NCBI RefSeq assembly: GCF_009497655.1
Contig: NZ_CP023317.1
Coordinates: 447,001 to 511,000, forward strand
DNA: 64,000 nt
Direction: 5' to 3'
Origin: Priestia megaterium
Lineage (GTDB): Bacteria; Bacillota; Bacilli; Bacillales; Bacillaceae_H
The notes under the pieces are model-generated. The model had not been told where the DNA came from. It ran no database searches and saw only the letters and a list, made by a program, of their open reading frames with translations. How positions within the stretch are numbered: position 1 is the first letter of the stretch; each line of letters starts with the position of its first letter. A program made the translations under genes and the position numbers. Shown piece by piece: positions 1 to 64,000 of the stretch.

Positions 1-214
<214 letters not shown>

Positions 215-277
215 AACTTTAAAAGCGTAAGCTTTACTCAGCAAACTGTTACCTAGTTTTGAGAGAACAATCTCTTG

Positions 278-393
278 TCTGGTGGCGATAGCGAAGAGGT
301 CACACCCGTTCCCATACCGAACACGGAAGTTAAGCTCTTTAGCGCCAATGGTAGTTGGGACTTTGTCCCTGTGAGAGTAGGACGTTGCCAGGC
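278..393 (+). rRNA. 5S rRNA
   Basis: A 116-nt sequence with the conserved Bacillus 5S landmarks: TCTGGTGGCGATAGCGAAGA at the start, CCCGTTCCCATACCGAACAC in loop A/B, and GAGAGTAGGACGTTGCCAGG at the 3' end pairing with the start. It sits 64 nt behind the 23S end. Confidence 0.96.
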
Positions 394-404
394 ATTTTTA
401 TTAT

Positions 405-481
<77 letters not shown>

Positions 482-517
482 AATTATCTTTTATACATAC
501 TTGAATATATTATTACT

Positions 518-546
518 ATCCTTAGGCATAGCCTAAGGATTTTTTG
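518..546 (+). terminator. terminator of the rRNA-tRNA operon
   Basis: A perfect 10-bp stem (ATCCTTAGGC / GCCTAAGGAT) with a 3-nt loop is followed by a T run. It lies 36 nt behind the tRNA. Confidence 0.9.
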
Positions 547-619
547 TTTGGCTATATTTATAAACACTTGTTTAGGTTATGATATAAGATAGTGATGCAG
601 ATTAATCAGGAGGTTTTTT

Positions 620-1225
620 ATGTTACAAAGTAATATTCAAACTTATATTGAAAAAGAAATGAACGTTCAAGGTCAATCTTTATCTCTATATCAAGAAGAA
701 AAGGAATATGCGTTGCAAAAAGAGTTGGTGCCGCAAAACCTGATGATAGAAGAAAAAGAGGCATCTTCACGTTTTAAAGATTCTTATATCGAAAGAGTAG
801 ATAAAGAAACGGACGAGCTGATCGCAGAAGAATCTCCTCTTTCGTTTTTAGATACTCCTCTTTCTTACTTAAAAGAACACAGAAGTGAATTTCTATATGT
901 AGAATCAAAATGGTTTGAATTTATTAAGCTTGATGGATGTTCTTTTGAAGTGGATGATGTGTTTGGCACATATAAAGTATTAACGGGGTTACATATGCAA
1001 AAAAAATTCGGTTCTGTACTAAAACAATTTTTTGCTAAAGAGCTTAATGAAAGCCCAACAAGCGTCCAGCTTTTATTTAATGATAAAGATGGATTATGGG
1101 ATGTGAATATTGAGTTAGATGCTATAAAAGAGTTTGATGAAAAAATGTCAATAGGTGAAGCTCTTGTTCTTACATATCGCTTTTTCTTTCATCTAGTGGA
1201 GTATGTAGAGAACGAAAAAGCTTAA
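620..1225 (+). CDS. hypothetical protein, 201 aa
   Basis: I do not recognise the family. A strong GGAGG ribosome binding site sits 7 nt before the ATG, and a terminator follows, so it looks like a monocistronic gene. The N-terminal 75 residues are rich in Glu, Lys and Gln; the C-terminal half (about 85-200) is mixed alpha/beta with aromatic residues and no signal peptide or membrane segment. It is probably cytosolic. No function is proposed. Confidence 0.8.
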   Translation: MLQSNIQTYIEKEMNVQGQSLSLYQEEKEYALQKELVPQNLMIEEKEASSRFKDSYIERVDKETDELIAEESPLSFLDTPLSYLKEHRSEFLYVESKWFEFIKLDGCSFEVDDVFGTYKVLTGLHMQKKFGSVLKQFFAKELNESPTSVQLLFNDKDGLWDVNIELDAIKEFDEKMSIGEALVLTYRFFFHLVEYVENEKA

Positions 1226-1250
1226 AAATGATGATTACTTTTACTATAAA

Positions 1251-1519
1251 GATGCTGGGACAAAAGCAGTTTAGTTAACGTTGAACACGAACTATCTATC
1301 AAAAATAGATAGTTCGTGTTTTTTAATGGTCATGGTGAACGTAGGTTTCAGTATGAGGTGCTTCTAGCTGTTGGTTGGAGGGCAAGGCTCCATCGTCCGC
1401 TCGCGGAAAGCGAAGCCTTGCACGTAAAGCAACAGCGGCGGAACAAGCATCCCAGGTTATTTATCCGGGTTGTTCGTCTTTAGATTGCATTCATTTCGTT
1501 ATGGCCCAATCTCTTTTTT
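1251..1519 (+). repeat. dispersed structured repeat, copy 1
   Basis: This copy begins GATGCTGGGACAAAAG and ends near TATGGCCCAATCTC, so the ends form an imperfect inverted repeat. It contains a terminator hairpin (1284-1324), a core with CGCGGAAAGCGAAGCCTTGC, and the tail TTGTTCGTCTTTAGATTG. Related copies are at 53068 and 56505. The rest of the gap to 1803 is AT-rich with no gene seen. Confidence 0.8.
1284..1324 (+). terminator. terminator within repeat copy 1
   Basis: A 16-bp perfect stem (AACACGAACTATCTAT and its complement) with a 5-nt loop is followed by six or more T. It would end transcription of the upstream 201-aa gene. Confidence 0.9.
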
Positions 1520-1809
1520 GATAGGTGATACATAATGAATGTTAAGTGAAGCTGGAAATATATTTACATCTCTATGTTTTTATGGAATGATAAAGAGTAT
1601 CTTTACATATATGACTGATATGGGTGAAGAACAACTATCAGGAATCTTTCTAGTTTTTTGAGAAAGCAGCCTGCATATTAGCTGTTAATAGTACTCCGAG
1701 CAAGAAAGCTTCCGTAGGATGAAGTATAATATATACATACAGGAACAATTTTTAACTCTATAAAAAATGTCTGCTGACGTATGGGATTATAAATAAAGAG
1801 GGGATGTTC

Positions 1810-2307
1810 ATGTTATTAAGAAAAATAAAGTCTGAAGAATTGGCAGAAGTCTATCAAATGGGATATGCGGCATGGCCTAAAGGCAGGACGTACAAAGAGT
1901 ATGTTAGAGATAATCAAAAAGAAGAAACATATGGAATTCGGTATGTATATGTAAATGAAGAGAATCAAATTATTGGTTCATTTATTTTGCTTCTTTTACA
2001 AACTCCTCGATTAAAGTTTGCTTTGCATGGTATTGGGTCCGTTGTTGTTCATCAGCTTTATCAACGAATGGGGTATGGCCGAGATATGCTTGAAGACTTT
2101 TTTAAAAAGATGAAGATAGAGAAGCGCAGCGCTATTTTTATGCTTTATAGCGATATTCTTCCTGAATATTATCATCAGTTTGGGTTTAAGGAGCTCCCTT
2201 CTCATTTACAGCGTTATCCTCAATCCATTGCTATGGTAAATTGCAGCGAGTCACAATATGAATACTTAAGTAAGCAATCCATAGAAGACATACCGGCCTA
2301 TTTTTAA
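1810..2307 (+). CDS. GNAT family N-acetyltransferase
   Basis: A 165-aa acetyl-CoA-dependent acyltransferase fold. The acetyl-CoA binding turn is visible as QRMGYGRDM near residue 83, after the beta4 strand GIGSVVV. An ATG six bases upstream (1804) abuts the AGAGGGG ribosome binding site, so the second ATG with 6-nt spacing is the better start. Substrate unknown. It is single, with a terminator overlapping its stop codon. Confidence 0.85.
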   Translation: MLLRKIKSEELAEVYQMGYAAWPKGRTYKEYVRDNQKEETYGIRYVYVNEENQIIGSFILLLLQTPRLKFALHGIGSVVVHQLYQRMGYGRDMLEDFFKKMKIEKRSAIFMLYSDILPEYYHQFGFKELPSHLQRYPQSIAMVNCSESQYEYLSKQSIEDIPAYF

Positions 2308-2323
2308 AAGGTATGTCTTTTTT
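2286..2323 (+). terminator. terminator overlapping GNAT gene end
   Basis: AGACATACC and GGTATGTCT pair across a 15-nt loop and are followed by six T. The 5' arm lies inside the last codons of the gene. Confidence 0.8.
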
Positions 2324-2357
2324 ATAGTATTTATCGACACAATCGTTTACAATTTTA

Positions 2358-2371
2358 TGTAAGCGTTTTCT
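2358..2371 (+). promoter_or_regulatory. candidate cre (CcpA) site
   Basis: TGTAAGCGTTTTCT matches the cre consensus TGWAANCGNTNWCA at 13 of 14 positions. It lies about 185 nt before the secreted esterase gene, which fits carbon catabolite control of a depolymerising enzyme. This is a pattern match only. Confidence 0.5.
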
Positions 2372-2555
2372 TTATTTGGAGATGAATGATTTTATTTGTC
2401 CTCATAACTGTAGGCAAATCGTGCAGTCAATATAAATTTTATTACATAAAACCTTGCTATCATCTTACTAGTAACTCTTATTCATTTCCATACCATACCG
2501 ATATGTACGTTTGCTGCTAAGTATAACCATATCAATATAAGGAGGAAGCAGGAAG

Positions 2556-4328
2556 ATGAAACGATTATTTATAGCAGGGATGATTTTTATGCTTTTTTTA
2601 TCTTTAGGTGCTGTATCTTCTTCAGCCGCAGGAAGTTTTACCTCTAAAACATATAACGGAAGAACATACAAACTGTACGTACCTAGCAGTTATCAGGGAG
2701 GTGCTGCCTTACCTCTAGTAGTTATGCTACATGGCTGTACTCAAGACCCTGATCAATTTGCAGCAGGAACACAAATGAATGCACTGGCAGAAACAGAGAA
2801 GTTCTTTGTCCTCTATCCAGAACAGCCCTCTTCTGCTAATTCAAATAAGTGTTGGAACTGGTTTGATACTGCTCATCAATCAAGGGGAAGCGGTGAACCA
2901 GCGTTAATTGCTGGAATGGTCAATCAAATAAAAAGCAGTTATTCAATAGATGCCGACCAAGTCTTTGTTGGAGGGCTATCTGCTGGTGCAGCTATGAGTG
3001 TTATTATGGGAGCTACTTATCCAGACATATTTGCGGCTATCAGCGTTGGGGCGGGCTTAGAATATAAAGCAGCCACTAGTGTAACAGGTGCTTATACAGC
3101 AATGAGCAGTGGAGGTCCTAATCCTATCCAACAAGGAGATTTAGCCTATTCAGCCATGGGAGAGCATAAGCGAGTGGTTCCGGTTATTTTGTTTCATGGG
3201 ACAGCTGACTACACTGTTGCCCCTATAAATGCGCATCAAATACTATCGCAATGGGCTCAAACAAATGATAGAGCGTCTGATGGACTGGATAATAACAATA
3301 TTGATGATACGGCAGATCAAACTTTACCAGGTACAGTATCTGGTGGAAGAAGCTATACGCAATATATTTACAAAGATACAGCAGGAAAAACAGTAATGGA
3401 AAAGTACATGATAGAAGGAATGGGACATGCTTGGTCAGGGGGAAGTACATCCGGTTCTTATACAGATCCTAAAGGGCCAAATGCAACTAAATTAAGTTGG
3501 AACTTTTTTAAAAATCATCCGAAGAATGGTGACGCTTCTAATCCAGGAGATATATCCCCGCCGGTTACAGCTGCTTCACCAGCGGGAGGAACGTATGGAA
3601 GTTCTGTTTCTGTCACATTATCACCCAATGAACCTGCCACCACTTACTATACATTAGATGGAAGTACACCAACTGTTAATTCTCTAAAGTATTCTGAGCC
3701 TATTAGCATCAACTCTAGCAAAACAATAAAATTTTTTAGTGTAGACGCTGCGGGTAATCAAGAGGGAGTAAAGACGGAAGTTTATCAAATTTCTGGAACT
3801 TCAGAGAAATCCTCAGTATTTTCTTCGCTTGCTGCTGAAGATGGATTTATCGGAAATTTATCAGCTGACGGTATGAGTAGTTCTATTCATAAAATTGGGG
3901 ATAAGGGAATGTACAATACCGACACATACCGAACCATTTTATCTTTTGATACAAGCTCTTTACCTGATGATGCAAGTATTACGGATGTATCTTTGAAAAT
4001 TTATCGCAAATCTTCAACTGGTAATATTTCATCTTTGAAAGGCGATATTAAAAGCGGTGTATTTGGAACTAGCAGTGCTTTAGAACAAATAGATTACCAG
4101 GCCTCACCATCTATTTCAGCGGCCTTCCAAATGTCAGTGCCTTCACTCGATAATGGATATACAACTATTCAACTTCCTTCCTCACTTTTGGGATATATGA
4201 ATAGGAACGGCAAAACTCAGTTTCGCTTGTCAAGCTCAGGTTCAGCGGACTTTTTAAGTGACGTAGTTGAAATTTATGGGGGCGACAATCCTGCATATGC
4301 TCCAACTTTAACTGTTTCATATAAGTAA
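2556..4328 (+). CDS. secreted PHB-depolymerase-type esterase, modular
   Basis: A 590-aa exported serine hydrolase. Residues 1-25 form a signal peptide. The catalytic domain (about 27-325) resembles the esterase/PHB depolymerase family (feruloyl esterase, LpqC-like): oxyanion region LHGC at 58-61, nucleophile Ser142 in GLSAG, Asp218 in HGTADYT and His291 in GMGHAWSGG. Residues 336-413 look like a chitobiase/hexosaminidase C-terminal domain (YYTLDGSTPT). Residues about 418-590 form a further beta-rich domain of DNRLRE type (RTILSFDTSSLP), usually found on secreted enzymes. It probably acts on an extracellular polyester or plant ester. The start has a GGAGG site; a candidate cre lies upstream and a terminator follows. 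Confidence 0.85.
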   Translation: MKRLFIAGMIFMLFLSLGAVSSSAAGSFTSKTYNGRTYKLYVPSSYQGGAALPLVVMLHGCTQDPDQFAAGTQMNALAETEKFFVLYPEQPSSANSNKCWNWFDTAHQSRGSGEPALIAGMVNQIKSSYSIDADQVFVGGLSAGAAMSVIMGATYPDIFAAISVGAGLEYKAATSVTGAYTAMSSGGPNPIQQGDLAYSAMGEHKRVVPVILFHGTADYTVAPINAHQILSQWAQTNDRASDGLDNNNIDDTADQTLPGTVSGGRSYTQYIYKDTAGKTVMEKYMIEGMGHAWSGGSTSGSYTDPKGPNATKLSWNFFKNHPKNGDASNPGDISPPVTAASPAGGTYGSSVSVTLSPNEPATTYYTLDGSTPTVNSLKYSEPISINSSKTIKFFSVDAAGNQEGVKTEVYQISGTSEKSSVFSSLAAEDGFIGNLSADGMSSSIHKIGDKGMYNTDTYRTILSFDTSSLPDDASITDVSLKIYRKSSTGNISSLKGDIKSGVFGTSSALEQIDYQASPSISAAFQMSVPSLDNGYTTIQLPSSLLGYMNRNGKTQFRLSSSGSADFLSDVVEIYGGDNPAYAPTLTVSYK

Positions 4329-4331
4329 AAA

Positions 4332-4370
4332 AACCTTCTAAAAGCAGTTAGCTTTTAGAAGGTTTTTTTT
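4332..4370 (+). terminator. terminator behind the secreted esterase
   Basis: A 14-bp perfect stem (AACCTTCTAAAAGC) with a 5-nt loop and a run of T. Confidence 0.92.
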
Positions 4371-4541
4371 TGCTGATAAGTTACTTTTATCACCGAATAC
4401 AACTCCAACTTTTTATAGAGTTTTCTTCAAATTTTGACATGATTTTGATGAAATTTAATCATTATTCAAAAATGAATTGTCAGAAATATTACAAGAAAAT
4501 GTTTAAAATTAATTAAATCCGTAATAAAAGTAAAATATTCC

Positions 4542-4558
4542 TGTAATGGAAGTGAAAT
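4542..4558 (+). promoter_or_regulatory. candidate WalR-type box (imperfect)
   Basis: TGTAAT-GGAAG-TGAAAT resembles the WalR (YycF) consensus TGTWAH-N5-TGTWAH with one mismatch in the second half. It is about 50 nt before the LysM-3D gene, a yocH-like gene; yocH is WalR-controlled in B. subtilis. A further AAATCCGTAATAAAAG just upstream recurs in the IseA-like control region. Confidence 0.4.
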
Positions 4559-4608
4559 GAACAGGTGGTATCATTCAGTCATTGAGTAAATAAGGAGGTA
4601 TTCGGAAA

Positions 4609-5871
4609 ATGAAGAAATTTGTATTTACTCTAGGGACAACGGCAATTCTTTCAGCAGGATTTGTAGGTGCAGCATCTGCCTCTACAAGCGGAACGTATGA
4701 AGTACAAAAAGGTGACACTTTATGGAAAATCGCTCAAAATCATAATGTGAGCGTAGACGAGCTAAAAGATGCTAATAACTTAACATCAACACTAATTTAT
4801 CCAAATCAGACACTAAACTTATCTAGCATAAAAGAAATCGTACATACTGTAAAACGTGGTGACACTTTGTGGTCAATCGGTCAACATTATGGCGTAACAG
4901 TAGAAGAAATTAAAGAATGGAACGGTTTAACATCAGACTTAGTTTTCCCTGGAGAACAATTTAAAATTAAAGCGGCACAAGCAGCTCAATCTCAAACAGC
5001 TAGTGCGCCAGTAGCAAAGGCAGCTCCACAAGTGCAGCAGTCTCAAACGGCACAAGCTCAGCAAGAACAAGCAGCCCAAGAGCAAGCACAAAAAGAACAA
5101 GAGCAAGCTCAAGTAGCAGCCCAAGAGCAAGCACAAAAAGAACAAGAGCAAGCTCAAGCAGCAGCCCAAGAGCAAGCACAAAAAGAACAAGAGCAAGCTC
5201 AAGTAGCAGCACAAGAACAAGCACAAAAAGAACAAGAGCAAGCTCAAGTAGCAGCACAAGAACAAGCACAAAAAGAACAAGAGCAAGCTCAAGCAGCAGC
5301 ACAAGCACAGGCAGCCCAAGAGCAAGCGCAAAAAGAACAAGAGCAAGCTCAAGCAGCAGCACAAGCACAGGCAGCCCAAGAGCAAGCGCAAAAAGAACAA
5401 GAGCAAGCTCAAGCAGCAGCACAAGCACAGGCAGCCCAAGAGCAAGCGCAAAAAGAACAAGAGCAAGCTCAAGCAGCAGCACAAGCACAGGCAGCCCAAG
5501 AGCAGGCACAAAAAGAACAAGCAGCTCAACAGCAACAACAACAAGCTCAGCAACAACAGCAGTCTCAACAGCAAGCTAGCGGCAAGTCTATGACTGTTGA
5601 AGCAACAGCTTATACAGCTAACTGTGCTGGATGCAGTGGTACGACAGCTACTGGAGTAAATTTAAAATCAAATCCAAATCAACGAGTAATTGCGGTTGAT
5701 CCTAGCGTTATTCCATTAGGTTCAAAAGTATACGTTGAAGGTTATGGTCAAGCTGTAGCGGCAGATACGGGTGGCGCAATTAAAGGAAATCGAATTGACG
5801 TATTCGTTTCTTCAGATAGTGCTGCACAAGACTGGGGCAGAAGATCAGTTAAAATTACAGTTATCGACTAA
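4609..5871 (+). CDS. LysM-3D domain cell wall protein (YocH-like)
   Basis: A 420-aa secreted wall protein. Signal peptide at 1-24 (cleavage after ASAS). Two LysM peptidoglycan-binding repeats (about 29-72 and 77-121, each with KGDTLW or RGDTLW). A long low-complexity linker of Gln, Ala, Glu and Lys (about 122-325) is built from near-identical DNA units. The C-terminal 93 residues are a 3D domain (murein lytic transglycosylase-like) with the conserved aspartates in VDPSVIPLG, ADTGG and RIDVF. Family members are cell-wall hydrolases or amidases acting in wall turnover. The gene has a GGAGG site, a WalR-like box upstream and its own terminator. Confidence 0.9.
   Translation: MKKFVFTLGTTAILSAGFVGAASASTSGTYEVQKGDTLWKIAQNHNVSVDELKDANNLTSTLIYPNQTLNLSSIKEIVHTVKRGDTLWSIGQHYGVTVEEIKEWNGLTSDLVFPGEQFKIKAAQAAQSQTASAPVAKAAPQVQQSQTAQAQQEQAAQEQAQKEQEQAQVAAQEQAQKEQEQAQAAAQEQAQKEQEQAQVAAQEQAQKEQEQAQVAAQEQAQKEQEQAQAAAQAQAAQEQAQKEQEQAQAAAQAQAAQEQAQKEQEQAQAAAQAQAAQEQAQKEQEQAQAAAQAQAAQEQAQKEQAAQQQQQQAQQQQQSQQQASGKSMTVEATAYTANCAGCSGTTATGVNLKSNPNQRVIAVDPSVIPLGSKVYVEGYGQAVAADTGGAIKGNRIDVFVSSDSAAQDWGRRSVKITVID
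5070..5530 (+). repeat. in-frame tandem repeats in the LysM-3D gene
   Basis: The linker is coded by 45-bp units (protein QEQAQKEQEQAQVAA) from about 5070 to 5285 and by at least three 60-bp units from about 5310 (protein unit extended by QAQAA). Units are almost identical at DNA level, which suggests recent expansion. Unit lengths are multiples of three, so copy changes keep the frame. Confidence 0.93.
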
Positions 5872-5898
5872 TACTAGTCTTATAGAATAGAAGTAAGA

Positions 5899-5930
5899 AG
5901 AGATGTCTTTTAGAAGACATCTCTTTTTTT
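5899..5930 (+). terminator. terminator behind LysM-3D gene
   Basis: AGAGATGTCTT pairs with AAGACATCTCT over a 4-nt loop, then seven T. Confidence 0.93.
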
Positions 5931-6079
5931 ATGCTTAAAATAAACGTTTGAAAAAAATAGGTCGGGGCATACTGAAATTTATAGTAGGAATTAGTTTGTT
6001 ATATTAGTAATTATTTCTTAATTTATATACAATGTTTGAGTGTCTTAAAAAGCTTAAATTATGTCAGGAGTATAGAAAT

Positions 6080-6841
6080 ATGAAATTTTATAAAAAAATA
6101 GCATTACTAATAGTGCTGGGTGTGATCGCAGGATTCTCGTATCTAGGCTATCAGGGATTATTTCGGCACGACGATCATTTGAACACGTCTGATCATAATC
6201 CTTTATCTTCTTCTAAACAGAAGCAAAATAGCATAGAAGTTGTTGGGAACCCCGAATCCATTGCCGTGCTAGTAAATAAGCAAAATCTTCTTCCTGATCA
6301 CTATGAACCCGCTGACCTTGTATACCCAGACGTTCGGTTTATATTTAAAGAAAAAATTGAAAAGCGACAAATGCGTACAGAAGCAGCAAAAGCGTTAGAA
6401 AGAATGTTTTCAGCTGCTGAACGAGAAGGGATTTACCTAGCCGGTGTTTCCGCTTATCGTTCTCAAATTCGCCAGGAATCTCTTTATCAAGCGTACATAA
6501 AGCAAGATGGAGAAGCGGCAGCCAGTCATTATAGCGCCCATCCAGGCAGCAGTGAGCATCAGACTGGTTTAAGTATAGATGTATCAAGCAGCACAGGTAA
6601 GTGTGCGGCTCAAGATTGTTTTAAAGATACTCCTGAAGCCAAATGGATTGAAAGAAATTCATATAAATATGGATACATTGTTCGCTATCCAGAGGGAAAG
6701 CAGCAGATTACAGGTTATAAATATGAGCCGTGGCATATACGATTTGTCGGAAAAGAACTCGCCTCTAAAGTGTATAAAAAAGGAATTACGTTAGAAGAAT
6801 ATTATAATGACTACATGCAAGTTGATAATCCAGTTCAATAA
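6080..6841 (+). CDS. membrane-anchored D-Ala-D-Ala carboxypeptidase (VanY/M15B type)
   Basis: A 253-aa protein with an N-terminal membrane anchor (about 5-24) and an extracytoplasmic M15B peptidase domain. The zinc ligands and catalytic residues are visible in SSEHQTGLSIDV (SxHxxGxxxD) and EPWHIRFV; SAYRS also fits the family. It would trim peptidoglycan stem peptides. An upstream in-frame ATG exists at 6032, but the only ribosome binding site (CAGGAG) precedes the ATG at 6080, giving MKFYKKIALL, a typical anchor start. Confidence 0.87.
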   Translation: MKFYKKIALLIVLGVIAGFSYLGYQGLFRHDDHLNTSDHNPLSSSKQKQNSIEVVGNPESIAVLVNKQNLLPDHYEPADLVYPDVRFIFKEKIEKRQMRTEAAKALERMFSAAEREGIYLAGVSAYRSQIRQESLYQAYIKQDGEAAASHYSAHPGSSEHQTGLSIDVSSSTGKCAAQDCFKDTPEAKWIERNSYKYGYIVRYPEGKQQITGYKYEPWHIRFVGKELASKVYKKGITLEEYYNDYMQVDNPVQ

Positions 6842-6843
6842 AA

Positions 6844-6873
6844 AAGAAGAGTTATATAAACTCTTCTTTTTTT
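6844..6873 (+). terminator. terminator behind carboxypeptidase gene
   Basis: AAGAAGAGTT pairs with AACTCTTCTT, followed by T7. Confidence 0.88.
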
Positions 6874-7070
6874 GTATTGCTGGAATATACCCTTACTTTA
6901 AAAGTTGGAACGAGGGAAAGATGTAGAGATGAACCACGGGATGCTATATCCTATGCCTTACTAGTAAAAGAGTTATCGCTTATAAATTATAATGAATTTT
7001 GTGATAAAGAATACTCATGTTCGTTTTCATTTCCCTTCACATATTCTACAAAAAAGGGAGGTGAAAGAAA

Positions 7071-7187
7071 ATGAGTTTTTACGGAGGTTATGGATACGGA
7101 GCAGGTCACGGAAGTAGCTTTGCGTTAATCGTTGTGCTATTTATTTTACTAATCATCATCGGTGCTTCATGGGCAGGGCACTATTAA
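7071..7187 (+). CDS. YjcZ-family small protein, 38 aa
   Basis: A short ORF with a strong GGGAGGTG site 7 nt upstream codes for a Gly/Tyr-rich head ([11 protein letters not shown]) and a hydrophobic segment (about 18-33) ending WAGHY. This matches the YjcZ-type sporulation protein family of Bacillus. The role in the spore is not established. A longer ORF overlapping it upstream (6877-7074) has no support. Confidence 0.85.
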
Positions 7188-7204
7188 TAAGGTGTCCATA
7201 AATA

Positions 7205-7240
7205 AACTCCCTTGAAATAATTCAAGGGAGTTATCTATTT
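7205..7240. terminator. bidirectional terminator between convergent genes
   Basis: A 12-bp perfect stem AACTCCCTTGAA / TTCAAGGGAGTT with a 4-nt loop lies between the yjcZ-like gene and the convergent SH3 gene. T tracts are short on both sides. Confidence 0.7.
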
Positions 7241-7777
7241 TTATCTATAACTAGGTAACTGTAAGTACGAAGTGCTTACATATCCTTTAAAGCCGTTGTA
7301 TTCTACAAAAGCCCAATCAAATGAAAGCTTGTTATCTTTTGAGTAGCCCCAAGCTAAGAAGCTGACGCTTTTTCCTCTAGGAACAGTTGTTACAACTTTG
7401 TTGCTTGTGCTAGGCCCTGTGCGTAAATTAAGGTTAGCAGCTGTATGAACAATAGTAGGGACTTTCATTAAATAGGAAGTACTGATATATCCGGTGCCGC
7501 CAATTATTTTAATGGCAGCCCAGTCTGCATTTACAAACTTGACTACTTCAATTTGATCTTTTTTTCTTAATGTATCAAGAATCTTTCCCTGAGTGCTAGG
7601 TTTTGAACGTATATTGAGTACGTTTGCTGTCACTTCATATACGCTGAACGGTGCGTTTATTTTTTCTGCTGCACTTGCTGTTTGCTCGTGAGTGAATGGC
7701 AGTGTTCCAGATAGAGATGAAAAAGTAAAGCCAGCTGCTAATGCAAAAACCGATATAGATTTTGTAATTGTCTTCAT
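7241..7777 (-). CDS. secreted protein with two SH3 domains
   Basis: A 178-aa exported protein. Residues 1-37 are a signal peptide (ends TASAA). Two bacterial SH3 (SH3_3) domains follow, about 47-103 (NVLNIRSKPSTQGKIL, TGYISTSYL) and 105-178 (NLNLRTGPSTSNKVV, KGYVSTSYL). Such domains bind cell wall peptides. No catalytic domain is present. A TTG 12 bases upstream touches the AAGGAG site; the ATG at 7777 gives a proper signal peptide start. Confidence 0.83.
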   Translation of the reverse strand: MKTITKSISVFALAAGFTFSSLSGTLPFTHEQTASAAEKINAPFSVYEVTANVLNIRSKPSTQGKILDTLRKKDQIEVVKFVNADWAAIKIIGGTGYISTSYLMKVPTIVHTAANLNLRTGPSTSNKVVTTVPRGKSVSFLAWGYSKDNKLSFDWAFVEYNGFKGYVSTSYLQLPSYR

Positions 7778-7889
7778 GCGAATATCCAACTCCTTAGTGA
7801 AATAGGTTATATCTTTTTCTATAACACTAAGAATAAAGAATACTTGTTTCTAAATTGTTACCAACATGCATCCTAGTTGTAAATTTACG

Positions 7890-7925
7890 AAAGGTCTGTA
7901 AAAAGGTTTATTTCACAGACCTTTT
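7890..7925. terminator. hairpin behind small membrane gene
   Basis: AAAGGTCTGT and ACAGACCTTT pair over a 15-nt loop. It lies directly behind the small minus-strand gene at 7939 and also downstream of nothing on the plus strand, so it most likely serves the minus strand, although the T tract there is weak. Confidence 0.55.
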
Positions 7926-7938
7926 AATAGCGCTATTG

Positions 7939-8112
7939 TTACTCACCCTCGCGATCTTCCGTTGATTTATGAAAAGAAAAATATACAAAAATTGATAATA
8001 CTGTCCCATAAATGCTCCACAAAGCTAAAGCAAAAATAAATTCTTTCTGCAGGCAATAAATAATGGTTAAAGCAACTAGTGCAATAAAACTTATTAAAAT
8101 GGTCTTTTTCAT
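7939..8112 (-). CDS. small membrane protein, 57 aa
   Basis: A minus-strand ORF opens with ATG 5-6 nt behind a GGCGGGGTG site. The product MKKTILISFIALVALTII... has two hydrophobic stretches (about 4-20 and 26-47) and a charged tail ending STEDREGE. I do not recognise the family. The codon usage and ribosome binding site support a real gene. Confidence 0.6.
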   Translation of the reverse strand: MKKTILISFIALVALTIIYCLQKEFIFALALWSIYGTVLSIFVYFSFHKSTEDREGE

Positions 8113-8259
8113 AAGCACCCCGCCTATTTAGTTTAATTACTCTATACGCTTTTTGATCGTGCTTTACCCTATAATTATTCGGTCATTGCGCTAAAGATGA
8201 AAGGAAAAAGTTAAACAAAGCCGAACTTATAATAAAAAGAGAGATGCAGGAGGATACGT

Positions 8260-9090
8260 ATGTTAAAACAACATGTACTAGAAGATATACAAAAGCTACA
8301 GTCTATTTGCCAACAAGAAGAAAAAATAGAGCTGAAGCTGAATTTTGACATGTTACGAAGTCGAAAACAAAATGAAGTTAACGATTTTTTTTATTATGAA
8401 AATAATCAGCTTGTTGGATTTATTGGTCTTTATGGGTTTGGGAATACAGTAGAAATATGCGGAATGGTCGATCCTAGCTATCGCCGAAAAAAGATTTTTT
8501 CAAAGCTGTTTTCTCAAGCTTTACATATGTGTAAGAAGCGTGAGTATACAGAGATTTTATTAAATGCTCCTGGCGATTCGATTTCAGGCAGGGGGTTCTT
8601 AAAGAAGATTCCATGTTCATTTACTTTTTCAGAATATCAAATGAAGTGGGTGAAAAAAGAATTAGAAGATGATAATCCCTTTGTTACACTTCGCTCTTCC
8701 CTATTAGATACCGATATGAAAATGGAAATGCAAGTTAATATGGAATGCTTTGGTATGTCTTTAACAGAAGCAGCTGCTTATTATGAGCAAATGAAAACGG
8801 AAGAACAGCAAAATCATTTTATCGTAGAGTACAATAGTCAGGCGGTTGGAAAGTTAAGGGTATCTTATGATAAAAGCGAAGCATGGATTTATGGATTTGG
8901 TATTTTACCTTCCTATCAAAAATTAGGAATAGGAAAGGCTGCTTTAAAACAAGTCGTTTTACAGCAGCATCAGCTAGGATATGATGTATTTCTTGAGGTT
9001 GAAGCAAAAAACAAACGCGCTTTGCAACTTTACGAAACATGCGGCTTCGATTCATATCACGTGCAGGATTATTACGTATACAGCTTGTAG
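8260..9090 (+). CDS. tandem GNAT acetyltransferase
   Basis: A 276-aa protein with two GNAT folds: a degenerate N-terminal one (about 20-140, with CGMVDPSYRRKKIFSKL) and a canonical C-terminal one (about 145-276) with the acetyl-CoA loop QKLGIGKAAL and the late motif NKRALQLYETCGF. Two-domain members exist in Bacillus and act on small amines or unknown substrates. GGAGG site 5 nt before the ATG, terminator behind. Substrate unknown. Confidence 0.85.
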   Translation: MLKQHVLEDIQKLQSICQQEEKIELKLNFDMLRSRKQNEVNDFFYYENNQLVGFIGLYGFGNTVEICGMVDPSYRRKKIFSKLFSQALHMCKKREYTEILLNAPGDSISGRGFLKKIPCSFTFSEYQMKWVKKELEDDNPFVTLRSSLLDTDMKMEMQVNMECFGMSLTEAAAYYEQMKTEEQQNHFIVEYNSQAVGKLRVSYDKSEAWIYGFGILPSYQKLGIGKAALKQVVLQQHQLGYDVFLEVEAKNKRALQLYETCGFDSYHVQDYYVYSL

Positions 9091-9096
9091 ATAAAA

Positions 9097-9127
9097 AACA
9101 CGGAAATCTTAGATTTTCGTGTTTTTT
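9097..9127 (+). terminator. terminator behind tandem GNAT gene
   Basis: AACACGGAAATCT pairs with AGATTTTCGTGTT (one G:U) and six T follow. Confidence 0.85.
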
Positions 9128-9129
9128 AT

Positions 9130-9366
9130 TTACATATTAGATGATATGTGATTTTTTGAGTAAATAATGAGAAAGTAGAGAAAAAGTGATATGCCCGTTG
9201 ATAAAAACAGGGAAGGCCATACAAATAAGATTGGAGCACTGCAAGCAAGGATACACGTAAGAATACCTCCAATAAATGCTTTTCTAAATAATTGATAAGC
9301 CATATACCCCAGGCTAATACTGACAAATACATTGATGAGGCTAAGAAAAATAAACGAAAAAAACAA
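9130..9366 (-). CDS. hypothetical membrane protein, 78 aa
   Basis: The open frame extends further upstream, but the only ribosome binding site (GGGGGGAG) is 5 nt before a TTG at 9366. From there the product has three hydrophobic segments (about 2-22, 29-50, 53-70). The part upstream of the TTG reads as AT-rich promoter DNA shared with the divergent cls gene. Family not recognised. Confidence 0.6.
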   Translation of the reverse strand: MFFSFIFLSLINVFVSISLGYMAYQLFRKAFIGGILTCILACSAPILFVWPSLFLSTGISLFLYFLIIYSKNHISSNM

Positions 9367-9567
9367 ATTATCTCCCCCCTTGTTTTTAATACACAATAAA
9401 AAGAAATATTTCACATGTTTAGTGTAGCAAAAAAGAAAAAACAATAAAATTTGGATCCTAAAGATGAAAAAGGAAGCCATCTGTGTTATGTATAGTAAAG
9501 TGAATGAGAACGTTAAAAAAGGGAATGAGTTAATAAAGCGATATAATAGAAAGAAAGGAGTAAAAGG

Positions 9568-11019
9568 ATGGAATTTGCCCATATCTTTACACTAAGTGTA
9601 TCTGTTGTAACAGCTATTAATATTTTATTAGCCGGTATTCTTATTTTCATTGAACGAAGAGATATAGGATCTACATGGGCGTGGCTTCTTATTTTATTTT
9701 TTATACCAATTGTCGGTTTTATTGTATATCTATTCTTTGGAAGACAGCTAAAACAGAAAAACTTTTATAAATTGTCATCTGATGAGCGGGAATATTTAAG
9801 ATCTTCAGTGGAAGAGCAATTAAAAGAGCTTAAAGCGACCCATGAATATCGAAATGATTTATTAATCCAACATAATAAACTGCTGTTCACTAATTTAAAT
9901 TCTTCTAAGTCACTTGTGCGCATCGACAACGAAATTGATATCTTCAGTGACGGTAATCAAAAATTTGAGGCATTGTTTGAGGATATTCGAAATGCTAAAA
10001 AAGAAATTAATATTCAATATTATATTATTCAACGAGATAATCTTGGGAAAAAATTAAGAGATGAGCTAACAAAAAAAGCAAAAGAAGGCATAAAGGTTCG
10101 CGTTCTTTATGATGAAGTAGGATCTAGAAAAATGACGCCATCATTCTTTAAGGAGCTTATTTCATATGGCGGCGAAGCACAGGCATTTTTCCCTTCAATT
10201 CTTCGCTTAATTAATTTTCGGATTAACAATCGAAATCATCGAAAGCTTTGTATTATCGATGGTGAAGTAGCATACATAGGAGGATTTAACGTAGGAGATG
10301 AATATTTAGGGTTAGATCCAAAAATGGGTTATTGGAGAGACACTCATTTTCGCATTAAAGGAGAGTCAGTGAACGATATTCAAGGGCGATTCATTTTAGA
10401 TTGGCATCAAGCAACAAAGCAGCCAATTGAACTGGAACAATTTTTGCATCGTACAGAAACTCATTCTGGAACAGTTCCTGTACAAATTGTAGCAAGCGGT
10501 CCCAATTCGACTACCCAGCACCTGAAAAACATGTATATCTCATTGATTATGTCGGCCAAAGAAAGTGTATACCTTCAAACGCCTTACTTTATTCCTGACG
10601 CAAGCTTTATGGATGCTTGTAAAATTGCTTTATTATCTGGAGTAGAGATTCATATTATGATTCCAAACAAACCTGATCATCCTTTTGTTTATTGGGCTAC
10701 GTGGTCTCATGTAGGGGAACTGCTGGCATACGGTGCGAATATTTATCTCTATGAAAAAGGCTTTTTGCATGCTAAAACGATTGTAGTAGATAATGAAGTG
10801 TCTTCTGTAGGAACGACGAATATCGATCCGCGAAGTTTCAGCCTTAATTTTGAAGTGAATGCAGTTGTATATGACCAGCCTATTTCCAAAAAGTTGCAGA
10901 ACCTGTTTCTTGAAGATGTGCAATGCAGTTCAAAATTAACGTTTGAACGATATAAAGAGCGCTCTCTTCTTATAAAATTTAAAGAAGCGGTATCTCGCTT
11001 ACTGTCACCAATTTTATAA
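9568..11019 (+). CDS. cls: cardiolipin synthase
   Basis: A 483-aa membrane phospholipase-D superfamily enzyme that joins two phosphatidylglycerol molecules to cardiolipin and glycerol. Two N-terminal membrane segments (about 7-29 and 36-57) precede two PLD domains with HKD motifs: H224-K226-D231 in NHRKLCIID and H401-K403-D408 in HAKTIVVD. Length is typical of bacterial Cls. The start has an AAGGAG site. Monocistronic, with a terminator. Confidence 0.94.
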   Translation: MEFAHIFTLSVSVVTAINILLAGILIFIERRDIGSTWAWLLILFFIPIVGFIVYLFFGRQLKQKNFYKLSSDEREYLRSSVEEQLKELKATHEYRNDLLIQHNKLLFTNLNSSKSLVRIDNEIDIFSDGNQKFEALFEDIRNAKKEINIQYYIIQRDNLGKKLRDELTKKAKEGIKVRVLYDEVGSRKMTPSFFKELISYGGEAQAFFPSILRLINFRINNRNHRKLCIIDGEVAYIGGFNVGDEYLGLDPKMGYWRDTHFRIKGESVNDIQGRFILDWHQATKQPIELEQFLHRTETHSGTVPVQIVASGPNSTTQHLKNMYISLIMSAKESVYLQTPYFIPDASFMDACKIALLSGVEIHIMIPNKPDHPFVYWATWSHVGELLAYGANIYLYEKGFLHAKTIVVDNEVSSVGTTNIDPRSFSLNFEVNAVVYDQPISKKLQNLFLEDVQCSSKLTFERYKERSLLIKFKEAVSRLLSPIL

Positions 11020-11040
11020 TAAAAATCATTGATATCATGA

Positions 11041-11077
11041 AACAGACTTGAATTTTTAGATTCAGGTCTGTTGTTTT
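11041..11077 (+). terminator. cls terminator
   Basis: AACAGACTTGAA pairs with TTCAGGTCTGTT, followed by a T-rich tail. Confidence 0.85.
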
Positions 11078-11120
11078 ATTGGTTTCTCCTTGTAAGGAGA
11101 GCTAGAGATAAAGTTAAAAA

Positions 11121-11145
11121 GTTTTACCAAAAAATCCAAGGGTAT
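11121..11145 (+). promoter_or_regulatory. sigma-B promoter
   Basis: GTTTTA-N13-GGGTAT matches the sigma-B consensus GTTTAA-N13/14-GGGTAT with one mismatch in the -35 box. It lies 49 nt before the start of a general stress protein gene, which fits. Confidence 0.8.
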
Positions 11146-11193
11146 TAATACTATAACAAGCTAAAAAATGATAATACCTAGGAGGAATAGAAA

Positions 11194-11685
11194 ATGACAA
11201 AAAATGTAGTAGGTACGTATGATTCAGAAGAGGCCGTTATTACAGCGATTCGAAATTTAAAAACACAGGGATATCCGGACAGTGCACTTTCTGTTTTGAC
11301 AAACAGTGGTCCTCATCATGAAAATACAGAAGTGATTGAGCGTTCTGCAGGAATCGATGTGCAAACAGTTGATACAGATCAACACTCAAAGCACCATCAA
11401 TCCTTTATGGAGAAAATAAAAAATGCTTTTACTTCGTCTGAAGAAAAAATGGATCAAGATGTTAATCAAATCGAAAATCAATTAACCGAATATGGTGTAC
11501 CTGCTGCGGAAGCTTCCTCGTATGTATCTGATCTTAAAAACGGAAAAGTTTTGCTGATGGTAGACGCAGTTGAGCATGATAAACACAATTCAGCTCTAGG
11601 ACAAACCGTGACACCTGCTGAAAAATCAGCTGAACCAATGAATGAAAAAATGTTATACGGCAATCACGAAAATAAAATAAGGTAA
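11194..11685 (+). CDS. general stress protein (GSP17M/YflT-like)
   Basis: A 163-aa hydrophilic protein. The N-terminal part (VVGTYDSEEAVITAIRNLKTQGY) matches the YflT / general stress protein 17M domain, and the second half (about 85-130) has the continuing fold (YGVPAAEASSYVSDLKNGKVLLMV). Family members are induced by sigma-B under salt, heat and starvation; molecular role unknown. A sigma-B promoter lies directly upstream. Confidence 0.83.
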   Translation: MTKNVVGTYDSEEAVITAIRNLKTQGYPDSALSVLTNSGPHHENTEVIERSAGIDVQTVDTDQHSKHHQSFMEKIKNAFTSSEEKMDQDVNQIENQLTEYGVPAAEASSYVSDLKNGKVLLMVDAVEHDKHNSALGQTVTPAEKSAEPMNEKMLYGNHENKIR

Positions 11686-11760
11686 TGTTGAAGGAACTAA
11701 ATAAGATAATAAAAGACTGCGTTCTTAAATAAAAGCTAGTTAACGAAAGGAAGGGGACCG

Positions 11761-11988
11761 ATGAGAAATCTAGAAAAAACGGAATATGAACTTGACTATT
11801 TAAAACAGCAGCAAGAAGTTAATCAAGAGCTCATCAAAGTTTCACAGTCTCTTGTCGCTACGTTAAAACAGTATGAAGAAGAACCGACCAATACAGAAGT
11901 GTTAGCTGTAATCGCTGATTTAGAAGGTCAGCAAGAACAGCTCAAAGCAAAGACCGAAAAGATATCTGAAGAGCTTGCACATTTATAA
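11761..11988 (+). CDS. coiled-coil protein, 75 aa
   Basis: A short, highly charged helical protein, rich in Glu, Gln, Lys and Leu with heptad-like spacing. AAGGAAGGGG site 3-9 nt before the ATG. It follows the stress gene after 75 nt with no terminator between, so it is probably the second gene of that sigma-B transcript. Family not recognised. Confidence 0.7.
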   Translation: MRNLEKTEYELDYLKQQQEVNQELIKVSQSLVATLKQYEEEPTNTEVLAVIADLEGQQEQLKAKTEKISEELAHL

Positions 11989-11997
11989 AGTGAGATA

Positions 11998-12029
11998 AAA
12001 GAAGTTCCTATAAAAGGAACTTCTTTTTA
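11998..12029 (+). terminator. terminator of the stress gene pair
   Basis: AAGAAGTTCC and GGAACTTCTT pair with a 6-7 nt loop, then T5. Confidence 0.88.
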
Positions 12030-12164
12030 TGTTTTATTATACACAGTCTATTGTGAGAGAAAGACAATCTTATATAACCGGATGTGAACGTTATGGGGGT
12101 AGTGATTTTGTTTTAGATACATATAGATGAGAAGGAACGCGATAAGACATTATATAAAAATGGG

Positions 12165-12193
12165 AAAAAGGAAGAACGGTCATTCGCTCTTCC
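12165..12193 (-). terminator. SASP gene terminator
   Basis: On the minus strand GGAAGAGCG pairs with CGTTCTTCC over a 6-nt loop and five T follow. Confidence 0.85.
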
Positions 12194-12220
12194 TCCAGCC
12201 GTATTGCTTATGATAGTGAT

Positions 12221-12430
12221 TTAGAAACGTCCGCCGCCAAGTTGCTGTTCAGCCATTTGCACAAGGCGTTTTGTGATTTCTCCGCCTACTGAGCCGTTTG
12301 CGCGTGCAGTTGTGTCAGGACCAAGAGTTACGCCAAATTCGCTAGCGATCTCATACTTCATTTGATCGATTGCTTGTTGAGCACCGTGTACTGCTAATTC
12401 GTTGCTGCTCTTATTTCTGCTGTTTGCCAT
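12221..12430 (-). CDS. alpha/beta-type small acid-soluble spore protein
   Basis: A 69-aa spore core protein that coats DNA and protects it from UV and heat. It has the conserved [16 protein letters not shown] segment, containing the GPR protease cleavage site, and the C-terminal block [21 protein letters not shown]. Two adjacent ATG codons follow the AAGGAG site; the second gives the family start MANSRN. Forespore sigma-G control is expected from the family, but I could not find a clean sigma-G promoter. Confidence 0.95.
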
Positions 12431-12700
12431 CATAATCAACTCCTTTTATAAGGTTAAGATTATGATTTGATTAATAGATAGTTTTTATACATAAAATAAA
12501 AAAATTTTTTCAAGGACTTATAGAATATGCTTATTGGAATATAGTTACAAAGTTTTCCACTAGGTAACGGAAAATAATTATGTGTAGAAAGAGAGAGAGG
12601 TTACGTAAAATAGAACACAAGTAAGTAAGCGATTACATGATGATCGAGATAGAAAGAGAATTTTAATATTCCTATTCTAATTTAAAAGGAGGAGTCCATC

Positions 12701-14035
12701 ATGTATCAAACATTAAAAAAATATGTACTATTGGCTGTTACATGGAGTCTAGCAATTGGCATTGTACTCTCTTATGAGAAAGAAGCGCTTGCGAAGCAGG
12801 CGCACGAAAAAGCTACATCTTATCGTACAGTGACAGAGATATATGACTGGGGAGCGGTGATCACAAAAATTATTATTGACTTAGGTGAACCTGTTCCAAC
12901 CAATTCACTTACAAAAGAAACGTTTAAGGTGCATGTGGCTCGAAGTGATAGTCGATTAAAACCGTCTTTATTGGAACAAGGAGATCGTACAATAAAAAAA
13001 GCCTATGTATCCGATAAAGATGGACAACCAGCCGTACATACTGGAAAATATGCAGTTTTAGAAATGGAAGTTGGACCAGCTGTTTCATTAGGAGCACCAC
13101 TAAATTATGATGAATATGGTACAGGGTTAAATGCATGGATAGACAGTCAATATACCATTACCCAGCAAAAAGATATCGTAACAAAAAAAGGAAAGTTGTC
13201 AGGGCTTGTAGTGAAACAGTTTAAGGGAGAGAAAAGAGAGCTCGTAGATGATTTTACCATTCAAAAAGGTATATATCATAATATGGAATTGGCATACGCA
13301 AGTTACGCGCCGAAAAAAGATAAGAAAAAGAATCCGTTAATTATTTGGCTGCATGGAGGAGGAGAGGGAGGAACAGATGCAACAATTCCCTTATCTGCCA
13401 ATAAAGCTGTTAGCTTTGTCACAAATGACACTCAGGCTTATTTTAAAGGCGCCTACGTTTTAGTACCTCAAGCGCCAACGAAATGGATGGATGGTTATAC
13501 AGGTGAAGCGGATGGAACTTCGATTTATAAAGAATCACTGATGGCACTAATTCAAGAATATGTTGCTAAAAATCCTGATATTGATCCCAATAGAATCTAT
13601 ATCGGAGGAGCATCTAACGGCGGATATATGACTATGCTTATGATTCGTGATTATCCAAACTATTTTGCAGCAGCATTTCCAGTATGTGAAGGACTAAATG
13701 ATAGATTAATTACGGATCAAGATCTTGAAAAGATGAAAGAAACGCCTATTTGGTTCGTAGCCGCTAAAAATGATACGGTTCTTCCACCAACGATTAACAC
13801 TCTTCCAACTTATGAACGTTTGGTGAAAAGCCATGCAAATAATGCTTATTTATCACTATTTGAAGATGTGCATGACACCACGGGTTTATACAAAAATAAT
13901 GATGGTTCGCCCTATCAGTATAACGGGCATTCATCTTGGATATATCTGTATAATAATGAACCCAACGCTAAAATAAATGGAGCTACAACAACCATAATGG
14001 AATGGATGAGCAAGCAATCGTTGAACAACAATTAA
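12701..14035 (+). CDS. secreted esterase with N-terminal Ig-like domain
   Basis: A 444-aa exported alpha/beta hydrolase. Signal peptide about 1-31. Residues about 40-160 form an Ig-like domain like that of the EstA-type esterases; the catalytic domain spans about 185-440. Visible: LHGGGEGG (216-223, oxyanion), Ser306 in GASNGGYM, Asp358 in AAKNDTVLP and His410 in YNGHSSW (His391 is another option). The natural substrate is unknown; related enzymes hydrolyse short-chain or aryl esters. GGAGG site, terminator behind, 260-nt AT-rich upstream region. Confidence 0.82.
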   Translation: MYQTLKKYVLLAVTWSLAIGIVLSYEKEALAKQAHEKATSYRTVTEIYDWGAVITKIIIDLGEPVPTNSLTKETFKVHVARSDSRLKPSLLEQGDRTIKKAYVSDKDGQPAVHTGKYAVLEMEVGPAVSLGAPLNYDEYGTGLNAWIDSQYTITQQKDIVTKKGKLSGLVVKQFKGEKRELVDDFTIQKGIYHNMELAYASYAPKKDKKKNPLIIWLHGGGEGGTDATIPLSANKAVSFVTNDTQAYFKGAYVLVPQAPTKWMDGYTGEADGTSIYKESLMALIQEYVAKNPDIDPNRIYIGGASNGGYMTMLMIRDYPNYFAAAFPVCEGLNDRLITDQDLEKMKETPIWFVAAKNDTVLPPTINTLPTYERLVKSHANNAYLSLFEDVHDTTGLYKNNDGSPYQYNGHSSWIYLYNNEPNAKINGATTTIMEWMSKQSLNNN

Positions 14036-14043
14036 TCATTTAT

Positions 14044-14077
14044 AAAAAAGCTGTTTCAAGTAGAGCAGCTTTTTTAT
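14044..14077 (+). terminator. terminator behind secreted esterase
   Basis: AAAAAAGCTG pairs with CAGCTTTTTT; T6 at the 3' side. Confidence 0.88.
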
Positions 14078-14125
14078 GTCTCTTTTAAAGCTAAAGCATA
14101 TATCTAAAATAAACGATTGAATACT

Positions 14126-14156
14126 TTCGTGATAAAATAAGGAAAGAGATCACGAA
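14126..14156 (+). promoter_or_regulatory. inverted repeat before the first lacI-type gene
   Basis: TTCGTGAT and ATCACGAA form perfect 8-bp arms separated by 15 nt, ending 16 nt before the regulator start. It could be an RNA hairpin or an operator. Function unknown. Confidence 0.45.
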
Positions 14157-14172
14157 GAAAGGAACAGTGAAA

Positions 14173-15171
14173 GTGAAACCAACCATTTACGATGTTGCGA
14201 AAAAAGCAGGGGTATCGATAGCCACTGTATCCAAAGTAATCAATCAGACAGGCCGTATTAGTGAAAAAACGATAAAAAAAGTAAATGAAGTAATGATGGA
14301 ATTAGATTATCAGCCTAGCAGTGTTGCAGCTGCGTTAACTGGGAAAAAGACATACACAATTGGCGTGCTAGTTCCTGACATCTCTAATCCTTTTTTCGCA
14401 GAGGTAGCAAGAGCTTTTGAGAATAGTGCCAGAGCAGCGGGATACACGCTTTTTTTATGCAGTACGGATCATCAAACAGAACGTGAGCATGAATACATAG
14501 ATCTTTTATTCAAAAAGCAAGTAGATGGAATTATTATCGCAACCGAACTAAATGATACGAAGCTCGTAAAGAAGATTGTGAAGCATGATGTACCACTTGT
14601 ATTGTTTTCAGTTGATCATCCTTCTATCTCAACGCATGTAGTGACAATTGATAACGTTCGCGGAGGATATATCGCAGGTACGTATTTAATAGAAAAAGGT
14701 CATCAATCGGTAACGATTATCACTGAAAAAGATAGAAAAAGCAGTGAGGGGCGATTAGCAGGATTTAAACAAGCGCTCACAGAGGCAAATTTATCACTAG
14801 AAAATCAGTCCATTATCAGCTGTTATTCAACAGTAGAAGATAGCAGAAGAGCAAGTAAACAGCTGCTTTCTTTGCCTAATAGGCCGACAGCAGTCTTTGC
14901 ATGTACGGACTTAATTGGAATATCCCTCATAAATGAGGCAAGAAAGCAGGGGCTTTCAATTCCAGGAGATCTGTCGGTAATTGGATTTGATAATACAATT
15001 TATGCCGATATTGCTGAGCCTGGTTTGACAACGATTGAACAACCTATTTCGCAGATGGCAACTAGTACGTTCGAACAGCTGTTAAAGTCTATGAAAAAAG
15101 AAGAGCATGCAAAGCAGCGAATAACAATTATTCCAGAACTAGTAGAACGTGCGTCGGTAAAAAAGCTATAA
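14173..15171 (+). CDS. LacI-family repressor, probable inositol regulator 1
   Basis: A 332-aa repressor: N-terminal HTH with hinge (YDVAKKAGVSIATVSKVIN, residues about 4-22) and a periplasmic-binding-protein-like sensor (about 60-330, IGVLVPDISNPFFAEVARA). Its recognition helix is almost identical to that of the second regulator at 23667, so both should read the same operator. Start: GTG at 14167 is only 3 nt behind AAAGGA; the GTG at 14173 has better spacing and aligns with the ATG of the paralogue (KPTIY). It sits next to the permease and the iol genes. Sensor ligand not known, inositol or a pathway intermediate is plausible. Confidence 0.85.
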   Translation: MKPTIYDVAKKAGVSIATVSKVINQTGRISEKTIKKVNEVMMELDYQPSSVAAALTGKKTYTIGVLVPDISNPFFAEVARAFENSARAAGYTLFLCSTDHQTEREHEYIDLLFKKQVDGIIIATELNDTKLVKKIVKHDVPLVLFSVDHPSISTHVVTIDNVRGGYIAGTYLIEKGHQSVTIITEKDRKSSEGRLAGFKQALTEANLSLENQSIISCYSTVEDSRRASKQLLSLPNRPTAVFACTDLIGISLINEARKQGLSIPGDLSVIGFDNTIYADIAEPGLTTIEQPISQMATSTFEQLLKSMKKEEHAKQRITIIPELVERASVKKL

Positions 15172-15184
15172 AACAGAGAAAAGA

Positions 15185-15220
15185 AAAAGCTGCATGTGCC
15201 CAGGCACATGCAGCTTTTTT
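15185..15220. terminator. bidirectional terminator, regulator/permease
   Basis: A 16-bp stem AAAAGCTGCATGTGCC with a 2-nt loop lies between the convergent regulator and permease genes, with T or A runs on both sides. Confidence 0.92.
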
Positions 15221-15232
15221 ACTTAATAATAT

Positions 15233-16513
15233 TTATAGAGAGACCGGATTTTTGACTTCGTTTATTGTTTCGCCTTTGACTGTTGTTTCTGTTGGAATTG
15301 TAAGGAAACCCGTTAAAAAAGCTCCAAAGAAATATAGGCAAGCAAAGATCCAGATTACGCCGCCCGTGCCTAAAAGACCTATGAAAATAGTTACAATTAA
15401 AGGGCCTACAAAAGCAGAAAGTCCAGATCCTAAATTCAATACGGACATCGCAGCTCCTTTATTCTCCGGAGCTAAGGAAGGCACTAACGCTGTAAGAGGG
15501 ACATATCCTGCTAGTGTTGCACCGTAACAGCATGCGACAATCATCATTACCCAATAATTATGTCCTACGAATTGAGGTACATAGTAAAGAGCGAGTGTTA
15601 CAATTCCGCATCCTACTCCACCAAACCATTTGATTGTATTTACCCAGCCAAATTTATCTCCAACAATACCAAAAATAATATTAAAAGCCATATTCACAAA
15701 AAACAGAGTGCCCCAGATTTGAAGCCATTCGCTCATTGTGAAATCGTGTTTCATCATATAGGTTGGCAAGAAGACAACAAATCCAAATTGAGCAGCGGAG
15801 TTAATAATCTTTACAACTCCACCGATTCCTACTTTAGGGTTCTCAAATGCAATTGTAATCCCTTTCATTAATTCTTTTGTTTTGTTATCGCTTACTTTTT
15901 GAACGGTAAATCTGTCTTTATTCATGATAATTGAAAAGATTCCGCCGATCAAAACAAAAAGTAAACCACTCCACAAGGTAGCAATTTCGCCGATTTTAGG
16001 AACCATGTAACTGGAATAAAAAGCTCCGATTACGCTTAAACCAAGCTGGAAGACAAACCAAAACCAGCCTACTGCTTTTGAAAGCATTTCCTGGGGCGTG
16101 CGGTAAGACACCCAGACCAAGAATGAGTAAGCAAATAAAGGGTAGCCAAATCCTCTAAGAGCATAACAAATTAATATAATTGTGTAATTCATAATATGAA
16201 GTCCTATACCTATAAATCCAATTGAACCAATAATAAAGGATATCAAGCCGAATGCCATTGCTTTTCTAGGACCCCACAGCTGAACCAGTACGCCGGAGAA
16301 CCAGGAAGAAATAGAGACCGTAATACCGTAAACGGTAAAAAGTAAAGCAGCATGTTCAATGGTTAAACCTCTTTCTACAAGATAAGGAGATAACCATCCT
16401 TGTTCTAAGCCATCGCCAATCATAAAAACAATAATACCTATGTATCCCCACGTTAAATGAGAAGGGATCCCAATCCTGTCAAGAGCTGTTTTTCTGGAAA
16501 TAAATTCATTCAT
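15233..16513 (-). CDS. MFS polyol permease (CsbX/RbtT type), probable inositol uptake
   Basis: A 426-aa proton symporter with 12 predicted membrane segments. The N-terminal part (WGYIGIIVFMIGDGLEQGWL) and the loop between helices 2 and 3 (GVLVQLWGPRKAMAFGL) resemble the polyol permease family (ribitol/arabinitol transporters, CsbX). It is divergent from iolG and shares an operator with it, so myo-inositol or another polyol is the likely substrate; this is inferred from context. Confidence 0.8.
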   Translation of the reverse strand: MNEFISRKTALDRIGIPSHLTWGYIGIIVFMIGDGLEQGWLSPYLVERGLTIEHAALLFTVYGITVSISSWFSGVLVQLWGPRKAMAFGLISFIIGSIGFIGIGLHIMNYTIILICYALRGFGYPLFAYSFLVWVSYRTPQEMLSKAVGWFWFVFQLGLSVIGAFYSSYMVPKIGEIATLWSGLLFVLIGGIFSIIMNKDRFTVQKVSDNKTKELMKGITIAFENPKVGIGGVVKIINSAAQFGFVVFLPTYMMKHDFTMSEWLQIWGTLFFVNMAFNIIFGIVGDKFGWVNTIKWFGGVGCGIVTLALYYVPQFVGHNYWVMMIVACCYGATLAGYVPLTALVPSLAPENKGAAMSVLNLGSGLSAFVGPLIVTIFIGLLGTGGVIWIFACLYFFGAFLTGFLTIPTETTVKGETINEVKNPVSL

Positions 16514-16565
16514 TTTTCCACACCACCAGATCGATTATTTTGTTGAAAACATCAAACTAATTTGG

Positions 16566-16577
16566 TTAAGCGCTTAA
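16566..16577 (-). promoter_or_regulatory. LacI-type operator of the permease gene
   Basis: The perfect palindrome TTAAGCGCTTAA (read on the minus strand as ATTAAGCGCTTAACC) lies about 15 nt downstream of the permease -10 box. Two more copies occur before iolG and iolC. It is not a good cre site. Confidence 0.7.
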
Positions 16578-16591
16578 TCTATTTGATAAAA

Positions 16592-16620
16592 AGTATACGC
16601 TTACATTTTTTAAACGTCAA
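16592..16620 (-). promoter_or_regulatory. sigma-A promoter of the permease gene
   Basis: Minus strand TTGACG-N17-TATACT (5/6 and 5/6 matches). The stretch TGTAAGCGTATACT over the -10 box also matches a cre at 12 of 14 positions. Confidence 0.7.
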
Positions 16621-16831
16621 TTAAAATTTTAAATATATCTAATTTTCAATTAAATGATTTCGACAGTGGAAATAATAGTAGATAAGATTATAATAACTTG
16701 CCCTTATTATAAGAATACTTAAATATAGAGAATTCCCTTAATTTTAAGCATAAATAGATAAAAATAAGGTTTTTCATACTGTACAATCAGATGAATAAAA
16801 AACAAATATTCTAAATAATCTATAAAAAACG

Positions 16832-16859
16832 TTGCATTTCAAAAAACAGTATGTATAAT
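16832..16859 (+). promoter_or_regulatory. sigma-A promoter of iolG
   Basis: TTGCAT-N16-TATAAT, with a TG just before the -10 box. The operator at 16867 begins 7 nt downstream of the -10 box, over the expected start of transcription. Confidence 0.72.
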
Positions 16860-16866
16860 TGGAAAT

Positions 16867-16883
16867 AGGAAAGCGCTTAACCT
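16867..16883 (+). promoter_or_regulatory. LacI-type operator of iolG
   Basis: AGGAAAGCGCTTAACCT shares AAGCGCTTAA with the permease operator and is nearly identical to the copy at 18010. Its position at the transcription start fits repression. Confidence 0.72.
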
Positions 16884-16937
16884 AAAAATAGGTTTGAGCG
16901 AATGTTTTCTTAACTTTTAATTAAAGGGGAAAATAAG

Positions 16938-17960
16938 ATGGGGATTCTTACAATTGGAATAATTGGTGCTGGACGAATAGGTAAATTACATGTTGATAAT
17001 TTAAAATTAATGCCGCAAATAAAAATTAAAGCGGTTTCAGACGTAGTGGTAGATCATTTGCACGAGTGGGCTGCAAGTAAAGGAATTTCAACGTTAACAA
17101 CAAATTATCAAGATTTATTAGCAGATTCAGAAATTGATGCCGTTTTCATTTGTTCGCCAACGAATACGCACGCATCGATTATTGAAGAAGCTGCTCGAGC
17201 GAAAAAGCATATTTTCTGTGAAAAGCCCGTTAGTTTTTCAGTAGAAGAAACAATCCAAGCGTTAGAAGTAGTAAAAGAACACGGCGTACAGCTTCAAGTT
17301 GGCTTTAACCGACGATTTGATCCCAACTTTAAAAAAGTGCATGATCTTGTACAGCAAGGAGAAGTAGGACAGCCGCACATTTTAAAAATCACCTCCAGAG
17401 ATCCTCAGCCTCCGAGTCCAGAATACGTCCGCGCTTCAGGAGGATTGTTCATGGATATGATGATTCATGATTTTGATATGGCTCGTTATGTAATGGACAG
17501 TGAAGTAATTGAAGTATCGGCTTACGGGACGACGCTCATCGATCCTGCTATTGAAGAAGCAGGGGATATAGATACGGCAATTGTGTCATTAAAATTTGCA
17601 AACGGAGCTTTAGGCGTGATTGATAACAGTCGTCAAGCTGTCTACGGTTACGACCAGCGCCTTGAAGTTTTTGGTGAAAAAGGTTCCGCTACTGCTGATA
17701 ATTGCCGTCCAACTACAGTAGAAATATCAACAGGCGAAAGTGTAGTGAAAGAGAAGCCGCTATATTTCTTCCTTGAACGCTATACACAAGCATATATAGA
17801 TGAAGTAACACAGTTTGCAAGAGCAATTATGGAAAATCAAAGCGTAATTTGTACAGGTAACGATGGATTACAGGCAGAACGAATTGCTAAAGCAGCAAAA
17901 AAATCTTTACTATCAGGGCAGCCAGTGAAGATTGAACATAAAAAATACGCAGTGAATTAA
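16938..17960 (+). CDS. iolG: inositol 2-dehydrogenase
   Basis: A 340-aa Gfo/Idh/MocA oxidoreductase that oxidises myo-inositol to scyllo-inosose with NAD, the first step of the pathway. Rossmann motif GAGRIG (10-15); the catalytic set Lys96 (EKP), Asp173 and His177 (FMDMMIHDFD) is intact. First gene of the iol cluster, behind a promoter with a LacI-type operator. AGGGG site 8 nt before the ATG. Confidence 0.93.
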   Translation: MGILTIGIIGAGRIGKLHVDNLKLMPQIKIKAVSDVVVDHLHEWAASKGISTLTTNYQDLLADSEIDAVFICSPTNTHASIIEEAARAKKHIFCEKPVSFSVEETIQALEVVKEHGVQLQVGFNRRFDPNFKKVHDLVQQGEVGQPHILKITSRDPQPPSPEYVRASGGLFMDMMIHDFDMARYVMDSEVIEVSAYGTTLIDPAIEEAGDIDTAIVSLKFANGALGVIDNSRQAVYGYDQRLEVFGEKGSATADNCRPTTVEISTGESVVKEKPLYFFLERYTQAYIDEVTQFARAIMENQSVICTGNDGLQAERIAKAAKKSLLSGQPVKIEHKKYAVN

Positions 17961-18009
17961 TGATAGAAATGTGGGCTGAAAGAGAATATCTTGCTCTTTT
18001 CGCCTTTTT

Positions 18010-18026
18010 AGGAAAGCGCTTAACTA
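18010..18026 (+). promoter_or_regulatory. LacI-type operator before iolC
   Basis: AGGAAAGCGCTTAACTA, a third copy of the operator, lies between iolG and iolC, 14 nt before the iolC start. No clear promoter is next to it, so it may act as a roadblock or belong to a weak internal promoter. Confidence 0.6.
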
Positions 18027-18039
18027 AGGAGGAGTAAAG

Positions 18040-19047
18040 ATGAATCCGCTTGTTTTTAAAGAAAATCGTGAGTTAGATTTTATCGCTATCGGTCGCTTAT
18101 GTATTGATTTAAATGCAAATGAAACACAGCGTCCAATGGAAGAGACTAAAACATTCACTAAATATGTAGGAGGCTCTCCAGCTAATATTGCGATTGGAGC
18201 AGCAAGGCTAGGCTTAAAAACCGGTTTTATCGGAAAAGTATCAGATGATCAAATGGGCCGCTTCATTACTGGGTATCTTCAAAAAAATAAGATTAATACA
18301 GATAGTATTGCTGTCGATAAAACAGGGGCTGTAACGGGGCTTGCTTTTACGGAAATCAAGAGCCCTACAGATTGCAGCATCTTAATGTATCGAGATAACG
18401 TAGCGGATTTAAAACTAGATCCTACAGAAGTATCAGAAGAATATATTAAGAAGTCAAAGGCTCTTTTAATATCTGGAACTGCTCTTGCACAAAGTCCTTC
18501 TCGTGAAGCTGTATTTCTAGCATTAGAATACGCACGCAAGCATGAAGTTGTAGTGTTTTTTGATATTGACTATCGTCCATATACATGGGAATCGGAAGCT
18601 GAAACGGCAGTCTATTTTAATTTAGCTGCTGAAAAATCAGATGTGATTATTGGTACGCGAGAAGAGTTTGACATGATGGAAAAACTTTTAAATTATAAAG
18701 AATCTAATGATCAAGTAACAGCAGAGCGCTGGTTTTCTCACCATGCTCAAATCGTCGTGATTAAGCATGGTGGAGAAGGATCTATTGCCTATACAAGAGA
18801 TGGTAAGTCTCACCGTGGAGGAATATTTAAAACAAAAGTTCTGAAAACGTTTGGTGCTGGTGATTCCTATGCTTCAGCCTTTATTTATGGATTGATGCAA
18901 GGACTGGAAATTCCACAGGCAATGCGATTGGGGGGGGCCTCCGCTTCGATTGTCATTTCAAGACACAGCTGTTCAGATGCTATGCCGACAAGCGTTGAGC
19001 TCTTCAACTTTATGGAGACAGCAACTGAAGTTTTGCAGGAAGCCTAA
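18040..19047 (+). CDS. iolC: 5-dehydro-2-deoxygluconokinase
   Basis: A 335-aa PfkB-family sugar kinase phosphorylating 5-dehydro-2-deoxy-D-gluconate (DKG) to DKG-phosphate. Signatures: GGSPANIAIGAARLG near residue 48 and the anion hole with catalytic Asp275 in GAGDSYAS (272-279). Second gene of the cluster, 79 nt behind iolG. GGAGG site. Confidence 0.92.
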   Translation: MNPLVFKENRELDFIAIGRLCIDLNANETQRPMEETKTFTKYVGGSPANIAIGAARLGLKTGFIGKVSDDQMGRFITGYLQKNKINTDSIAVDKTGAVTGLAFTEIKSPTDCSILMYRDNVADLKLDPTEVSEEYIKKSKALLISGTALAQSPSREAVFLALEYARKHEVVVFFDIDYRPYTWESEAETAVYFNLAAEKSDVIIGTREEFDMMEKLLNYKESNDQVTAERWFSHHAQIVVIKHGGEGSIAYTRDGKSHRGGIFKTKVLKTFGAGDSYASAFIYGLMQGLEIPQAMRLGGASASIVISRHSCSDAMPTSVELFNFMETATEVLQEA

Positions 19048-19120
19048 TAAACAAAGGGAAAATCTTGAGAGATTAAAGGAATAGAAGCTTATTAAAATGA
19101 GATAAAGGGAGAGATATTCT

Positions 19121-20578
19121 ATGACGCAAACAGCAGTAAAAACAGTAAAAAACTATATTGGTGGACAATGGATTGAATCAGCTGCATCAAAAACGGAACC
19201 TGTGTATAACCCAGCAACAGGTGAATTAATCGCACAGGTACCTCTTTCTACAAAAGAAGACGTAGATCAAGCGGTGCAAGCAGCAAATGAAGCGTTCAAA
19301 GGGTGGGCAAAAACAGCTGTGCCTAAACGTGCACGAATTTTATTCAAGTATCAGCAGCTATTAGTAGATAACTGGGATGAATTAGCAAAGTTAGTGACAG
19401 TTGAAAACGGAAAAAGCTTTAACGAAGCGCGAGGTGAAGTGCAGCGTGGAATTGAATGCGTAGAATTCGCGGCAGGAGCTCCTACGTTAATGATGGGGAA
19501 ACAGCTTCCTGATATTGCAACAGATATTGAGTCTGGCATGTACCGCTATCCAATTGGCGTCATTGGAGGAATTACACCGTTCAATTTTCCAATGATGGTT
19601 CCTTGCTGGATGTTCCCGCTTGCGATCGCTTGCGGCAATACATTTGTGTTAAAGCCTTCTGAGCGTACGCCGCTGTTAGCTGCAAGATTAGCTGAGCTGT
19701 TTGAAGAAGCTGGTTTGCCAAAAGGTGTATTAAATATTGTAAACGGCGCGCATGATGTGGTAAACGGTCTTCTTGAACATAAATTAGTGAAAGCTATTTC
19801 GTTTGTAGGTTCCCAGCCTGTAGCTGAGTACGTGTACAAAAAAGGTACGGAAAACTTAAAGCGTGTTCAAGCTTTAGCCGGTGCTAAAAACCATTCAATT
19901 GTATTAAATGATGCAGATTTGAACGTAGCAACAAAACAAATTATCGGAGCCGCTTTTGGTTCAGCAGGTGAACGCTGTATGGCAGCATCTGTTGTTACTG
20001 TACAAGAAGAAATTGCGGATCAGCTAATTGAAAGATTAGTAGAGGAAGCAAATGATATTGTAATTGGGGACGGCTTAGAAGAAAACGTCTTCTTAGGACC
20101 AGTCATTCGTGAAAATCATAAAGAGCGTACGCTCAGCTATATTGAATCAGGCGTGCAAGAAGGAGCGGAGCTTATTCGTGACGGTCGCACAGATGCAGCA
20201 GTAAATGGCAAGGGCTACTTTGTCGGACCAACGATTTTTGATCATGTTACGCAAGAAATGAAAATTTGGCAAGATGAAATTTTTGCACCTGTGCTGTCTA
20301 TTGTACGTGTGAAAACATTAGAAGAAGCTATTGAAGTAGCTAATAACTCTCGATTTGCAAACGGTGCTTGTATTTATACAGATAGCGGCGCAAGCGTACG
20401 TGAGTTCCGTGAAAATATTGAATCTGGTATGTTAGGAGTAAATGTAGGGGTACCGGCACCTATGGCATTCTTCCCATTCTCTGGCTGGAAAGATTCTTTT
20501 TACGGTGATCTTCATGCAAATGGTACGGACGGCGTGGAGTTTTATACAAGAAAGAAAATGGTAACAACGCGCTGGTAA
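19121..20578 (+). CDS. iolA: methylmalonate-semialdehyde dehydrogenase (acylating)
   Basis: A 485-aa CoA-dependent aldehyde dehydrogenase converting malonate semialdehyde to acetyl-CoA, the last step of inositol breakdown. Catalytic Cys286 in [11 protein letters not shown] and the FNFPMMVP segment (154-161) are typical of MmsA/IolA. It lies 73 nt behind iolC in the same direction. Confidence 0.93.
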
Positions 20579-20602
20579 GTGATTCATTAAAAATCGCATT
20601 CC

Positions 20603-20659
20603 ATTTTAAAAGGAGGTATCAGGAATTAAAGATATTCCTTATGCTTCCTTTTTTAAAAT
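20603..20659 (+). other. intergenic hairpins between iolA and iolD
   Basis: An outer pair (ATTTTAAAAGGA with TCCTTTTTTAAAAT) encloses an inner perfect stem AGGAAT/ATTCCT. The outer 5' arm includes AAAGGAGG without a start codon. It may be an mRNA processing or stability element. No T tract at the correct place for a strong terminator. Confidence 0.45.
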
Positions 20660-20690
20660 CGCAATCTAGTATTAGAAGGGAGAAAGAAGC

Positions 20691-22625
20691 ATGGAAACAG
20701 TTAGAATGACGACGGCACAAGCATTAGTGAAGTTTTTAAATCAGCAGTATGTTGAATTTGATGGAAAGCAGCATCAGTTTATTAAAGGGATTTTTACAAT
20801 TTTCGGGCACGGAAATGTAGTAGGTCTTGGGCAAGCTTTGGAAGAAGACCCAGGAAATCTAGATGTATATCAAGGACGTAATGAACAAGGAATGGCCAAT
20901 GCAGCGATGGCTTTTGCAAAACAAAAACATCGAAAGCAGATTATGGCTTGCACATCTTCAGTAGGACCAGGTTCGGCAAATATGGTTACAACGGCAGCAA
21001 CAGCTTCAGCTAATAACATTCCAGTTTTGTTGCTTCCCGGCGATGTATTTGCAACTAGACAGCCTGATCCTGTTTTGCAGCAAATTGAACAGTCATATGA
21101 TTTATCTATTTCTACAAACGATGCTTTCCGTCCAGTGAGTAAGTACTGGGATCGCGTAAGCCGCCCTGAACAATTGATGACAGCTATGATTAATGCGATA
21201 CGTGTGTTAACGAATCCTGCAGATACGGGAGCTGTAACTATTTGTTTGCCTCAAGATGTGCAGGGAGAAGCATGGGACTTTCCAGCTTATTTCTTCCAAA
21301 AGCGCGTTCACCGCATTGAGCGTCGCCTTCCGACTAGGGACAGTCTAGCAGATGCAATTCAAGCAATAAAAACAAAGAAAAAGCCAATCATCATTTGCGG
21401 AGGAGGCGTTCGGTATTCAGAAGCTGCAAAAGAGTTAAAACAATTTGCTAGTGAGTTCCATATTCCATTTGGAGAAACTCAAGCTGGGAAAAGTGCCGTT
21501 GAAAGCGACTATCGCTATAATCTTGGCGGAATAGGTGTAACAGGAAACTCAGCTGCTAATACAATCGCTAAAGATGCGGATTTAGTAATTGGAGTAGGCA
21601 CTCGATTTACTGATTTTACAACAGCATCTAAACAGCTTTTTCAACATCCCGACGTGCAATTTCTTACTATTAACACGTCTGAATTTCATGCAAATAAACT
21701 GGATGCCGTGAAGCTTGTAGCTGATGCAAAAGAAGGGTTGTTTGCTCTTAGGAAAGAGCTCATGTCAATTGGCTATCAGTCTGGTTACACGACAGAAATT
21801 GCAAGTGCAAAAGACGCATGGGAAGCAGAATTAGAGCGTCTACATAGCATACGTTTTACAGGGGCAGATTTTATTCCAGAAATAAAAGGTCATTTAGATG
21901 AAAGCTTAGCTGAATATGCAGAATCACTTGGTACTCAATTAACGCAAACAGAAGTAATTGGAGAGGTGAATAAGCTCCTTGATGACAACTCCGTCATTGT
22001 TGGTGCAGCTGGAAGTCTTCCAGGTGACTTACAGAGAATGTGGAAGTCTAATAAACCCAATACCTATCATATGGAATATGGATATTCATGTATGGGATAT
22101 GAAGTATCAGGTGCACTTGGAGTTAAGCTGGCTGAACCAGCTAAAGAAGTGTATGCGATGGTTGGAGATGGAAGCTATCAAATGCTGCATTCAGAGCTCA
22201 TTACAAGCCTTCAAGAAAGAAAAAAGATAAATATTTTACTGTTTGATAACTCAGGATTTGGATGTATTAATAATCTTCAAATGTCAAATGGAATGGGGAG
22301 TTTTGGAACAGAGTTTCGCTATCGCAACGATGAAACAGGAAAATTAAACGGAAACGTGATGAAAATTGATTTTGCAGCCAGCGCCGCAGGCTACGGTGTA
22401 AAAACATATCGTGTAAGCTCTCTTGAAGAACTAAAAACGGCAATGGAAGATTCACAAAAACAAGAGACTTCTACATTAATTGATATTAAAGTGCTACCCA
22501 AAACTATGACAAACGGTTATGAATCGTGGTGGCATGTAGGAGTAGCAGAGGTATCTGAAAATCACCATGTACAAGAAGCCTATAAGGATAAAGTGAAAAA
22601 TCTTGAAATGGCCAGAGGTTATTAA
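20691..22625 (+). CDS. iolD: 3D-(3,5/4)-trihydroxycyclohexane-1,2-dione hydrolase
   Basis: A 644-aa ThDP-dependent enzyme of the acetolactate synthase superfamily that opens the ring of the diketo-inositol to 5-deoxy-D-glucuronate. Pyr domain with the activating Glu in [13 protein letters not shown] (about residue 64), central domain about 215-350, PP domain with the ThDP/Mg motif GDGSYQ...N ([13 protein letters not shown]). Full family length. Third step of the pathway; cotranscription with neighbours is likely. Confidence 0.93.
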
Positions 22626-22709
22626 CAAGCAAGAGAAATGGCCGATGTTGAGGGGAAACATTCGGTGAATATAATAGCGTTTTCAATTTGATATAGGGGA
22701 GAGGAAGAC

Positions 22710-23606
22710 ATGTTCAAGGAAAACACGGTCAAACTGGGGATTGCTCCAATCGCTTGGACAAATGATGACATGCCTGAACTAGGAGCTGAAAATACATTTG
22801 AACAGTGTATCAGTGAGATGGCTTTAACCGGTTTTAAAGGAAGTGAGGTAGGAAACAAATATCCGCGAAATGTTTCGATCTTAAGGAAGGCATTATCACT
22901 TCGGAATTTAGAAATTGCAAGCGCATGGTTTAGTACATTTTTAACGACAAAGCCGCTGGAAGAAACGGTGACGCCATTTATTGAACATCGCGATTTTTTA
23001 TACGAAATGGGAGCAAAAGTAATTGTTGTATCTGAACAAGGACACAGCATTCAAGGGATGATGGATGTACCTTTATTCAAAGACAAGCCCGTGTTCACGC
23101 CAACAGAGTGGAGCAGCCTTATAGAAGGCCTGCACTATCTTGGGAAACTAGCAAGAGAGAAAGATATGCATATTGTCTATCATCATCACATGGGAACAGG
23201 CGTCCAAACAACAGAAGAAATTGAGCAGCTAATGGAGCTTACCAATCCAGAGCTTGTTTCGCTCCTATTTGATACCGGTCATCTTGTTTTTTCAGGCGAA
23301 GAACCTCTTTATATCTTAAAAAAATATCTTCATCGTATTAAACATGTTCATTTAAAAGATATTCGCCAAGAAGTAGTTGATCGAGTCAAACAACAAGACC
23401 TGAGCTTCTTGCAAGCGGTAAAAGAAGGAGCCTTTACTGTTCCAGGCGACGGAGTTATTGAATTTGATGAAGTATTTACTACGCTTGCCGCTTCTGATTA
23501 TAACGGCTGGTTTGTCGTAGAAGCAGAACAGGATCCAGCGCTTGCTAATCCTTTTGAATATGCGTTAAAAGCAAGAAACTTTATTAAAGAAAAAAGCGGT
23601 CTTTAA
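22710..23606 (+). CDS. iolE: inosose dehydratase
   Basis: A 298-aa xylose-isomerase-like TIM barrel removing water from scyllo-inosose. Metal-site segments visible: [27 protein letters not shown] and VVEAEQDPA. Length fits IolE. GAGAGGAAG site. The next gene is the second LacI regulator. Confidence 0.92.
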
Positions 23607-23666
23607 TTTCTATTGTAAAAGGTTTTACGCCTTTTATATGTTTATGAAAGGAAAGGAGGAGATGAA

Positions 23667-24692
23667 ATGAAGCCAACCATCTATAGTGTGGCTGAAGAAG
23701 CAGGTGTATCAATTTCCACCGTATCAAAAGTTATCAATCAAACCGGTCACATTAGTGAAAGAACAAGACAAAAAGTAATTGAGGTTATGGGGCAGTTGAA
23801 TTACCATCCAAGCGTCGTAGCATCTGCTTTAACAGGAAAGCCTACTAAAACGATTGGGCTTCTCGTACCCGACATCTCCAACCCTTTTTTTGCCGATTTG
23901 GCAAGAAGCATAGAAGACCGAAGTCATGAGCGAGGTTTCCATGTTGTAATGTGTAATACCGATAACGATGCGGAAAAAGAGAAAAAATATCTATCGCTGT
24001 TAATTCGTCAGAGAATCGACGGTTTAATTGTAGCATCTGCTTTTCGCAATGCTAATCTTTTAAAAAATATGCTGAAGCAAGATATACCCATTAGCGTTAT
24101 TGCTTCAGAAATCCCTCACATATCTGTTAATACAGTGACAGTGGATGACTATAAGGGAAGCTATTTGGCGACTGATTATTTGCTATCTTTGCATCATAAA
24201 AAAATTGCGATTATTACAGAAAATGCAAAAAGTAATCACGCCCGTTTAGATGCTTTTCGAGATGCCATGCAAGAAAATGGAATCACTGTGTTACCTCAGC
24301 ACGTTATTACGACCGAAGCAAGTATTCAAAAAGGATATGAAAGTGCTAAGCAAATTTTTTTAATGAAGGAGAAAGTGACGGCTATTTTTGCTTGTAACGA
24401 TTTACTGGCTATTGGCGTCATACAAGCGGCAAAAGAATTCAACATTGATGTGCCGAATGACTTATCAGTGATTGGCTTTGATAATACCGTCCTTTCTACT
24501 ACCATCACGCCCATGTTGACGACGGTAGCACAACCGACAAAAGAAATGGCTGTAAACGTAGTGGATTTGCTGGTTAGAGAAATGGAATACTCAACGATGC
24601 ATAAAGAACATTTACTTCTTGAGCCGAAATTGATTGTCCGGAAATCGACGGCTCCGTTACGAAGAAACGCCACAGCATCTGCAAATAATTGA
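23667..24692 (+). CDS. LacI-family repressor, probable inositol regulator 2
   Basis: A 341-aa LacI-type protein; HTH YSVAEEAGVSISTVSKVIN (about 5-23) and sensor domain (IGLLVPDISNPFFADLARS). It is a clear paralogue of the regulator at 14173, with the same hinge region and recognition helix (TVSKVINQTG), but different ligand-pocket residues. It lies inside the iol cluster between iolE and iolB with the same orientation, so it is probably transcribed with the genes it controls. GGAGG site 8 nt before ATG. Confidence 0.87.
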   Translation: MKPTIYSVAEEAGVSISTVSKVINQTGHISERTRQKVIEVMGQLNYHPSVVASALTGKPTKTIGLLVPDISNPFFADLARSIEDRSHERGFHVVMCNTDNDAEKEKKYLSLLIRQRIDGLIVASAFRNANLLKNMLKQDIPISVIASEIPHISVNTVTVDDYKGSYLATDYLLSLHHKKIAIITENAKSNHARLDAFRDAMQENGITVLPQHVITTEASIQKGYESAKQIFLMKEKVTAIFACNDLLAIGVIQAAKEFNIDVPNDLSVIGFDNTVLSTTITPMLTTVAQPTKEMAVNVVDLLVREMEYSTMHKEHLLLEPKLIVRKSTAPLRRNATASANN

Positions 24693-24826
24693 ATACAATC
24701 AAGAGTATTGCTGTTAATAAAAACTCTTCACAGTCACATATTCAAAAGAATGTATAAAGTCTATGAAGAAAAAATGAGTGATTAGTAAATTCTGATTGTG
24801 CTACTACATAAAGGAGGAAGTTAAAC

Positions 24827-25615
24827 ATGCTAGGTAAATTAGGTGAATTAAATAAAGGATACAACGTACTTACAGAAATGGCCGGTCAGCACAAAGATAT
24901 GCTGATGGATATTGGGATTTATAATATGTCTCAAGGAAAAGAGGAAACTTTACTAGACAGCAGCAATGAAACGGCTATTCTTTTACTAGAAGGAAAGGTA
25001 AAGCTAGAGTGGGAAGGACATTCGAGAGAAATTCAGCGTGAGTCTCTTTTTGAAGAAGAGCCTTGGTGTTTGCACGTTTCGAAAAATGTGGAGGTTAAAA
25101 TTACCGCGCTTGCCAATAGTGAAGTACTAGTTCAAAAAACGGATAATGAAAAAGAATTTTCATCAAAATTATATACGCCTGAAGACTGTCAAAATACAGT
25201 AGCTGGTGAAGGAGTATGGGAAGGTACCGCTCAGCGTGTCATTCGGACAATCTTTGATTATAATAACGCTCCTTATTCTAACCTTGTTATTGGAGAAGTT
25301 ATTTCTTATCCAGGAAGATGGTCGAGCTATCCGCCTCATCATCATGACCAGCCTGAAGTATATTACTATCGTTTTGACAAGCCGCAAGGATTTGGCTGTG
25401 CAATGGTTGGAGAAGATGCATACCGTGTAGTTGATAATAGTTTTATTACAATTCCAGGTGAATTAGATCATCCTCAAGCAACGGCTCCCGGCTATGCGAT
25501 GTACTTCTGCTGGATGATTCGCCATCTTGACAATAATCCATGGACAGACCGTATTATGGAAGAAGAGCATAAGTGGTTATTAGAGCCGGATGCAAAAATT
25601 TGGCCTGAAAAATAA
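24827..25615 (+). CDS. iolB: 5-deoxy-glucuronate isomerase
   Basis: A 262-aa bicupin isomerising 5-deoxy-D-glucuronate to 5-dehydro-2-deoxy-D-gluconate. The C-terminal cupin holds the metal-binding HHHDQPEVYYYRF motif (about 168-180). Last gene of the cluster, 134 nt behind the regulator, with a GGAGG site. No terminator is obvious in the 85 nt behind it. Confidence 0.92.
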   Translation: MLGKLGELNKGYNVLTEMAGQHKDMLMDIGIYNMSQGKEETLLDSSNETAILLLEGKVKLEWEGHSREIQRESLFEEEPWCLHVSKNVEVKITALANSEVLVQKTDNEKEFSSKLYTPEDCQNTVAGEGVWEGTAQRVIRTIFDYNNAPYSNLVIGEVISYPGRWSSYPPHHHDQPEVYYYRFDKPQGFGCAMVGEDAYRVVDNSFITIPGELDHPQATAPGYAMYFCWMIRHLDNNPWTDRIMEEEHKWLLEPDAKIWPEK

Positions 25616-25699
25616 ATAAAACTCTTTATACGAAATGGGTTTCAAATGTTGAAAAGCCTCGAATAAAAAAATAATTATGCGTAAAATAATAGTTTATTT

Positions 25700-25802
25700 T
25701 TGTAAAATATGTTTTTATATGTTAAAGTATAGCTTGTATTAATATTCAGGCGATGATATCGCTCTTTTTGGCAGATTCCTTTTTTAGGAGTCTCTTTTTT
25801 TT
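25700..25802 (+). ncRNA. candidate short RNA behind iolB
   Basis: TTGTAA-N17-TAAAGT (25700-25728) is promoter-like. About 45 nt further a terminator follows (25773-25802), with a small stem GCGAT/ATCGC at 25751-25763 between. No ORF fits. It could also be the late terminator of the iol transcript. Confidence 0.35.
25773..25802 (+). terminator. terminator behind the iol cluster
   Basis: AGATTCCT pairs with AGGAGTCT (one G:U) over a T-rich loop, then T8. Confidence 0.75.
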
Positions 25803-25833
25803 CTAAACAGAAGCAAGAGATCGTATGTCAATC

Positions 25834-25872
25834 AAAAAAAAGGAGATAAGCGTAGCCGCTTATCTCCTTTTC
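25834..25872 (-). terminator. terminator overlapping a stop codon
   Basis: On the minus strand AAGGAGATAAGCG and its complement form a 13-bp stem with a 4-nt loop and T8. The 5' arm contains the last codons and TAA of the 72-aa gene. Confidence 0.88.
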
Positions 25873-26078
25873 TTTTTAGCATTATCTAACGCTAAGTTCT
25901 TTTTCACTACTTTTTCTAAAGCAACTTCCACGTGAACATTTTTTTCATCGATGTCATTCACAAGCACGACGGTTCCTTTTCGTCCCTTAATATTTAAATC
26001 ATCACCCGTAGAAGGAATGTTTTCCCTCAGCTGGCTTAATAGAAGCTTTCTGTTTTCAAAAAAGTGGACAGCCACCAT
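25860..26078 (-). CDS. hypothetical protein, 72 aa
   Basis: Small basic protein with an AGGTGAG site 5 nt before its ATG. The middle (KGRKGTVVLVNDIDEKNVHVEV) reads like a small beta-barrel of KOW/SH3 kind, and the C terminus is Lys/Arg-rich. Nucleic acid binding is possible. Family not recognised. Confidence 0.7.
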   Translation of the reverse strand: MVAVHFFENRKLLLSQLRENIPSTGDDLNIKGRKGTVVLVNDIDEKNVHVEVALEKVVKKNLALDNAKKKRR

Positions 26079-26281
26079 TTTATCTCACCTAATTTCATAT
26101 GATATGTGTGATACAAAGATGTGTATATGAAATCCTTCCTATACGTTATGTCGTCAGGGGTGGTTTTAGAACACGTTGAATAGACAATTGTTGCATCGAT
26201 ATATGAAATAAATAGGGTGGCATAGTTATAAATCTTCTATTCTTGGACATACTTATACTACTAATCTAAAAAGGGATGTGG

Positions 26282-26401
26282 ATGAAAATGAAGGTGGCTA
26301 TCGGATTAAGTGTATTTACGGTCGTTACAGGAGCAATTGCGTTAGGGTCAGTTTACTTTTTAGCAGGGATCTTTTCGTTTTTCTTAACGGTTTTTTCATA
26401 A
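26282..26401 (+). CDS. small membrane protein, 39 aa
   Basis: ATG 6 nt behind AAAAGGG; the product MKMKVAIGLSVFTVVTGAIA... is almost wholly hydrophobic with two short membrane-length stretches and no charged tail. A terminator begins at its stop codon. The longer overlapping frame starting GTG at 26278 runs through that terminator and into the next gene, so it is rejected. Confidence 0.6.
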   Translation: MKMKVAIGLSVFTVVTGAIALGSVYFLAGIFSFFLTVFS

Positions 26402-26428
26402 AAAAATCCACCAAGAGGTGGATTTTTT
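26401..26428. terminator. bidirectional terminator
   Basis: AAAAAATCCACC / GGTGGATTTTTT with a 4-nt loop lies between convergent genes. Confidence 0.9.
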
Positions 26429-27294
26429 TATTTAGCAGCGGCTTTTGTTTCATGAGGCGAATTGCCGATAAATCCAAATTTTCCGCCGACAACTTCTTTT
26501 ACTTCGTGGATGACAATAAAAGAATTCGGGTCAATTTGCTGGATTTTCTTTTTAATTTTTAATAACTCGTTCTTTTTAATAACAACGTAGATAATGCGTT
26601 TATCTTTGTTGGCATAGTAGCCATATCCATAAAAAATGGTAGCTGCATTTCCAAATTCACTGGTGATAACTTGCGCAATGTCTTTGTACTGATCAGACAT
26701 AATCGTCATTGCTTTTTTGTTGTGGAAACCTTCGATAACAACATCGACGATTTTAGCACAAAGATAGACGAATATAAAAGTATAGAGGGTATTGTTGACG
26801 CCAATAGCAAAAACCGATGCTAAAATAATGACGCTGTCCATGTAGAACATGCTTTTCGAGATATTGTAGCCTTTTGTGTAGTTTAATAAATAAGCTAAAA
26901 GAGTTGTGCCGCCGGTAGATCCATCCGCGATAAAAATGAGTGCCAGTCCTGTTCCCATTAGTAAAGCCCCGAATACAATTCCTAAAATCATGTCGTGAAC
27001 GTGAAAAGGAATATAGCTGACCAGACCTAAGAAAACGGACGTCATGACAGCTCCTAGAATCGTATAGAGAATGGTTTTTTTAGTTAGAAATTTATAAGCT
27101 AAGGCAATGAATACAAGGTTCACAAGAAATGTGCTGATACTTGTAGGGATATGAAATAAATAATATAAAACAAGAGCAATACCAACCGTACTTCCGTCAC
27201 CTAATTTATTTGGAATGACGAAAAAGTCAATGGATGCAGCAACTAAAAGCGCTCCGGCAATAATTAAAATGATGTCTTTATAGATTGTTTTCAA
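26428..27294 (-). CDS. YitT family membrane protein (DUF161/DUF2179)
   Basis: A 288-aa protein with five to six membrane segments (about 5-180) and a C-terminal cytosolic DUF2179 domain (about 205-280, ISDQYKDIAQVIT...). B. subtilis has several paralogues; function unresolved. The open frame starts with ATG at 27315, but the AGGGAGG site is inside that stretch, 7 nt before a TTG at 27294, which is the better start. A leader RNA with its own terminator lies upstream. Confidence 0.85.
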   Translation of the reverse strand: MKTIYKDIILIIAGALLVAASIDFFVIPNKLGDGSTVGIALVLYYLFHIPTSISTFLVNLVFIALAYKFLTKKTILYTILGAVMTSVFLGLVSYIPFHVHDMILGIVFGALLMGTGLALIFIADGSTGGTTLLAYLLNYTKGYNISKSMFYMDSVIILASVFAIGVNNTLYTFIFVYLCAKIVDVVIEGFHNKKAMTIMSDQYKDIAQVITSEFGNAATIFYGYGYYANKDKRIIYVVIKKNELLKIKKKIQQIDPNSFIVIHEVKEVVGGKFGFIGNSPHETKAAAK

Positions 27295-27369
27295 TATGCA
27301 AACCTCCCTGATCATTAGGATATTTTCACGTGGAATCTTGTTTTTAGTAGTGTTTCACAAATGATAAAA

Positions 27370-27422
27370 TAAAAAACGTCTTAGAAATTGTCTAGTTATA
27401 AAACTGATCAACTTCTAAGACG
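27370..27422 (-). terminator. leader terminator before the yitT homologue
   Basis: 10-bp perfect arms extended by a few pairs, 26-nt loop, then T6 on the minus strand only. Confidence 0.75.
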
Positions 27423-27475
27423 AAGAATTACGATACGTGTATAATGTCTTGAGTCTGCTTTTCTATGCTTCGATG
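27377..27475 (-). ncRNA. leader RNA with terminator before the yitT homologue
   Basis: A consensus promoter fires at about 27475 on the minus strand. The roughly 100-nt RNA contains CGAAG near its 5' end that can pair with CUUCG just before and overlapping the 5' arm of a terminator (CGTCTTAGAA / TTCTAAGACG, then T6). This layout resembles a riboswitch or attenuator. It ends about 80 nt before the yitT-like start. Confidence 0.55.
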
Positions 27476-27481
27476 TCACCG

Positions 27482-27510
27482 ATTATATAAACCTCTGACC
27501 GCTATGTCAA
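27482..27510 (-). promoter_or_regulatory. consensus sigma-A promoter
   Basis: Minus strand TTGACA-N17-TATAAT, identical to the consensus in both boxes and in spacing. It reads into the leader RNA of the yitT homologue. Confidence 0.9.
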
Positions 27511-27561
27511 CGCTATGAGAGATGTTCAACTTTTCAAAAAATAGAAGGCGGTTTCCTACAT

Positions 27562-27598
27562 AAAAAAAGAATCCTTTGCGACGGCGCAAAGGATTTTC
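27562..27598 (-). terminator. terminator behind the Lrp-type gene
   Basis: AATCCTTTGCG pairs with CGCAAAGGATT over 4 nt; on the minus strand a C then T7 follow. Confidence 0.88.
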
Positions 27599-27677
27599 AA
27601 ATTTATTGGAATAGGGGGAATACGTTATTAGGATTACCATTTTCATAAATTAATATACCTTTATTTTTTAAAAAAAT

Positions 27678-28088
27678 TTATTTGTTAATGACGATTGAAA
27701 GTTTGTAATTCACATGCTGATTTAGCTCTGTCAAAAAATCATTTAATTCTTCATTCGAATGAAATTTACATTCTAGTAAGTAACAGCCATCGCCGCTGAT
27801 TTTAAAGTTGTTGATGACGTACTTCTTCTGACTTTCTACAAATGTAAGGTAGGGGTGGTGATGAATGCTCTGCGTATAGATATTTAAAAATGCATGGACG
27901 GTGTAGCCAAGTTTTCGTTCATCAATGTTAATTGTATAGCCTTTGATAATGCCTTCATCTTCTAACTTTAATACTCTAGCAGAAGCGGCTTGTCCGGTTA
28001 AATGCACTTTTTCTCCTAATTCTTTCATCTTCATACGTCCATTTTTTGATAGCTCTTCTAGTATGCGCTTATCTGTATTATCTAACAT
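27678..28088 (-). CDS. Lrp/AsnC family regulator
   Basis: A 136-aa feast/famine regulator: winged HTH at about 1-60 (LDNTDKRILEELSKNGRMKMKELGEKVHLTG) and a RAM effector-binding domain at about 65-136. Target genes unknown; it is divergent from queT. AAAGGA site before the ATG. Confidence 0.9.
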   Translation of the reverse strand: MLDNTDKRILEELSKNGRMKMKELGEKVHLTGQAASARVLKLEDEGIIKGYTINIDERKLGYTVHAFLNIYTQSIHHHPYLTFVESQKKYVINNFKISGDGCYLLECKFHSNEELNDFLTELNQHVNYKLSIVINK

Positions 28089-28285
28089 CGCTACAAATCC
28101 TTTCGTATTTCAAATCAAAAGGGTTAACTACTTTATGTCACCTATGTATACGGATACGTCTTCTATTTTATACTAAAGAAAAGTAAGAAAAAAGAGCAGT
28201 CAATATGGAAGACATGAAAGCAGCAGTAGTTTGCAAACAGCTAGATTGACGAAAGCTTAAGCTTGCTGTATGATTCTTTGAGTGT

Positions 28286-28326
28286 TTACGTGGTTCGTAA
28301 CCATCCCACGTTAAAAAACTAAGGAG
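28286..28326 (+). ncRNA. preQ1-I riboswitch
   Basis: A stem ACGTGG/CCACGT encloses the loop TTCGTAACCATC and is followed by the A-rich tail TTAAAAAACTAAGGAG, the pattern of the class I preQ1 aptamer. The tail runs straight into the AAGGAG ribosome binding site of queT, which suggests translational control. Confidence 0.85.
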
Positions 28327-28337
28327 AGAATAGTAAG

Positions 28338-28826
28338 ATGAATATAAGAACACTTTGCGTCAACGGTCTTTTAGCAGCTATGTATATTGCTGTTAGCATG
28401 TTAATTCAGCCGTTTGGCTTCACCAATATCCAATTTCGTATATCAGAAATGTTCAATCATTTGATTGTATTTAATAAAAAGTACGTGTACGGCATTGTAC
28501 TAGGGGTATTTCTGACGAATTTGTTTTTTTCACCAATGGTCGCTTATGATCTGGTGTTTGGGGTAGGACAATCTGTACTATCATTACTCATTACCATTTT
28601 TTCTATGCGCTACATTAAAAATATGTGGGCTCGTATGCTTATTAATACACTTGTGTTTACGTTTACGATGTTTATTATTGCGTTTGAACTGCACCTAGCA
28701 TTTGATTTACCATTTTTCTTTACATGGTTAACAACAGCTGTTGGTGAGTTTGTGGTTATGCTTGTTGGAGCACCAATTATGGCGGCCATTAATAAACGTG
28801 TACAATTTAATAAGCTAGTTGGATAA
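28338..28826 (+). CDS. queT: QueT-type queuosine precursor transporter
   Basis: A 162-aa protein with five to six membrane segments of the QueT family (NGLLAAMYIAVSMLIQPFGFTNIQFRISE at the start is characteristic). It is the likely substrate-binding component for preQ0/preQ1 uptake, perhaps with an ECF module elsewhere. The preQ1 riboswitch directly upstream supports this. Confidence 0.88.
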   Translation: MNIRTLCVNGLLAAMYIAVSMLIQPFGFTNIQFRISEMFNHLIVFNKKYVYGIVLGVFLTNLFFSPMVAYDLVFGVGQSVLSLLITIFSMRYIKNMWARMLINTLVFTFTMFIIAFELHLAFDLPFFFTWLTTAVGEFVVMLVGAPIMAAINKRVQFNKLVG

Positions 28827-28868
28827 AAAGATGCGGCTGTGATAAATCTCACAGCCGCATCTTTTTTT
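28825..28868 (+). terminator. queT terminator
   Basis: AGATGCGGCTGTGA pairs with TCACAGCCGCATCT over a short loop and T7 follows. Confidence 0.93.
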
Positions 28869-28953
28869 CTTTGTTATTCTATAAGTGTAGTGATAAACCC
28901 CTTATTATTGAAGAGCTTTTCACGCATGGACAAATTACCCATATCTAGCATGT

Positions 28954-28989
28954 GAAAAGAGCAGGTCGCTATTGCGTTCTGCTCTTTTT
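28954..28989. terminator. terminator hairpin in duplication unit 1
   Basis: AAAAGAGCAG pairs with CTGCTCTTTT, T or A runs on both sides; direction unclear. Confidence 0.65.
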
Positions 28990-29147
28990 GCGTAACGCAA
29001 TAGCGAGTATTCAATTAGATTATTTTGAAAGAAGACGTGACAAATCTCACAGCGCGTTCTTTTTTCTTTTGTTACGATATACATATAGTTGGCAAACTCC
29101 TTATCGAAAAGTTTTTCGCACAACAACACATTACCTATGCGTAGCAA

Positions 29148-29181
29148 TTAAAAAAGCAGACCGACAAGGTTTGCTTTTTTA
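29148..29181. terminator. terminator hairpin in duplication unit 2
   Basis: AAAAAAGCAGACC pairs with GGTTTGCTTTTTT, usable on either strand. Confidence 0.65.
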
Positions 29182-29261
29182 ATTGTGTATTTTTACCATT
29201 AAATAACTTTTTTGAGTTATAATTGTAAAATAATCTTTGTTACGAGAGAGGGGATTATTTT

Positions 29262-29711
29262 TTGAATAGAAAGTTAGGAATTCTTGTTTTATTAGTGTTA
29301 GCTATCTTATTTGCCGGGTGTTCAAAAGAAGAAGACAACGTTCCTTTAAGAGAACTAGAAAAAATCCATATTAACGTCATCAAAGAACAAAAGATGAAGC
29401 AAGGGATTTCGTATGAATTGGAATTCGTAAACAAGAGCGATTTGACCATCAAACAAAACGACGTATTTTTATCGTATCCACTAAAAATAAAAAACGGTTA
29501 TTCTGAAAATAAATTTAAGGTGTTAGCAGAAGGCAATAAGTTAAATATTAAGCCAAAACAAAAGGTAAAGTTGACTGCATTTCTTCCTTATAAAGGAATT
29601 AATAAAGAAGCGTTAGCTATTGATGAGCCTGACGTAAAGTGCATAGGATATTGGAATAAGATCGATGACTACCATCAATTTTCTTTTGGAGGATCTTTGA
29701 AGCGAGAATAA
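29262..29711 (+). CDS. hypothetical lipoprotein, 149 aa
   Basis: TTG start 8 nt behind GAGAGGGG. Type II signal peptide with lipobox LFAGC (Cys about 20), then a beta-rich domain (about 35-149) resembling small immunoglobulin-like lipoprotein domains. Family not recognised. It leads a run of three small envelope genes in the same direction. Confidence 0.75.
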   Translation: MNRKLGILVLLVLAILFAGCSKEEDNVPLRELEKIHINVIKEQKMKQGISYELEFVNKSDLTIKQNDVFLSYPLKIKNGYSENKFKVLAEGNKLNIKPKQKVKLTAFLPYKGINKEALAIDEPDVKCIGYWNKIDDYHQFSFGGSLKRE

Positions 29712-29780
29712 TACATGGATTTGTTAAATGATGGAACTTATGAAGCGTGAAATCGTATATAAATCAAGGGAGAGATTTTA

Positions 29781-30026
29781 TTGAAGAGATATGGACTATT
29801 TATCATTAGTTTCATCGTTTTCTTGGGTAGCTTTCAACTGCTATCAGGAATGATTCTTACGCTCTTATATGTTCCAGAAAGTTCGACTATGTGGAGCTCA
29901 ATCGAAGGATTATCAAGTAAAGTAACGTTTGGCAGTTATTCTGGTAGCTTTGCTTTTATGATTCCCGCTGTAGCAGCTACAGCCGCTTTTTTTATCTCTA
30001 AAAAATGGGTTAGGAAAAGTGTATAA
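29781..30026 (+). CDS. small membrane protein, 81 aa
   Basis: TTG start 7 nt behind AGGGAGAG. Two membrane segments (about 5-29 and 55-73), extracytoplasmic loop between, basic C terminus. 70 nt behind the lipoprotein gene and 28 nt before the next, so likely cotranscribed. Family not recognised. Confidence 0.7.
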   Translation: MKRYGLFIISFIVFLGSFQLLSGMILTLLYVPESSTMWSSIEGLSSKVTFGSYSGSFAFMIPAVAATAAFFISKKWVRKSV

Positions 30027-30053
30027 GAAACTAATAGCGGTGGTGAATAAACA

Positions 30054-30401
30054 GTGAATGTAGACACGGATAGATTAGTTAGCTTCTTTATTTTATGGGG
30101 AACACCCGCTGCTTTTAGTATAATAGAGTACTTTAAACTGAGTAAGACTGAAAAACAAGAAGCTATACGAGACTTAACATCATTAAAATCGATTATAACA
30201 ACAGGCTTTATATTGATTGGGGGAGTGATGGCGAGTTTAGGTAGAGTATTATCGCTGCTGCCTCTGCACATTATAGGTACTTTTATTTTAGTCATTGGTG
30301 GTATCGCGGGCGCTATTGAAGCATGGAAAACAGAAAAAAAGAGAGGTATTATTATTCTTGCTTTCATAGTATCTATGATTGCTTTTACATTTGTAATATA
30401 A
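30054..30401 (+). CDS. membrane protein, 115 aa
   Basis: GTG start behind a GGTGGTG site. Four hydrophobic stretches (about 9-26, 45-62, 70-88, 97-115) separated by charged turns (KLSKTEKQEAIRD, WKTEKKRG). Family not recognised; third gene of the small envelope cluster. Confidence 0.7.
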   Translation: MNVDTDRLVSFFILWGTPAAFSIIEYFKLSKTEKQEAIRDLTSLKSIITTGFILIGGVMASLGRVLSLLPLHIIGTFILVIGGIAGAIEAWKTEKKRGIIILAFIVSMIAFTFVI

Positions 30402-30415
30402 ATTCGGCATGTAAC

Positions 30416-30444
30416 AAGAGCTGCTCATGACTTGAGCAGCTCTC
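30416..30444. terminator. hairpin between convergent genes
   Basis: AGAGCTGCTCA pairs with TGAGCAGCTCT over 5 nt; T tracts are poor, so it is a weak terminator. Confidence 0.55.
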
Positions 30445-30457
30445 GTTAGTTTCTTAT

Positions 30458-30995
30458 TTATTGCGTCTCCAGCTGCTGGTCTTTTTTCTTTAACGTAAGA
30501 GTGAGCAGGAACGAAACGATAGCGAAAGCGATGGCTACATAATAGACGGTATGGACCCCGCTTGTCATACTTTTTATTTGTAACAGCGTTTTATTCGCTT
30601 CATTTGATTGTTGAATAAAGTGCTGAGAAGCCATAGTCATAATACTTGTATACAAAGCTGGTCCAATCGCGCCTGCAACTTGGTTAATCGTATTTGAAAT
30701 GCCTGAACCGTGAGCGTGAAGAGGTTTAGGTACTTGATTTAAAGCAAGCGTCATCACGGGCCCTATGCTTAAACCTACGCCAATTGTAAAGGCAGCGTAT
30801 AAAATAGCTGCAGTCATCGTAGTTGTTTCGCTTGAAATGGTAGTGAACAAACTTAAAATAAACGTTAAAAGAATTAAACTTGTTAAAAGCAGCGGCTTAA
30901 ATCCAATTTTATCGAACAAATGTCCTCCGACCATAGCTGTCAGAGCCAGCGTTACTCCTCCTGGAAGCATAAGAAAACCTGATGGTAGCAACTCT
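30458..30995 (-). pseudogene. truncated MFS multidrug transporter (DHA2/EmrB type)
   Basis: Codes for the last 177 residues of a 14-helix drug exporter (MLPSGFLMLPGGVTLALTAMVGG, IGPVMTLALNQVP). Full-length relatives have about 470 residues, so roughly the first 300 are missing. Upstream of about 30995 the minus strand no longer reads as transporter in any frame. No ribosome binding site precedes the remaining frame. The downstream boundary is intact. Confidence 0.75.
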
Positions 30996-31267
30996 ATACT
31001 GATCAGTCAATCCAGACGTCTATGTCTTGTATAGGAGTGAAGATTGACGTTGGTTTGACAGGTGTAAGCATTGCTTGAAATGTTAAGAATAAGGTTACAA
31101 AGTATTTTGAGGCTATCCTTTTATTTCTGTTAAAAAAATATAGTCAAGTAATGAAATTAAAAGAAGACGAGAAGCGTATAGCATGTTACGATAGGGACGG
31201 TATAGAAATTGACACATATCGGTTTCTAATAGAAGAGACAAATTTTAAAATTTTTAAATGTAAGGTT

Positions 31268-31984
31268 GTGATTCACCTGAGACTGAATAAATTTATTAGC
31301 GAATCTGGCAAAGCGTCAAGACGCGGGGCAGATAAGTTAATTAGTGAAGGAAGAGTAACCGTTAATGGAAAGGTTGCAAAAATCGGAGATCAAGTTAAGC
31401 CTGGCGATGATATTCGAGTAAGCGGCCAACAGCTTCGGATTGCTCGAAATAATGTATATATTGCACTTAATAAACCAGTCGGCATTACAAGTACGAGTGA
31501 GAAAAAAGTAAAGGGAAACATCATTGACTTAGTCAATCACCCTTTGCGTATTCATCATGTCGGACGACTAGATAAGGATTCAGACGGCTTAATTTTACTT
31601 ACAAATGACGGCGATATTATTAACGAAATTTTACGTGCAGAAAACAAGCATGAAAAAGAATATATTGTTGCAGTAGATAAGCCGATTACACCCGAGTTTA
31701 TCAAAAACATGTCTGAGGGAGTAAAAATTTTAGGTACAAAAACGCTTCCTTGTAAAGTGACACAGCTGTCTAAGTACGAGTTTCAAATTATTTTAACACA
31801 GGGCTTAAATCGTCAAATTCGCCGTATGTGTGAAGTGCTCGGATATGAAGTATACCGACTTCAGCGTACGCGTATTATGAATATTCACTTAAACAACTTG
31901 CCTGTTGGGCAATGGAGAGATTTAACGAAAAAAGAGCGTACGCAGCTATTCAAAGAATTAGACTATGAACCTAAAGAGTGGTAA
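31268..31984 (+). CDS. RluB/RluF-type rRNA pseudouridine synthase
   Basis: A 238-aa enzyme isomerising a uridine in rRNA. S4 RNA-binding domain at the N terminus ([21 protein letters not shown]) and catalytic domain with Asp in [11 protein letters not shown]-terminal block [14 protein letters not shown]. The frame is open back to 31151, but the first 39 residues do not look like the family; GTG at 31268 (AAGG just upstream) or CTG at 31277 are the likelier starts. The start is uncertain. Confidence 0.85.
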
Positions 31985-31987
31985 ATC

Positions 31988-32022
31988 AAAAGACACCAGC
32001 CTGTTAGACTGGTGTCTTTTTT
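31988..32022. terminator. bidirectional terminator
   Basis: AAAAGACACCAG pairs with CTGGTGTCTTTT over a 9-nt loop, between convergent genes. Confidence 0.9.
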
Positions 32023-32975
32023 TATTCGCATACAACTACTTGTCTAGAAAATACGCTTTTGCGCGCTACGCAGCGATCTGAAATAGAAAAGCCAGCTTCA
32101 TGAATCATATGGTCAATCGTGTCTACTGTAATCACGACTACTTTATCCGCAAAGCGGCGAGCGTGTTTTAAAATAGAAAGCTGATCTTCAGGCGTCGCGT
32201 GGGTGTAGAGATTGTAAGGCATGTCGATGATCGCTACGTCATAGTGAGTGGTAACATCCGAAATCGGTCCGGTTTTGACATCACCCTTTAAGCCGAAATG
32301 CGCAATATTTTCACGAGATCCGTCGGTCACAAGTGGGTTGATATCGCGTCCTACAATATCAATGCCCATTGAAAGAGCTTCTACGAGGACTGTACCAATA
32401 CCACAGCATGGATCAATAGCTTTGATTCCTTCAGGCTTTGGAACGGCAATGTTAGCTACAGCTCTTGCAAGGCGGGTACTGAGTGCCGTAGAGTATTCAC
32501 GCGGTTTCTTCAAATGATGCAGCCATACAGCTTCGCTTTTTTGATATTTTCCAAAATACCAGCGTCCTTCAAATGGAACAATTCCAAACAAATGGTCAGG
32601 GTTATGCAAGTCTGCTTCTGCTACAAAATGCCAACCCACATCACGTTCAATCGCACGCTGACCTTTATAGCTTATTTTTTGATCTTTTTCCAAGTCATTA
32701 ATTTTCATAAAAATGAGTTTAAATGTTTGATTTCCAAGGTCAATATCTTCTACTTGTTTGCAAATATCTGCAAGGTCATCTGATTCATACATAATATCTA
32801 ATCGCTCTTTGATAAAAGGGCTTCTGCTTGGATCAAGTTTAACGGCGCTTTTTATGATAGGTTTCTCAGTTTCAATTTCAAAAAGAGAGCGTCTCTCTAA
32901 TTGACATAGTGAGAGTTCCTCTTCGCTGCATGCGTATGTGTAGATATACTGAGGCAGCTGCGTATGGTTATTCAA
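32022..32975 (-). CDS. TRM11-like RNA (guanine-N2) methyltransferase
   Basis: A 317-aa SAM-dependent methyltransferase. The N-terminal half (about 1-150) is a THUMP-like RNA-binding part; the C-terminal half has motif I IDPCCGIGTVLVEAL and the catalytic DMPYNLY (a D/NPPY variant). Relatives modify tRNA or rRNA; here the target is unknown. TTG start 8 nt behind AAAGGA. Confidence 0.8.
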   Translation of the reverse strand: MNNHTQLPQYIYTYACSEEELSLCQLERRSLFEIETEKPIIKSAVKLDPSRSPFIKERLDIMYESDDLADICKQVEDIDLGNQTFKLIFMKINDLEKDQKISYKGQRAIERDVGWHFVAEADLHNPDHLFGIVPFEGRWYFGKYQKSEAVWLHHLKKPREYSTALSTRLARAVANIAVPKPEGIKAIDPCCGIGTVLVEALSMGIDIVGRDINPLVTDGSRENIAHFGLKGDVKTGPISDVTTHYDVAIIDMPYNLYTHATPEDQLSILKHARRFADKVVVITVDTIDHMIHEAGFSISDRCVARKSVFSRQVVVCE

Positions 32976-33235
32976 TATCGTATCATCCTTTATCGTATCT
33001 AATTATCCTTCTTCTCAAACAATAGCGAGAAAAGAAGAGAAAAGCAACGAATTTAAATATATTTGGCTGTGAATACTAAATTGAAGCGCTACATAGTCCA
33101 CTTATTTGACAAAACATGCTAAAATAACTGATGGTAACCTGCATGTGCTGCTGTTTATACAAAAGAACTGGATCAAGGTTTCTCAAAAATCATTTATACA
33201 CTGCTGACATTTTGATGAATAGGAGAGGCTACGTG

Positions 33236-33394
33236 ATGTCTAAAAGTGATCATGAAAAGCAACAGATGAGTCGGGCTGATATGAAAAAACAAGCTAAAAC
33301 ATCCTCGCAAAACCTTGTGATGAACGTACTCATTGCCATTGTATCTGTATGTATTTTAGCTCTTATTATAAATATTTTTGTACTAATGAAATGA
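33236..33394 (+). CDS. small membrane protein, 52 aa
   Basis: Charged N-terminal half (MSKSDHEKQQMSRADMKKQ) and one membrane helix (about 28-51). The ATG at 33236 is placed 8-9 nt behind AGGAGAGG; the frame is open upstream, but without support. Family not recognised. Confidence 0.7.
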   Translation: MSKSDHEKQQMSRADMKKQAKTSSQNLVMNVLIAIVSVCILALIINIFVLMK

Positions 33395-33421
33395 GCCGTT
33401 ATGCTGCTCATTTCTTTTTAT
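33388..33421 (+). terminator. terminator behind the 52-aa gene
   Basis: AAATGAG pairs with CTCATTT over an 11-nt loop, then CTTTTT. Confidence 0.75.
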
Positions 33422-33561
33422 TAGGTTCAGCTTTTATTGAAGAGTTTGAGGTCTCTTTCACTAGAGAGCACATTGTGAATAGCATATCTTTTTTTTACAA
33501 ATGATAGTTGTGATATGATAAAGCAATAATACATTAGACAAAAAGCTGGAGGTTACTTAGT

Positions 33562-33951
33562 ATGCCATTACTTAGATTTGATGTAATAGAAGGAAGAGAC
33601 GAAAAAGAGTTAAAAACATTACTAGACGCTACTCATCGAGCGATGCTAGAAGCCTTTGGCGTCCCAGAACGCGATCGTTATCAAATTGTACATCAGCATC
33701 CTGCTCATGAAATGATTATTGAAGATACAGGTCTTGGCTTTGAGAGAAGCAAGGATTTGGTTATTATAAGTGTGACGAGCAAACAGCGAACAGAAGAGCA
33801 AAAACAAGCTCTTTACAAATTAATTGTAAAAGAGCTGGGAGAAAGCTGCGGAATTCAGCCAAGCGACATTATGATTTCAATTGTTGAAAACGGTAATGCT
33901 GACTGGAGCTTTGGTATGGGAGAAGCTCAATTCTTAACTGGGAAATTATAA
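33562..33951 (+). CDS. tautomerase family protein (YusQ/YrdN-like)
   Basis: A 129-aa tautomerase superfamily protein. Pro1 (after Met removal, MPLLRFD) is the catalytic base of the 4-oxalocrotonate tautomerase family, and the length corresponds to two fused 4-OT subunits. Substrate unknown. GGAGG site 8 nt before the ATG, terminator behind. Confidence 0.85.
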
Positions 33952-33969
33952 AATGGTTTATTATCTAGA

Positions 33970-33996
33970 GAAGCCCTTATTTCTAAGGGCTTTTTC
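33970..33996 (+). terminator. terminator behind the tautomerase gene
   Basis: AAGCCCTT pairs with AAGGGCTT, T5 follows. The 314 nt from here to 34310 are AT-rich and hold no gene I can support. Confidence 0.88.
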
Positions 33997-34310
33997 TCAT
34001 TTTGTCTATAAAAATATTATTCTCTTAGTCACATCTTACTCAAAATTAAATACAGACATCTGTCAAATGAATGATACAATAAGCTTATATGCCGTTTTGA
34101 GTGGGAAAACCAAAAAAGAGTTCGGCGTACTAACTTCGGAACAACAATAATTTTACATAAAGATGTAAAGATTTAAAGGTTAAAAGAGAAATGTATAAAA
34201 TCTGTAAAACAAAAGAACAGTTACGCGTTAAACATAGGAGTAAAAGGTTCTTCACGTGTTTTTTCGGATAATAAGAGAAAGTAATTTTGATCATTGAGGA
34301 GGAACTTAGA

Positions 34311-35315
34311 ATGTTTGGATTTGATGGAGATGTATCGCCATTAGTGCGAATTAAAGTAATTGGAGTCGGCGGTGGAGGAAATAACACCGTTAACCGTATG
34401 ATTGAACATGGTGTACAAGGGGTAGAATTTATCGCCGTTAATACGGATGCTCAGGCGCTTAATTTATCTAAAGCAGATGTGAAAATGCAGATTGGTGCGG
34501 CATTAACGCGAGGATTAGGTGCAGGAGCTAATCCAGAAGTAGGAAGAGAAGCTGCAGAAGAAAGCAGAGAGCAAATTCAAGAAGTACTGCAAGGCGCAGA
34601 TATGGTATTCGTAACAGCTGGCATGGGGGGAGGCACTGGTACTGGAGCAGCTCCGGTTATTGCCCAAATTGCCCGTGAACTAAATGCTTTAACAATTGGA
34701 GTAGTTACTCGTCCTTTCAAGTTTGAAGGAAATAAACGTACCAAGCAAGCAGTAGGCGGTATTACTGCGATGAATGAATCGGTAGATACCCTTATTGTCA
34801 TTCCAAACGACCGTTTGCTTGAAATCGTTGATAAAAAGACACCTATGCTTGAAGCATTCCGTGAAGCAGATAATGTTCTTCGCCAAGGTATTCAAGGTAT
34901 TTCAGATTTAATCGCTGTTCCAGGGCTGATTAACCTTGACTTTGCTGATGTAAAAACAATTATGTCTAATCAAGGATTTGCGCTTATGGGTATCGGACGA
35001 GCTTCGGGATCAGATCGAGCAATTGAAGCAGCGAAAAAAGCGATTTCTAGTCCGCTGCTAGATGCATCGATTGATGGAGCAAGAGGCGTGCTGCTGAACA
35101 TTACGAGCGGCAGCAGCCTGAGTCTTTACGAAGTACAGGAAGCAGCAGATATTGTCACGTCCGCTTCTGATCAGGACTTAAATATGATTTTTGGATCTGT
35201 GATTAATGAAGATTTAAAGGACGAAATGATGGTAACCGTTATTGCCACTGGATTTGATGATGAAGGTATTTCACCATCAGCTTCCACTTCTAGAGTTTCA
35301 AGAGCACGCTACTAA
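34311..35315 (+). CDS. FtsZ paralogue lacking the C-terminal tail
   Basis: A 334-aa tubulin/FtsZ GTPase. The GTP-binding signature [10 protein letters not shown] (107-116) and the T7 catalytic loop NLDFADV (208-214) are intact, so GTP-dependent polymerisation is expected. The protein ends at the end of the globular domain (about residue 318) with [14 protein letters not shown]: the variable linker and the conserved D-x-P-x-F-L tail that binds FtsA, SepF, ZapA and EzrA are missing. No ftsA or other division genes are adjacent, so the housekeeping ftsZ is presumably elsewhere. GGAGG site 8 nt before the ATG at 34311; the frame extends to a TTG upstream without reason. Confidence 0.9.
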
Positions 35316-35326
35316 ATTAAATAACC

Positions 35327-35540
35327 AGCTTTTATGGTGGCAATTGTTTTTCAATTGCCTTAAAAGGGAATCCGGTGAAAATCCGGAGCGGTCCCGCCAC
35401 TGTAACAAGGAGCCTTATGTCAAAAAGCCACTGTCTATTTAGAGACGGGAAGGCGGTATAAGGCAATGACTTGAAGCCAGGAGACCTGCCATAAATCGCA
35501 GCACACAATAACCTACGAGGATAGGGAGGTGTTTTGGCAG
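35327..35540 (+). ncRNA. cobalamin (B12) riboswitch
   Basis: Conserved aptamer segments in order: AAAGGGAATCCGGTG, GAGCGGTCCCGCCACTGTAA and the B12 box GCCAGGAGACCTGCC (35476-35490). A terminator follows at 35594, so the switch should stop transcription when adenosylcobalamin is present. It controls the solute-binding protein gene at 35653. Confidence 0.95.
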
Positions 35541-35593
35541 AATCAAAAATACGATAAACAAGGGATACGTTTATCTGAATTTGTTGTGAAGGC

Positions 35594-35623
35594 AAGCACT
35601 TCTTTTTAGAAGTGCTTTTTTTT
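35594..35623 (+). terminator. riboswitch expression platform terminator
   Basis: AAGCACTTCT pairs with AGAAGTGCTT over a TTTT loop, then a T8 run. It is 30 nt before the regulated gene. Confidence 0.92.
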
Positions 35624-35652
35624 GTGTATTAAAATAGAAGGTGGAAAAATGA

Positions 35653-37194
35653 ATGATAAATAATAAAAAACTTGTATCTATGATATTTCTCGTGTTACTT
35701 TGCCTCACTGCTTGCGCTCCTAATGAAGAGAGCGTAAGTATAAAAGAAAGAAAGAAAACGGATAAAAGTGTGACGTTTTTATTTAATTTTACATCTGCAA
35801 CGCTTGATCCTCATACGGACGATAATTATACAGCAGTTCGTGGGGGAGTAGGGGAGACGCTTGTTAAAATCAACGACGATTTAAAAATAAAGCCTTGGCT
35901 TGCTGAAAAGTGGGAAACGAAAGATAACGGCCTTACATGGACATTTATGATAAGAAAGAACATCACGTTTCAAAATGGAAAAGCGCTAGATGCAAATGCC
36001 GTTAAGTCTTCTCTTCAAAGAACGATAGATCAAAGTTATGCGATGAAAAACGCTTTAAATATTAAAGAAATGAAAGCGAACAGTCATGCGCTGACAATTA
36101 CATTAAAAGAACCAATGCCTAAATTTCCTTCTGAATTAGTGCATCCAAATACAGCTATTATAGATGTTGATGCTTCTAATATAGCTAAGAAGCCCATTGG
36201 TACGGGTCCATTTCGCGTCTTGTCTTTTGATCAAGGAAATCAAGTAAAATTAGAAAGATATGAAAATTATTGGGGTGGAAAAGTGAAATTGAAAAGTGCG
36301 ATCTTTGGATTTAACGAAGATGCTAATGCGCGAGTTGCTGCTCTTCAATCTGGAACAGCCGATATTATTTATCGCCCGCCTTTAGAAAGCTTGGGCACTT
36401 TACAAACAGATCCGTCTTTTAAAGTAAGTGGAGTACCTAGTGTGCGCACCCATTTATTGCTTTACAATCAAACTAATGACGCATTAAAAGACGAAAATGT
36501 AAGAAAAGCTATCGATACCTTATTGAACCGAAAAGAAATTGTTAGCAGCATCATGAACAATCAAGCGGCAGCGGCTCGAGGTCCATTTTTACCCCAATTT
36601 CCTTTTGCTGATAGTACTGCTAATGAGCAAAGAGGTATGACATCTGCTAAAAAATATTTAGAGAAAGCAGGCTATCAAATCAAAAATGACAAAGCAATCA
36701 AAAATGGAAAGCCACTATCGCTCTCTCTTGTCACATACAGTTCTTTGCCAGAACTGCCTTTAATTGCTCAGCTTATACAGTCTAATGCCAAAGAGTTAGG
36801 AATTACTATTAAGATTCACCTAGTTGAAGATAGCGATGAATATGTAATGGCAAAAGATGATTGGGATTTAGCATTGTACAGCCTTATCACAGCACCTAGA
36901 GGAGATGCCAGCTATTATTTAAGTACGAACTATTTGCCCGGCGGTGGTTTAAATGCCAGCCGGATTAATGATGATACGCTAACAAAAATGATAGAACAGT
37001 TAAATTCAACAGTAGATGACGCAAAACGAGATCAGTTAGCCAAACAAGCAACCGCTTTGATTAATAGAAAAATGCTGACGTCATCGATTGTACATCCAAA
37101 CATTGTTGTTGCTTATAATCAAAAAGTGAAAAACTGGACAACAAATCCAAGCGAGTATTATATGCTGACTCAGCATTTAGACGTAACACCGTAG
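35653..37194 (+). CDS. B12-riboswitch-controlled ABC solute-binding lipoprotein (NikA/OppA family)
   Basis: A 513-aa family 5 extracellular solute-binding protein with lipobox LTACA (Cys21). SBP_bac_5 signatures are visible (LAEKWETKDNGLTWTFMIRKNITFQNG, PIGTGPF). The family carries peptides, nickel or metallophore complexes. Control by a cobalamin riboswitch points to cobalt or a cobalt complex as the ligand. No permease or ATPase genes are near, so it must share a transporter encoded elsewhere. An ATG 4 nt upstream gives a 4-codon ORF only; the ATG at 35653 follows AAGGTGG. Confidence 0.87.
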   Translation: MINNKKLVSMIFLVLLCLTACAPNEESVSIKERKKTDKSVTFLFNFTSATLDPHTDDNYTAVRGGVGETLVKINDDLKIKPWLAEKWETKDNGLTWTFMIRKNITFQNGKALDANAVKSSLQRTIDQSYAMKNALNIKEMKANSHALTITLKEPMPKFPSELVHPNTAIIDVDASNIAKKPIGTGPFRVLSFDQGNQVKLERYENYWGGKVKLKSAIFGFNEDANARVAALQSGTADIIYRPPLESLGTLQTDPSFKVSGVPSVRTHLLLYNQTNDALKDENVRKAIDTLLNRKEIVSSIMNNQAAAARGPFLPQFPFADSTANEQRGMTSAKKYLEKAGYQIKNDKAIKNGKPLSLSLVTYSSLPELPLIAQLIQSNAKELGITIKIHLVEDSDEYVMAKDDWDLALYSLITAPRGDASYYLSTNYLPGGGLNASRINDDTLTKMIEQLNSTVDDAKRDQLAKQATALINRKMLTSSIVHPNIVVAYNQKVKNWTTNPSEYYMLTQHLDVTP

Positions 37195-37251
37195 TTAACA
37201 TTGCAGCATAAGCAGAGAAAAGAAAAAGTATACAATGATCGCTAAAAGGAT

Positions 37252-37791
37252 GTGACAGTAAACGTGCAAGAAGTACAAATGTATCAAATTAAAGAAGTAA
37301 AAGAAAATGATGCTGAAGTGATTCAGTTTGTCATGAATATGCGGAATGAGCTATTTCCTATGCTGGAAAAAAATCAGCTTCCTGTGGATTTGCTTCATTT
37401 TAATGAACATTACGTTCAAGCGAAAGACGCTGCTTTTTTTGCAGCTGTTACGGAAAATCAACAAGTAATTGGAACCATTGGTTTATACGCTTACGATGGA
37501 CGGTTTCATGCATTAAAAGAGCGATATGAACATAGAACTGCAGCTGAGGTTGTAAAATGCTATGTCGATCCAGCGTACCGGCGTCTAGGCATTGGACAGC
37601 AGCTGTTAAAAGCAGTTGAACAATTTGCCCAAAGTCATTTTTATGACACGCTGTATCTGCATACTCATCCTTTTTTACCTGGCGCTATTCCTTTTTGGGC
37701 TTCACAAGGCTTTATCAAAAGGCTAGCTGAACAGGATGAACCATGGAATACGCTGCACATGGACAGAAAAATACAACGAGTCGTAACGTAA
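37252..37791 (+). CDS. GNAT family N-acetyltransferase
   Basis: A protein of up to 179 aa with a single GNAT domain: VVKCYVDPAYRRLGIGQQLLKAV holds the acetyl-CoA loop RRLGIG; PFWASQGF is the late motif. GTG at 37252 lies almost on the AAAAGGA site; GTG at 37264 or ATG at 37279 may be the true start. Substrate unknown. Confidence 0.85.
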   Translation: MTVNVQEVQMYQIKEVKENDAEVIQFVMNMRNELFPMLEKNQLPVDLLHFNEHYVQAKDAAFFAAVTENQQVIGTIGLYAYDGRFHALKERYEHRTAAEVVKCYVDPAYRRLGIGQQLLKAVEQFAQSHFYDTLYLHTHPFLPGAIPFWASQGFIKRLAEQDEPWNTLHMDRKIQRVVT

Positions 37792-37836
37792 CGAGATCAT
37801 ACAGTAATTACCATGGAATCTGTATATGGGCTCATG

Positions 37837-37940
37837 CTATAATGAACGTAACTTACATTTATAGCCTGTAGGGCAAGTCCTTACAGAAAAGAACCACGTT
37901 TCGAATTGGCTGAAACGTGGTTCTTTTCTGTAAAAAACAA
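37837..37940 (+). ncRNA. candidate small RNA with 22-bp terminator
   Basis: An extended -10 box (TGCTATAAT, ending at 37842) is followed after about 40 nt by a perfect 22-bp hairpin (37881-37933, arm begins TTACAGAAAAGAACC) that also has a T-rich arm end. No ORF lies between. The -35 box is weak. The hairpin may simply be the terminator of the GNAT gene. Confidence 0.4.
37881..37933. terminator. 22-bp perfect hairpin
   Basis: Arms of 22 bp with a 9-nt loop (GAATTGGCT). Symmetric, with TTTTCTGTAA at the 3' end. Confidence 0.75.
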
Positions 37941-37967
37941 GTAACAAAATATTTTTAAAAATATATA

Positions 37968-37981
37968 TGAAATCGCTTTCA
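37968..37981 (+). promoter_or_regulatory. perfect cre (CcpA) site
   Basis: TGAAATCGCTTTCA matches TGWAANCGNTNWCA at all 14 positions. It overlaps the presumed -35 region of the promoter with TATAAT at 38000-38005. Confidence 0.78.
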
Positions 37982-37999
37982 AAAAAATGAAATATATTA

Positions 38000-38092
38000 T
38001 ATAATTACTAGTGTTGTGTTGTACTTTGTTAGTGTTAAATCAATATCCTACATGTGTGAGCCGATTGCCTTATGGTAGTCGGCTTCCTTTTT
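38000..38092 (+). ncRNA. candidate CcpA-controlled small RNA
   Basis: TATAAT at 38000-38005 is followed by an RNA of about 80 nt ending in a terminator (AGCCGATTGCC / GGTAGTCGGCT, then TTCCTTTTT). It has no credible ORF (only an eight-codon one without a ribosome binding site). The perfect cre at 37968 sits where CcpA would block the promoter. Confidence 0.55.
38059..38092 (+). terminator. terminator of the candidate small RNA
   Basis: 11-bp stem with two G:U pairs, 4-nt loop, then TTCCTTTTT. Confidence 0.8.
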
Positions 38093-38103
38093 ATGGTAGG
38101 ATT

Positions 38104-38221
38104 CTAAAATGAAATAGCATTCGTTAAAATGGCTGTAATCGTCATGACAATAGTTGTCCCAAAGGCCCACTTGAAAAGAAAGAAAAGTCGCAATTATGCC
38201 AAACCCTAACAAAGAAAGCAT
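38104..38221 (-). pseudogene. small membrane ORF, apparently frameshifted
   Basis: Minus strand ATG at 38221 behind AGAGGTG starts MLSLLGFGIIATFL; the hydrophobic continuation KWAFGTTIVMTITAILTNAISF lies in another frame and ends at a TAG at 38104. The switch falls in a T/C-rich stretch (CTTTTCTTTCTTTTC). It is either a decayed gene, a sequencing error or a frameshifting gene. Confidence 0.45.
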
Positions 38222-38336
38222 TATCCATCACCTCTTAAAAAAATAGAAAATTCTATTAATTTATGTTATAGCATTAGAATTAATGTTAAAGTTTGGTATT
38301 TTTAAGTAAGGTAACTTCAAACTAAACCTAAAAACT

Positions 38337-38362
38337 AAAAAAGCCGCCTTGTAGGCGACTGG
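38337..38362 (-). terminator. terminator behind yfmQ-like gene
   Basis: GTCGCC pairs with GGCGGC on the minus strand, T6 follows. Confidence 0.78.
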
Positions 38363-38363
38363 T

Positions 38364-38807
38364 TTAAGCTAGGTCAGCTGTTATGGACTGCTTTTGAAGG
38401 TGATCAGACAGCAGGCTGTAGGCGATAATCTTCTTTTTGTATTGTTTCACGACGTCGACATGATCATGATAGCTATATACGCATAGTCGAACATCGTTTT
38501 TCCCTTTTTTCGTATCGATAACAAGTGGAGTTTCACTGTCTTCTAGGTGTTTATAATAGTCCTTATTTCCTTCATGGACATAATATTGTTTTAAAAATGT
38601 TGCTTTATTAAAATAATCAATCACTTGCATTTTGTCTTTGCCTTCTAAATGTTTCCCATCAACTGTGACAGTAGCGTTTTGATCATCAAGTGTTGGGTGT
38701 AACTGAAATTTAGTCATAAGCCATTTGACCACTGGAGTTGGAAGACACGTTATTAATATTTTGAGTGCACTTACAAGAATGATGGAAAGTAATACAATCC
38801 ATGTCAT
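38364..38807 (-). CDS. YfmQ-family protein
   Basis: A 147-aa protein with an N-terminal membrane helix (about 3-22) and a cytosolic or extracellular alpha/beta domain. Length and the MTWIVLLSIILVSALKILI start resemble B. subtilis YfmQ, of unknown function. The family call is from memory of the sequence and moderately sure. Confidence 0.6.
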   Translation of the reverse strand: MTWIVLLSIILVSALKILITCLPTPVVKWLMTKFQLHPTLDDQNATVTVDGKHLEGKDKMQVIDYFNKATFLKQYYVHEGNKDYYKHLEDSETPLVIDTKKGKNDVRLCVYSYHDHVDVVKQYKKKIIAYSLLSDHLQKQSITADLA

Positions 38808-38994
38808 AGTTAATCATCTCCGCTTAAATTAAATAAGATTACATACTTATTTTACCACAGAGAACATGATTGCTTTTTGTACATTATGTGAACCTTCTTT
38901 AGTGAAAAGATGTATATGAAATGCGTTTATTTATGCACATTTAGGGAAATATAAAATTATAACAAATACTACATATAAAAAAGGAGAAAAAATT

Positions 38995-39132
38995 ATGTTG
39001 TGGACGATTATTGGACTTTTATTTATTTTTTGGTTATTAGGATTAGTTTTTCATATTGGCGGCGGCATCATTCACATTCTTCTTGTCATTGCAGTGATTG
39101 TGCTGATCGTAAAACTTGTGAAACGAATTTAG
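38995..39132 (+). CDS. lmo0937-type small membrane protein, 45 aa
   Basis: ATG 7 nt behind AAGGAG. The product MLWTIIGLLFIFWLLGLVFH... has two membrane segments around an IGGGIIHILL motif, as in the lmo0937 family (DUF5670). Function unknown; often stress related. The 68-aa frame overlapping it is a shadow. Confidence 0.8.
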   Translation: MLWTIIGLLFIFWLLGLVFHIGGGIIHILLVIAVIVLIVKLVKRI

Positions 39133-39136
39133 ATAT

Positions 39137-39167
39137 AAAAAGCCTTTCCTTAGGGAAAGGCTTTTTA
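39137..39167. terminator. bidirectional terminator
   Basis: AAAAAGCCTTTCC pairs with GGAAAGGCTTTTT over 4 nt between convergent genes. Confidence 0.92.
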
Positions 39168-39935
39168 TGTGGAGAGATTATAAAAATGAGCTGTATTTCG
39201 ATATAAAAAATCATATGTCTCCGTTACAGAAACCCTTTTGAGACGTGCTATTTCCTGAACGGACTGATGCATCATTGATGGAACCGTTGTCTGGTTTTGA
39301 AAAGGTCCTTCAAATGGCCACGGACCATCTGTTTCGACCATCAAGTAGTCAAGAGGGTAATCTGTGGCAAGCGCTTGGATTTTAGGTTTATATACAATCT
39401 CAGGTGTAAGGGAAATATAGTAGCCGTTGTTTTTCATTCGTTCAACGGTTTTTTTACCTCCTTTGAACCAGTGGAAGTGAGCTTTAGGCACAGAATGTTT
39501 TTCTAGCAAGTCGCACACGATCTCAGCATCTTCATATACAGCGTGAAGAATTAACGGTTTCCCCCATTTTTTTGAATGAATAATAAAAGCTTCAAGCAGC
39601 TCCAAATAGGGCTCTAGAGAAAGAGTATAGGTCTGACTTAAGTAATAAGGTAGACCAACCTCACCAACCGCAATCATTTCTTCATTGTTTTGATCAATCC
39701 AAGCAAACAGCTCCGCTAATTCATTTGAAGAAGGCAGCATTTGTTCAGGGTGAAATCCGTAGGCAGGTTTCACGCAGGAATATAACTTGCTGATTTTTTG
39801 ATTAAGTTGGCAAGAGTGTAATGTAGAAGATACAGAAATAAGCGCTTGTAACGAAGGATCCTGCTCAACTATGTCTTTCCAGCTTTTCTGTTCATATTGA
39901 TCTAGATGAATATGCGAGTCAATAATGCGTTTCAT
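39165..39935 (-). CDS. TatD family metal-dependent hydrolase
   Basis: A 256-aa TIM-barrel hydrolase (amidohydrolase superfamily). Metal ligands are visible: DSHIHLD at the start, GEVGLPYY, LHAV, FHWF and the late Asp in VETDGPW. Members are DNases or D-aminoacyl hydrolases; substrate here unknown. It diverges from the main TatD and is nearer the YabD-like group members that carry EVGLPY. Confidence 0.83.
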   Translation of the reverse strand: MKRIIDSHIHLDQYEQKSWKDIVEQDPSLQALISVSSTLHSCQLNQKISKLYSCVKPAYGFHPEQMLPSSNELAELFAWIDQNNEEMIAVGEVGLPYYLSQTYTLSLEPYLELLEAFIIHSKKWGKPLILHAVYEDAEIVCDLLEKHSVPKAHFHWFKGGKKTVERMKNNGYYISLTPEIVYKPKIQALATDYPLDYLMVETDGPWPFEGPFQNQTTVPSMMHQSVQEIARLKRVSVTETYDFLYRNTAHFYNLST

Positions 39936-39997
39936 AAATAATGCTCCTCTCAGCCTATTTTGTTTAAAAATAATACGTAAGAGAGTGTATGATGCTG

Positions 39998-40918
39998 TTA
40001 AGCCTCCACTTTATTTCTTATTTGTTTTCTGTTCCCCCATTTAGTAATAGATGAGAACGTATAAACAATAAGAGCTAACCAAATAAAACTAAAAGCAATA
40101 ACATGAGCTTTTGTTAGCGATTCATGGTATAGAATGACTCCTGCTAGCAAAGACAAGGTTGGTGAAATATATTGAAGAATACCAAGCATTGATAATGATA
40201 CTTTTTTAGCACTTTTTGTGAATAATAGGAGTGGTAAAGCTGTAACTACTCCACTGCCCATTAATAAAAGACTTGTTGAAAAAGAATCAAAAAACTGCAA
40301 GTGTGATTGAAACGTAAGGTAGCCTATGTATGCTAATGCAATAGGGGAGATGACCATCGTTTCAAGAGTTAATCCAATCGTTGAATCAGCTTTAATCTTT
40401 TTCTTTGCCAAACCATATAATCCGAAGGTAACAGCTAAGCTAAGCGAAATCCAAGGAACCACACCATAATGAAGACTAAGCGTTAAGACGCCGATTCCTG
40501 CTAGTATAAATGCAAAAATTTGAGCCCCGCTTAATCTCTCTTTTAAGAAAATAACACCTAATAAAACACTTGTTAGGGGATTAATATATTGTCCAAGGCT
40601 CGCTTCTACTATTTTTCCATTAATGACAGCCCACATAAAAATGCCCCAATTTGCACTAATAAGTACAGACGCAGTAAAAAGGGACCAGAATAAGGATGGT
40701 TTTTTCACTATTTCTTTTATAAACGTAATGTATGTACGCCATTTCTTTGTCATTAATAAAAGAATAAGCATAAAAATAAAAGACCAAAAAACGCGCTGAG
40801 CTAAAATCTCACCTGGTGCTACGTGGTGAACCAGCTTCCAATAAATTGGCGTGAGCCCCCACATAAGATAAGAAAGGACCGCATATATCACACCATCTCT
40901 GTCGTGATTTAAGTTCAT
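39998..40918 (-). CDS. RarD-type EamA transporter
   Basis: A 306-aa drug/metabolite transporter with ten membrane helices; the GVIYAVLSYLMWGLTPIYWKL start and IFLKERLS repeat ends are typical of RarD. Substrate unknown. The ATG at 40918 has AGAAGG 7 nt upstream; an earlier ATG (40939) precedes that site. Confidence 0.85.
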   Translation of the reverse strand: MNLNHDRDGVIYAVLSYLMWGLTPIYWKLVHHVAPGEILAQRVFWSFIFMLILLLMTKKWRTYITFIKEIVKKPSLFWSLFTASVLISANWGIFMWAVINGKIVEASLGQYINPLTSVLLGVIFLKERLSGAQIFAFILAGIGVLTLSLHYGVVPWISLSLAVTFGLYGLAKKKIKADSTIGLTLETMVISPIALAYIGYLTFQSHLQFFDSFSTSLLLMGSGVVTALPLLLFTKSAKKVSLSMLGILQYISPTLSLLAGVILYHESLTKAHVIAFSFIWLALIVYTFSSITKWGNRKQIRNKVEA

Positions 40919-41253
40919 GTGAAACCTTCTTTCTAACATAAGATAAAATCAGTAATAAAAGTCATAGATTAACATAAAAAAGCAGCATAAACGATTATAT
41001 CACAGAGAAAAACGATTCTTCACATGTTGAATGGCTCAAAAAAGCGCTATGCGCCAGGTCATTGCTTTTCTATGTCTAAAATAAAATCAAATTGCGTGTT
41101 TCTAACAAGGTAAGTGCTTACACAAGTGCGTATGATAAGCGTTCCTTCAGCTTATATTCAAGTGGTTATGAAAAACAGTTGATTTCCCCATTATAAACTG
41201 TCAAGCTTAGGGAAGAAGAAAATCTTAGAGGAAAGAATATATAGGTGACGAAT

Positions 41254-41649
41254 ATGATCGAAATAAAAATGTCTACGATAAGCGACGGAGAATTTAACAG
41301 AGGTGTATTTGCTAAGCAAGATATTAAAAAAGGAACGCTTATTCACGAAGCTCCTGTTATCGCTTATCCTAATAAAGAGCATGATTTTATTGAGAAAACA
41401 ACACTAGCGGATTATGCTTTTGAATATGGAGTGAATCATACGGCTATTCTTTTGGGATACGGTATGCTGTTTAATCACTCGTATACACCCAATGCTACGT
41501 ATGAAATTAATTTTGACAATCATACCTTTGATTTTTATGCATATACGGATATCCAAGCAGGAGAAGAAATTCTCATCAACTATAATGGAGATGAAGATGA
41601 TCAAGAGCTCCTTTGGTTTGATCGTGAAGATGAAGAAGAACAAAAGTAA
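41254..41649 (+). CDS. SET domain protein
   Basis: A 131-aa protein that is a bare SET methyltransferase domain: GVFAKQDIKKGTLI, NHSYTPNATY (NHSxxPN) and GEEILINYNGD are the three SET signatures. SET enzymes methylate lysines; bacterial targets are mostly unknown. Pre- and post-SET cysteines are absent. The ATG at 41254 follows AGGTGA by 6 nt; the GTG at 41245 overlaps that site. The 314 nt upstream hold no further gene I can support. Confidence 0.87.
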   Translation: MIEIKMSTISDGEFNRGVFAKQDIKKGTLIHEAPVIAYPNKEHDFIEKTTLADYAFEYGVNHTAILLGYGMLFNHSYTPNATYEINFDNHTFDFYAYTDIQAGEEILINYNGDEDDQELLWFDREDEEEQK

Positions 41650-41656
41650 AAAGGTA

Positions 41657-41684
41657 AGCCCATCGAAAATCGATGGGCTTTTTA
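41657..41684. terminator. bidirectional terminator
   Basis: AGCCCATCG pairs with CGATGGGCT over 5 nt, T5 follows; between convergent genes. Confidence 0.9.
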
Positions 41685-42827
41685 TTATGCTTTTTTATCT
41701 GGATACATAGTAGAGTTCAAACGGATGAATTGGTAAATATGCGTAATAATAACTTTTAAAACGGCATATCCAGGAACGGCTAAAATAATACCGATGATTC
41801 CGAATAAGTTTCCGGCGGTTAGAATGACAAAAATGACCGTAATCGGGTGAATATCCAGGCTTCTTCCCATAATTTGCGGAGAGATTACTTTGCCTTCAAG
41901 CAATTGAACAACTGCCCAGACAATGGCCAGTTTTACAAGCATGAAAGGAGACGTAATAAACGCAATAATAATGGCTGGAATAATGGCGATAATAGGACCA
42001 AGGTAAGGGACAACATTGGTTACCATGGCGATAATCGCTAGAAGTAATGCATAATCTAACCCAATAATCAGATAGCCAATGAAAAGCAGTACACCTATAC
42101 AAATCGCAACAAAAATTTGCCCGCGAATATATGCGCTTAATGCGTGGTTCATGTCGGCTAAAATGAATTTAGCTTCAGAACGAGAGCGGTTTGGAAGCAG
42201 TTTTACAATGTAATTAGGTAAGTTTTTCCCATCTTTTAATAAGTAGAAAAGAATAAAGGGTAAAACGGCAACCGATAATATAATTTCTGTAATGGTACCG
42301 ACAAAGTTCACAATACCGCTTGAAAATCCAGAAACATATTTGCTCAAGTGTTTTGATGCATCTTTTGAAATCTTATCTAGGTCCGTGTTAGCCGACTGAA
42401 GACCCTGTTCGACATATCGGTTATTCGAAAGATTCGTCACCGCATGCTGAACGTCATGCGTCAGCTCTGGGATATTATCAATAAGACGGTCAACTTGATT
42501 TTTTAGAGGCGGGATAACCGATGAAATAATAATGGCTAATGCGCCGATAATCACTATGTATAAAACAAGAATGGAAATAATTCGTTTTACACCTTTTCGT
42601 TCTAAAAAGTCAACAAGCGGATTAAATAAATAAAAGCAAATTCCTGCTAAGATAATCGGCAGTGCGATTGTTTTAATAAAAATAGAGATAGGAATTAAAA
42701 TAAATCCGATTTTTGATAATGAAAAAATAGTCATGCTGAGAATAAAAATAATAATTGTATATACAACAAATTTATTATTTAAGATTTTTTCTCGGAAAAA
42801 AGTTCCTTTCTGAGGTCTAGGTTCCAA
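41685..42827 (-). CDS. AI-2E family transporter
   Basis: A 380-aa membrane protein of the AI-2E (UPF0118/PerM) family with seven to eight helices; the GPIIAIIPAIIIAF and LEGKVISPQIMGRSLDIHP segments are the family core. Members export small molecules or sodium/proton; the AI-2 name is historical. TTG at 42827 has AAAGGAG 9 nt upstream; the TTG at 42836 touches that site. Confidence 0.87.
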   Translation of the reverse strand: MEPRPQKGTFFREKILNNKFVVYTIIIFILSMTIFSLSKIGFILIPISIFIKTIALPIILAGICFYLFNPLVDFLERKGVKRIISILVLYIVIIGALAIIISSVIPPLKNQVDRLIDNIPELTHDVQHAVTNLSNNRYVEQGLQSANTDLDKISKDASKHLSKYVSGFSSGIVNFVGTITEIILSVAVLPFILFYLLKDGKNLPNYIVKLLPNRSRSEAKFILADMNHALSAYIRGQIFVAICIGVLLFIGYLIIGLDYALLLAIIAMVTNVVPYLGPIIAIIPAIIIAFITSPFMLVKLAIVWAVVQLLEGKVISPQIMGRSLDIHPITVIFVILTAGNLFGIIGIILAVPGYAVLKVIITHIYQFIRLNSTMYPDKKA

Positions 42828-42954
42828 GCTGTTCAACTCCTTTAAAAAGTAAATGTATAGTTATCATACCCTGATTTAGACTAATTTAAGAGGGTTTTTT
42901 ACAAAGAAGTGTGCATACTAGTAGAAAATCTTCTAGAAAGAAGGGGTGAAATCA

Positions 42955-43224
42955 TTGAAAGAAGACAAACAGCCCTCGTATCGTGATTTCTCTACAGTAG
43001 AAAAAAGCCACGAGTATATAACCGCTGAAGAATTTCCAGACGGTCCCTTCGGCTCTCCGGTTAATCAAAAACTGGGGAAATCTACTTCATGGGAAGAAGG
43101 GCAGCGAACGTATAGCGCATTTAATTATGAAAACAAAAACCTTCATGAAAAAGCTCAAAGGTTATTCCCAGGGGCGCACCCTGTACATGATAACCCAAAG
43201 GAACATGAACAAAATCCAAGCTAA
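42955..43224 (+). CDS. hypothetical hydrophilic protein, 89 aa (DUF3905-like)
   Basis: TTG at 42955 lies 6 nt behind AAGGGGTG; the GTG at 42946 overlaps that site. The protein is charged and unstructured-looking, with WEEGQRTYSAFNYENKNLHEKAQRLFPGAHPVHD near the end, resembling the DUF3905 proteins of Bacillus spores. Function unknown. Confidence 0.6.
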   Translation: MKEDKQPSYRDFSTVEKSHEYITAEEFPDGPFGSPVNQKLGKSTSWEEGQRTYSAFNYENKNLHEKAQRLFPGAHPVHDNPKEHEQNPS

Positions 43225-43366
43225 TGTTTTTATTTTTAATGGGAAATGAAGAGCGCTTCTTTCTTGCTTGCATTGATATATGTATAGAATAATGTCTGCC
43301 AACTGCGATATCAAAAAGTCTTTGATATGTTTAGTATATGTCGATTTATCTTTTTGTTAAATCATG

Positions 43367-43508
43367 TTGACAACAAGCAATTTAGCCTGTAATATAAAAC
43401 GTAACTTATCAATGTTTCTACAGGATTCGACAAAATTTGATTTACTTAAACTTGTGATCTCAACTTCTATTTACAGCTATTAGAGCGCTGTAAGTAGAAG
43501 TTTTATTT
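43367..43508 (+). ncRNA. candidate small RNA between convergent genes
   Basis: TTGACA-N17-TAATAT (43367-43395) precedes about 65 nt and a 16-bp hairpin (43462-43502, one G:U) followed by TTTTATTT. The only ORF (23 codons from 43411) lacks a ribosome binding site. The unit stands alone in the 340-nt gap. Confidence 0.5.
43462..43508 (+). terminator. terminator of the candidate small RNA
   Basis: AACTTCTATTTACAGC and GCTGTAAGTAGAAGTT pair around a 9-nt loop; T4 then ATTT. Confidence 0.8.
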
Positions 43509-43525
43509 ATGTTATCGATCAAAAA

Positions 43526-43565
43526 GAAAAAAGCAGGTCTGCTCAAGCAGGCCTGCTTTTTTTAT
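43526..43565 (-). terminator. terminator behind iseA-like gene
   Basis: AAAGCAGGCCTGC pairs with GCAGACCTGCTTT; T6 on the minus strand. Confidence 0.88.
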
Positions 43566-44095
43566 TATTGAACAGCGTCAAATTTATTTACTTTCCACTG
43601 AGAATTAGATTTATAGAATGTGACAGTTCGTTTTACACTGCCGCCATCTACAGTTGGAACTGTGAATTCATAAGAGCGAACTGTTGCTGTTTGATACACA
43701 AGCTTTGTTTTTGCTTTTGACCACTCTAACATGCTGAATCCGTCGCCGATTGGATGTGCAAGTTTGCCGTTATATGTGATATAGCCGTAATTTGTTAATC
43801 CTTTTTCTACTGCACTATTTGTAAATGTCTCAGATAAGTAGCTTGATAGCTCAGCTTTTGTATCAAATTCAGGGCAAAGGTACACGTACTCAGTTCCTTT
43901 ATATTCAAATGTACGTTCTGTACATGGTTTGTTTTTATAACCGTGCAGAGCACTCCAGAAATGATTGCTGGCACTAGCTGCAATTTTGACAGCATTTGCA
44001 TCCGTTAGTGTTGGAGATGTTGTTTGTGCTGTAACTCCAGTGCTTAGTGTAAAGAAAATAGCGATTGATGATAAAACTAGTCCAATTTTTTTCAT
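43565..44095 (-). CDS. secreted IseA-like DL-endopeptidase inhibitor
   Basis: A 176-aa exported protein with a signal peptide at about 1-23. The mature part (LTDANAVKIAASASNHFWSAL, YLCPEFDTKAELSSYL, GDGFSMLEWSKAKTKLVYQT) resembles IseA/YoeB, which inhibits D,L-endopeptidase autolysins at the cell wall. B. subtilis iseA is controlled by WalR, and a perfect WalR-type box lies 65 nt upstream here in the same orientation. The family assignment is from memory; the box supports it. Confidence 0.62.
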   Translation of the reverse strand: MKKIGLVLSSIAIFFTLSTGVTAQTTSPTLTDANAVKIAASASNHFWSALHGYKNKPCTERTFEYKGTEYVYLCPEFDTKAELSSYLSETFTNSAVEKGLTNYGYITYNGKLAHPIGDGFSMLEWSKAKTKLVYQTATVRSYEFTVPTVDGGSVKRTVTFYKSNSQWKVNKFDAVQ

Positions 44096-44159
44096 TTCTA
44101 ACTCACTCCTAATTAATTAACCTTATTTATGTAACAATTATGTGTTTTATATTTCTTTT

Positions 44160-44176
44160 GTTACATTTATATTACA
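44160..44176 (-). promoter_or_regulatory. WalR-type box, iseA side
   Basis: On the minus strand TGTAAT-ATAAA-TGTAAC fits TGTWAH-N5-TGTWAH at all defined positions, in the orientation of the iseA-like gene and 65 nt from its start. Confidence 0.72.
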
Positions 44177-44346
44177 ATAAATCTGTAATAAAAGAAAGTG
44201 TTTTGTCTTTTTTTCTTAAATTTTTTTAGATTTTTACTAGTTTCTGAAGTAGATATAGTAAATAAATTGCGGATAAATGTTGATTTATCAGAATTTCCAA
44301 ACCGATTTTTCTATTTTATATTCGTTTTGTTACAAACAATCTTTTT

Positions 44347-44363
44347 TGTAACAAATCTGTAAT
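44347..44363 (+). promoter_or_regulatory. WalR-type box, plus orientation
   Basis: TGTAAC-AAATC-TGTAAT fits the WalR consensus at all positions. It is 148 nt before the oxidoreductase gene and 250 nt behind the iseA-like start. Confidence 0.65.
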
Positions 44364-44510
44364 AAAAGAAGCTGAATACTTTTAGGATACAGAAAAATAA
44401 AGATAAAACGGTGAAAAAGCGATTTTAAAAGTTTATTTTCCTTTTTTTGGGGCATATTTCTTTTGCGGTTTTGAGCTTTTTAGTAGAGTAGATTAAGAGG
44501 AGGCGAAATC

Positions 44511-45503
44511 ATGAAAGCCATTATACATAGTGAGAAAAGCGGTATAGCAGGCATGAATTACAGAGATCTTCAGGAGATGCCCCCTGAAAGAGGAGAAGTA
44601 AAAGTAAGGTTAAAAACAGCAGGTTTAAACCGGAGAGATTTATTTGTTATGAATAATCGAGGCAAAGGAGATAAGCCGTTTATTCCCGGTTCAGACGGTG
44701 CAGGTATTATAGAAGAAGTGGGAGAAGGCGTAAAAGGTTTAAAAATTGGAATAGAAGTGATCATTAATCCAAGTCTGGAGTGGGATCGTATAGAGGACAT
44801 TCCGTTTACGCCTAAAATTTTAGGTGGTCCATCGAATGGAACGTTTGCAGAGTATGTAATCATAAAAGCGGATAATGTTGTGCAAAAGCCGCCTTATCTA
44901 TCTTGGAAACAAGCGGGAGTTCTTTCATTATCAGCTTTAACTGCGTATAGAGCTCTCTTTACAAAAGGGCAGTTAAAAAAAGGAGAACATCTACTTATTC
45001 CTGGTATAGGGAGCGGAGTCGCGACTTATGGCTTGTTATTCGCAAAAGCTATCGGAGCTGACGTAACGGTTACTTCTAGAAGTGATAAAAAAAGAAAGCA
45101 AGCCCTAAAGTATGGAGCTGATTATGCATTAGACAGTGGAAGTAACCTAAAAGAAGAAATCAACGATAGAAAAGTAGATATCATACTTGATAGTGTGGGG
45201 GCAGCTTTATTTCCGACGTATTTTGAAATACTAAAGCCAAATGGAAGAATTGTTAATTTTGGTGCGAGTTCTGGAAATGAAGTTGAATTGCCTCTAAGAA
45301 CTATTTTTTATCCTCAATTCAATATACTTGGCACATCTATGGGAAGTCAGGAAGAATTTGTGGACATGATGGATTTTATAGAGAAACATCAAATTAAACC
45401 AATCGTCGATAGATTCTATCCGCTGTCAGAGGCAGCTGCAGCTTGCGAACGATTAGATAAAGGAAAACAATTTGGCAATATAGGTTTACTTATTTCAGAA
45501 TAA
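44511..45503 (+). CDS. zinc-independent quinone oxidoreductase-type dehydrogenase (YogA-like)
   Basis: A 330-aa medium-chain dehydrogenase/reductase. GroES-like part about 25-130, nucleotide-binding part about 130-290 ([32 protein letters not shown] points to NADPH). The catalytic zinc ligands (Cys, HE pair) and the four-cysteine lobe are missing, as in quinone oxidoreductase-type members. Substrate unknown. GGAGG site. Confidence 0.82.
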
Positions 45504-45507
45504 AAAA

Positions 45508-45536
45508 ATCCCCGGCGCTAACTGGGGACTTTTTTA
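45508..45536 (+). terminator. terminator behind oxidoreductase gene
   Basis: TCCCC pairs with GGGGA over about 10 nt, T6 follows. Short but GC-rich. Confidence 0.7.
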
Positions 45537-45600
45537 TATAATCAAACGTTTGTTTAAATGAAAGAAACAAGGTAATAACAGGATTTTTAGAAGTTTTTTA

Positions 45601-47175
45601 TCATAACCACCAAGCCAATAAAAAGGTAACAAATCCTCCTAGTATCAAAAATCCCATGCTGTATTTGAGCGTGTATTTAAACAGTTCACCCTCTTTTCCA
45701 GCTAAACCTACTGCTCCAGCAGCGACAGCAATTGATTGAGGAGAAAGCATTTTAGCCATCACGCCGCCGGCAGTATTAGCCGCTACGAGAATAATTGGCA
45801 AGACATTAATTTGCTGAGCTGTAGTTAGCTGCAAGTTGCCGAACAGCGCATTATTCGATACGACAGACCCCGTTAGAAATACGCCAATCCAGCCAAGAAA
45901 TGGAGATAAAAATGGAAAATAAGCAGCTGATGTAGCGAGTGCCAATCCAAGTGTAGAGGACTGTCCTGAATAATTTGAAATAAAAGCAAAAGCAATGACC
46001 ATCATAATCGTCATAATAGGTCTTGATAGTTCTTTTACGGTTTCCAAAAGAGTGGTCCATGCCACTTTTGCCGATACGTTAAGCAAGAAAACTGAAAGGA
46101 TACAAGCGATAAGAATTGCCGTACCTGTTGCTGCAAATAAGTCTATTTTTAAGACAGCAGCGTAAGGCGTAGGATCTTTTACTAAAGGCGCTGCTTTAAT
46201 TACGTGATTGTGTAAAAATGGGACGTTAATAAGCAGGTTCAGATGTTCAAGCGCCGTTTTGACAAAAGAAATGCTCCAAGCCGTAACGAGTATCGTTAAT
46301 AGAATAAAAGGAGACCAAGCCTTTAAAATTTGTTTTGGTGACAGGCTGAAGCTTTTAGCTGCTGCCGAGCTTGTTCTTTTAATATAAAAAGCAAGAGCAA
46401 GCAAACTCACAATAGAAGATGTGATATTTGGAAGTTCAGGGCCGATGTATGTAACAGTTAAATACTGCGTCAGTGCATAGGAAATGGCTGTGATGCTCGT
46501 TGCTTTCCATACGTCTTTTAATCCTTTTATCCCATCCATAATAAAGACAAGTAAAAAAGGGATAAGAAAAGAAATAATCGGAAGCTGCGTGCCAAGAAAA
46601 TGAGCAATTTCTTTTGGATCAATGCCAGATACTTGTCCTGCGACAATGACAGGAATCCCCATGGCGCCAAAAGCTCCTGAAGCTGTATTAGCAATTAAGC
46701 ATAGCGCCGCTGCTTTTAACGGTTTGAATCCAAGTCCAACTAGAAGCGCTGCTGTAATGGCAATTGGAGCTCCAAATCCTGCTGCTCCTTCTAAAAAAGC
46801 ATTAAAGGAAAAAGCAACAAGCAGCATTTGCAAGCGGGGGTCATCGGTTATTGAAATAATAGATTGCCTAATGGTAGTAAACTGTCCGCTTTTGACAGTT
46901 AGCTTGTATAAGAACACCGCGCCGATAATAATATAGCTGATGGGCCAAAGTGCATACAAAAACCCATAGCCTGTGGCTCCTAAGACCATTGAGGCAGGCA
47001 TATCATAAAAATAAATAGCAATAATCATAGAAAGAAGTACCGTAATACCAGCAGCAATGTGTCCTTTTAATTTCAAAAGAGTTAAAGCAATAAAGAAAAA
47101 GATGATGGGGATGAGTGCAATTAGTGCAGAAAGCCAAATATTATTTAACGGATTATATACTTGAGTCCACGTCAT
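45601..47175 (-). CDS. lctP: L-lactate permease
   Basis: A 524-aa proton/lactate symporter of the LctP family with 12-14 helices (FNAFLEGAAGFGAPIAITAALL and QSTLGLALA segments typical). It lies 69 nt behind ldh and probably forms an operon with it. The ATG at 47175 is 7 nt behind GAGGTG; the ATG at 47181 is too close. Confidence 0.92.
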   Translation of the reverse strand: MTWTQVYNPLNNIWLSALIALIPIIFFFIALTLLKLKGHIAAGITVLLSMIIAIYFYDMPASMVLGATGYGFLYALWPISYIIIGAVFLYKLTVKSGQFTTIRQSIISITDDPRLQMLLVAFSFNAFLEGAAGFGAPIAITAALLVGLGFKPLKAAALCLIANTASGAFGAMGIPVIVAGQVSGIDPKEIAHFLGTQLPIISFLIPFLLVFIMDGIKGLKDVWKATSITAISYALTQYLTVTYIGPELPNITSSIVSLLALAFYIKRTSSAAAKSFSLSPKQILKAWSPFILLTILVTAWSISFVKTALEHLNLLINVPFLHNHVIKAAPLVKDPTPYAAVLKIDLFAATGTAILIACILSVFLLNVSAKVAWTTLLETVKELSRPIMTIMMVIAFAFISNYSGQSSTLGLALATSAAYFPFLSPFLGWIGVFLTGSVVSNNALFGNLQLTTAQQINVLPIILVAANTAGGVMAKMLSPQSIAVAAGAVGLAGKEGELFKYTLKYSMGFLILGGFVTFLLAWWL

Positions 47176-47243
47176 ATTCATACACCTCTACTACATATTT
47201 AAAACAAGGGAGCGGGGGAGTCCCCCGCAAAAATCTTTTGATG

Positions 47244-48242
<999 letters not shown>

Positions 48243-48272
48243 TGTTAGTGTAACAAGAATAAATACCCTCGG

Positions 48273-48290
48273 CTGTGATAAAAATCACAC
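48273..48290 (-). promoter_or_regulatory. Rex operator 2 of ldh
   Basis: CTGTGATAAAAATCACAC keeps the TGTGA-N6-TCACA core. Its centre is 48 bp from operator 1, so two Rex dimers could flank the promoter. The rest of this 333-nt gap to the CDF gene shows no further feature. Confidence 0.72.
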
Positions 48291-48533
48291 CCTTTAAAAA
48301 ATAGTAAACAATTTTACAGGGCGATTTAAAAAAAGGGTCCTTCTACATGAAGTGCCACATTTAGAACGATCTCAAACGTTTAAAGTGTTGAGTAAAGGCA
48401 ACTTGTTTTGCGGAAAGCTAAAGAGTTTAACATTCTCTATTTGTATGTTAACAGCCAATAATGTTTCTATAGACCCACACGAAATCCATTTGTTACACTA
48501 AGTTTGCTTATTTTGAATAAAGGAGTTGAAGGG

Positions 48534-49409
48534 ATGGAGAACTACTATGAGCAAGCCCAAAAAGGCGCTTGGGTTAGTATCTTATCATATATCTTTTTAT
48601 CAGCATGTAAACTTATTATTGCGGGTGTCACCGCTTCCTCTGCATTAAAAGCCGACGGTCTTAATAATGTTACAGATATTATTGCATCAATTGCCGTCTT
48701 AGTCGGCTTAAAAATCTCTAAAAAACCTCGTGATAATGATCATCCCTATGGACATTCCAGAGCGGAACATATCTCTTCACTTATTGCTTCTTTTATCATG
48801 ATGGTCATTGGACTAGAAGTATTGGTCGATGCGGGTCAGTCATTATTTATGGACAAATCTGAAGCGCCTAATTTACTGGCTGCTTGGGTAGGTCTTGGAG
48901 CGGCTGCTGTTATGGGTGGTGTCTACCGATATAATATTAAGCTTGCTAAAAAACTTGATAGCCAGTCTTTATATGCGGTTGCTAAAGATAATTTGTCTGA
49001 TGCACTTGTGAGCATAGGGGCTGTTGTGGGAATTTTCGGCTCGCAATTCGGCTTGCCCTGGCTGGACGTGGTAGCTGCTTTTGCTGTGGGAATTATTATT
49101 TGTAAAACAGCCATCGAGATTTTTAAAGAAGCGGCTCATTCTTTAACGGACGGATTTGATGAAGAAAAGTTAGGACACTACAAAGAAAGCATTGGGCTTG
49201 TAGAAGGGGTAAAAGAAGTAGAAGATGTGAAAGCGCGCAAGCTTGGTAATCAAGTCGTGATTGATGTAACTGTTAAAGTAGATCCTCATTTAAATGTTAT
49301 TAAAAGCCATGAAATTGCTGATCAAATTGAACATATGATGAACGATGAGCATCAGATTAAAGATACGCTTGTTCATATTGAACCTGATGCATACGAAAAG
49401 CAAAAATAA
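48534..49409 (+). CDS. cation diffusion facilitator (metal efflux)
   Basis: A 291-aa CDF exporter: six helices (about 12-210) with metal-site residues in LKADGLNNVTDI and KDNLSDALVS, the PYGHSRAEH loop, and a C-terminal cytosolic domain (about 210-291). DxxxD pairs of this kind occur in manganese/zinc exporters (MneP-like); the metal is inferred. The ATG at 48534 lies 8 nt behind AAAGGAG, later than the open frame at 48504. Confidence 0.87.
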   Translation: MENYYEQAQKGAWVSILSYIFLSACKLIIAGVTASSALKADGLNNVTDIIASIAVLVGLKISKKPRDNDHPYGHSRAEHISSLIASFIMMVIGLEVLVDAGQSLFMDKSEAPNLLAAWVGLGAAAVMGGVYRYNIKLAKKLDSQSLYAVAKDNLSDALVSIGAVVGIFGSQFGLPWLDVVAAFAVGIIICKTAIEIFKEAAHSLTDGFDEEKLGHYKESIGLVEGVKEVEDVKARKLGNQVVIDVTVKVDPHLNVIKSHEIADQIEHMMNDEHQIKDTLVHIEPDAYEKQK

Positions 49410-49456
49410 AACCAGCACGTTCTTTCGTTATGAAAGGATGAGCTGGTTTTATTTTT
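49405..49456 (+). terminator. terminator behind the CDF gene
   Basis: AATAAAACCAGC pairs with GCTGGTTTTATT; the loop holds a second small stem CTTT/GAAAG; T5 follows. Confidence 0.85.
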
Positions 49457-49488
49457 GGGGAAATTTGAAATAAATCACAAAAACTTCT

Positions 49489-49515
49489 TCAAAAGTGAAA
49501 ATGAAAAGCCGTTAT
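49489..49515 (+). promoter_or_regulatory. candidate sigma-D promoter
   Basis: TCAA-N15-GCCGTTAT resembles the sigma-D consensus TAAA-N14/16-GCCGATAT with one mismatch per box. It lies 36 nt before a chemotaxis receptor gene, a standard sigma-D target. Confidence 0.68.
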
Positions 49516-49550
49516 TAGTAATATAAAGATTTTTGTAGAAGGGTGAGGGA

Positions 49551-51569
49551 ATGAAGAGGTTAAGTGCAAAACTCGTAGTATTTTTTAGTATTTTTATAGC
49601 TATTTTATTATTAGTTGTTTCAGGGGCTGTTTATCAATTTACCAAAACACAAATAGAAAAAGATGTAGAAGTTCAGTCTCAAAGTCAAGTGAAAGAGTTA
49701 AGAGAAACGATTCATACGTACTTAGACATGTATAGTCGTTCTTTGCTGACGTATAGTGAAAATGATGTAATTGTTAATTTTGTTAAGCAAGAAGGAGATC
49801 AAACAAACCAAGAGAAAAATCCGTATTTTACATGGAACACAGTTCAAAAAGAGTTTACACAGTTTAAAGAAAAGTATCCTAACTTAGTACTTGAATACAT
49901 AGGCACAAAAAATAAAGGAATGTATTCTGTTCCTAAGCAAGAGTTTGGTTCAAACTATGATCCGACTTCCAGGGTGTGGTACAAACAAGCAGTAGAATCA
50001 CCTGATGAGGTTGTTTACACGGATCCATATGAAGATGCAGCAACGAAAAAGACGGTTGTGACGATTGCAAAGGCTATTTTAGATCCAGATACTAAAAATG
50101 TGCTGGGCGTTATAGCTACTGATTTAGACTTAGATGCATTAAAAAACATTGTAGGTAAAGCAGAAGTAAATCACGGTGGATATGCATTTTTATTTGATCA
50201 AAATGGCACAGCGCTCGTTCATCCAACAGAAGCTGGAAAAAATTTAATGAATCAGCCATTTATGAAAAAAATGTACGAAGCAGACCGGAATAAAGATTTC
50301 ATGAAGTATACCTTTCAAGGTGAAGAGAGAGTGATGGCATATGATACTCTCGAAGGAACGAATTGGAAGATAGGAAACGCCTTTATTTATAATGAAATGC
50401 TCTCAAGCGCTCATCATTTACTGAATGTGATTGTCTGGATTGCGTTAATTGGCATCTTATTATCAGTGGTGTTAACCATCTTTTTCTCAAGAATCATTAC
50501 GAATCCGATTCGCCGCTTGAAAAACGAAGTAGCCAAAGTAACAGCTGGCGATTTAACAGTTCAGGTTCAGACGAAGTCAAAAGATGAAATTGGTGAACTT
50601 ACTCATTTATTTAACGATATGGTAGCTAAAATGAAAACATTGATTGGCACGGTTCAGACGTCTGTTGAGACAGTAAAAACGTCTGTTGAAGACTTGAGTG
50701 CTGTATCTGAAGAAGCAACTGCATCCAGTGAAGAAATTGGCCGGGCTATCCATGAGATTGCCAGCGGCGCCACGCAGCAGGCTTCTGACGCTGACTCTAC
50801 TAATCACAAAACGATGAGTTTATCTTCACAAATTGAAGAAGTCATTGAACAAAACGCCCAGATTAATAAAATGACGATTGAAGCTGTAACCATCAATGAA
50901 AAAGGCTTAAAACAAATGCAGCTGCTTCGCAATCAAACTACCGAATCATCTCAGACGATTCACGGTGTTCAAACGGTAATGGAAGAGTTAACAAGTAAGA
51001 TGAAAGAAATTGAATCTATTATTTTTACAATTAATAGCATTTCAGATCAGACAAATTTACTTGCACTAAATGCTAGTATTGAAGCAGCTCGTGCAGGAGA
51101 ACATGGCAAAGGATTTGCGGTAGTAGCTGAAGAGGTACGAAAACTTGCTGAACAGTCCTCTCAAGCTACTGAACAAGTTCGCCACACGATTGCAGCGATT
51201 CAAGGGGAAGTCGCGGCTGCTCGTGAAGAATGCAACCGGACAGAAGAACTTTCAAAATCTCAAGACTTTGTGGTAGGAGACACAGAACAAGCTTTTCGTG
51301 AAATTGCTACTACCATTGAGCAGGTGGCAGCGGCTGTCGAACATGTAACAAGCAGCATGGACAGCATTGATGAGCATAAGGAAGACGTGGTAGCGGCCAT
51401 TCAAAGTATAGCAGCTATTGCACAGCAATCAGCAGCAGGAACGGAAGAAATTACGGCTTCTACAGAAGAACAAATTAGAGCTATTTCTACTGTTTCTCAA
51501 TCGGCTGAACATTTGCAAGAGATTAGTGAAGAATTGGCGAACTTGATTCGTCAATTTAAAATTAAATAA
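49551..51569 (+). CDS. methyl-accepting chemotaxis protein (Cache type)
   Basis: A 672-aa receptor. TM1 about 7-29, extracellular double Cache domain about 35-280 ([34 protein letters not shown]), TM2 about 290-314, HAMP about 315-367, signalling coiled coil about 380-672 with the conserved hairpin tip [20 protein letters not shown]. It resembles McpA/McpB/TlpA of B. subtilis; the ligand is probably an amino acid or organic acid. A candidate sigma-D promoter precedes it and a terminator follows. Confidence 0.93.
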
Positions 51570-51606
51570 AAAAGAGCGCCAATAACATATTGGCGCTCTT
51601 TTTTAT
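51569..51606. terminator. bidirectional terminator
   Basis: AAAAAAGAGCGCCAATA pairs with its complement around a 5-nt loop, between convergent genes. Confidence 0.92.
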
Positions 51607-52518
51607 TTAATAGGAAAACAAGTTGCTGTACGGTAAAAAAACCTGCTGATCTGGAGGTGCAACAGCTGACACGCGCTGATGTGTAAACGGGTGTATAAAA
51701 GAAAGCTTAATGGCATGTAAAGCTTGCTGCTGATCTTTTAATCTCTTTCCGCCATAAAGCGTATCACCAAGTAATGGATGGCCGATGTGACTCATATGAA
51801 CACGTATTTGGTGAGTGCGTCCGGTCTCGAGCGAAAGTTCAATAAGCGTTTCATTTTTTGCCATATTGCGCTTTAACACGCGATAAGATGTTTTGGCAGC
51901 TTGTCCCGTTCTAGATACTCTTCTTCTCGTAGCGTGATGGCGATCGCGTCCAATAGGTTCATTAACGATTCCTTGCTCTTGTTTCATGAGTCCTTGGACA
52001 AGAGCAACATAAGTCCGGTTAATTTTACGTTCAGCCAGCAGCTGGTCAAACACAGAGCTTGCTACAAAATGCTTCGTGAATAAGATAGCACCTGATGTAT
52101 CGCTGTCCAAACGGTGAACGTGTCTAGGTTTTGTTTTGAGGCCTATTTTTTGAAAATAAGCAGCTACAGCATTTAAAAGAGTTTTTTGGTCCTGCTCTGA
52201 TGAAGGATGAGTATTTAGGTTTATTGGTTTGTTTACGATTAGCACGTGTTCATCTTCAAACAAAATCTCTATATTAACATGGTAAGGTGTTATTTCATTA
52301 GGTTCTGCTTCAAAAAAAGGGAGTGATACTCTATCATTTTCCTTAAGAGTATTCCTCCATGGTAAAGGCTCACCGTTTATAAGCACATTTTTATTCATCC
52401 GAAACTGATGCAACGTTTTTTTGGGAATACGCCATTTCGTTTTTAAATAATCTTCAATTGTTTGCCCTGCATCATTTTTTGCGATTTTATCTTCTAGCCA
52501 TTGGCCGTGTATACTCAT
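51607..52518 (-). CDS. RluA-family pseudouridine synthase (YhcT-like)
   Basis: A 303-aa RNA pseudouridine synthase with the catalytic Asp in HRLDSDTSGAILFTK (about residue 137) and the C-terminal ETGRTHQIRVHMSHIGHPLLGD block. The N-terminal part is S4-like (about 17-65). RNA target unknown. The neighbouring yhcU-like gene suggests the yhcT position of B. subtilis. GGGATT context before the ATG; the ribosome binding site is AAGGAAGGG. Confidence 0.88.
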   Translation of the reverse strand: MSIHGQWLEDKIAKNDAGQTIEDYLKTKWRIPKKTLHQFRMNKNVLINGEPLPWRNTLKENDRVSLPFFEAEPNEITPYHVNIEILFEDEHVLIVNKPINLNTHPSSEQDQKTLLNAVAAYFQKIGLKTKPRHVHRLDSDTSGAILFTKHFVASSVFDQLLAERKINRTYVALVQGLMKQEQGIVNEPIGRDRHHATRRRVSRTGQAAKTSYRVLKRNMAKNETLIELSLETGRTHQIRVHMSHIGHPLLGDTLYGGKRLKDQQQALHAIKLSFIHPFTHQRVSAVAPPDQQVFLPYSNLFSY

Positions 52519-52673
52519 ATTTAATCCCTTCCTTACATACTAGTAAATATCCTTTAATCTTTAAAAAGAACTTGTAAATAATTAGGAGGAAATAACTACC
52601 TGAAGTTCTCGTTTTATGTTTATGTTATGCTAAATAAAGAGACATAAGTTAAGAGAAAAAAGGGGGGGTAACC

Positions 52674-53066
52674 ATGAAAATTGCCCAAGCAGCTCCGCCA
52701 GAAATGGAGAATTACATAGAAGAGTTGACTGAACAGCTTCGCTATGACTTGTTACCTCGGTATGTATCTGTAGATAAGCTTAATCCTGATGAATTATTAA
52801 ATCCAGATTATTGTACAGACCATTTATATAATGGCTTACTCGATGAAGCATTGCAAGTCATTAGTAGCCTTCAGACAATAATTGCCGTGATTGAAGCGAT
52901 TCAACATCGGCCGATTGAAGAAAGCGACTGCGAGCAATTCGAAAAAAATATTGCAATTTTAAAAAAATACGGGTTCTTATTTCCTGTTTCCATTGAGTGT
53001 TTTGCAAAAGAAAACAATTTGATTACGTATTCGTATGAATCGTTTTATAATTCATACATAAATTAA
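52674..53066 (+). CDS. YhcU-like protein (DUF5365)
   Basis: A 130-aa acidic, helical cytosolic protein (ENYIEELTEQLRYDLLPRYV). Length and position next to a YhcT-type gene match B. subtilis YhcU; function unknown. AGGGGGGGT site 4-5 nt before the ATG. Repeat copy 2 begins two bases behind its stop codon. Confidence 0.68.
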   Translation: MKIAQAAPPEMENYIEELTEQLRYDLLPRYVSVDKLNPDELLNPDYCTDHLYNGLLDEALQVISSLQTIIAVIEAIQHRPIEESDCEQFEKNIAILKKYGFLFPVSIECFAKENNLITYSYESFYNSYIN

Positions 53067-53067
53067 A

Positions 53068-53396
53068 GAGGCTGGGAGAAAAGTATTTTAGCCTAAGTGA
53101 AAAACGAACTATTGATCAGCAAGTTTGATGAGTGGTTCGTTTTTTTTATGGTGAATACAACTTCATCTGTTTCGTCCTTCCAGCAGTTGATTGAAGGGCA
53201 AGGCGAAGACTCCTGCGGAAAAAGCGGGACAGATGAGACCCCGCAGGAGCGCAAGCGACGAGGAGGCTCAGCGCCCGCCCGCGGAAAGCGAAGCCTTGCA
53301 TGGAAATCAACGGCGGTGTCATAAGCGGTTCAGTTCATGTATCTCATTTGTTCGTCTTTAGGTTGGATTCATTTAGTTCTGTACCGGCCTCTTTTT
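53068..53396 (+). repeat. dispersed structured repeat, copy 2 (longest)
   Basis: Starts GAGGCTGGGAGAAAAG, contains a terminator (AACGAAC...GTTCGTT, 53101-53148), a GC-rich core with nested inverted repeats (ACTCCTGCGG with CCCGCAGGAG; GCAAGGC with GCCTTGC) and ends GTACCGGCCTCTTTTT, complementary to its start. Open frames inside it are not genes. No other feature lies in this gap up to 53492. Confidence 0.88.
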
Positions 53397-53492
53397 AATC
53401 ATATATTTCAGACTTCTATTGGACATTCAAAAAGAGCTTGTGATATGGTCAAACTTGTATAAATCCATCAAAAAATAAATAGGAGCGAAAAC

Positions 53493-54485
53493 ATGACAAA
53501 AGCAAAATTATGTTTTATTGGTGCAGGCTTTCACGCATCAACGAACATTTACCCCTCTGTTATTGAAGCGGGAGCAGAAATTAAAGCAATTTCCACACGC
53601 AGTATCGAAAGATCAAAAACTGCTCTTCAACGATTTGGGAGCAGCGGTACGCCGTACGATGATTATAAGAAAATGCTAAAGCAAGAAAAGTGCGATGGAG
53701 TAGTGGTTGTGGCACAGCCTGAAGATCATCCTGCTTTGGTGCTGGATTGCATTCGAGCAGGACAAAATGTTTATGTGGACAAGCCTTTGGGGATGAATAA
53801 AAGAGAAGCAAAAGAGATTTCAGATGCTGCTAAGCAAGCTGGCGTAAAAGTTATGGTAGGTTTTATGAAGCGCTATGCGCCTTGTTATATGAAGTTAAAA
53901 GAATTAATTGAAGAAGGTAGCCTAGGAAGTGTCCGTTCATTTCAAGCAAGATTTGCTGTAGACAGTACCACTTTTTGTAAAGATGAAGAGCAGTTTATGA
54001 AGCTTGCTGCCATACATATTGTTGATCTCGTCCGTCACTTGTTCGGCGAAGTCGTTCACGTGACAGGGTTCAGAAATAATCATGGTGAATATATTTCAAA
54101 TAGTATTTCGCTGAAGTTTGACAATGGCACTGTAGAGAGCCTGTATTTTACTGGCATGACAGCATGGTCTCGAGAAAGTGAAAACTTATTAGTGCCATTT
54201 GACGATGGCTTTGCTTTTGTTGACGAAATAAATTCATTAACTATTCACGAATCCCAGACTTTTGATGAATTACCGTGGAAATCATTAAAAGAAAACGATC
54301 GTGTGTTTACACCTTCTGCTTCACCGATGTCGGGAGCTTACCGAGATCTTTACCTTCGTGGTTTTGTTGGAGAGATGGCTCATTTTATTGAGTGTTGTAC
54401 AAATGACCAAGAACCTCTTTCCAGTGGGAGCGACAATGTAAAAACGATGAGATTATGTGATCAAATACTGTCATCTTTAATGTAA
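53493..54485 (+). CDS. Gfo/Idh/MocA family oxidoreductase
   Basis: A 330-aa NAD(P)-dependent dehydrogenase: Rossmann part about 1-120 (LCFIGAGFHAS; YVDKPLGMN with the catalytic Lys of the EKP motif as DKP) and C-terminal sugar-binding part (KLAAIHIVDLVRHLFG with the conserved D/H pair). It resembles iolG-type enzymes only distantly. Substrate unknown; no sugar genes adjoin. Confidence 0.84.
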   Translation: MTKAKLCFIGAGFHASTNIYPSVIEAGAEIKAISTRSIERSKTALQRFGSSGTPYDDYKKMLKQEKCDGVVVVAQPEDHPALVLDCIRAGQNVYVDKPLGMNKREAKEISDAAKQAGVKVMVGFMKRYAPCYMKLKELIEEGSLGSVRSFQARFAVDSTTFCKDEEQFMKLAAIHIVDLVRHLFGEVVHVTGFRNNHGEYISNSISLKFDNGTVESLYFTGMTAWSRESENLLVPFDDGFAFVDEINSLTIHESQTFDELPWKSLKENDRVFTPSASPMSGAYRDLYLRGFVGEMAHFIECCTNDQEPLSSGSDNVKTMRLCDQILSSLM

Positions 54486-54744
54486 AGAAAGCTTTAAAGA
54501 AAAGAATGTACGATGAATAGCTTACTGTAAATTATGTAAATCATACTAAATAATGTTATGATTAGACAGGTCGTATAAACGAAAGCATTTACCTTTCATA
54601 AGATTACAAAACGTTTCAATCTTATTACATATGTTTAAAATTAGCCTAAATGGTTTCTTTTTACGCCTATATCATATACAATGCCCCCTAGATGATTTTT
54701 TCGAATAGCTAATAATCGTTTGGGATTATGAAAGGAGATTAATC

Positions 54745-55539
54745 ATGAGAAAACTGATGTATACATTGCTCATTGGGTTAATTGCTGCAGCTTTAACAGC
54801 TTGTGGTTCAAACGATGATGCAAAGCAATCAAAGAACGATGATCAAAAAACTGCACAAACTGAGAAGCAAAAAGAGGCTCAGGAAAAGCAGGAAAAGCAA
54901 GCAAAAGAAATGCAGAAGAAATTAGATAAACAAAAAGTAGATGAAAAGAAAACCGTAGCAGTTGTAAACGGTAAAAAAGTTTCGGGTGAAGAATATAATG
55001 CAGCCCTGGCTACATCACAAAATCAGTACCAACAAATGGGACAAGACCCAACTTCTAAAGAAGCAGCTAAACAAGTAAAGCAGCAAACAATTGACAATTT
55101 AGTAGGTCAAACGCTGCTATTGCAAGAAGCTGAAAACAAAGGCTATAAAGCAACTGATGAAGAAGTAAATAAAAAGTTAAAAGAAACGAAAAAGCAGTTC
55201 AAAACAGATAAACAGTTCAAAGCGGCTTTAAAAGATGCAGGAATCACTCAATCACAATTAAAGTCTGAGCTGGCTGACAGCATTAAATATCAGCAGTACG
55301 TAGATAAAGATATCCAAACACCTGAAGTAACAGATAAGGAAATTCAAGATTATTACGATCAATTTGCAAAACAAAGCCAAAGTCAAGCAAGCGGCAGTAA
55401 AGAACAATCTCAAATGCCAAAGCTTGAAGACGTAAAGCCTCAAATTAAGCAGCAGCTTGAACAACAAAAGAAACAAGAAGCATTACAGAAAAAAGTTGAA
55501 GAACTTAAGAAAAATGCAAAAGTTGAAGTGAAGCTTTAA
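54745..55539 (+). CDS. SurA-N-type lipoprotein chaperone, no PPIase domain
   Basis: A 264-aa lipoprotein (lipobox LTACG, Cys20). A charged Gln/Lys linker (about 25-70) leads to a SurA/PrsA-like N-terminal chaperone domain (AVVNGKKVSGEEYNAAL, about 70-190) and a C-terminal helix (PKLEDVKPQIKQQLEQQKKQEALQKKVEELKKN). The parvulin peptidyl-prolyl isomerase domain of PrsA is absent. Likely a foldase-like chaperone outside the membrane. GGAG site 7 nt before the ATG. Confidence 0.82.
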   Translation: MRKLMYTLLIGLIAAALTACGSNDDAKQSKNDDQKTAQTEKQKEAQEKQEKQAKEMQKKLDKQKVDEKKTVAVVNGKKVSGEEYNAALATSQNQYQQMGQDPTSKEAAKQVKQQTIDNLVGQTLLLQEAENKGYKATDEEVNKKLKETKKQFKTDKQFKAALKDAGITQSQLKSELADSIKYQQYVDKDIQTPEVTDKEIQDYYDQFAKQSQSQASGSKEQSQMPKLEDVKPQIKQQLEQQKKQEALQKKVEELKKNAKVEVKL

Positions 55540-55548
55540 ATACAAATG

Positions 55549-55577
55549 AAACGGCCCTTTAAAGGGCCGTTTTTTTG
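55549..55577 (+). terminator. terminator behind the SurA-like gene
   Basis: AAACGGCCCTTT pairs directly with AAAGGGCCGTTT; T7 follows. Confidence 0.92.
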
Positions 55578-55728
55578 TTATGTACATTTATTGCTTCTTG
55601 TCAGTAAAAAGGGGTGCGTGAAAGATTTTAATGTATTTTGACTTATAAGGTAAAAAGTGTTCTGATGGTTTGCCTTTCATCCTATACTTTCCTTATATAG
55701 ATATAAGAGAAATTGGGGGAGTCGATAA

Positions 55729-56499
55729 ATGAAAAAGGTGGCTGTTTTTTTTGTTGGGCTTGTTTTTTTACTCGCAGGGATGGGTCTGACAGGCAATGCT
55801 TCTGCGGCGTCAAATCAACTTATTATCATTAATAAATCTACTAACACCCTTGCTTTTTATAATGGAGGAAAATTAGTAAAGACGTTCAAAGTTGCGACAG
55901 GGAGGCAGATGAGTTATACACCAGAGGGTACTTTTAGCATTGTGAATAAAATTAAAAACCGGCCTTATTATAAAGACAACATTCGCGGAGGAGATCCTAG
56001 GAATCCACTAGGTGATCGCTGGCTAGGATTAAATGCGCGCGGAACGTATGGGACCACGTACGCTATTCATGGAAATAATAATCCAAGTTCTATCGGAACC
56101 TACGCAAGTTCAGGGTGCATTCGTATGTATGATGAAGAGGTACGCTGGCTGTTTGACCGCGTTCAAACCGGTACAAAAGTGGTTATTGGTCAATTTCATT
56201 CTCAAAGTTTTGATTCAATCGCTATTAAAAACAAATACAAAATAAGCAGTACTCCAGTTGCCCAGAATCTTTGTAAAACGAAAAAGCTCTCAAAAGGCCA
56301 AATTGGTTTTGTAACGATTCAATCACCGATGGTTTTGTTAAAAGAAGAACAAGGAAAATGGGTAAAGATTCGTACGTTAAATCGCGGTGAACGTTACAAT
56401 GTATATAAAATAGATGGCATTAAAGTCTCTTTAGGACCAGGATTTATTGAAAATTACCCTAATAAAAAAACATCCATAAAATTAGATATTTGCAAATAG
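55729..56499 (+). CDS. L,D-transpeptidase (YkuD family)
   Basis: A 256-aa exported wall enzyme. Signal peptide about 1-26. YkuD domain about 29-155 with His114 and nucleophile Cys130 in the HGNN...SSGCIRM signature. It would cross-link peptidoglycan between meso-diaminopimelate residues. The C-terminal part (about 180-256) is an SH3-like extension. GGGGG site; the stop is 5 nt before repeat copy 3. Confidence 0.9.
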   Translation: MKKVAVFFVGLVFLLAGMGLTGNASAASNQLIIINKSTNTLAFYNGGKLVKTFKVATGRQMSYTPEGTFSIVNKIKNRPYYKDNIRGGDPRNPLGDRWLGLNARGTYGTTYAIHGNNNPSSIGTYASSGCIRMYDEEVRWLFDRVQTGTKVVIGQFHSQSFDSIAIKNKYKISSTPVAQNLCKTKKLSKGQIGFVTIQSPMVLLKEEQGKWVKIRTLNRGERYNVYKIDGIKVSLGPGFIENYPNKKTSIKLDICK

Positions 56500-56504
56500 A
56501 AAAT

Positions 56505-56768
56505 GAGGCTGGGACAAAAGTATTTTAGCCTAAGTGAAAAACGAACCATTGATCAGAATTTTGATTCTTGGTTCGTTTTTTTATTATGGTGAACGCAGGT
56601 TTCATCTGTTTCGTTCCTTCTAGCAGTTGATGGGAGGATGAAGACTCCTGCGGCAGCCCGCGGAAAGCGAAGTCTTGCACGGAAGTCAACAGTGGTGTCA
56701 CAAGCTAATGTATCCATTTGTTCGTCTTTAGATTGGATTTATTTCGTTATGTCTCACCCTCATTTTTT
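56505..56768 (+). repeat. dispersed structured repeat, copy 3
   Basis: Same start (GAGGCTGGGACAAAAG) and tail (TTTGTTCGTCTTTAGATTGG) as copy 2, with near-identical first 50 nt, but the core lacks about 60 nt between GACTCCTGCGG and CCCGCGGAAAGCG. The ends GAGGCTGGGACA and TGTCTCACCCTC are imperfect inverted repeats. A terminator hairpin lies at about 56538-56582. Confidence 0.88.
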
Positions 56769-56849
56769 GAATTTTTAATAATGTTTATTATAATAAAAAA
56801 CAGGGAAACTAATTGCCTAATGAAGAGAGAGAAAGGGTTGTTTGAGCGT

Positions 56850-58388
56850 ATGTCTACAATAGACTTATCAAAATTCGAGAAAAAAATGATTATTCGTAAC
56901 ATCAAACCGGACGATATAGATGAAATCTTAGCACTTCAAAAGCTATCATTCCCCGGAATGGATCCGTGGAAAAAAGAACAGCTTGAAAGTCATCTGGCCA
57001 TTTTTCCAGAAGGACAAATATGTGCAGAGTACGACGGGGAAATTATCGGATCTTGTTCCAGCTTGATTGTGAACTTTGATGAGTACGATGATCAGCATAC
57101 GTGGGACGATATTACAGACGAAGGATACATTACAAATCATAACCCGGAAGGCTACAATCTGTATGGAATTGAAGTAATGGTTCATCCAAAGTATCGCGGC
57201 ATGAAAATAGGACGCCGCTTATATGAAGCGCGTAAAGATTTAGCACGTGAATTGAACCTTAAAAGTATCATCATCGGAGGAAGAATTCCTAATTACCATA
57301 AGCATTCAGCTGAAATGTCGCCTAGAGAGTATGTAGAGCAAGTTATTCATCATAAAATTTATGATCCAGTACTATCTTTTCAGCTAATGAACGGATTTAC
57401 GCTTATGCGTATAAACCCTGGTTATCTTCCTGATGACCTAGCTTCTAATAAGTATGCAACGCTGATGGAATGGAACAACGTAGATTATGTTCGCCGTTCA
57501 AAACGCCATTTTAAAACATCATTCCCAGTGCGTATTTGTGTTGTTCAGTATATGATGAAACAGATCAATTCATTTGAAGAGTTTGCAACACAGGTAGAAT
57601 ATTATACAGATGTTGCTTATGATGCAAAAGCCGACTTCTGCGTATTCCCGGAAATTTTCACAACTCAGCTCATGTCTTTCTTGAATGAAAAAATTCCAAG
57701 CAAAGCGGTTCAGCGCGTAGCAGAATATACGGAAGAGTACATTGAGTTATTTACTAACTTAGCGGTTAAATATAACGTAAATATTATTGGAGGATCCCAC
57801 TTCGTCGAAGAAGATAATGGAGATATCTTTAATATTGCCTATCTATTCCGCCGAGATGGAACAATTGAAAAGCAGTACAAAGTGCATATTACACCTAATG
57901 AAAGAAAATGGTGGGGAATTAGCCCAGGAGATAAAGTTGAAGTGTTTGATACAGATTGCGGGAAAATTGCGATCCAAATTTGCTATGACATTGAATTTCC
58001 GGAGCTTGCTCGTATTGCTACAGATAAAGGTGCAAATATTATTTTTACACCATTCTGTACGGAAGATCGTCAAGGCTATCTGCGCGTAAGATACTGCTCT
58101 CAGGCTCGTGCGATCGAAAACCAAATTTATACGGTTATCGCAGGTACGGTTGGAAATCTGCCTGAAACAGAAAATATGGATATTCAGTACGCTCAGTCTG
58201 CTATTTTTGCACCGTCTGACTTTGAATTTGCACGAGACGGTATTGTAGGAGAATGTAACCCTAATATTGAAATGGTGGTTATTGGAGATGTAGATTTAGA
58301 AATTCTTCGTCGCCAGCGTCAATCAGGAACGGTTCGTCAATTAAAAGATCGACGCCATGACGTTTACAATATTAAATATAAAAAATAA
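56850..58388 (+). CDS. yhcX: GNAT-nitrilase fusion protein (YhcX)
   Basis: A 512-aa fusion of an N-terminal GNAT acetyltransferase (about 15-210, GIEVMVHPKYRGMKIGRRLYEA) and a C-terminal carbon-nitrogen hydrolase (about 225-500) with the Glu-Lys-Cys triad in VFPEIF, YKVHITPNE and IQICYDIEFPE. It is an amidase-type enzyme of unknown substrate. Size and gene order (next to glpP) match B. subtilis YhcX. The frame is open back to 56718 into repeat copy 3; the ATG at 56850 gives the known length (MSTIDLSKFEKKM). Confidence 0.9.
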   Translation: MSTIDLSKFEKKMIIRNIKPDDIDEILALQKLSFPGMDPWKKEQLESHLAIFPEGQICAEYDGEIIGSCSSLIVNFDEYDDQHTWDDITDEGYITNHNPEGYNLYGIEVMVHPKYRGMKIGRRLYEARKDLARELNLKSIIIGGRIPNYHKHSAEMSPREYVEQVIHHKIYDPVLSFQLMNGFTLMRINPGYLPDDLASNKYATLMEWNNVDYVRRSKRHFKTSFPVRICVVQYMMKQINSFEEFATQVEYYTDVAYDAKADFCVFPEIFTTQLMSFLNEKIPSKAVQRVAEYTEEYIELFTNLAVKYNVNIIGGSHFVEEDNGDIFNIAYLFRRDGTIEKQYKVHITPNERKWWGISPGDKVEVFDTDCGKIAIQICYDIEFPELARIATDKGANIIFTPFCTEDRQGYLRVRYCSQARAIENQIYTVIAGTVGNLPETENMDIQYAQSAIFAPSDFEFARDGIVGECNPNIEMVVIGDVDLEILRRQRQSGTVRQLKDRRHDVYNIKYKK

Positions 58389-58501
58389 CGCAGTTTCTAA
58401 AAACATCATGCAAATGCATGGTGTTTTTTATTTCAACTTTTGCCATAATAAAAACTATTACAATGAATTTTGTGGACTAACCATGGAAAAGAGGGGAAAA
58501 C

Positions 58502-59056
58502 ATGAGTTTTCATGGACAATCGGTATTACCCGCTGTTCGAGATATGAAGCAATTGGAAAATTTTTTAGTAAGCAATTACGAGTACGGAGTTCTTTTAGAC
58601 AATCAAGTGGGCATGCTAAAAGGAATTATGAGAGAGGTTCATAAGCATGAAAAAAAGCTAATCATTCATTTAGACTTAATTCATGGCTTAAAGCACGATG
58701 AGTATGCGGTTGATTTTTTGTGTCAGGAGTTTAAGCCTGCGGGGATTATTTCGACAAGAACAAACGTCATTTTAAAAGCTAAACAAAGAGGAATCTATGC
58801 CATTCAACGGGTCTTTTTATTAGACAGCACGGCTTTGAAGAAAAGCTACGAGTTAATGAAGAAAGTAAAACCCGATTATATTGAGCTTCTTCCTGGAATT
58901 GTGCCCACTTTAATCCAAGAAGTCAAAGCTGAAACAGGCATTCCAGTGTTAGCCGGAGGTTTAATACGAACCGAAGAAGAAGTTCGTAATGCTTTAGGAG
59001 CTGGGGCTTCTGCTGTTACAACATCAAATAGAGAACTGTGGAGTATTTCAACTTAA
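58502..59056 (+). CDS. glpP: glycerol uptake operon antiterminator
   Basis: A 184-aa RNA-binding TIM-barrel protein of the GlpP family ([62 protein letters not shown]). With glycerol-3-phosphate it binds the leaders of glpFK and glpD mRNA and prevents termination. AGAGGGG site 7 nt before the ATG. Confidence 0.94.
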
Positions 59057-59065
59057 AAAAACTGT

Positions 59066-59094
59066 TTGACAACGCTTTCATCATCTAGTAAACT
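59066..59094 (+). promoter_or_regulatory. glpF promoter overlapping a cre
   Basis: TTGACA-N17-TAAACT. Over the -35 box, TGACAACGCTTTCA (59067-59080) matches the cre consensus at 13 of 14 positions, so CcpA should repress glpFK in glucose. Confidence 0.78.
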
Positions 59095-59118
59095 TCTAGA
59101 TAAGTTAATAGTTGTGAG

Positions 59119-59195
59119 GGAGAATAGGAGATCCACGGTATAGCCTTTTAATGATTTTATTAGGGGGATGTATGGTGGATTTTCTTATTTTCTTG
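59119..59195 (+). promoter_or_regulatory. GlpP-controlled leader and terminator of glpFK
   Basis: The motif GGAGAATAGGAGATCCAC (59119-59136) recurs in the glpD leader. The downstream part folds as ATCCACGGTATAGCC with GGGGGATGTATGGTGGAT (59131-59180), followed by a T-rich tail: a terminator that GlpP would prevent. Confidence 0.72.
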
Positions 59196-59233
59196 TAATG
59201 TTAACCGTGTTTATACAAAGGGGAGGTATTTAT

Positions 59234-60061
59234 ATGCAAGCATTTTTAGGAGAAGTAATTGGAACAATGATACTAATTATCCTTGGCGCTGGTGTATGTG
59301 CGGGCGTCAATTTAAAAAAATCGTTTGCTGCTAATTCAGGATGGATCGTTATCACAATGGGGTGGGGAATGGCAGTAGCCATGGCAGCATATGCGGTTGG
59401 TAATATGAGTGGAGCACACTTAAACCCAGCGCTAACAGTAGCGCTTGCTATTACAGGTGATTTTCCATGGTCGCAAGTACCGATGTACATTTTAGCTCAG
59501 TTTATTGGAGCGATTCTTGGTGCAACAGTTGTTTATTTACACTATCTTCCACACTGGAAAGAAACAAAAGATGCTGGTACAAAACTAGGCGTATTTGCAA
59601 CGGGGCCAGCAATTGCGAACCCATTTGCAAACGTTTTAAGTGAGGCGATTGGAACATTTGTATTAGTAGTAGGAATTTTAGCAATTGGAGCAAATAAATT
59701 TACAGATGGATTAAATCCTTTAGTAGTAGGATTTTTAATCGTAAGTATTGGTTTATCATTAGGAGGAACAACGGGGTATGCTATCAACCCTGCTCGTGAT
59801 TTAGGACCTCGTATTGCTCATGCTATCTTGCCGATACCGGGTAAAGGCAGCTCGAACTGGAAATATGCTTGGGTGCCAGTAGTGGGGCCTCTATTAGGCG
59901 GATCAATTGGCGCAGTCTTTTATCAAGCAGCATTCTTAAATAAAATGTCTAACAGCTTATGGATTGTCTTAAGTATTGCAGTGATTGTTTTAGCGGTTAT
60001 CTACGCGGTTTCTAAACAAAAAGCAGCGCAAATTCAATCAGCAGTAGTACCGAAAAAATGA
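59234..60061 (+). CDS. glpF: glycerol facilitator
   Basis: A 275-aa aquaglyceroporin with six helices and the two NPA boxes: SGAHLNPALTVA and GYAINPARDLGPR. The Asp after the second NPA and the Gly/Arg context fit glycerol selectivity. The ATG at 59234 follows GGGGAGG by 7 nt; an ATG at 59168 lies inside the leader terminator and is rejected. Confidence 0.95.
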   Translation: MQAFLGEVIGTMILIILGAGVCAGVNLKKSFAANSGWIVITMGWGMAVAMAAYAVGNMSGAHLNPALTVALAITGDFPWSQVPMYILAQFIGAILGATVVYLHYLPHWKETKDAGTKLGVFATGPAIANPFANVLSEAIGTFVLVVGILAIGANKFTDGLNPLVVGFLIVSIGLSLGGTTGYAINPARDLGPRIAHAILPIPGKGSSNWKYAWVPVVGPLLGGSIGAVFYQAAFLNKMSNSLWIVLSIAVIVLAVIYAVSKQKAAQIQSAVVPKK

Positions 60062-60092
60062 ATGCGCTTTACCATCTAACTATGTACAATAA

Positions 60093-61619
<1,527 letters not shown>

Positions 61620-61680
61620 TTATTTGATGAAAATCCTTTAATTAAAAGCGCATGTATGATATAATGTATTCAAGTTAATA

Positions 61681-61755
61681 AATTGGTTGGAGAATCGGAG
61701 AGACCACAGATCCATATGTAGGCATACTATATATGTGATTTGTGGTCTCTCTTTT
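61681..61755 (+). promoter_or_regulatory. GlpP-controlled leader and terminator of glpD
   Basis: GGAGAATCGGAGAGACCAC (61689-61707) is the same motif as in the glpF leader. AGAGACCACA pairs with TGTGGTCTCT (61741-61750) around a 32-nt loop, then CTTTTT: an intrinsic terminator before glpD. Confidence 0.8.
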
Positions 61756-61805
61756 TGTATATTGGAAAATTTTGATATCTTTGAAAAATGAAAGGGGAAT
61801 GACGT

Positions 61806-63485
61806 ATGTTTTCAAGTCAAACACGTTCGAATAAATTGGTAGACATGACACAAAATCAATATGATTTATTAGTAATTGGTGGGGGAATTACTGGGTCAGG
61901 TATTGCACTTGATGCGACTCATCGAGGCATGAAAACGGCATTAGTTGAAATGCAGGATTTCGCAGCAGGAACATCTAGTCGTTCAACGAAGCTTGTTCAC
62001 GGCGGTCTACGCTATTTAAAACAGTTTGAAGTTAAAATGGTAGCCGAAGTTGGTAAAGAACGTGCCATTGTATATGAAAATGGCCCTCATGTAACGACTC
62101 CGGAGTGGATGCTGTTACCTTTCCATACGGGTGGAACATTTGGGAAATTCTCAACTTCAATTGGACTGCGCGTATATGATTTCTTAGCAGGGGTAAAACG
62201 TGCAGAGCGCCGCAAAATGTTTAGCGCAGAAGAAACGCTTAGACGCGAGCCACTGGTGAAATCTAAAGAGTTAAAAGGCGGCGGTTACTACGTTGAATAT
62301 AAAACAGATGATGCACGTTTAACGATTGAAGTAGCTAAAGAAGCTGCTGCAAGAGGAGCAGATTTAGTCAATTACACAAAAGTGGAAAACTTCATCTACG
62401 ATAAAGGAAAAGTAGTAGGGGCTGTTGTTCGCGATCAGCTTACGAATAAAGAATATAATATCTATGCAAAAAAAATCGTCAACGCTGCAGGTCCATGGGT
62501 GGACACGCTGCGTGAAAAAGATAATTCAAAAAAAGGCAAGCAGCTTCAACTAACAAAAGGAATTCACTTAGTTATTGATCAAGAGCGCTTTCCGTTAAAA
62601 CAAGCCATTTACTTTGATACACCTGACGGACGTATGGTATTTGCGATTCCGCGTGATGGAAAAACATACGTAGGCACAACAGACACGGTCTATAAAGAAG
62701 ACGCTAGACATCCGCGTATGACTGTAAAAGACCGTCAATATGTTGTTGATGCAATTAACTATATGTTCCCAACGGTTGATATTACAGTAGACGACGTAGA
62801 ATCAAGCTGGGCGGGTGTTCGTCCACTTATTCACGAACAAGGAAAAGATCCTTCTGAAATTTCGCGTAAAGATGAAATCTGGACATCAGAATCAGGTTTA
62901 ATTACAATCGCTGGAGGGAAATTAACTGGGTACCGTAAAATGGCTGAAATTGTCGTAAATCGCGTAGCTGAAGATTTTAAAGCAGAAGGACGCGAATTTG
63001 AAAGCTGTCAAACTAAACATTTACCGATTTCTGGAGGTAATGTAGGAGGTTCAGGCGGGTTCCCAACGTTTGTAGAGCAAAAAGTCAAAGAAGGCATCAA
63101 ACTAGGGTTATCACGTGACGCTGCTGAAAAGCTTGTAAAACGCTATGGCTCAAACGTAGACAAAGTATACCGCTACATGATTGAACGTCCGGATCAGCTA
63201 AAAAACAGCGATCTTCCAGCTAGTGTATTTTTGCAAATTCAATATGGTATCGAAGAAGAAATGGTTTCGAAACCAGTGGACTTCTTCATTCGACGTACGG
63301 GCGCTTTATTCTTTGATATCAACTGGGTAAGAAGCTGGAAAAAACAAGTGATTGCTCATATGGCCGAAGAGTTAAAGTGGACGCCTGAGCAAACAAAAAC
63401 TTATACGGATGAATTAGAACAGCACCTTCATGACGCAGTTGTACCAGTAGATGAAAAAGTTAACCGTATGACAGGTATTTCATGA
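61806..63485 (+). CDS. glpD: glycerol-3-phosphate dehydrogenase (FAD)
   Basis: A 559-aa membrane-associated flavoprotein oxidising glycerol-3-phosphate to dihydroxyacetone phosphate and passing electrons to quinone. FAD site [17 protein letters not shown] (25-41) and DAO-domain blocks ([30 protein letters not shown]) are intact. It has its own promoter region and leader terminator. AAAGGGG site 9 nt before the ATG. Confidence 0.96.
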
Positions 63486-63576
63486 TAAAATAAAAAAGTA
63501 CCTCAAAATTTGTCAATACAGCCATAATATAATAGCAGGAAGTCAAATTTTGACGAAGAAATATAATATGACTGTT

Positions 63577-63614
63577 AAAAAAAGAGAAAGACGATTACTC
63601 GTTTTTCTCTTTTC
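63577..63614 (+). terminator. terminator behind glpD
   Basis: AAAAGAGAAA-GACG pairs with CG-TTTTTCTCTTTT around a 6-nt loop. Confidence 0.75.
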
Positions 63615-63649
63615 ATACATATTTACATTTATATAAGGGGGCTTTTTTT

Positions 63650-64000
63650 ATGAGTTGGAAAGAAACGTATACATCTTGGATTAATCACCCAAATTTAGAT
63701 CCTGAATTACGTCAAAATTTGGATGCAATCAAAGGTGATGAAAAACAATTAGAAGATAGTTTTTACAAAACATTGGAATTTGGAACAGGCGGAATGCGTG
63801 GAGAAATTGGAGCGGGTACAAACCGTATGAATACATATACAATCCGAAAAGCTTCTGAAGGCTTTGCTGAGTACATTAAACAAGCTGGCGAAGAAGCTAT
63901 CAAGCAAGGCGTAGTCATTGCATATGATTCTCGCCACAAATCGCCTGAATTTGCGATGGAAGCAGCAAAAACATTAGCAAGCCACGGAATTAAAACGTAT
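63650..64000 (+). CDS. pgcA: phosphoglucomutase, 5' part
   Basis: The first 117 residues of an alpha-phosphohexomutase: [21 protein letters not shown] (N-terminal substrate region) and [15 protein letters not shown]. The catalytic serine lies further on, outside the window. B. subtilis pgcA (yhxB) follows glpD in the same way; it makes glucose-1-phosphate for UDP-glucose, glycolipids and wall polymers. AAGGGGG site. Confidence 0.9.

Follow-up and report, generated by a model that had tools for sequence, protein, structure and literature searches.

FtsZ is usually regarded as one protein per bacterium, and it is through its tail that the main FtsZ is held at the membrane, the anchors FtsA, SepF and EzrA being dependent on this part. 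What, then, is the role of a second FtsZ that lacks linker and tail and is encoded away from the division genes? Such a protein, here called FtsZ2, is encoded in the 64,000-nucleotide stretch of Priestia megaterium DNA analyzed here (the window), and we asked whether it is a genuine and conserved protein, where it came from and what it might do.

The ftsZ2 gene and its surroundings

The ftsZ2 gene (positions 34311–35315 of the window, + strand) lies on the 5.03-Mb contig C1 of a 5.24-Mb genome and encodes 334 amino acids from an ATG start, preceded by a ribosome-binding site, GAGGAGG, read from the sequence (34296–34302, + strand). A preliminary description of this DNA had judged the GTPase core to be functional in appearance, and the profile searches agree: the G loops and T7 loop are intact, and the protein matches NCBIfam TIGR00065 (ftsZ; 457.7 bits, cut-off 295.2) and, above their cut-offs, PF00091 (185.7 bits) and PF12327 (115.5 bits), the latter, FtsZ_C, being covered to its final position (95/95). 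FtsZ2 thus has the features of the FtsZ protein family, namely the Tubulin/FtsZ GTPase domain, FtsZ_C, the GTP-binding loops and the T7 catalytic loop. Residues 2 to 318 align with solved FtsZ structures, the best being 2vam and 2rhh, which we take to be structures of B. subtilis FtsZ; these represent main division FtsZs with linker and tail, whereas FtsZ2 has neither. Its best relative in a named collection is a protein of Priestia aryabhattai B8W22 (99% identity, full length).

Exactly two PF00091 matches are present in the genome (G000), which rules out the possibility that there is no second ftsZ. The other is the full-length gene next to ftsA for which the preliminary description had proposed a search. 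It is found at G000:C1:4047293, between ftsA (TIGR01174, 428 bits) and spoIIGA, and encodes a main FtsZ of 385 amino acids with a full tail, to which FtsZ2 is 83% identical over residues 1–322. FtsZ2 does not share the place beside ftsA that is typical of a canonical division FtsZ. As had been noted, no dcw gene lies nearby: tblastn gave no match to ftsA or spoIIGA within the window, and no other dcw gene was noticed by eye among the open reading frames of 28–42 kb.

The observation that FtsZ2 stops at the end of its globular domain also stands. After VTVIATGF, the main FtsZ continues for 70 residues (ending DIPTFLRNRNRRR) and FtsZ2 for 19, without the linker and conserved C-terminal tail (DIPTFLR) of a canonical division FtsZ. 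In comparison with the main FtsZ, linker and tail are replaced by this 19-residue basic end (35256–35312, + strand), and residues 318–334 have a pLDDT below 50 in an AlphaFold2 model that is poor throughout (mean pLDDT 64.7, 17 rows). ZapA had been listed among the proteins that recognize the tail; to our knowledge, it is not generally considered to require it.

FtsZ2 is probably made from its own promoter. A scan gave a putative sigma-A-type promoter at 34053–34080 (+ strand; CAGACA, 16 nt, TACAAT, and a TG ahead of the −10; 9/12 matches), which is weak evidence alone, since consensus promoter-like sites in the region numbered 6 against 4.4 expected. The site is identical in all five genomes of the megaterium group (G000, G001, G003, G006, G008), and CAGACA-18-TACAAT precedes ftsZ2 in two other genomes of the genus, G002 and G004, where the gene is at a different locus. 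The similar promoter at this other locus suggests that ftsZ2 relocated together with its promoter.

Two nucleotides past the ftsZ2 stop codon begins a cobalamin riboswitch aptamer (35318–35508, + strand; RF00174, 136.7 bits). The preliminary description had mentioned a B12 riboswitch neighbor that may be there by chance. The riboswitch is real and is found at the same place in 5/5 megaterium-group loci; as a general partner of FtsZ2 it is unlikely, since no cobalamin aptamer was found at the three loci scanned (L062, L063, L064) of the 18 tail-less loci outside this group, and as far as seen it is not part of FtsZ2 function. Its likely target is the gene for a nickel-type ABC transporter substrate-binding protein (Opp5A/NikA; 35653–37194, + strand; NF045468, 692.3 bits, cut-off 600), with an intrinsic terminator detected by scan in between (35594–35617, + strand). 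Cobalamin riboswitches were not found at five scanned loci of binding-protein paralogs with 51–56% identity (L196–L200). The ftsZ2 message may run on into the riboswitch, as the + strand gave no terminator between gene and aptamer.

The window neighbors of ftsZ2 encode a tautomerase, the NikA-type binding protein, an rRNA pseudouridine synthase and a methyltransferase. Within the genus, the binding-protein neighbor at the ftsZ2 locus, and the tautomerase anywhere, occur only in the five megaterium-group genomes, and the neighbors as a whole recur only in this group, the exceptions being a transporter matched at 29% and a 64% match in L082 that lies 8 kb away. Among 22 tail-less loci of 15–17 kb, all of which lack ftsA and spoIIGA, no neighboring gene with more than 40% identity is common to different GTDB families. 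A partner gene shared between families is thereby ruled out, the only matches being 24–38% ones of ABC ATPases, MFS transporters, aldo/keto reductases and the like, so a partner of FtsZ2 should be encoded elsewhere.

Some loci have neighborhoods of their own. In genera g23 and g80 of family f20 (L066, L067, L069–L073, L078, L079), a uxuA-like and short-chain dehydrogenase gene pair (62%) and a DoxX-like gene (45–50%), all three named by eye, lie near ftsZ2; their presence in both genera argues against a fully scattered ftsZ2 gene. In genome G137 (L074:7986–12690), an actin-like/ParM-type gene comes after the tail-less ftsZ, with a PspA-type gene farther along; both are below curated cut-offs, and this context is not common to the loci of other families. 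In G002 and G004, a small gene immediately ahead of ftsZ2 is preceded by a c-di-GMP-I riboswitch (L062:5846–5932 and L063:9241–9327, respectively), which genes for PAS/GGDEF-type proteins (domains by eye) adjoin.

Distribution and origin of second FtsZs

Tail-less second FtsZs are present in 7/10 genomes of the genus, and the remaining three (G005, G007, G009) have a single FtsZ; the copies in G002 and G004 are 317 amino acids long. In another genus of the same GTDB family, which was sampled with 16 genomes, G012 and G013 each encode three FtsZs (main, long-tailed and tail-less); contamination of these assemblies is 8 and 9%, and in G012 all three genes lie on a single 5.65-Mb contig. Across the order, 76 of 397 genomes, counted by eye from the table, contain at least two PF00091 matches. 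The 67 of these outside the family were searched again with FtsZ2 and the ends of short copies read, giving a total of 23/397 genomes with a tail-less second FtsZ (14 outside the family and 9 within), the broken copy of G349 (L100) being left unclassed. Of these 23 copies, 16 stop 2–5 residues past the core, the five of the megaterium group stop after 19, and two in family f30 have altered ends and lengths of 320 and 340 amino acids. Among 272 genomes from other orders of the class, three (G525, G564, G574) contain a second match with an E value of 1e-60 or lower; both listed frames of G564 and G574 are at least 378 amino acids long, and the second match of G525 is outside the matches listed. 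Since FtsZ2 is absent from three of the ten genomes of the genus and G164 retains only a remnant of a second ftsZ, the protein is not indispensable.

An origin from a plasmid or phage was rejected, as no close relative turned up among plasmids or phages in collections that may omit records very close to the window's genome: the best plasmid match was 81.6% identical, to a Bacillus velezensis record annotated as ftsZ, and the best full-length phage match was 79.9% identical, to a 2.6-kb Listeria record. FtsZ2 also lacks the features of TubZ, which is plasmid- or phage-borne and has diverged strongly from FtsZ: FtsZ2 lies on the 5.03-Mb contig and retains 83% identity to the main FtsZ.

To place the second copies, a tree of 84 core sequences was built, in which seven rows from Paenibacillaceae and one from Terribacillus served as the outgroup. 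One branch (support 95/91; 98% of 200 bootstraps) separates 45 second copies from 31 main FtsZs and the 8 outgroup rows. For the 12 rows that come from named genomes, position in the tree and the lack of ftsA, and not another ftsZ found, decided their class as second copies. An ftsA match, sought as an independent check, lies beside 39/39 mains and outgroup rows and beside 0/45 second copies, some of whose loci span only ~1.5 kb on either side. V129I is present in 44/45 second copies and in none of the 39 mains and outgroup rows. With the branch support, the ftsA split and V129I pointing the same way, the second FtsZs of Bacillales look like a single paralog family that arose from one duplication.

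Within this family, the tail-less copies do not group together. Forcing all 18 tail-less rows into one clade was rejected (p-AU 0.00014), which rules out one single event of tail loss, and the tail-less rows of families f1 and f30 are placed apart from those of f20, f17 and f4. On the evidence of this tree, second copies have lost the tail two or more times; a remaining doubt is attraction between fast-evolving rows, which also applies to the second-copy family as a whole. The preliminary description had asked whether FtsZ2 forms a conserved Priestia clade. It is conserved in Priestia, and the tree extends the answer to a Bacillales paralog family with repeated tail loss.

The tailed members of this family, in Neobacillus, Mesobacillus, Peribacillus and relatives, resemble FtsZ2 in falling on the second-copy side of the tree and in having no ftsA beside them. 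Unlike FtsZ2, nearly all end in a tail of the DIPxFLR type, in many cases preceded by a long repeated linker; the second FtsZ at L084 has a linker and no DIPxFLR-type motif. At L087–L092, L101 and L102 (families f23 and f47), the linkers are long and often repeat-rich (e.g., YGRYNEQQD units), and the proteins have an IPAFLRNRK-type end.

Residue changes in the tail-less copies

FtsZ2 differs from the main FtsZs at 18 of 232 core columns that are invariant in 30 mains. With the loops under their usual names, none of the 18 changes is located within T1, T3 or T4, the G-rich loops, or within the T7 loop; A26T is beside T1 and T137K is in T5.

One change, G266S, is found in all six distinct tail-less rows of family f1, whereas 39/39 mains and outgroup rows have glycine. 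In the sections of PMC4832351 available to us, G266S is one of six substitutions around the inter-domain cleft that were selected in S. aureus FtsZ, where it results in small colonies and abnormal cells. In those sections, the B. subtilis FtsZ G266S mutant is viable and listed only as 3-MBA resistant, so G266S in FtsZ2 need not alter the ring much. The same source describes B. subtilis FtsZ E251K as polymerizing yet forming no ring; the change in FtsZ2 at this site is the milder E251D. Our residue numbering agrees with the residues named in that paper, S. aureus FtsZ itself being outside the alignment.

The six cleft sites of that study, where changes are known to affect assembly, are changed in 16/18 tail-less copies, compared to 1/27 tailed second copies and 2/39 mains and outgroup rows, and random sets of six columns part the groups equally well in only 9 of 5000 draws. 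We regard this pattern as only a lead, since it was sought after G266S had been noticed, offers just two independent pairs (sign test, p 0.5) and concerns copies that carry more changes overall than most tailed second copies. As a lead, it is compatible with the idea that FtsZ2 may differ in its assembly switch as well as in anchoring.

Another change, D287H, occurs in 10/10 distinct tail-less rows of families f20, f17 and f4 (L066–L079), in 8/27 tailed second copies and in none of the 39 mains and outgroup rows. We take D287 to be a site linked to the MinC response in B. subtilis. Neither D287 nor K243 matched as a term in PMC2920321, which left the link unconfirmed.

Possible roles of FtsZ2

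FtsZ2 is a real, selected paralog, and on balance we lean toward its acting as an untethered subunit, co-assembling with the main FtsZ and tuning the dynamics of the ring. FtsZ2 would join protofilaments of the main FtsZ via the conserved longitudinal interface. Since it should be unable to bind the tail-dependent anchors FtsA, SepF and EzrA, there would be fewer tethers per filament length, and because its inter-domain region is altered (G266S, V194I, E251D), subunit turnover may change as well. The mixed filament would then have both fewer membrane ties and a different turnover. Co-assembly is favored because the polymerizing motifs are intact, selection on FtsZ2 is strong and there is a precedent in chloroplasts. 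Against this, mixing of the two proteins might be impeded by surface changes in FtsZ2 (K64A, K79R, K80E, E234S).

The precedent is provided by FtsZ1 of plant chloroplasts and FtsZB of red algae. According to the available parts of PMC12343686, these proteins were duplicated from a tailed FtsZ and lack the C-terminal peptide but keep the GTPase core, which raises the turnover of the tailed partner in co-assembled filaments; FtsZ2 may act in a similar way. The likeness is that FtsZ2 is also a second FtsZ without the C-terminal peptide that derives from a tailed FtsZ. However, FtsZ1 and FtsZB are plastid proteins of separate origin, Arabidopsis FtsZ1 (AtFtsZ1) has a membrane-binding C-terminal motif of its own, and it is for these proteins that co-assembly and dynamics were measured. 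It is possible, if somewhat doubtful, that Bacillales with FtsZ2 have a two-subunit Z ring, in which the ratio of tailed, tied FtsZ to untied FtsZ2 with a retuned inter-domain switch would govern both treadmilling and how densely the ring is tethered. Such a ring would parallel, in bacteria, the FtsZ1/FtsZ2 ring of chloroplasts, and would have come about through at least two losses of the tail.

Bacteria also provide examples. FtsZm of Magnetospirillum gryphiswaldense is, like FtsZ2, an accessory FtsZ beside a main FtsZ and, as far as is known, it lacks the tail. Its gene belongs to the magnetosome mamXY operon, and the protein functions in biomineralization, as stated in excerpts of PMC8547445; the FtsZ2 locus has no magnetosome operon context. 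Agrobacterium tumefaciens has three FtsZ homologs, of which the excerpts of PMC13170164 assign linker and C-terminal peptide only to the essential one; the second FtsZs are alphaproteobacterial and are likened to FtsZ2 by description. Since accessory FtsZs without the C-terminal peptide are already known, FtsZ2 is not a new kind of protein. Among the titles and abstract openings listed, we found no report of a second FtsZ in Bacillales, here seen to be conserved and to have had its tail shortened repeatedly, and the accessible portions of PMC9871819 and PMC13194920 contain nothing on a second FtsZ in this order. A strongly conserved tail-less partner in the tractable P. megaterium would allow the role of the tail to be tested directly in a mixed filament, and would also offer a way into why second FtsZs arise repeatedly.

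If FtsZ2 does not mix with the main FtsZ, it could build an untethered cytoplasmic filament of its own for a task other than division. Such a role would fit a full polymerizing core without a known membrane-anchor peptide, the absence of ftsA and spoIIGA from all 22 tail-less loci and from the window, and the position of the G137 copy before the actin-like/ParM-type and PspA-type genes. Yet no partner gene is common to the families, and the 83% identity together with unaltered G and T7 loops would make it hard to keep FtsZ2 from mixing with the main FtsZ; we consider a separate filament unlikely.

A little less likely still is a role as conditional brake, in which FtsZ2, produced under stress, would cap or dilute FtsZ filaments and so delay division. 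A tail-less subunit should weaken anchoring of the ring, and two expression reports could be read in this way: FtsZ was more than 3-fold up at high salt in the B. megaterium DSM319 proteome (PMC7053513), and FtsZ was down at high cell density (PMC1622742). In the parts of both papers available to us, however, which FtsZ is meant is not stated, and both reports may concern the main protein; moreover, the putative ftsZ2 promoter is sigma-A-like, and no stress-type promoter was established. More generally, proteome or transcript data from P. megaterium that say only "FtsZ" may conflate two proteins.

We think it very improbable that FtsZ2 is a duplicate drifting toward loss, although its patchy presence in the genus and the remnant in G164 would be expected for one. 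In all 10 pairs of the five megaterium-group genomes, the FtsZ2 core has 0–1 replacement versus 17–31 silent changes (dN/dS 0–0.013), compared to no replacements in the main FtsZ, and the copies of G002 and G004 differ by 1 replacement and 71 silent changes (dN/dS 0.0034; main FtsZ, 0.0044). FtsZ2 of the megaterium group is under very strong purifying selection and, at these short distances, Priestia conserves FtsZ2 nearly as tightly as the main FtsZ, which contradicts drift for this genus, as does the conserved region upstream of ftsZ2. Between G000 and G002, where silent sites are near saturation, FtsZ2 evolves faster, with a dN of 0.134 compared to 0.028 for the main FtsZ. Elsewhere, dN/dS of tail-less copies is 0.066 (G012/G013), 0.017 (G258/G357) and 0.037 (G077/G034). 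A further point for drift is family f30, where the pair G343/G362 has a dN/dS of 0.31 and selection is relaxed. The f30 copies (L076, L077) carry T109I in the GTP loop, N263K and T309I, which we view as a sign of altered or decaying function, and T109I together with this dN/dS indicates that the GTPase-like core is not kept in all lineages.

Finally, the caution in the preliminary description that a frameshift or sequencing error behind 35315 might hide a normal tail can be set aside as having practically no likelihood, since FtsZ2 stops at the same codon in 5/5 megaterium-group genomes and no tail-like motif ([IVL]P[TASD][FY][LIFM]R) occurs in any frame of the window.

Several other unusual ftsZ-like genes came to light during these searches. 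In Rossellomorea sp. AcN35-11, a 628-kb replicon recorded as a plasmid carries, in a single run (L206; CP128836.1 106443–115327), ftsA, a divergent ftsZ (62%), ftsL, genes for thymidylate synthase, PhoH and a DnaD-domain protein, csrA and a flagellin gene. The ftsZ at G048:C1:1099020–1100006 is read as three overlapping frame pieces, possibly because of an assembly error. Several families of the order encode divergent FtsZ-like proteins of ~280–308 amino acids with 24–29% identity (L103, L104, L105 and others), of which L103 falls below the Pfam cut-off for PF00091.
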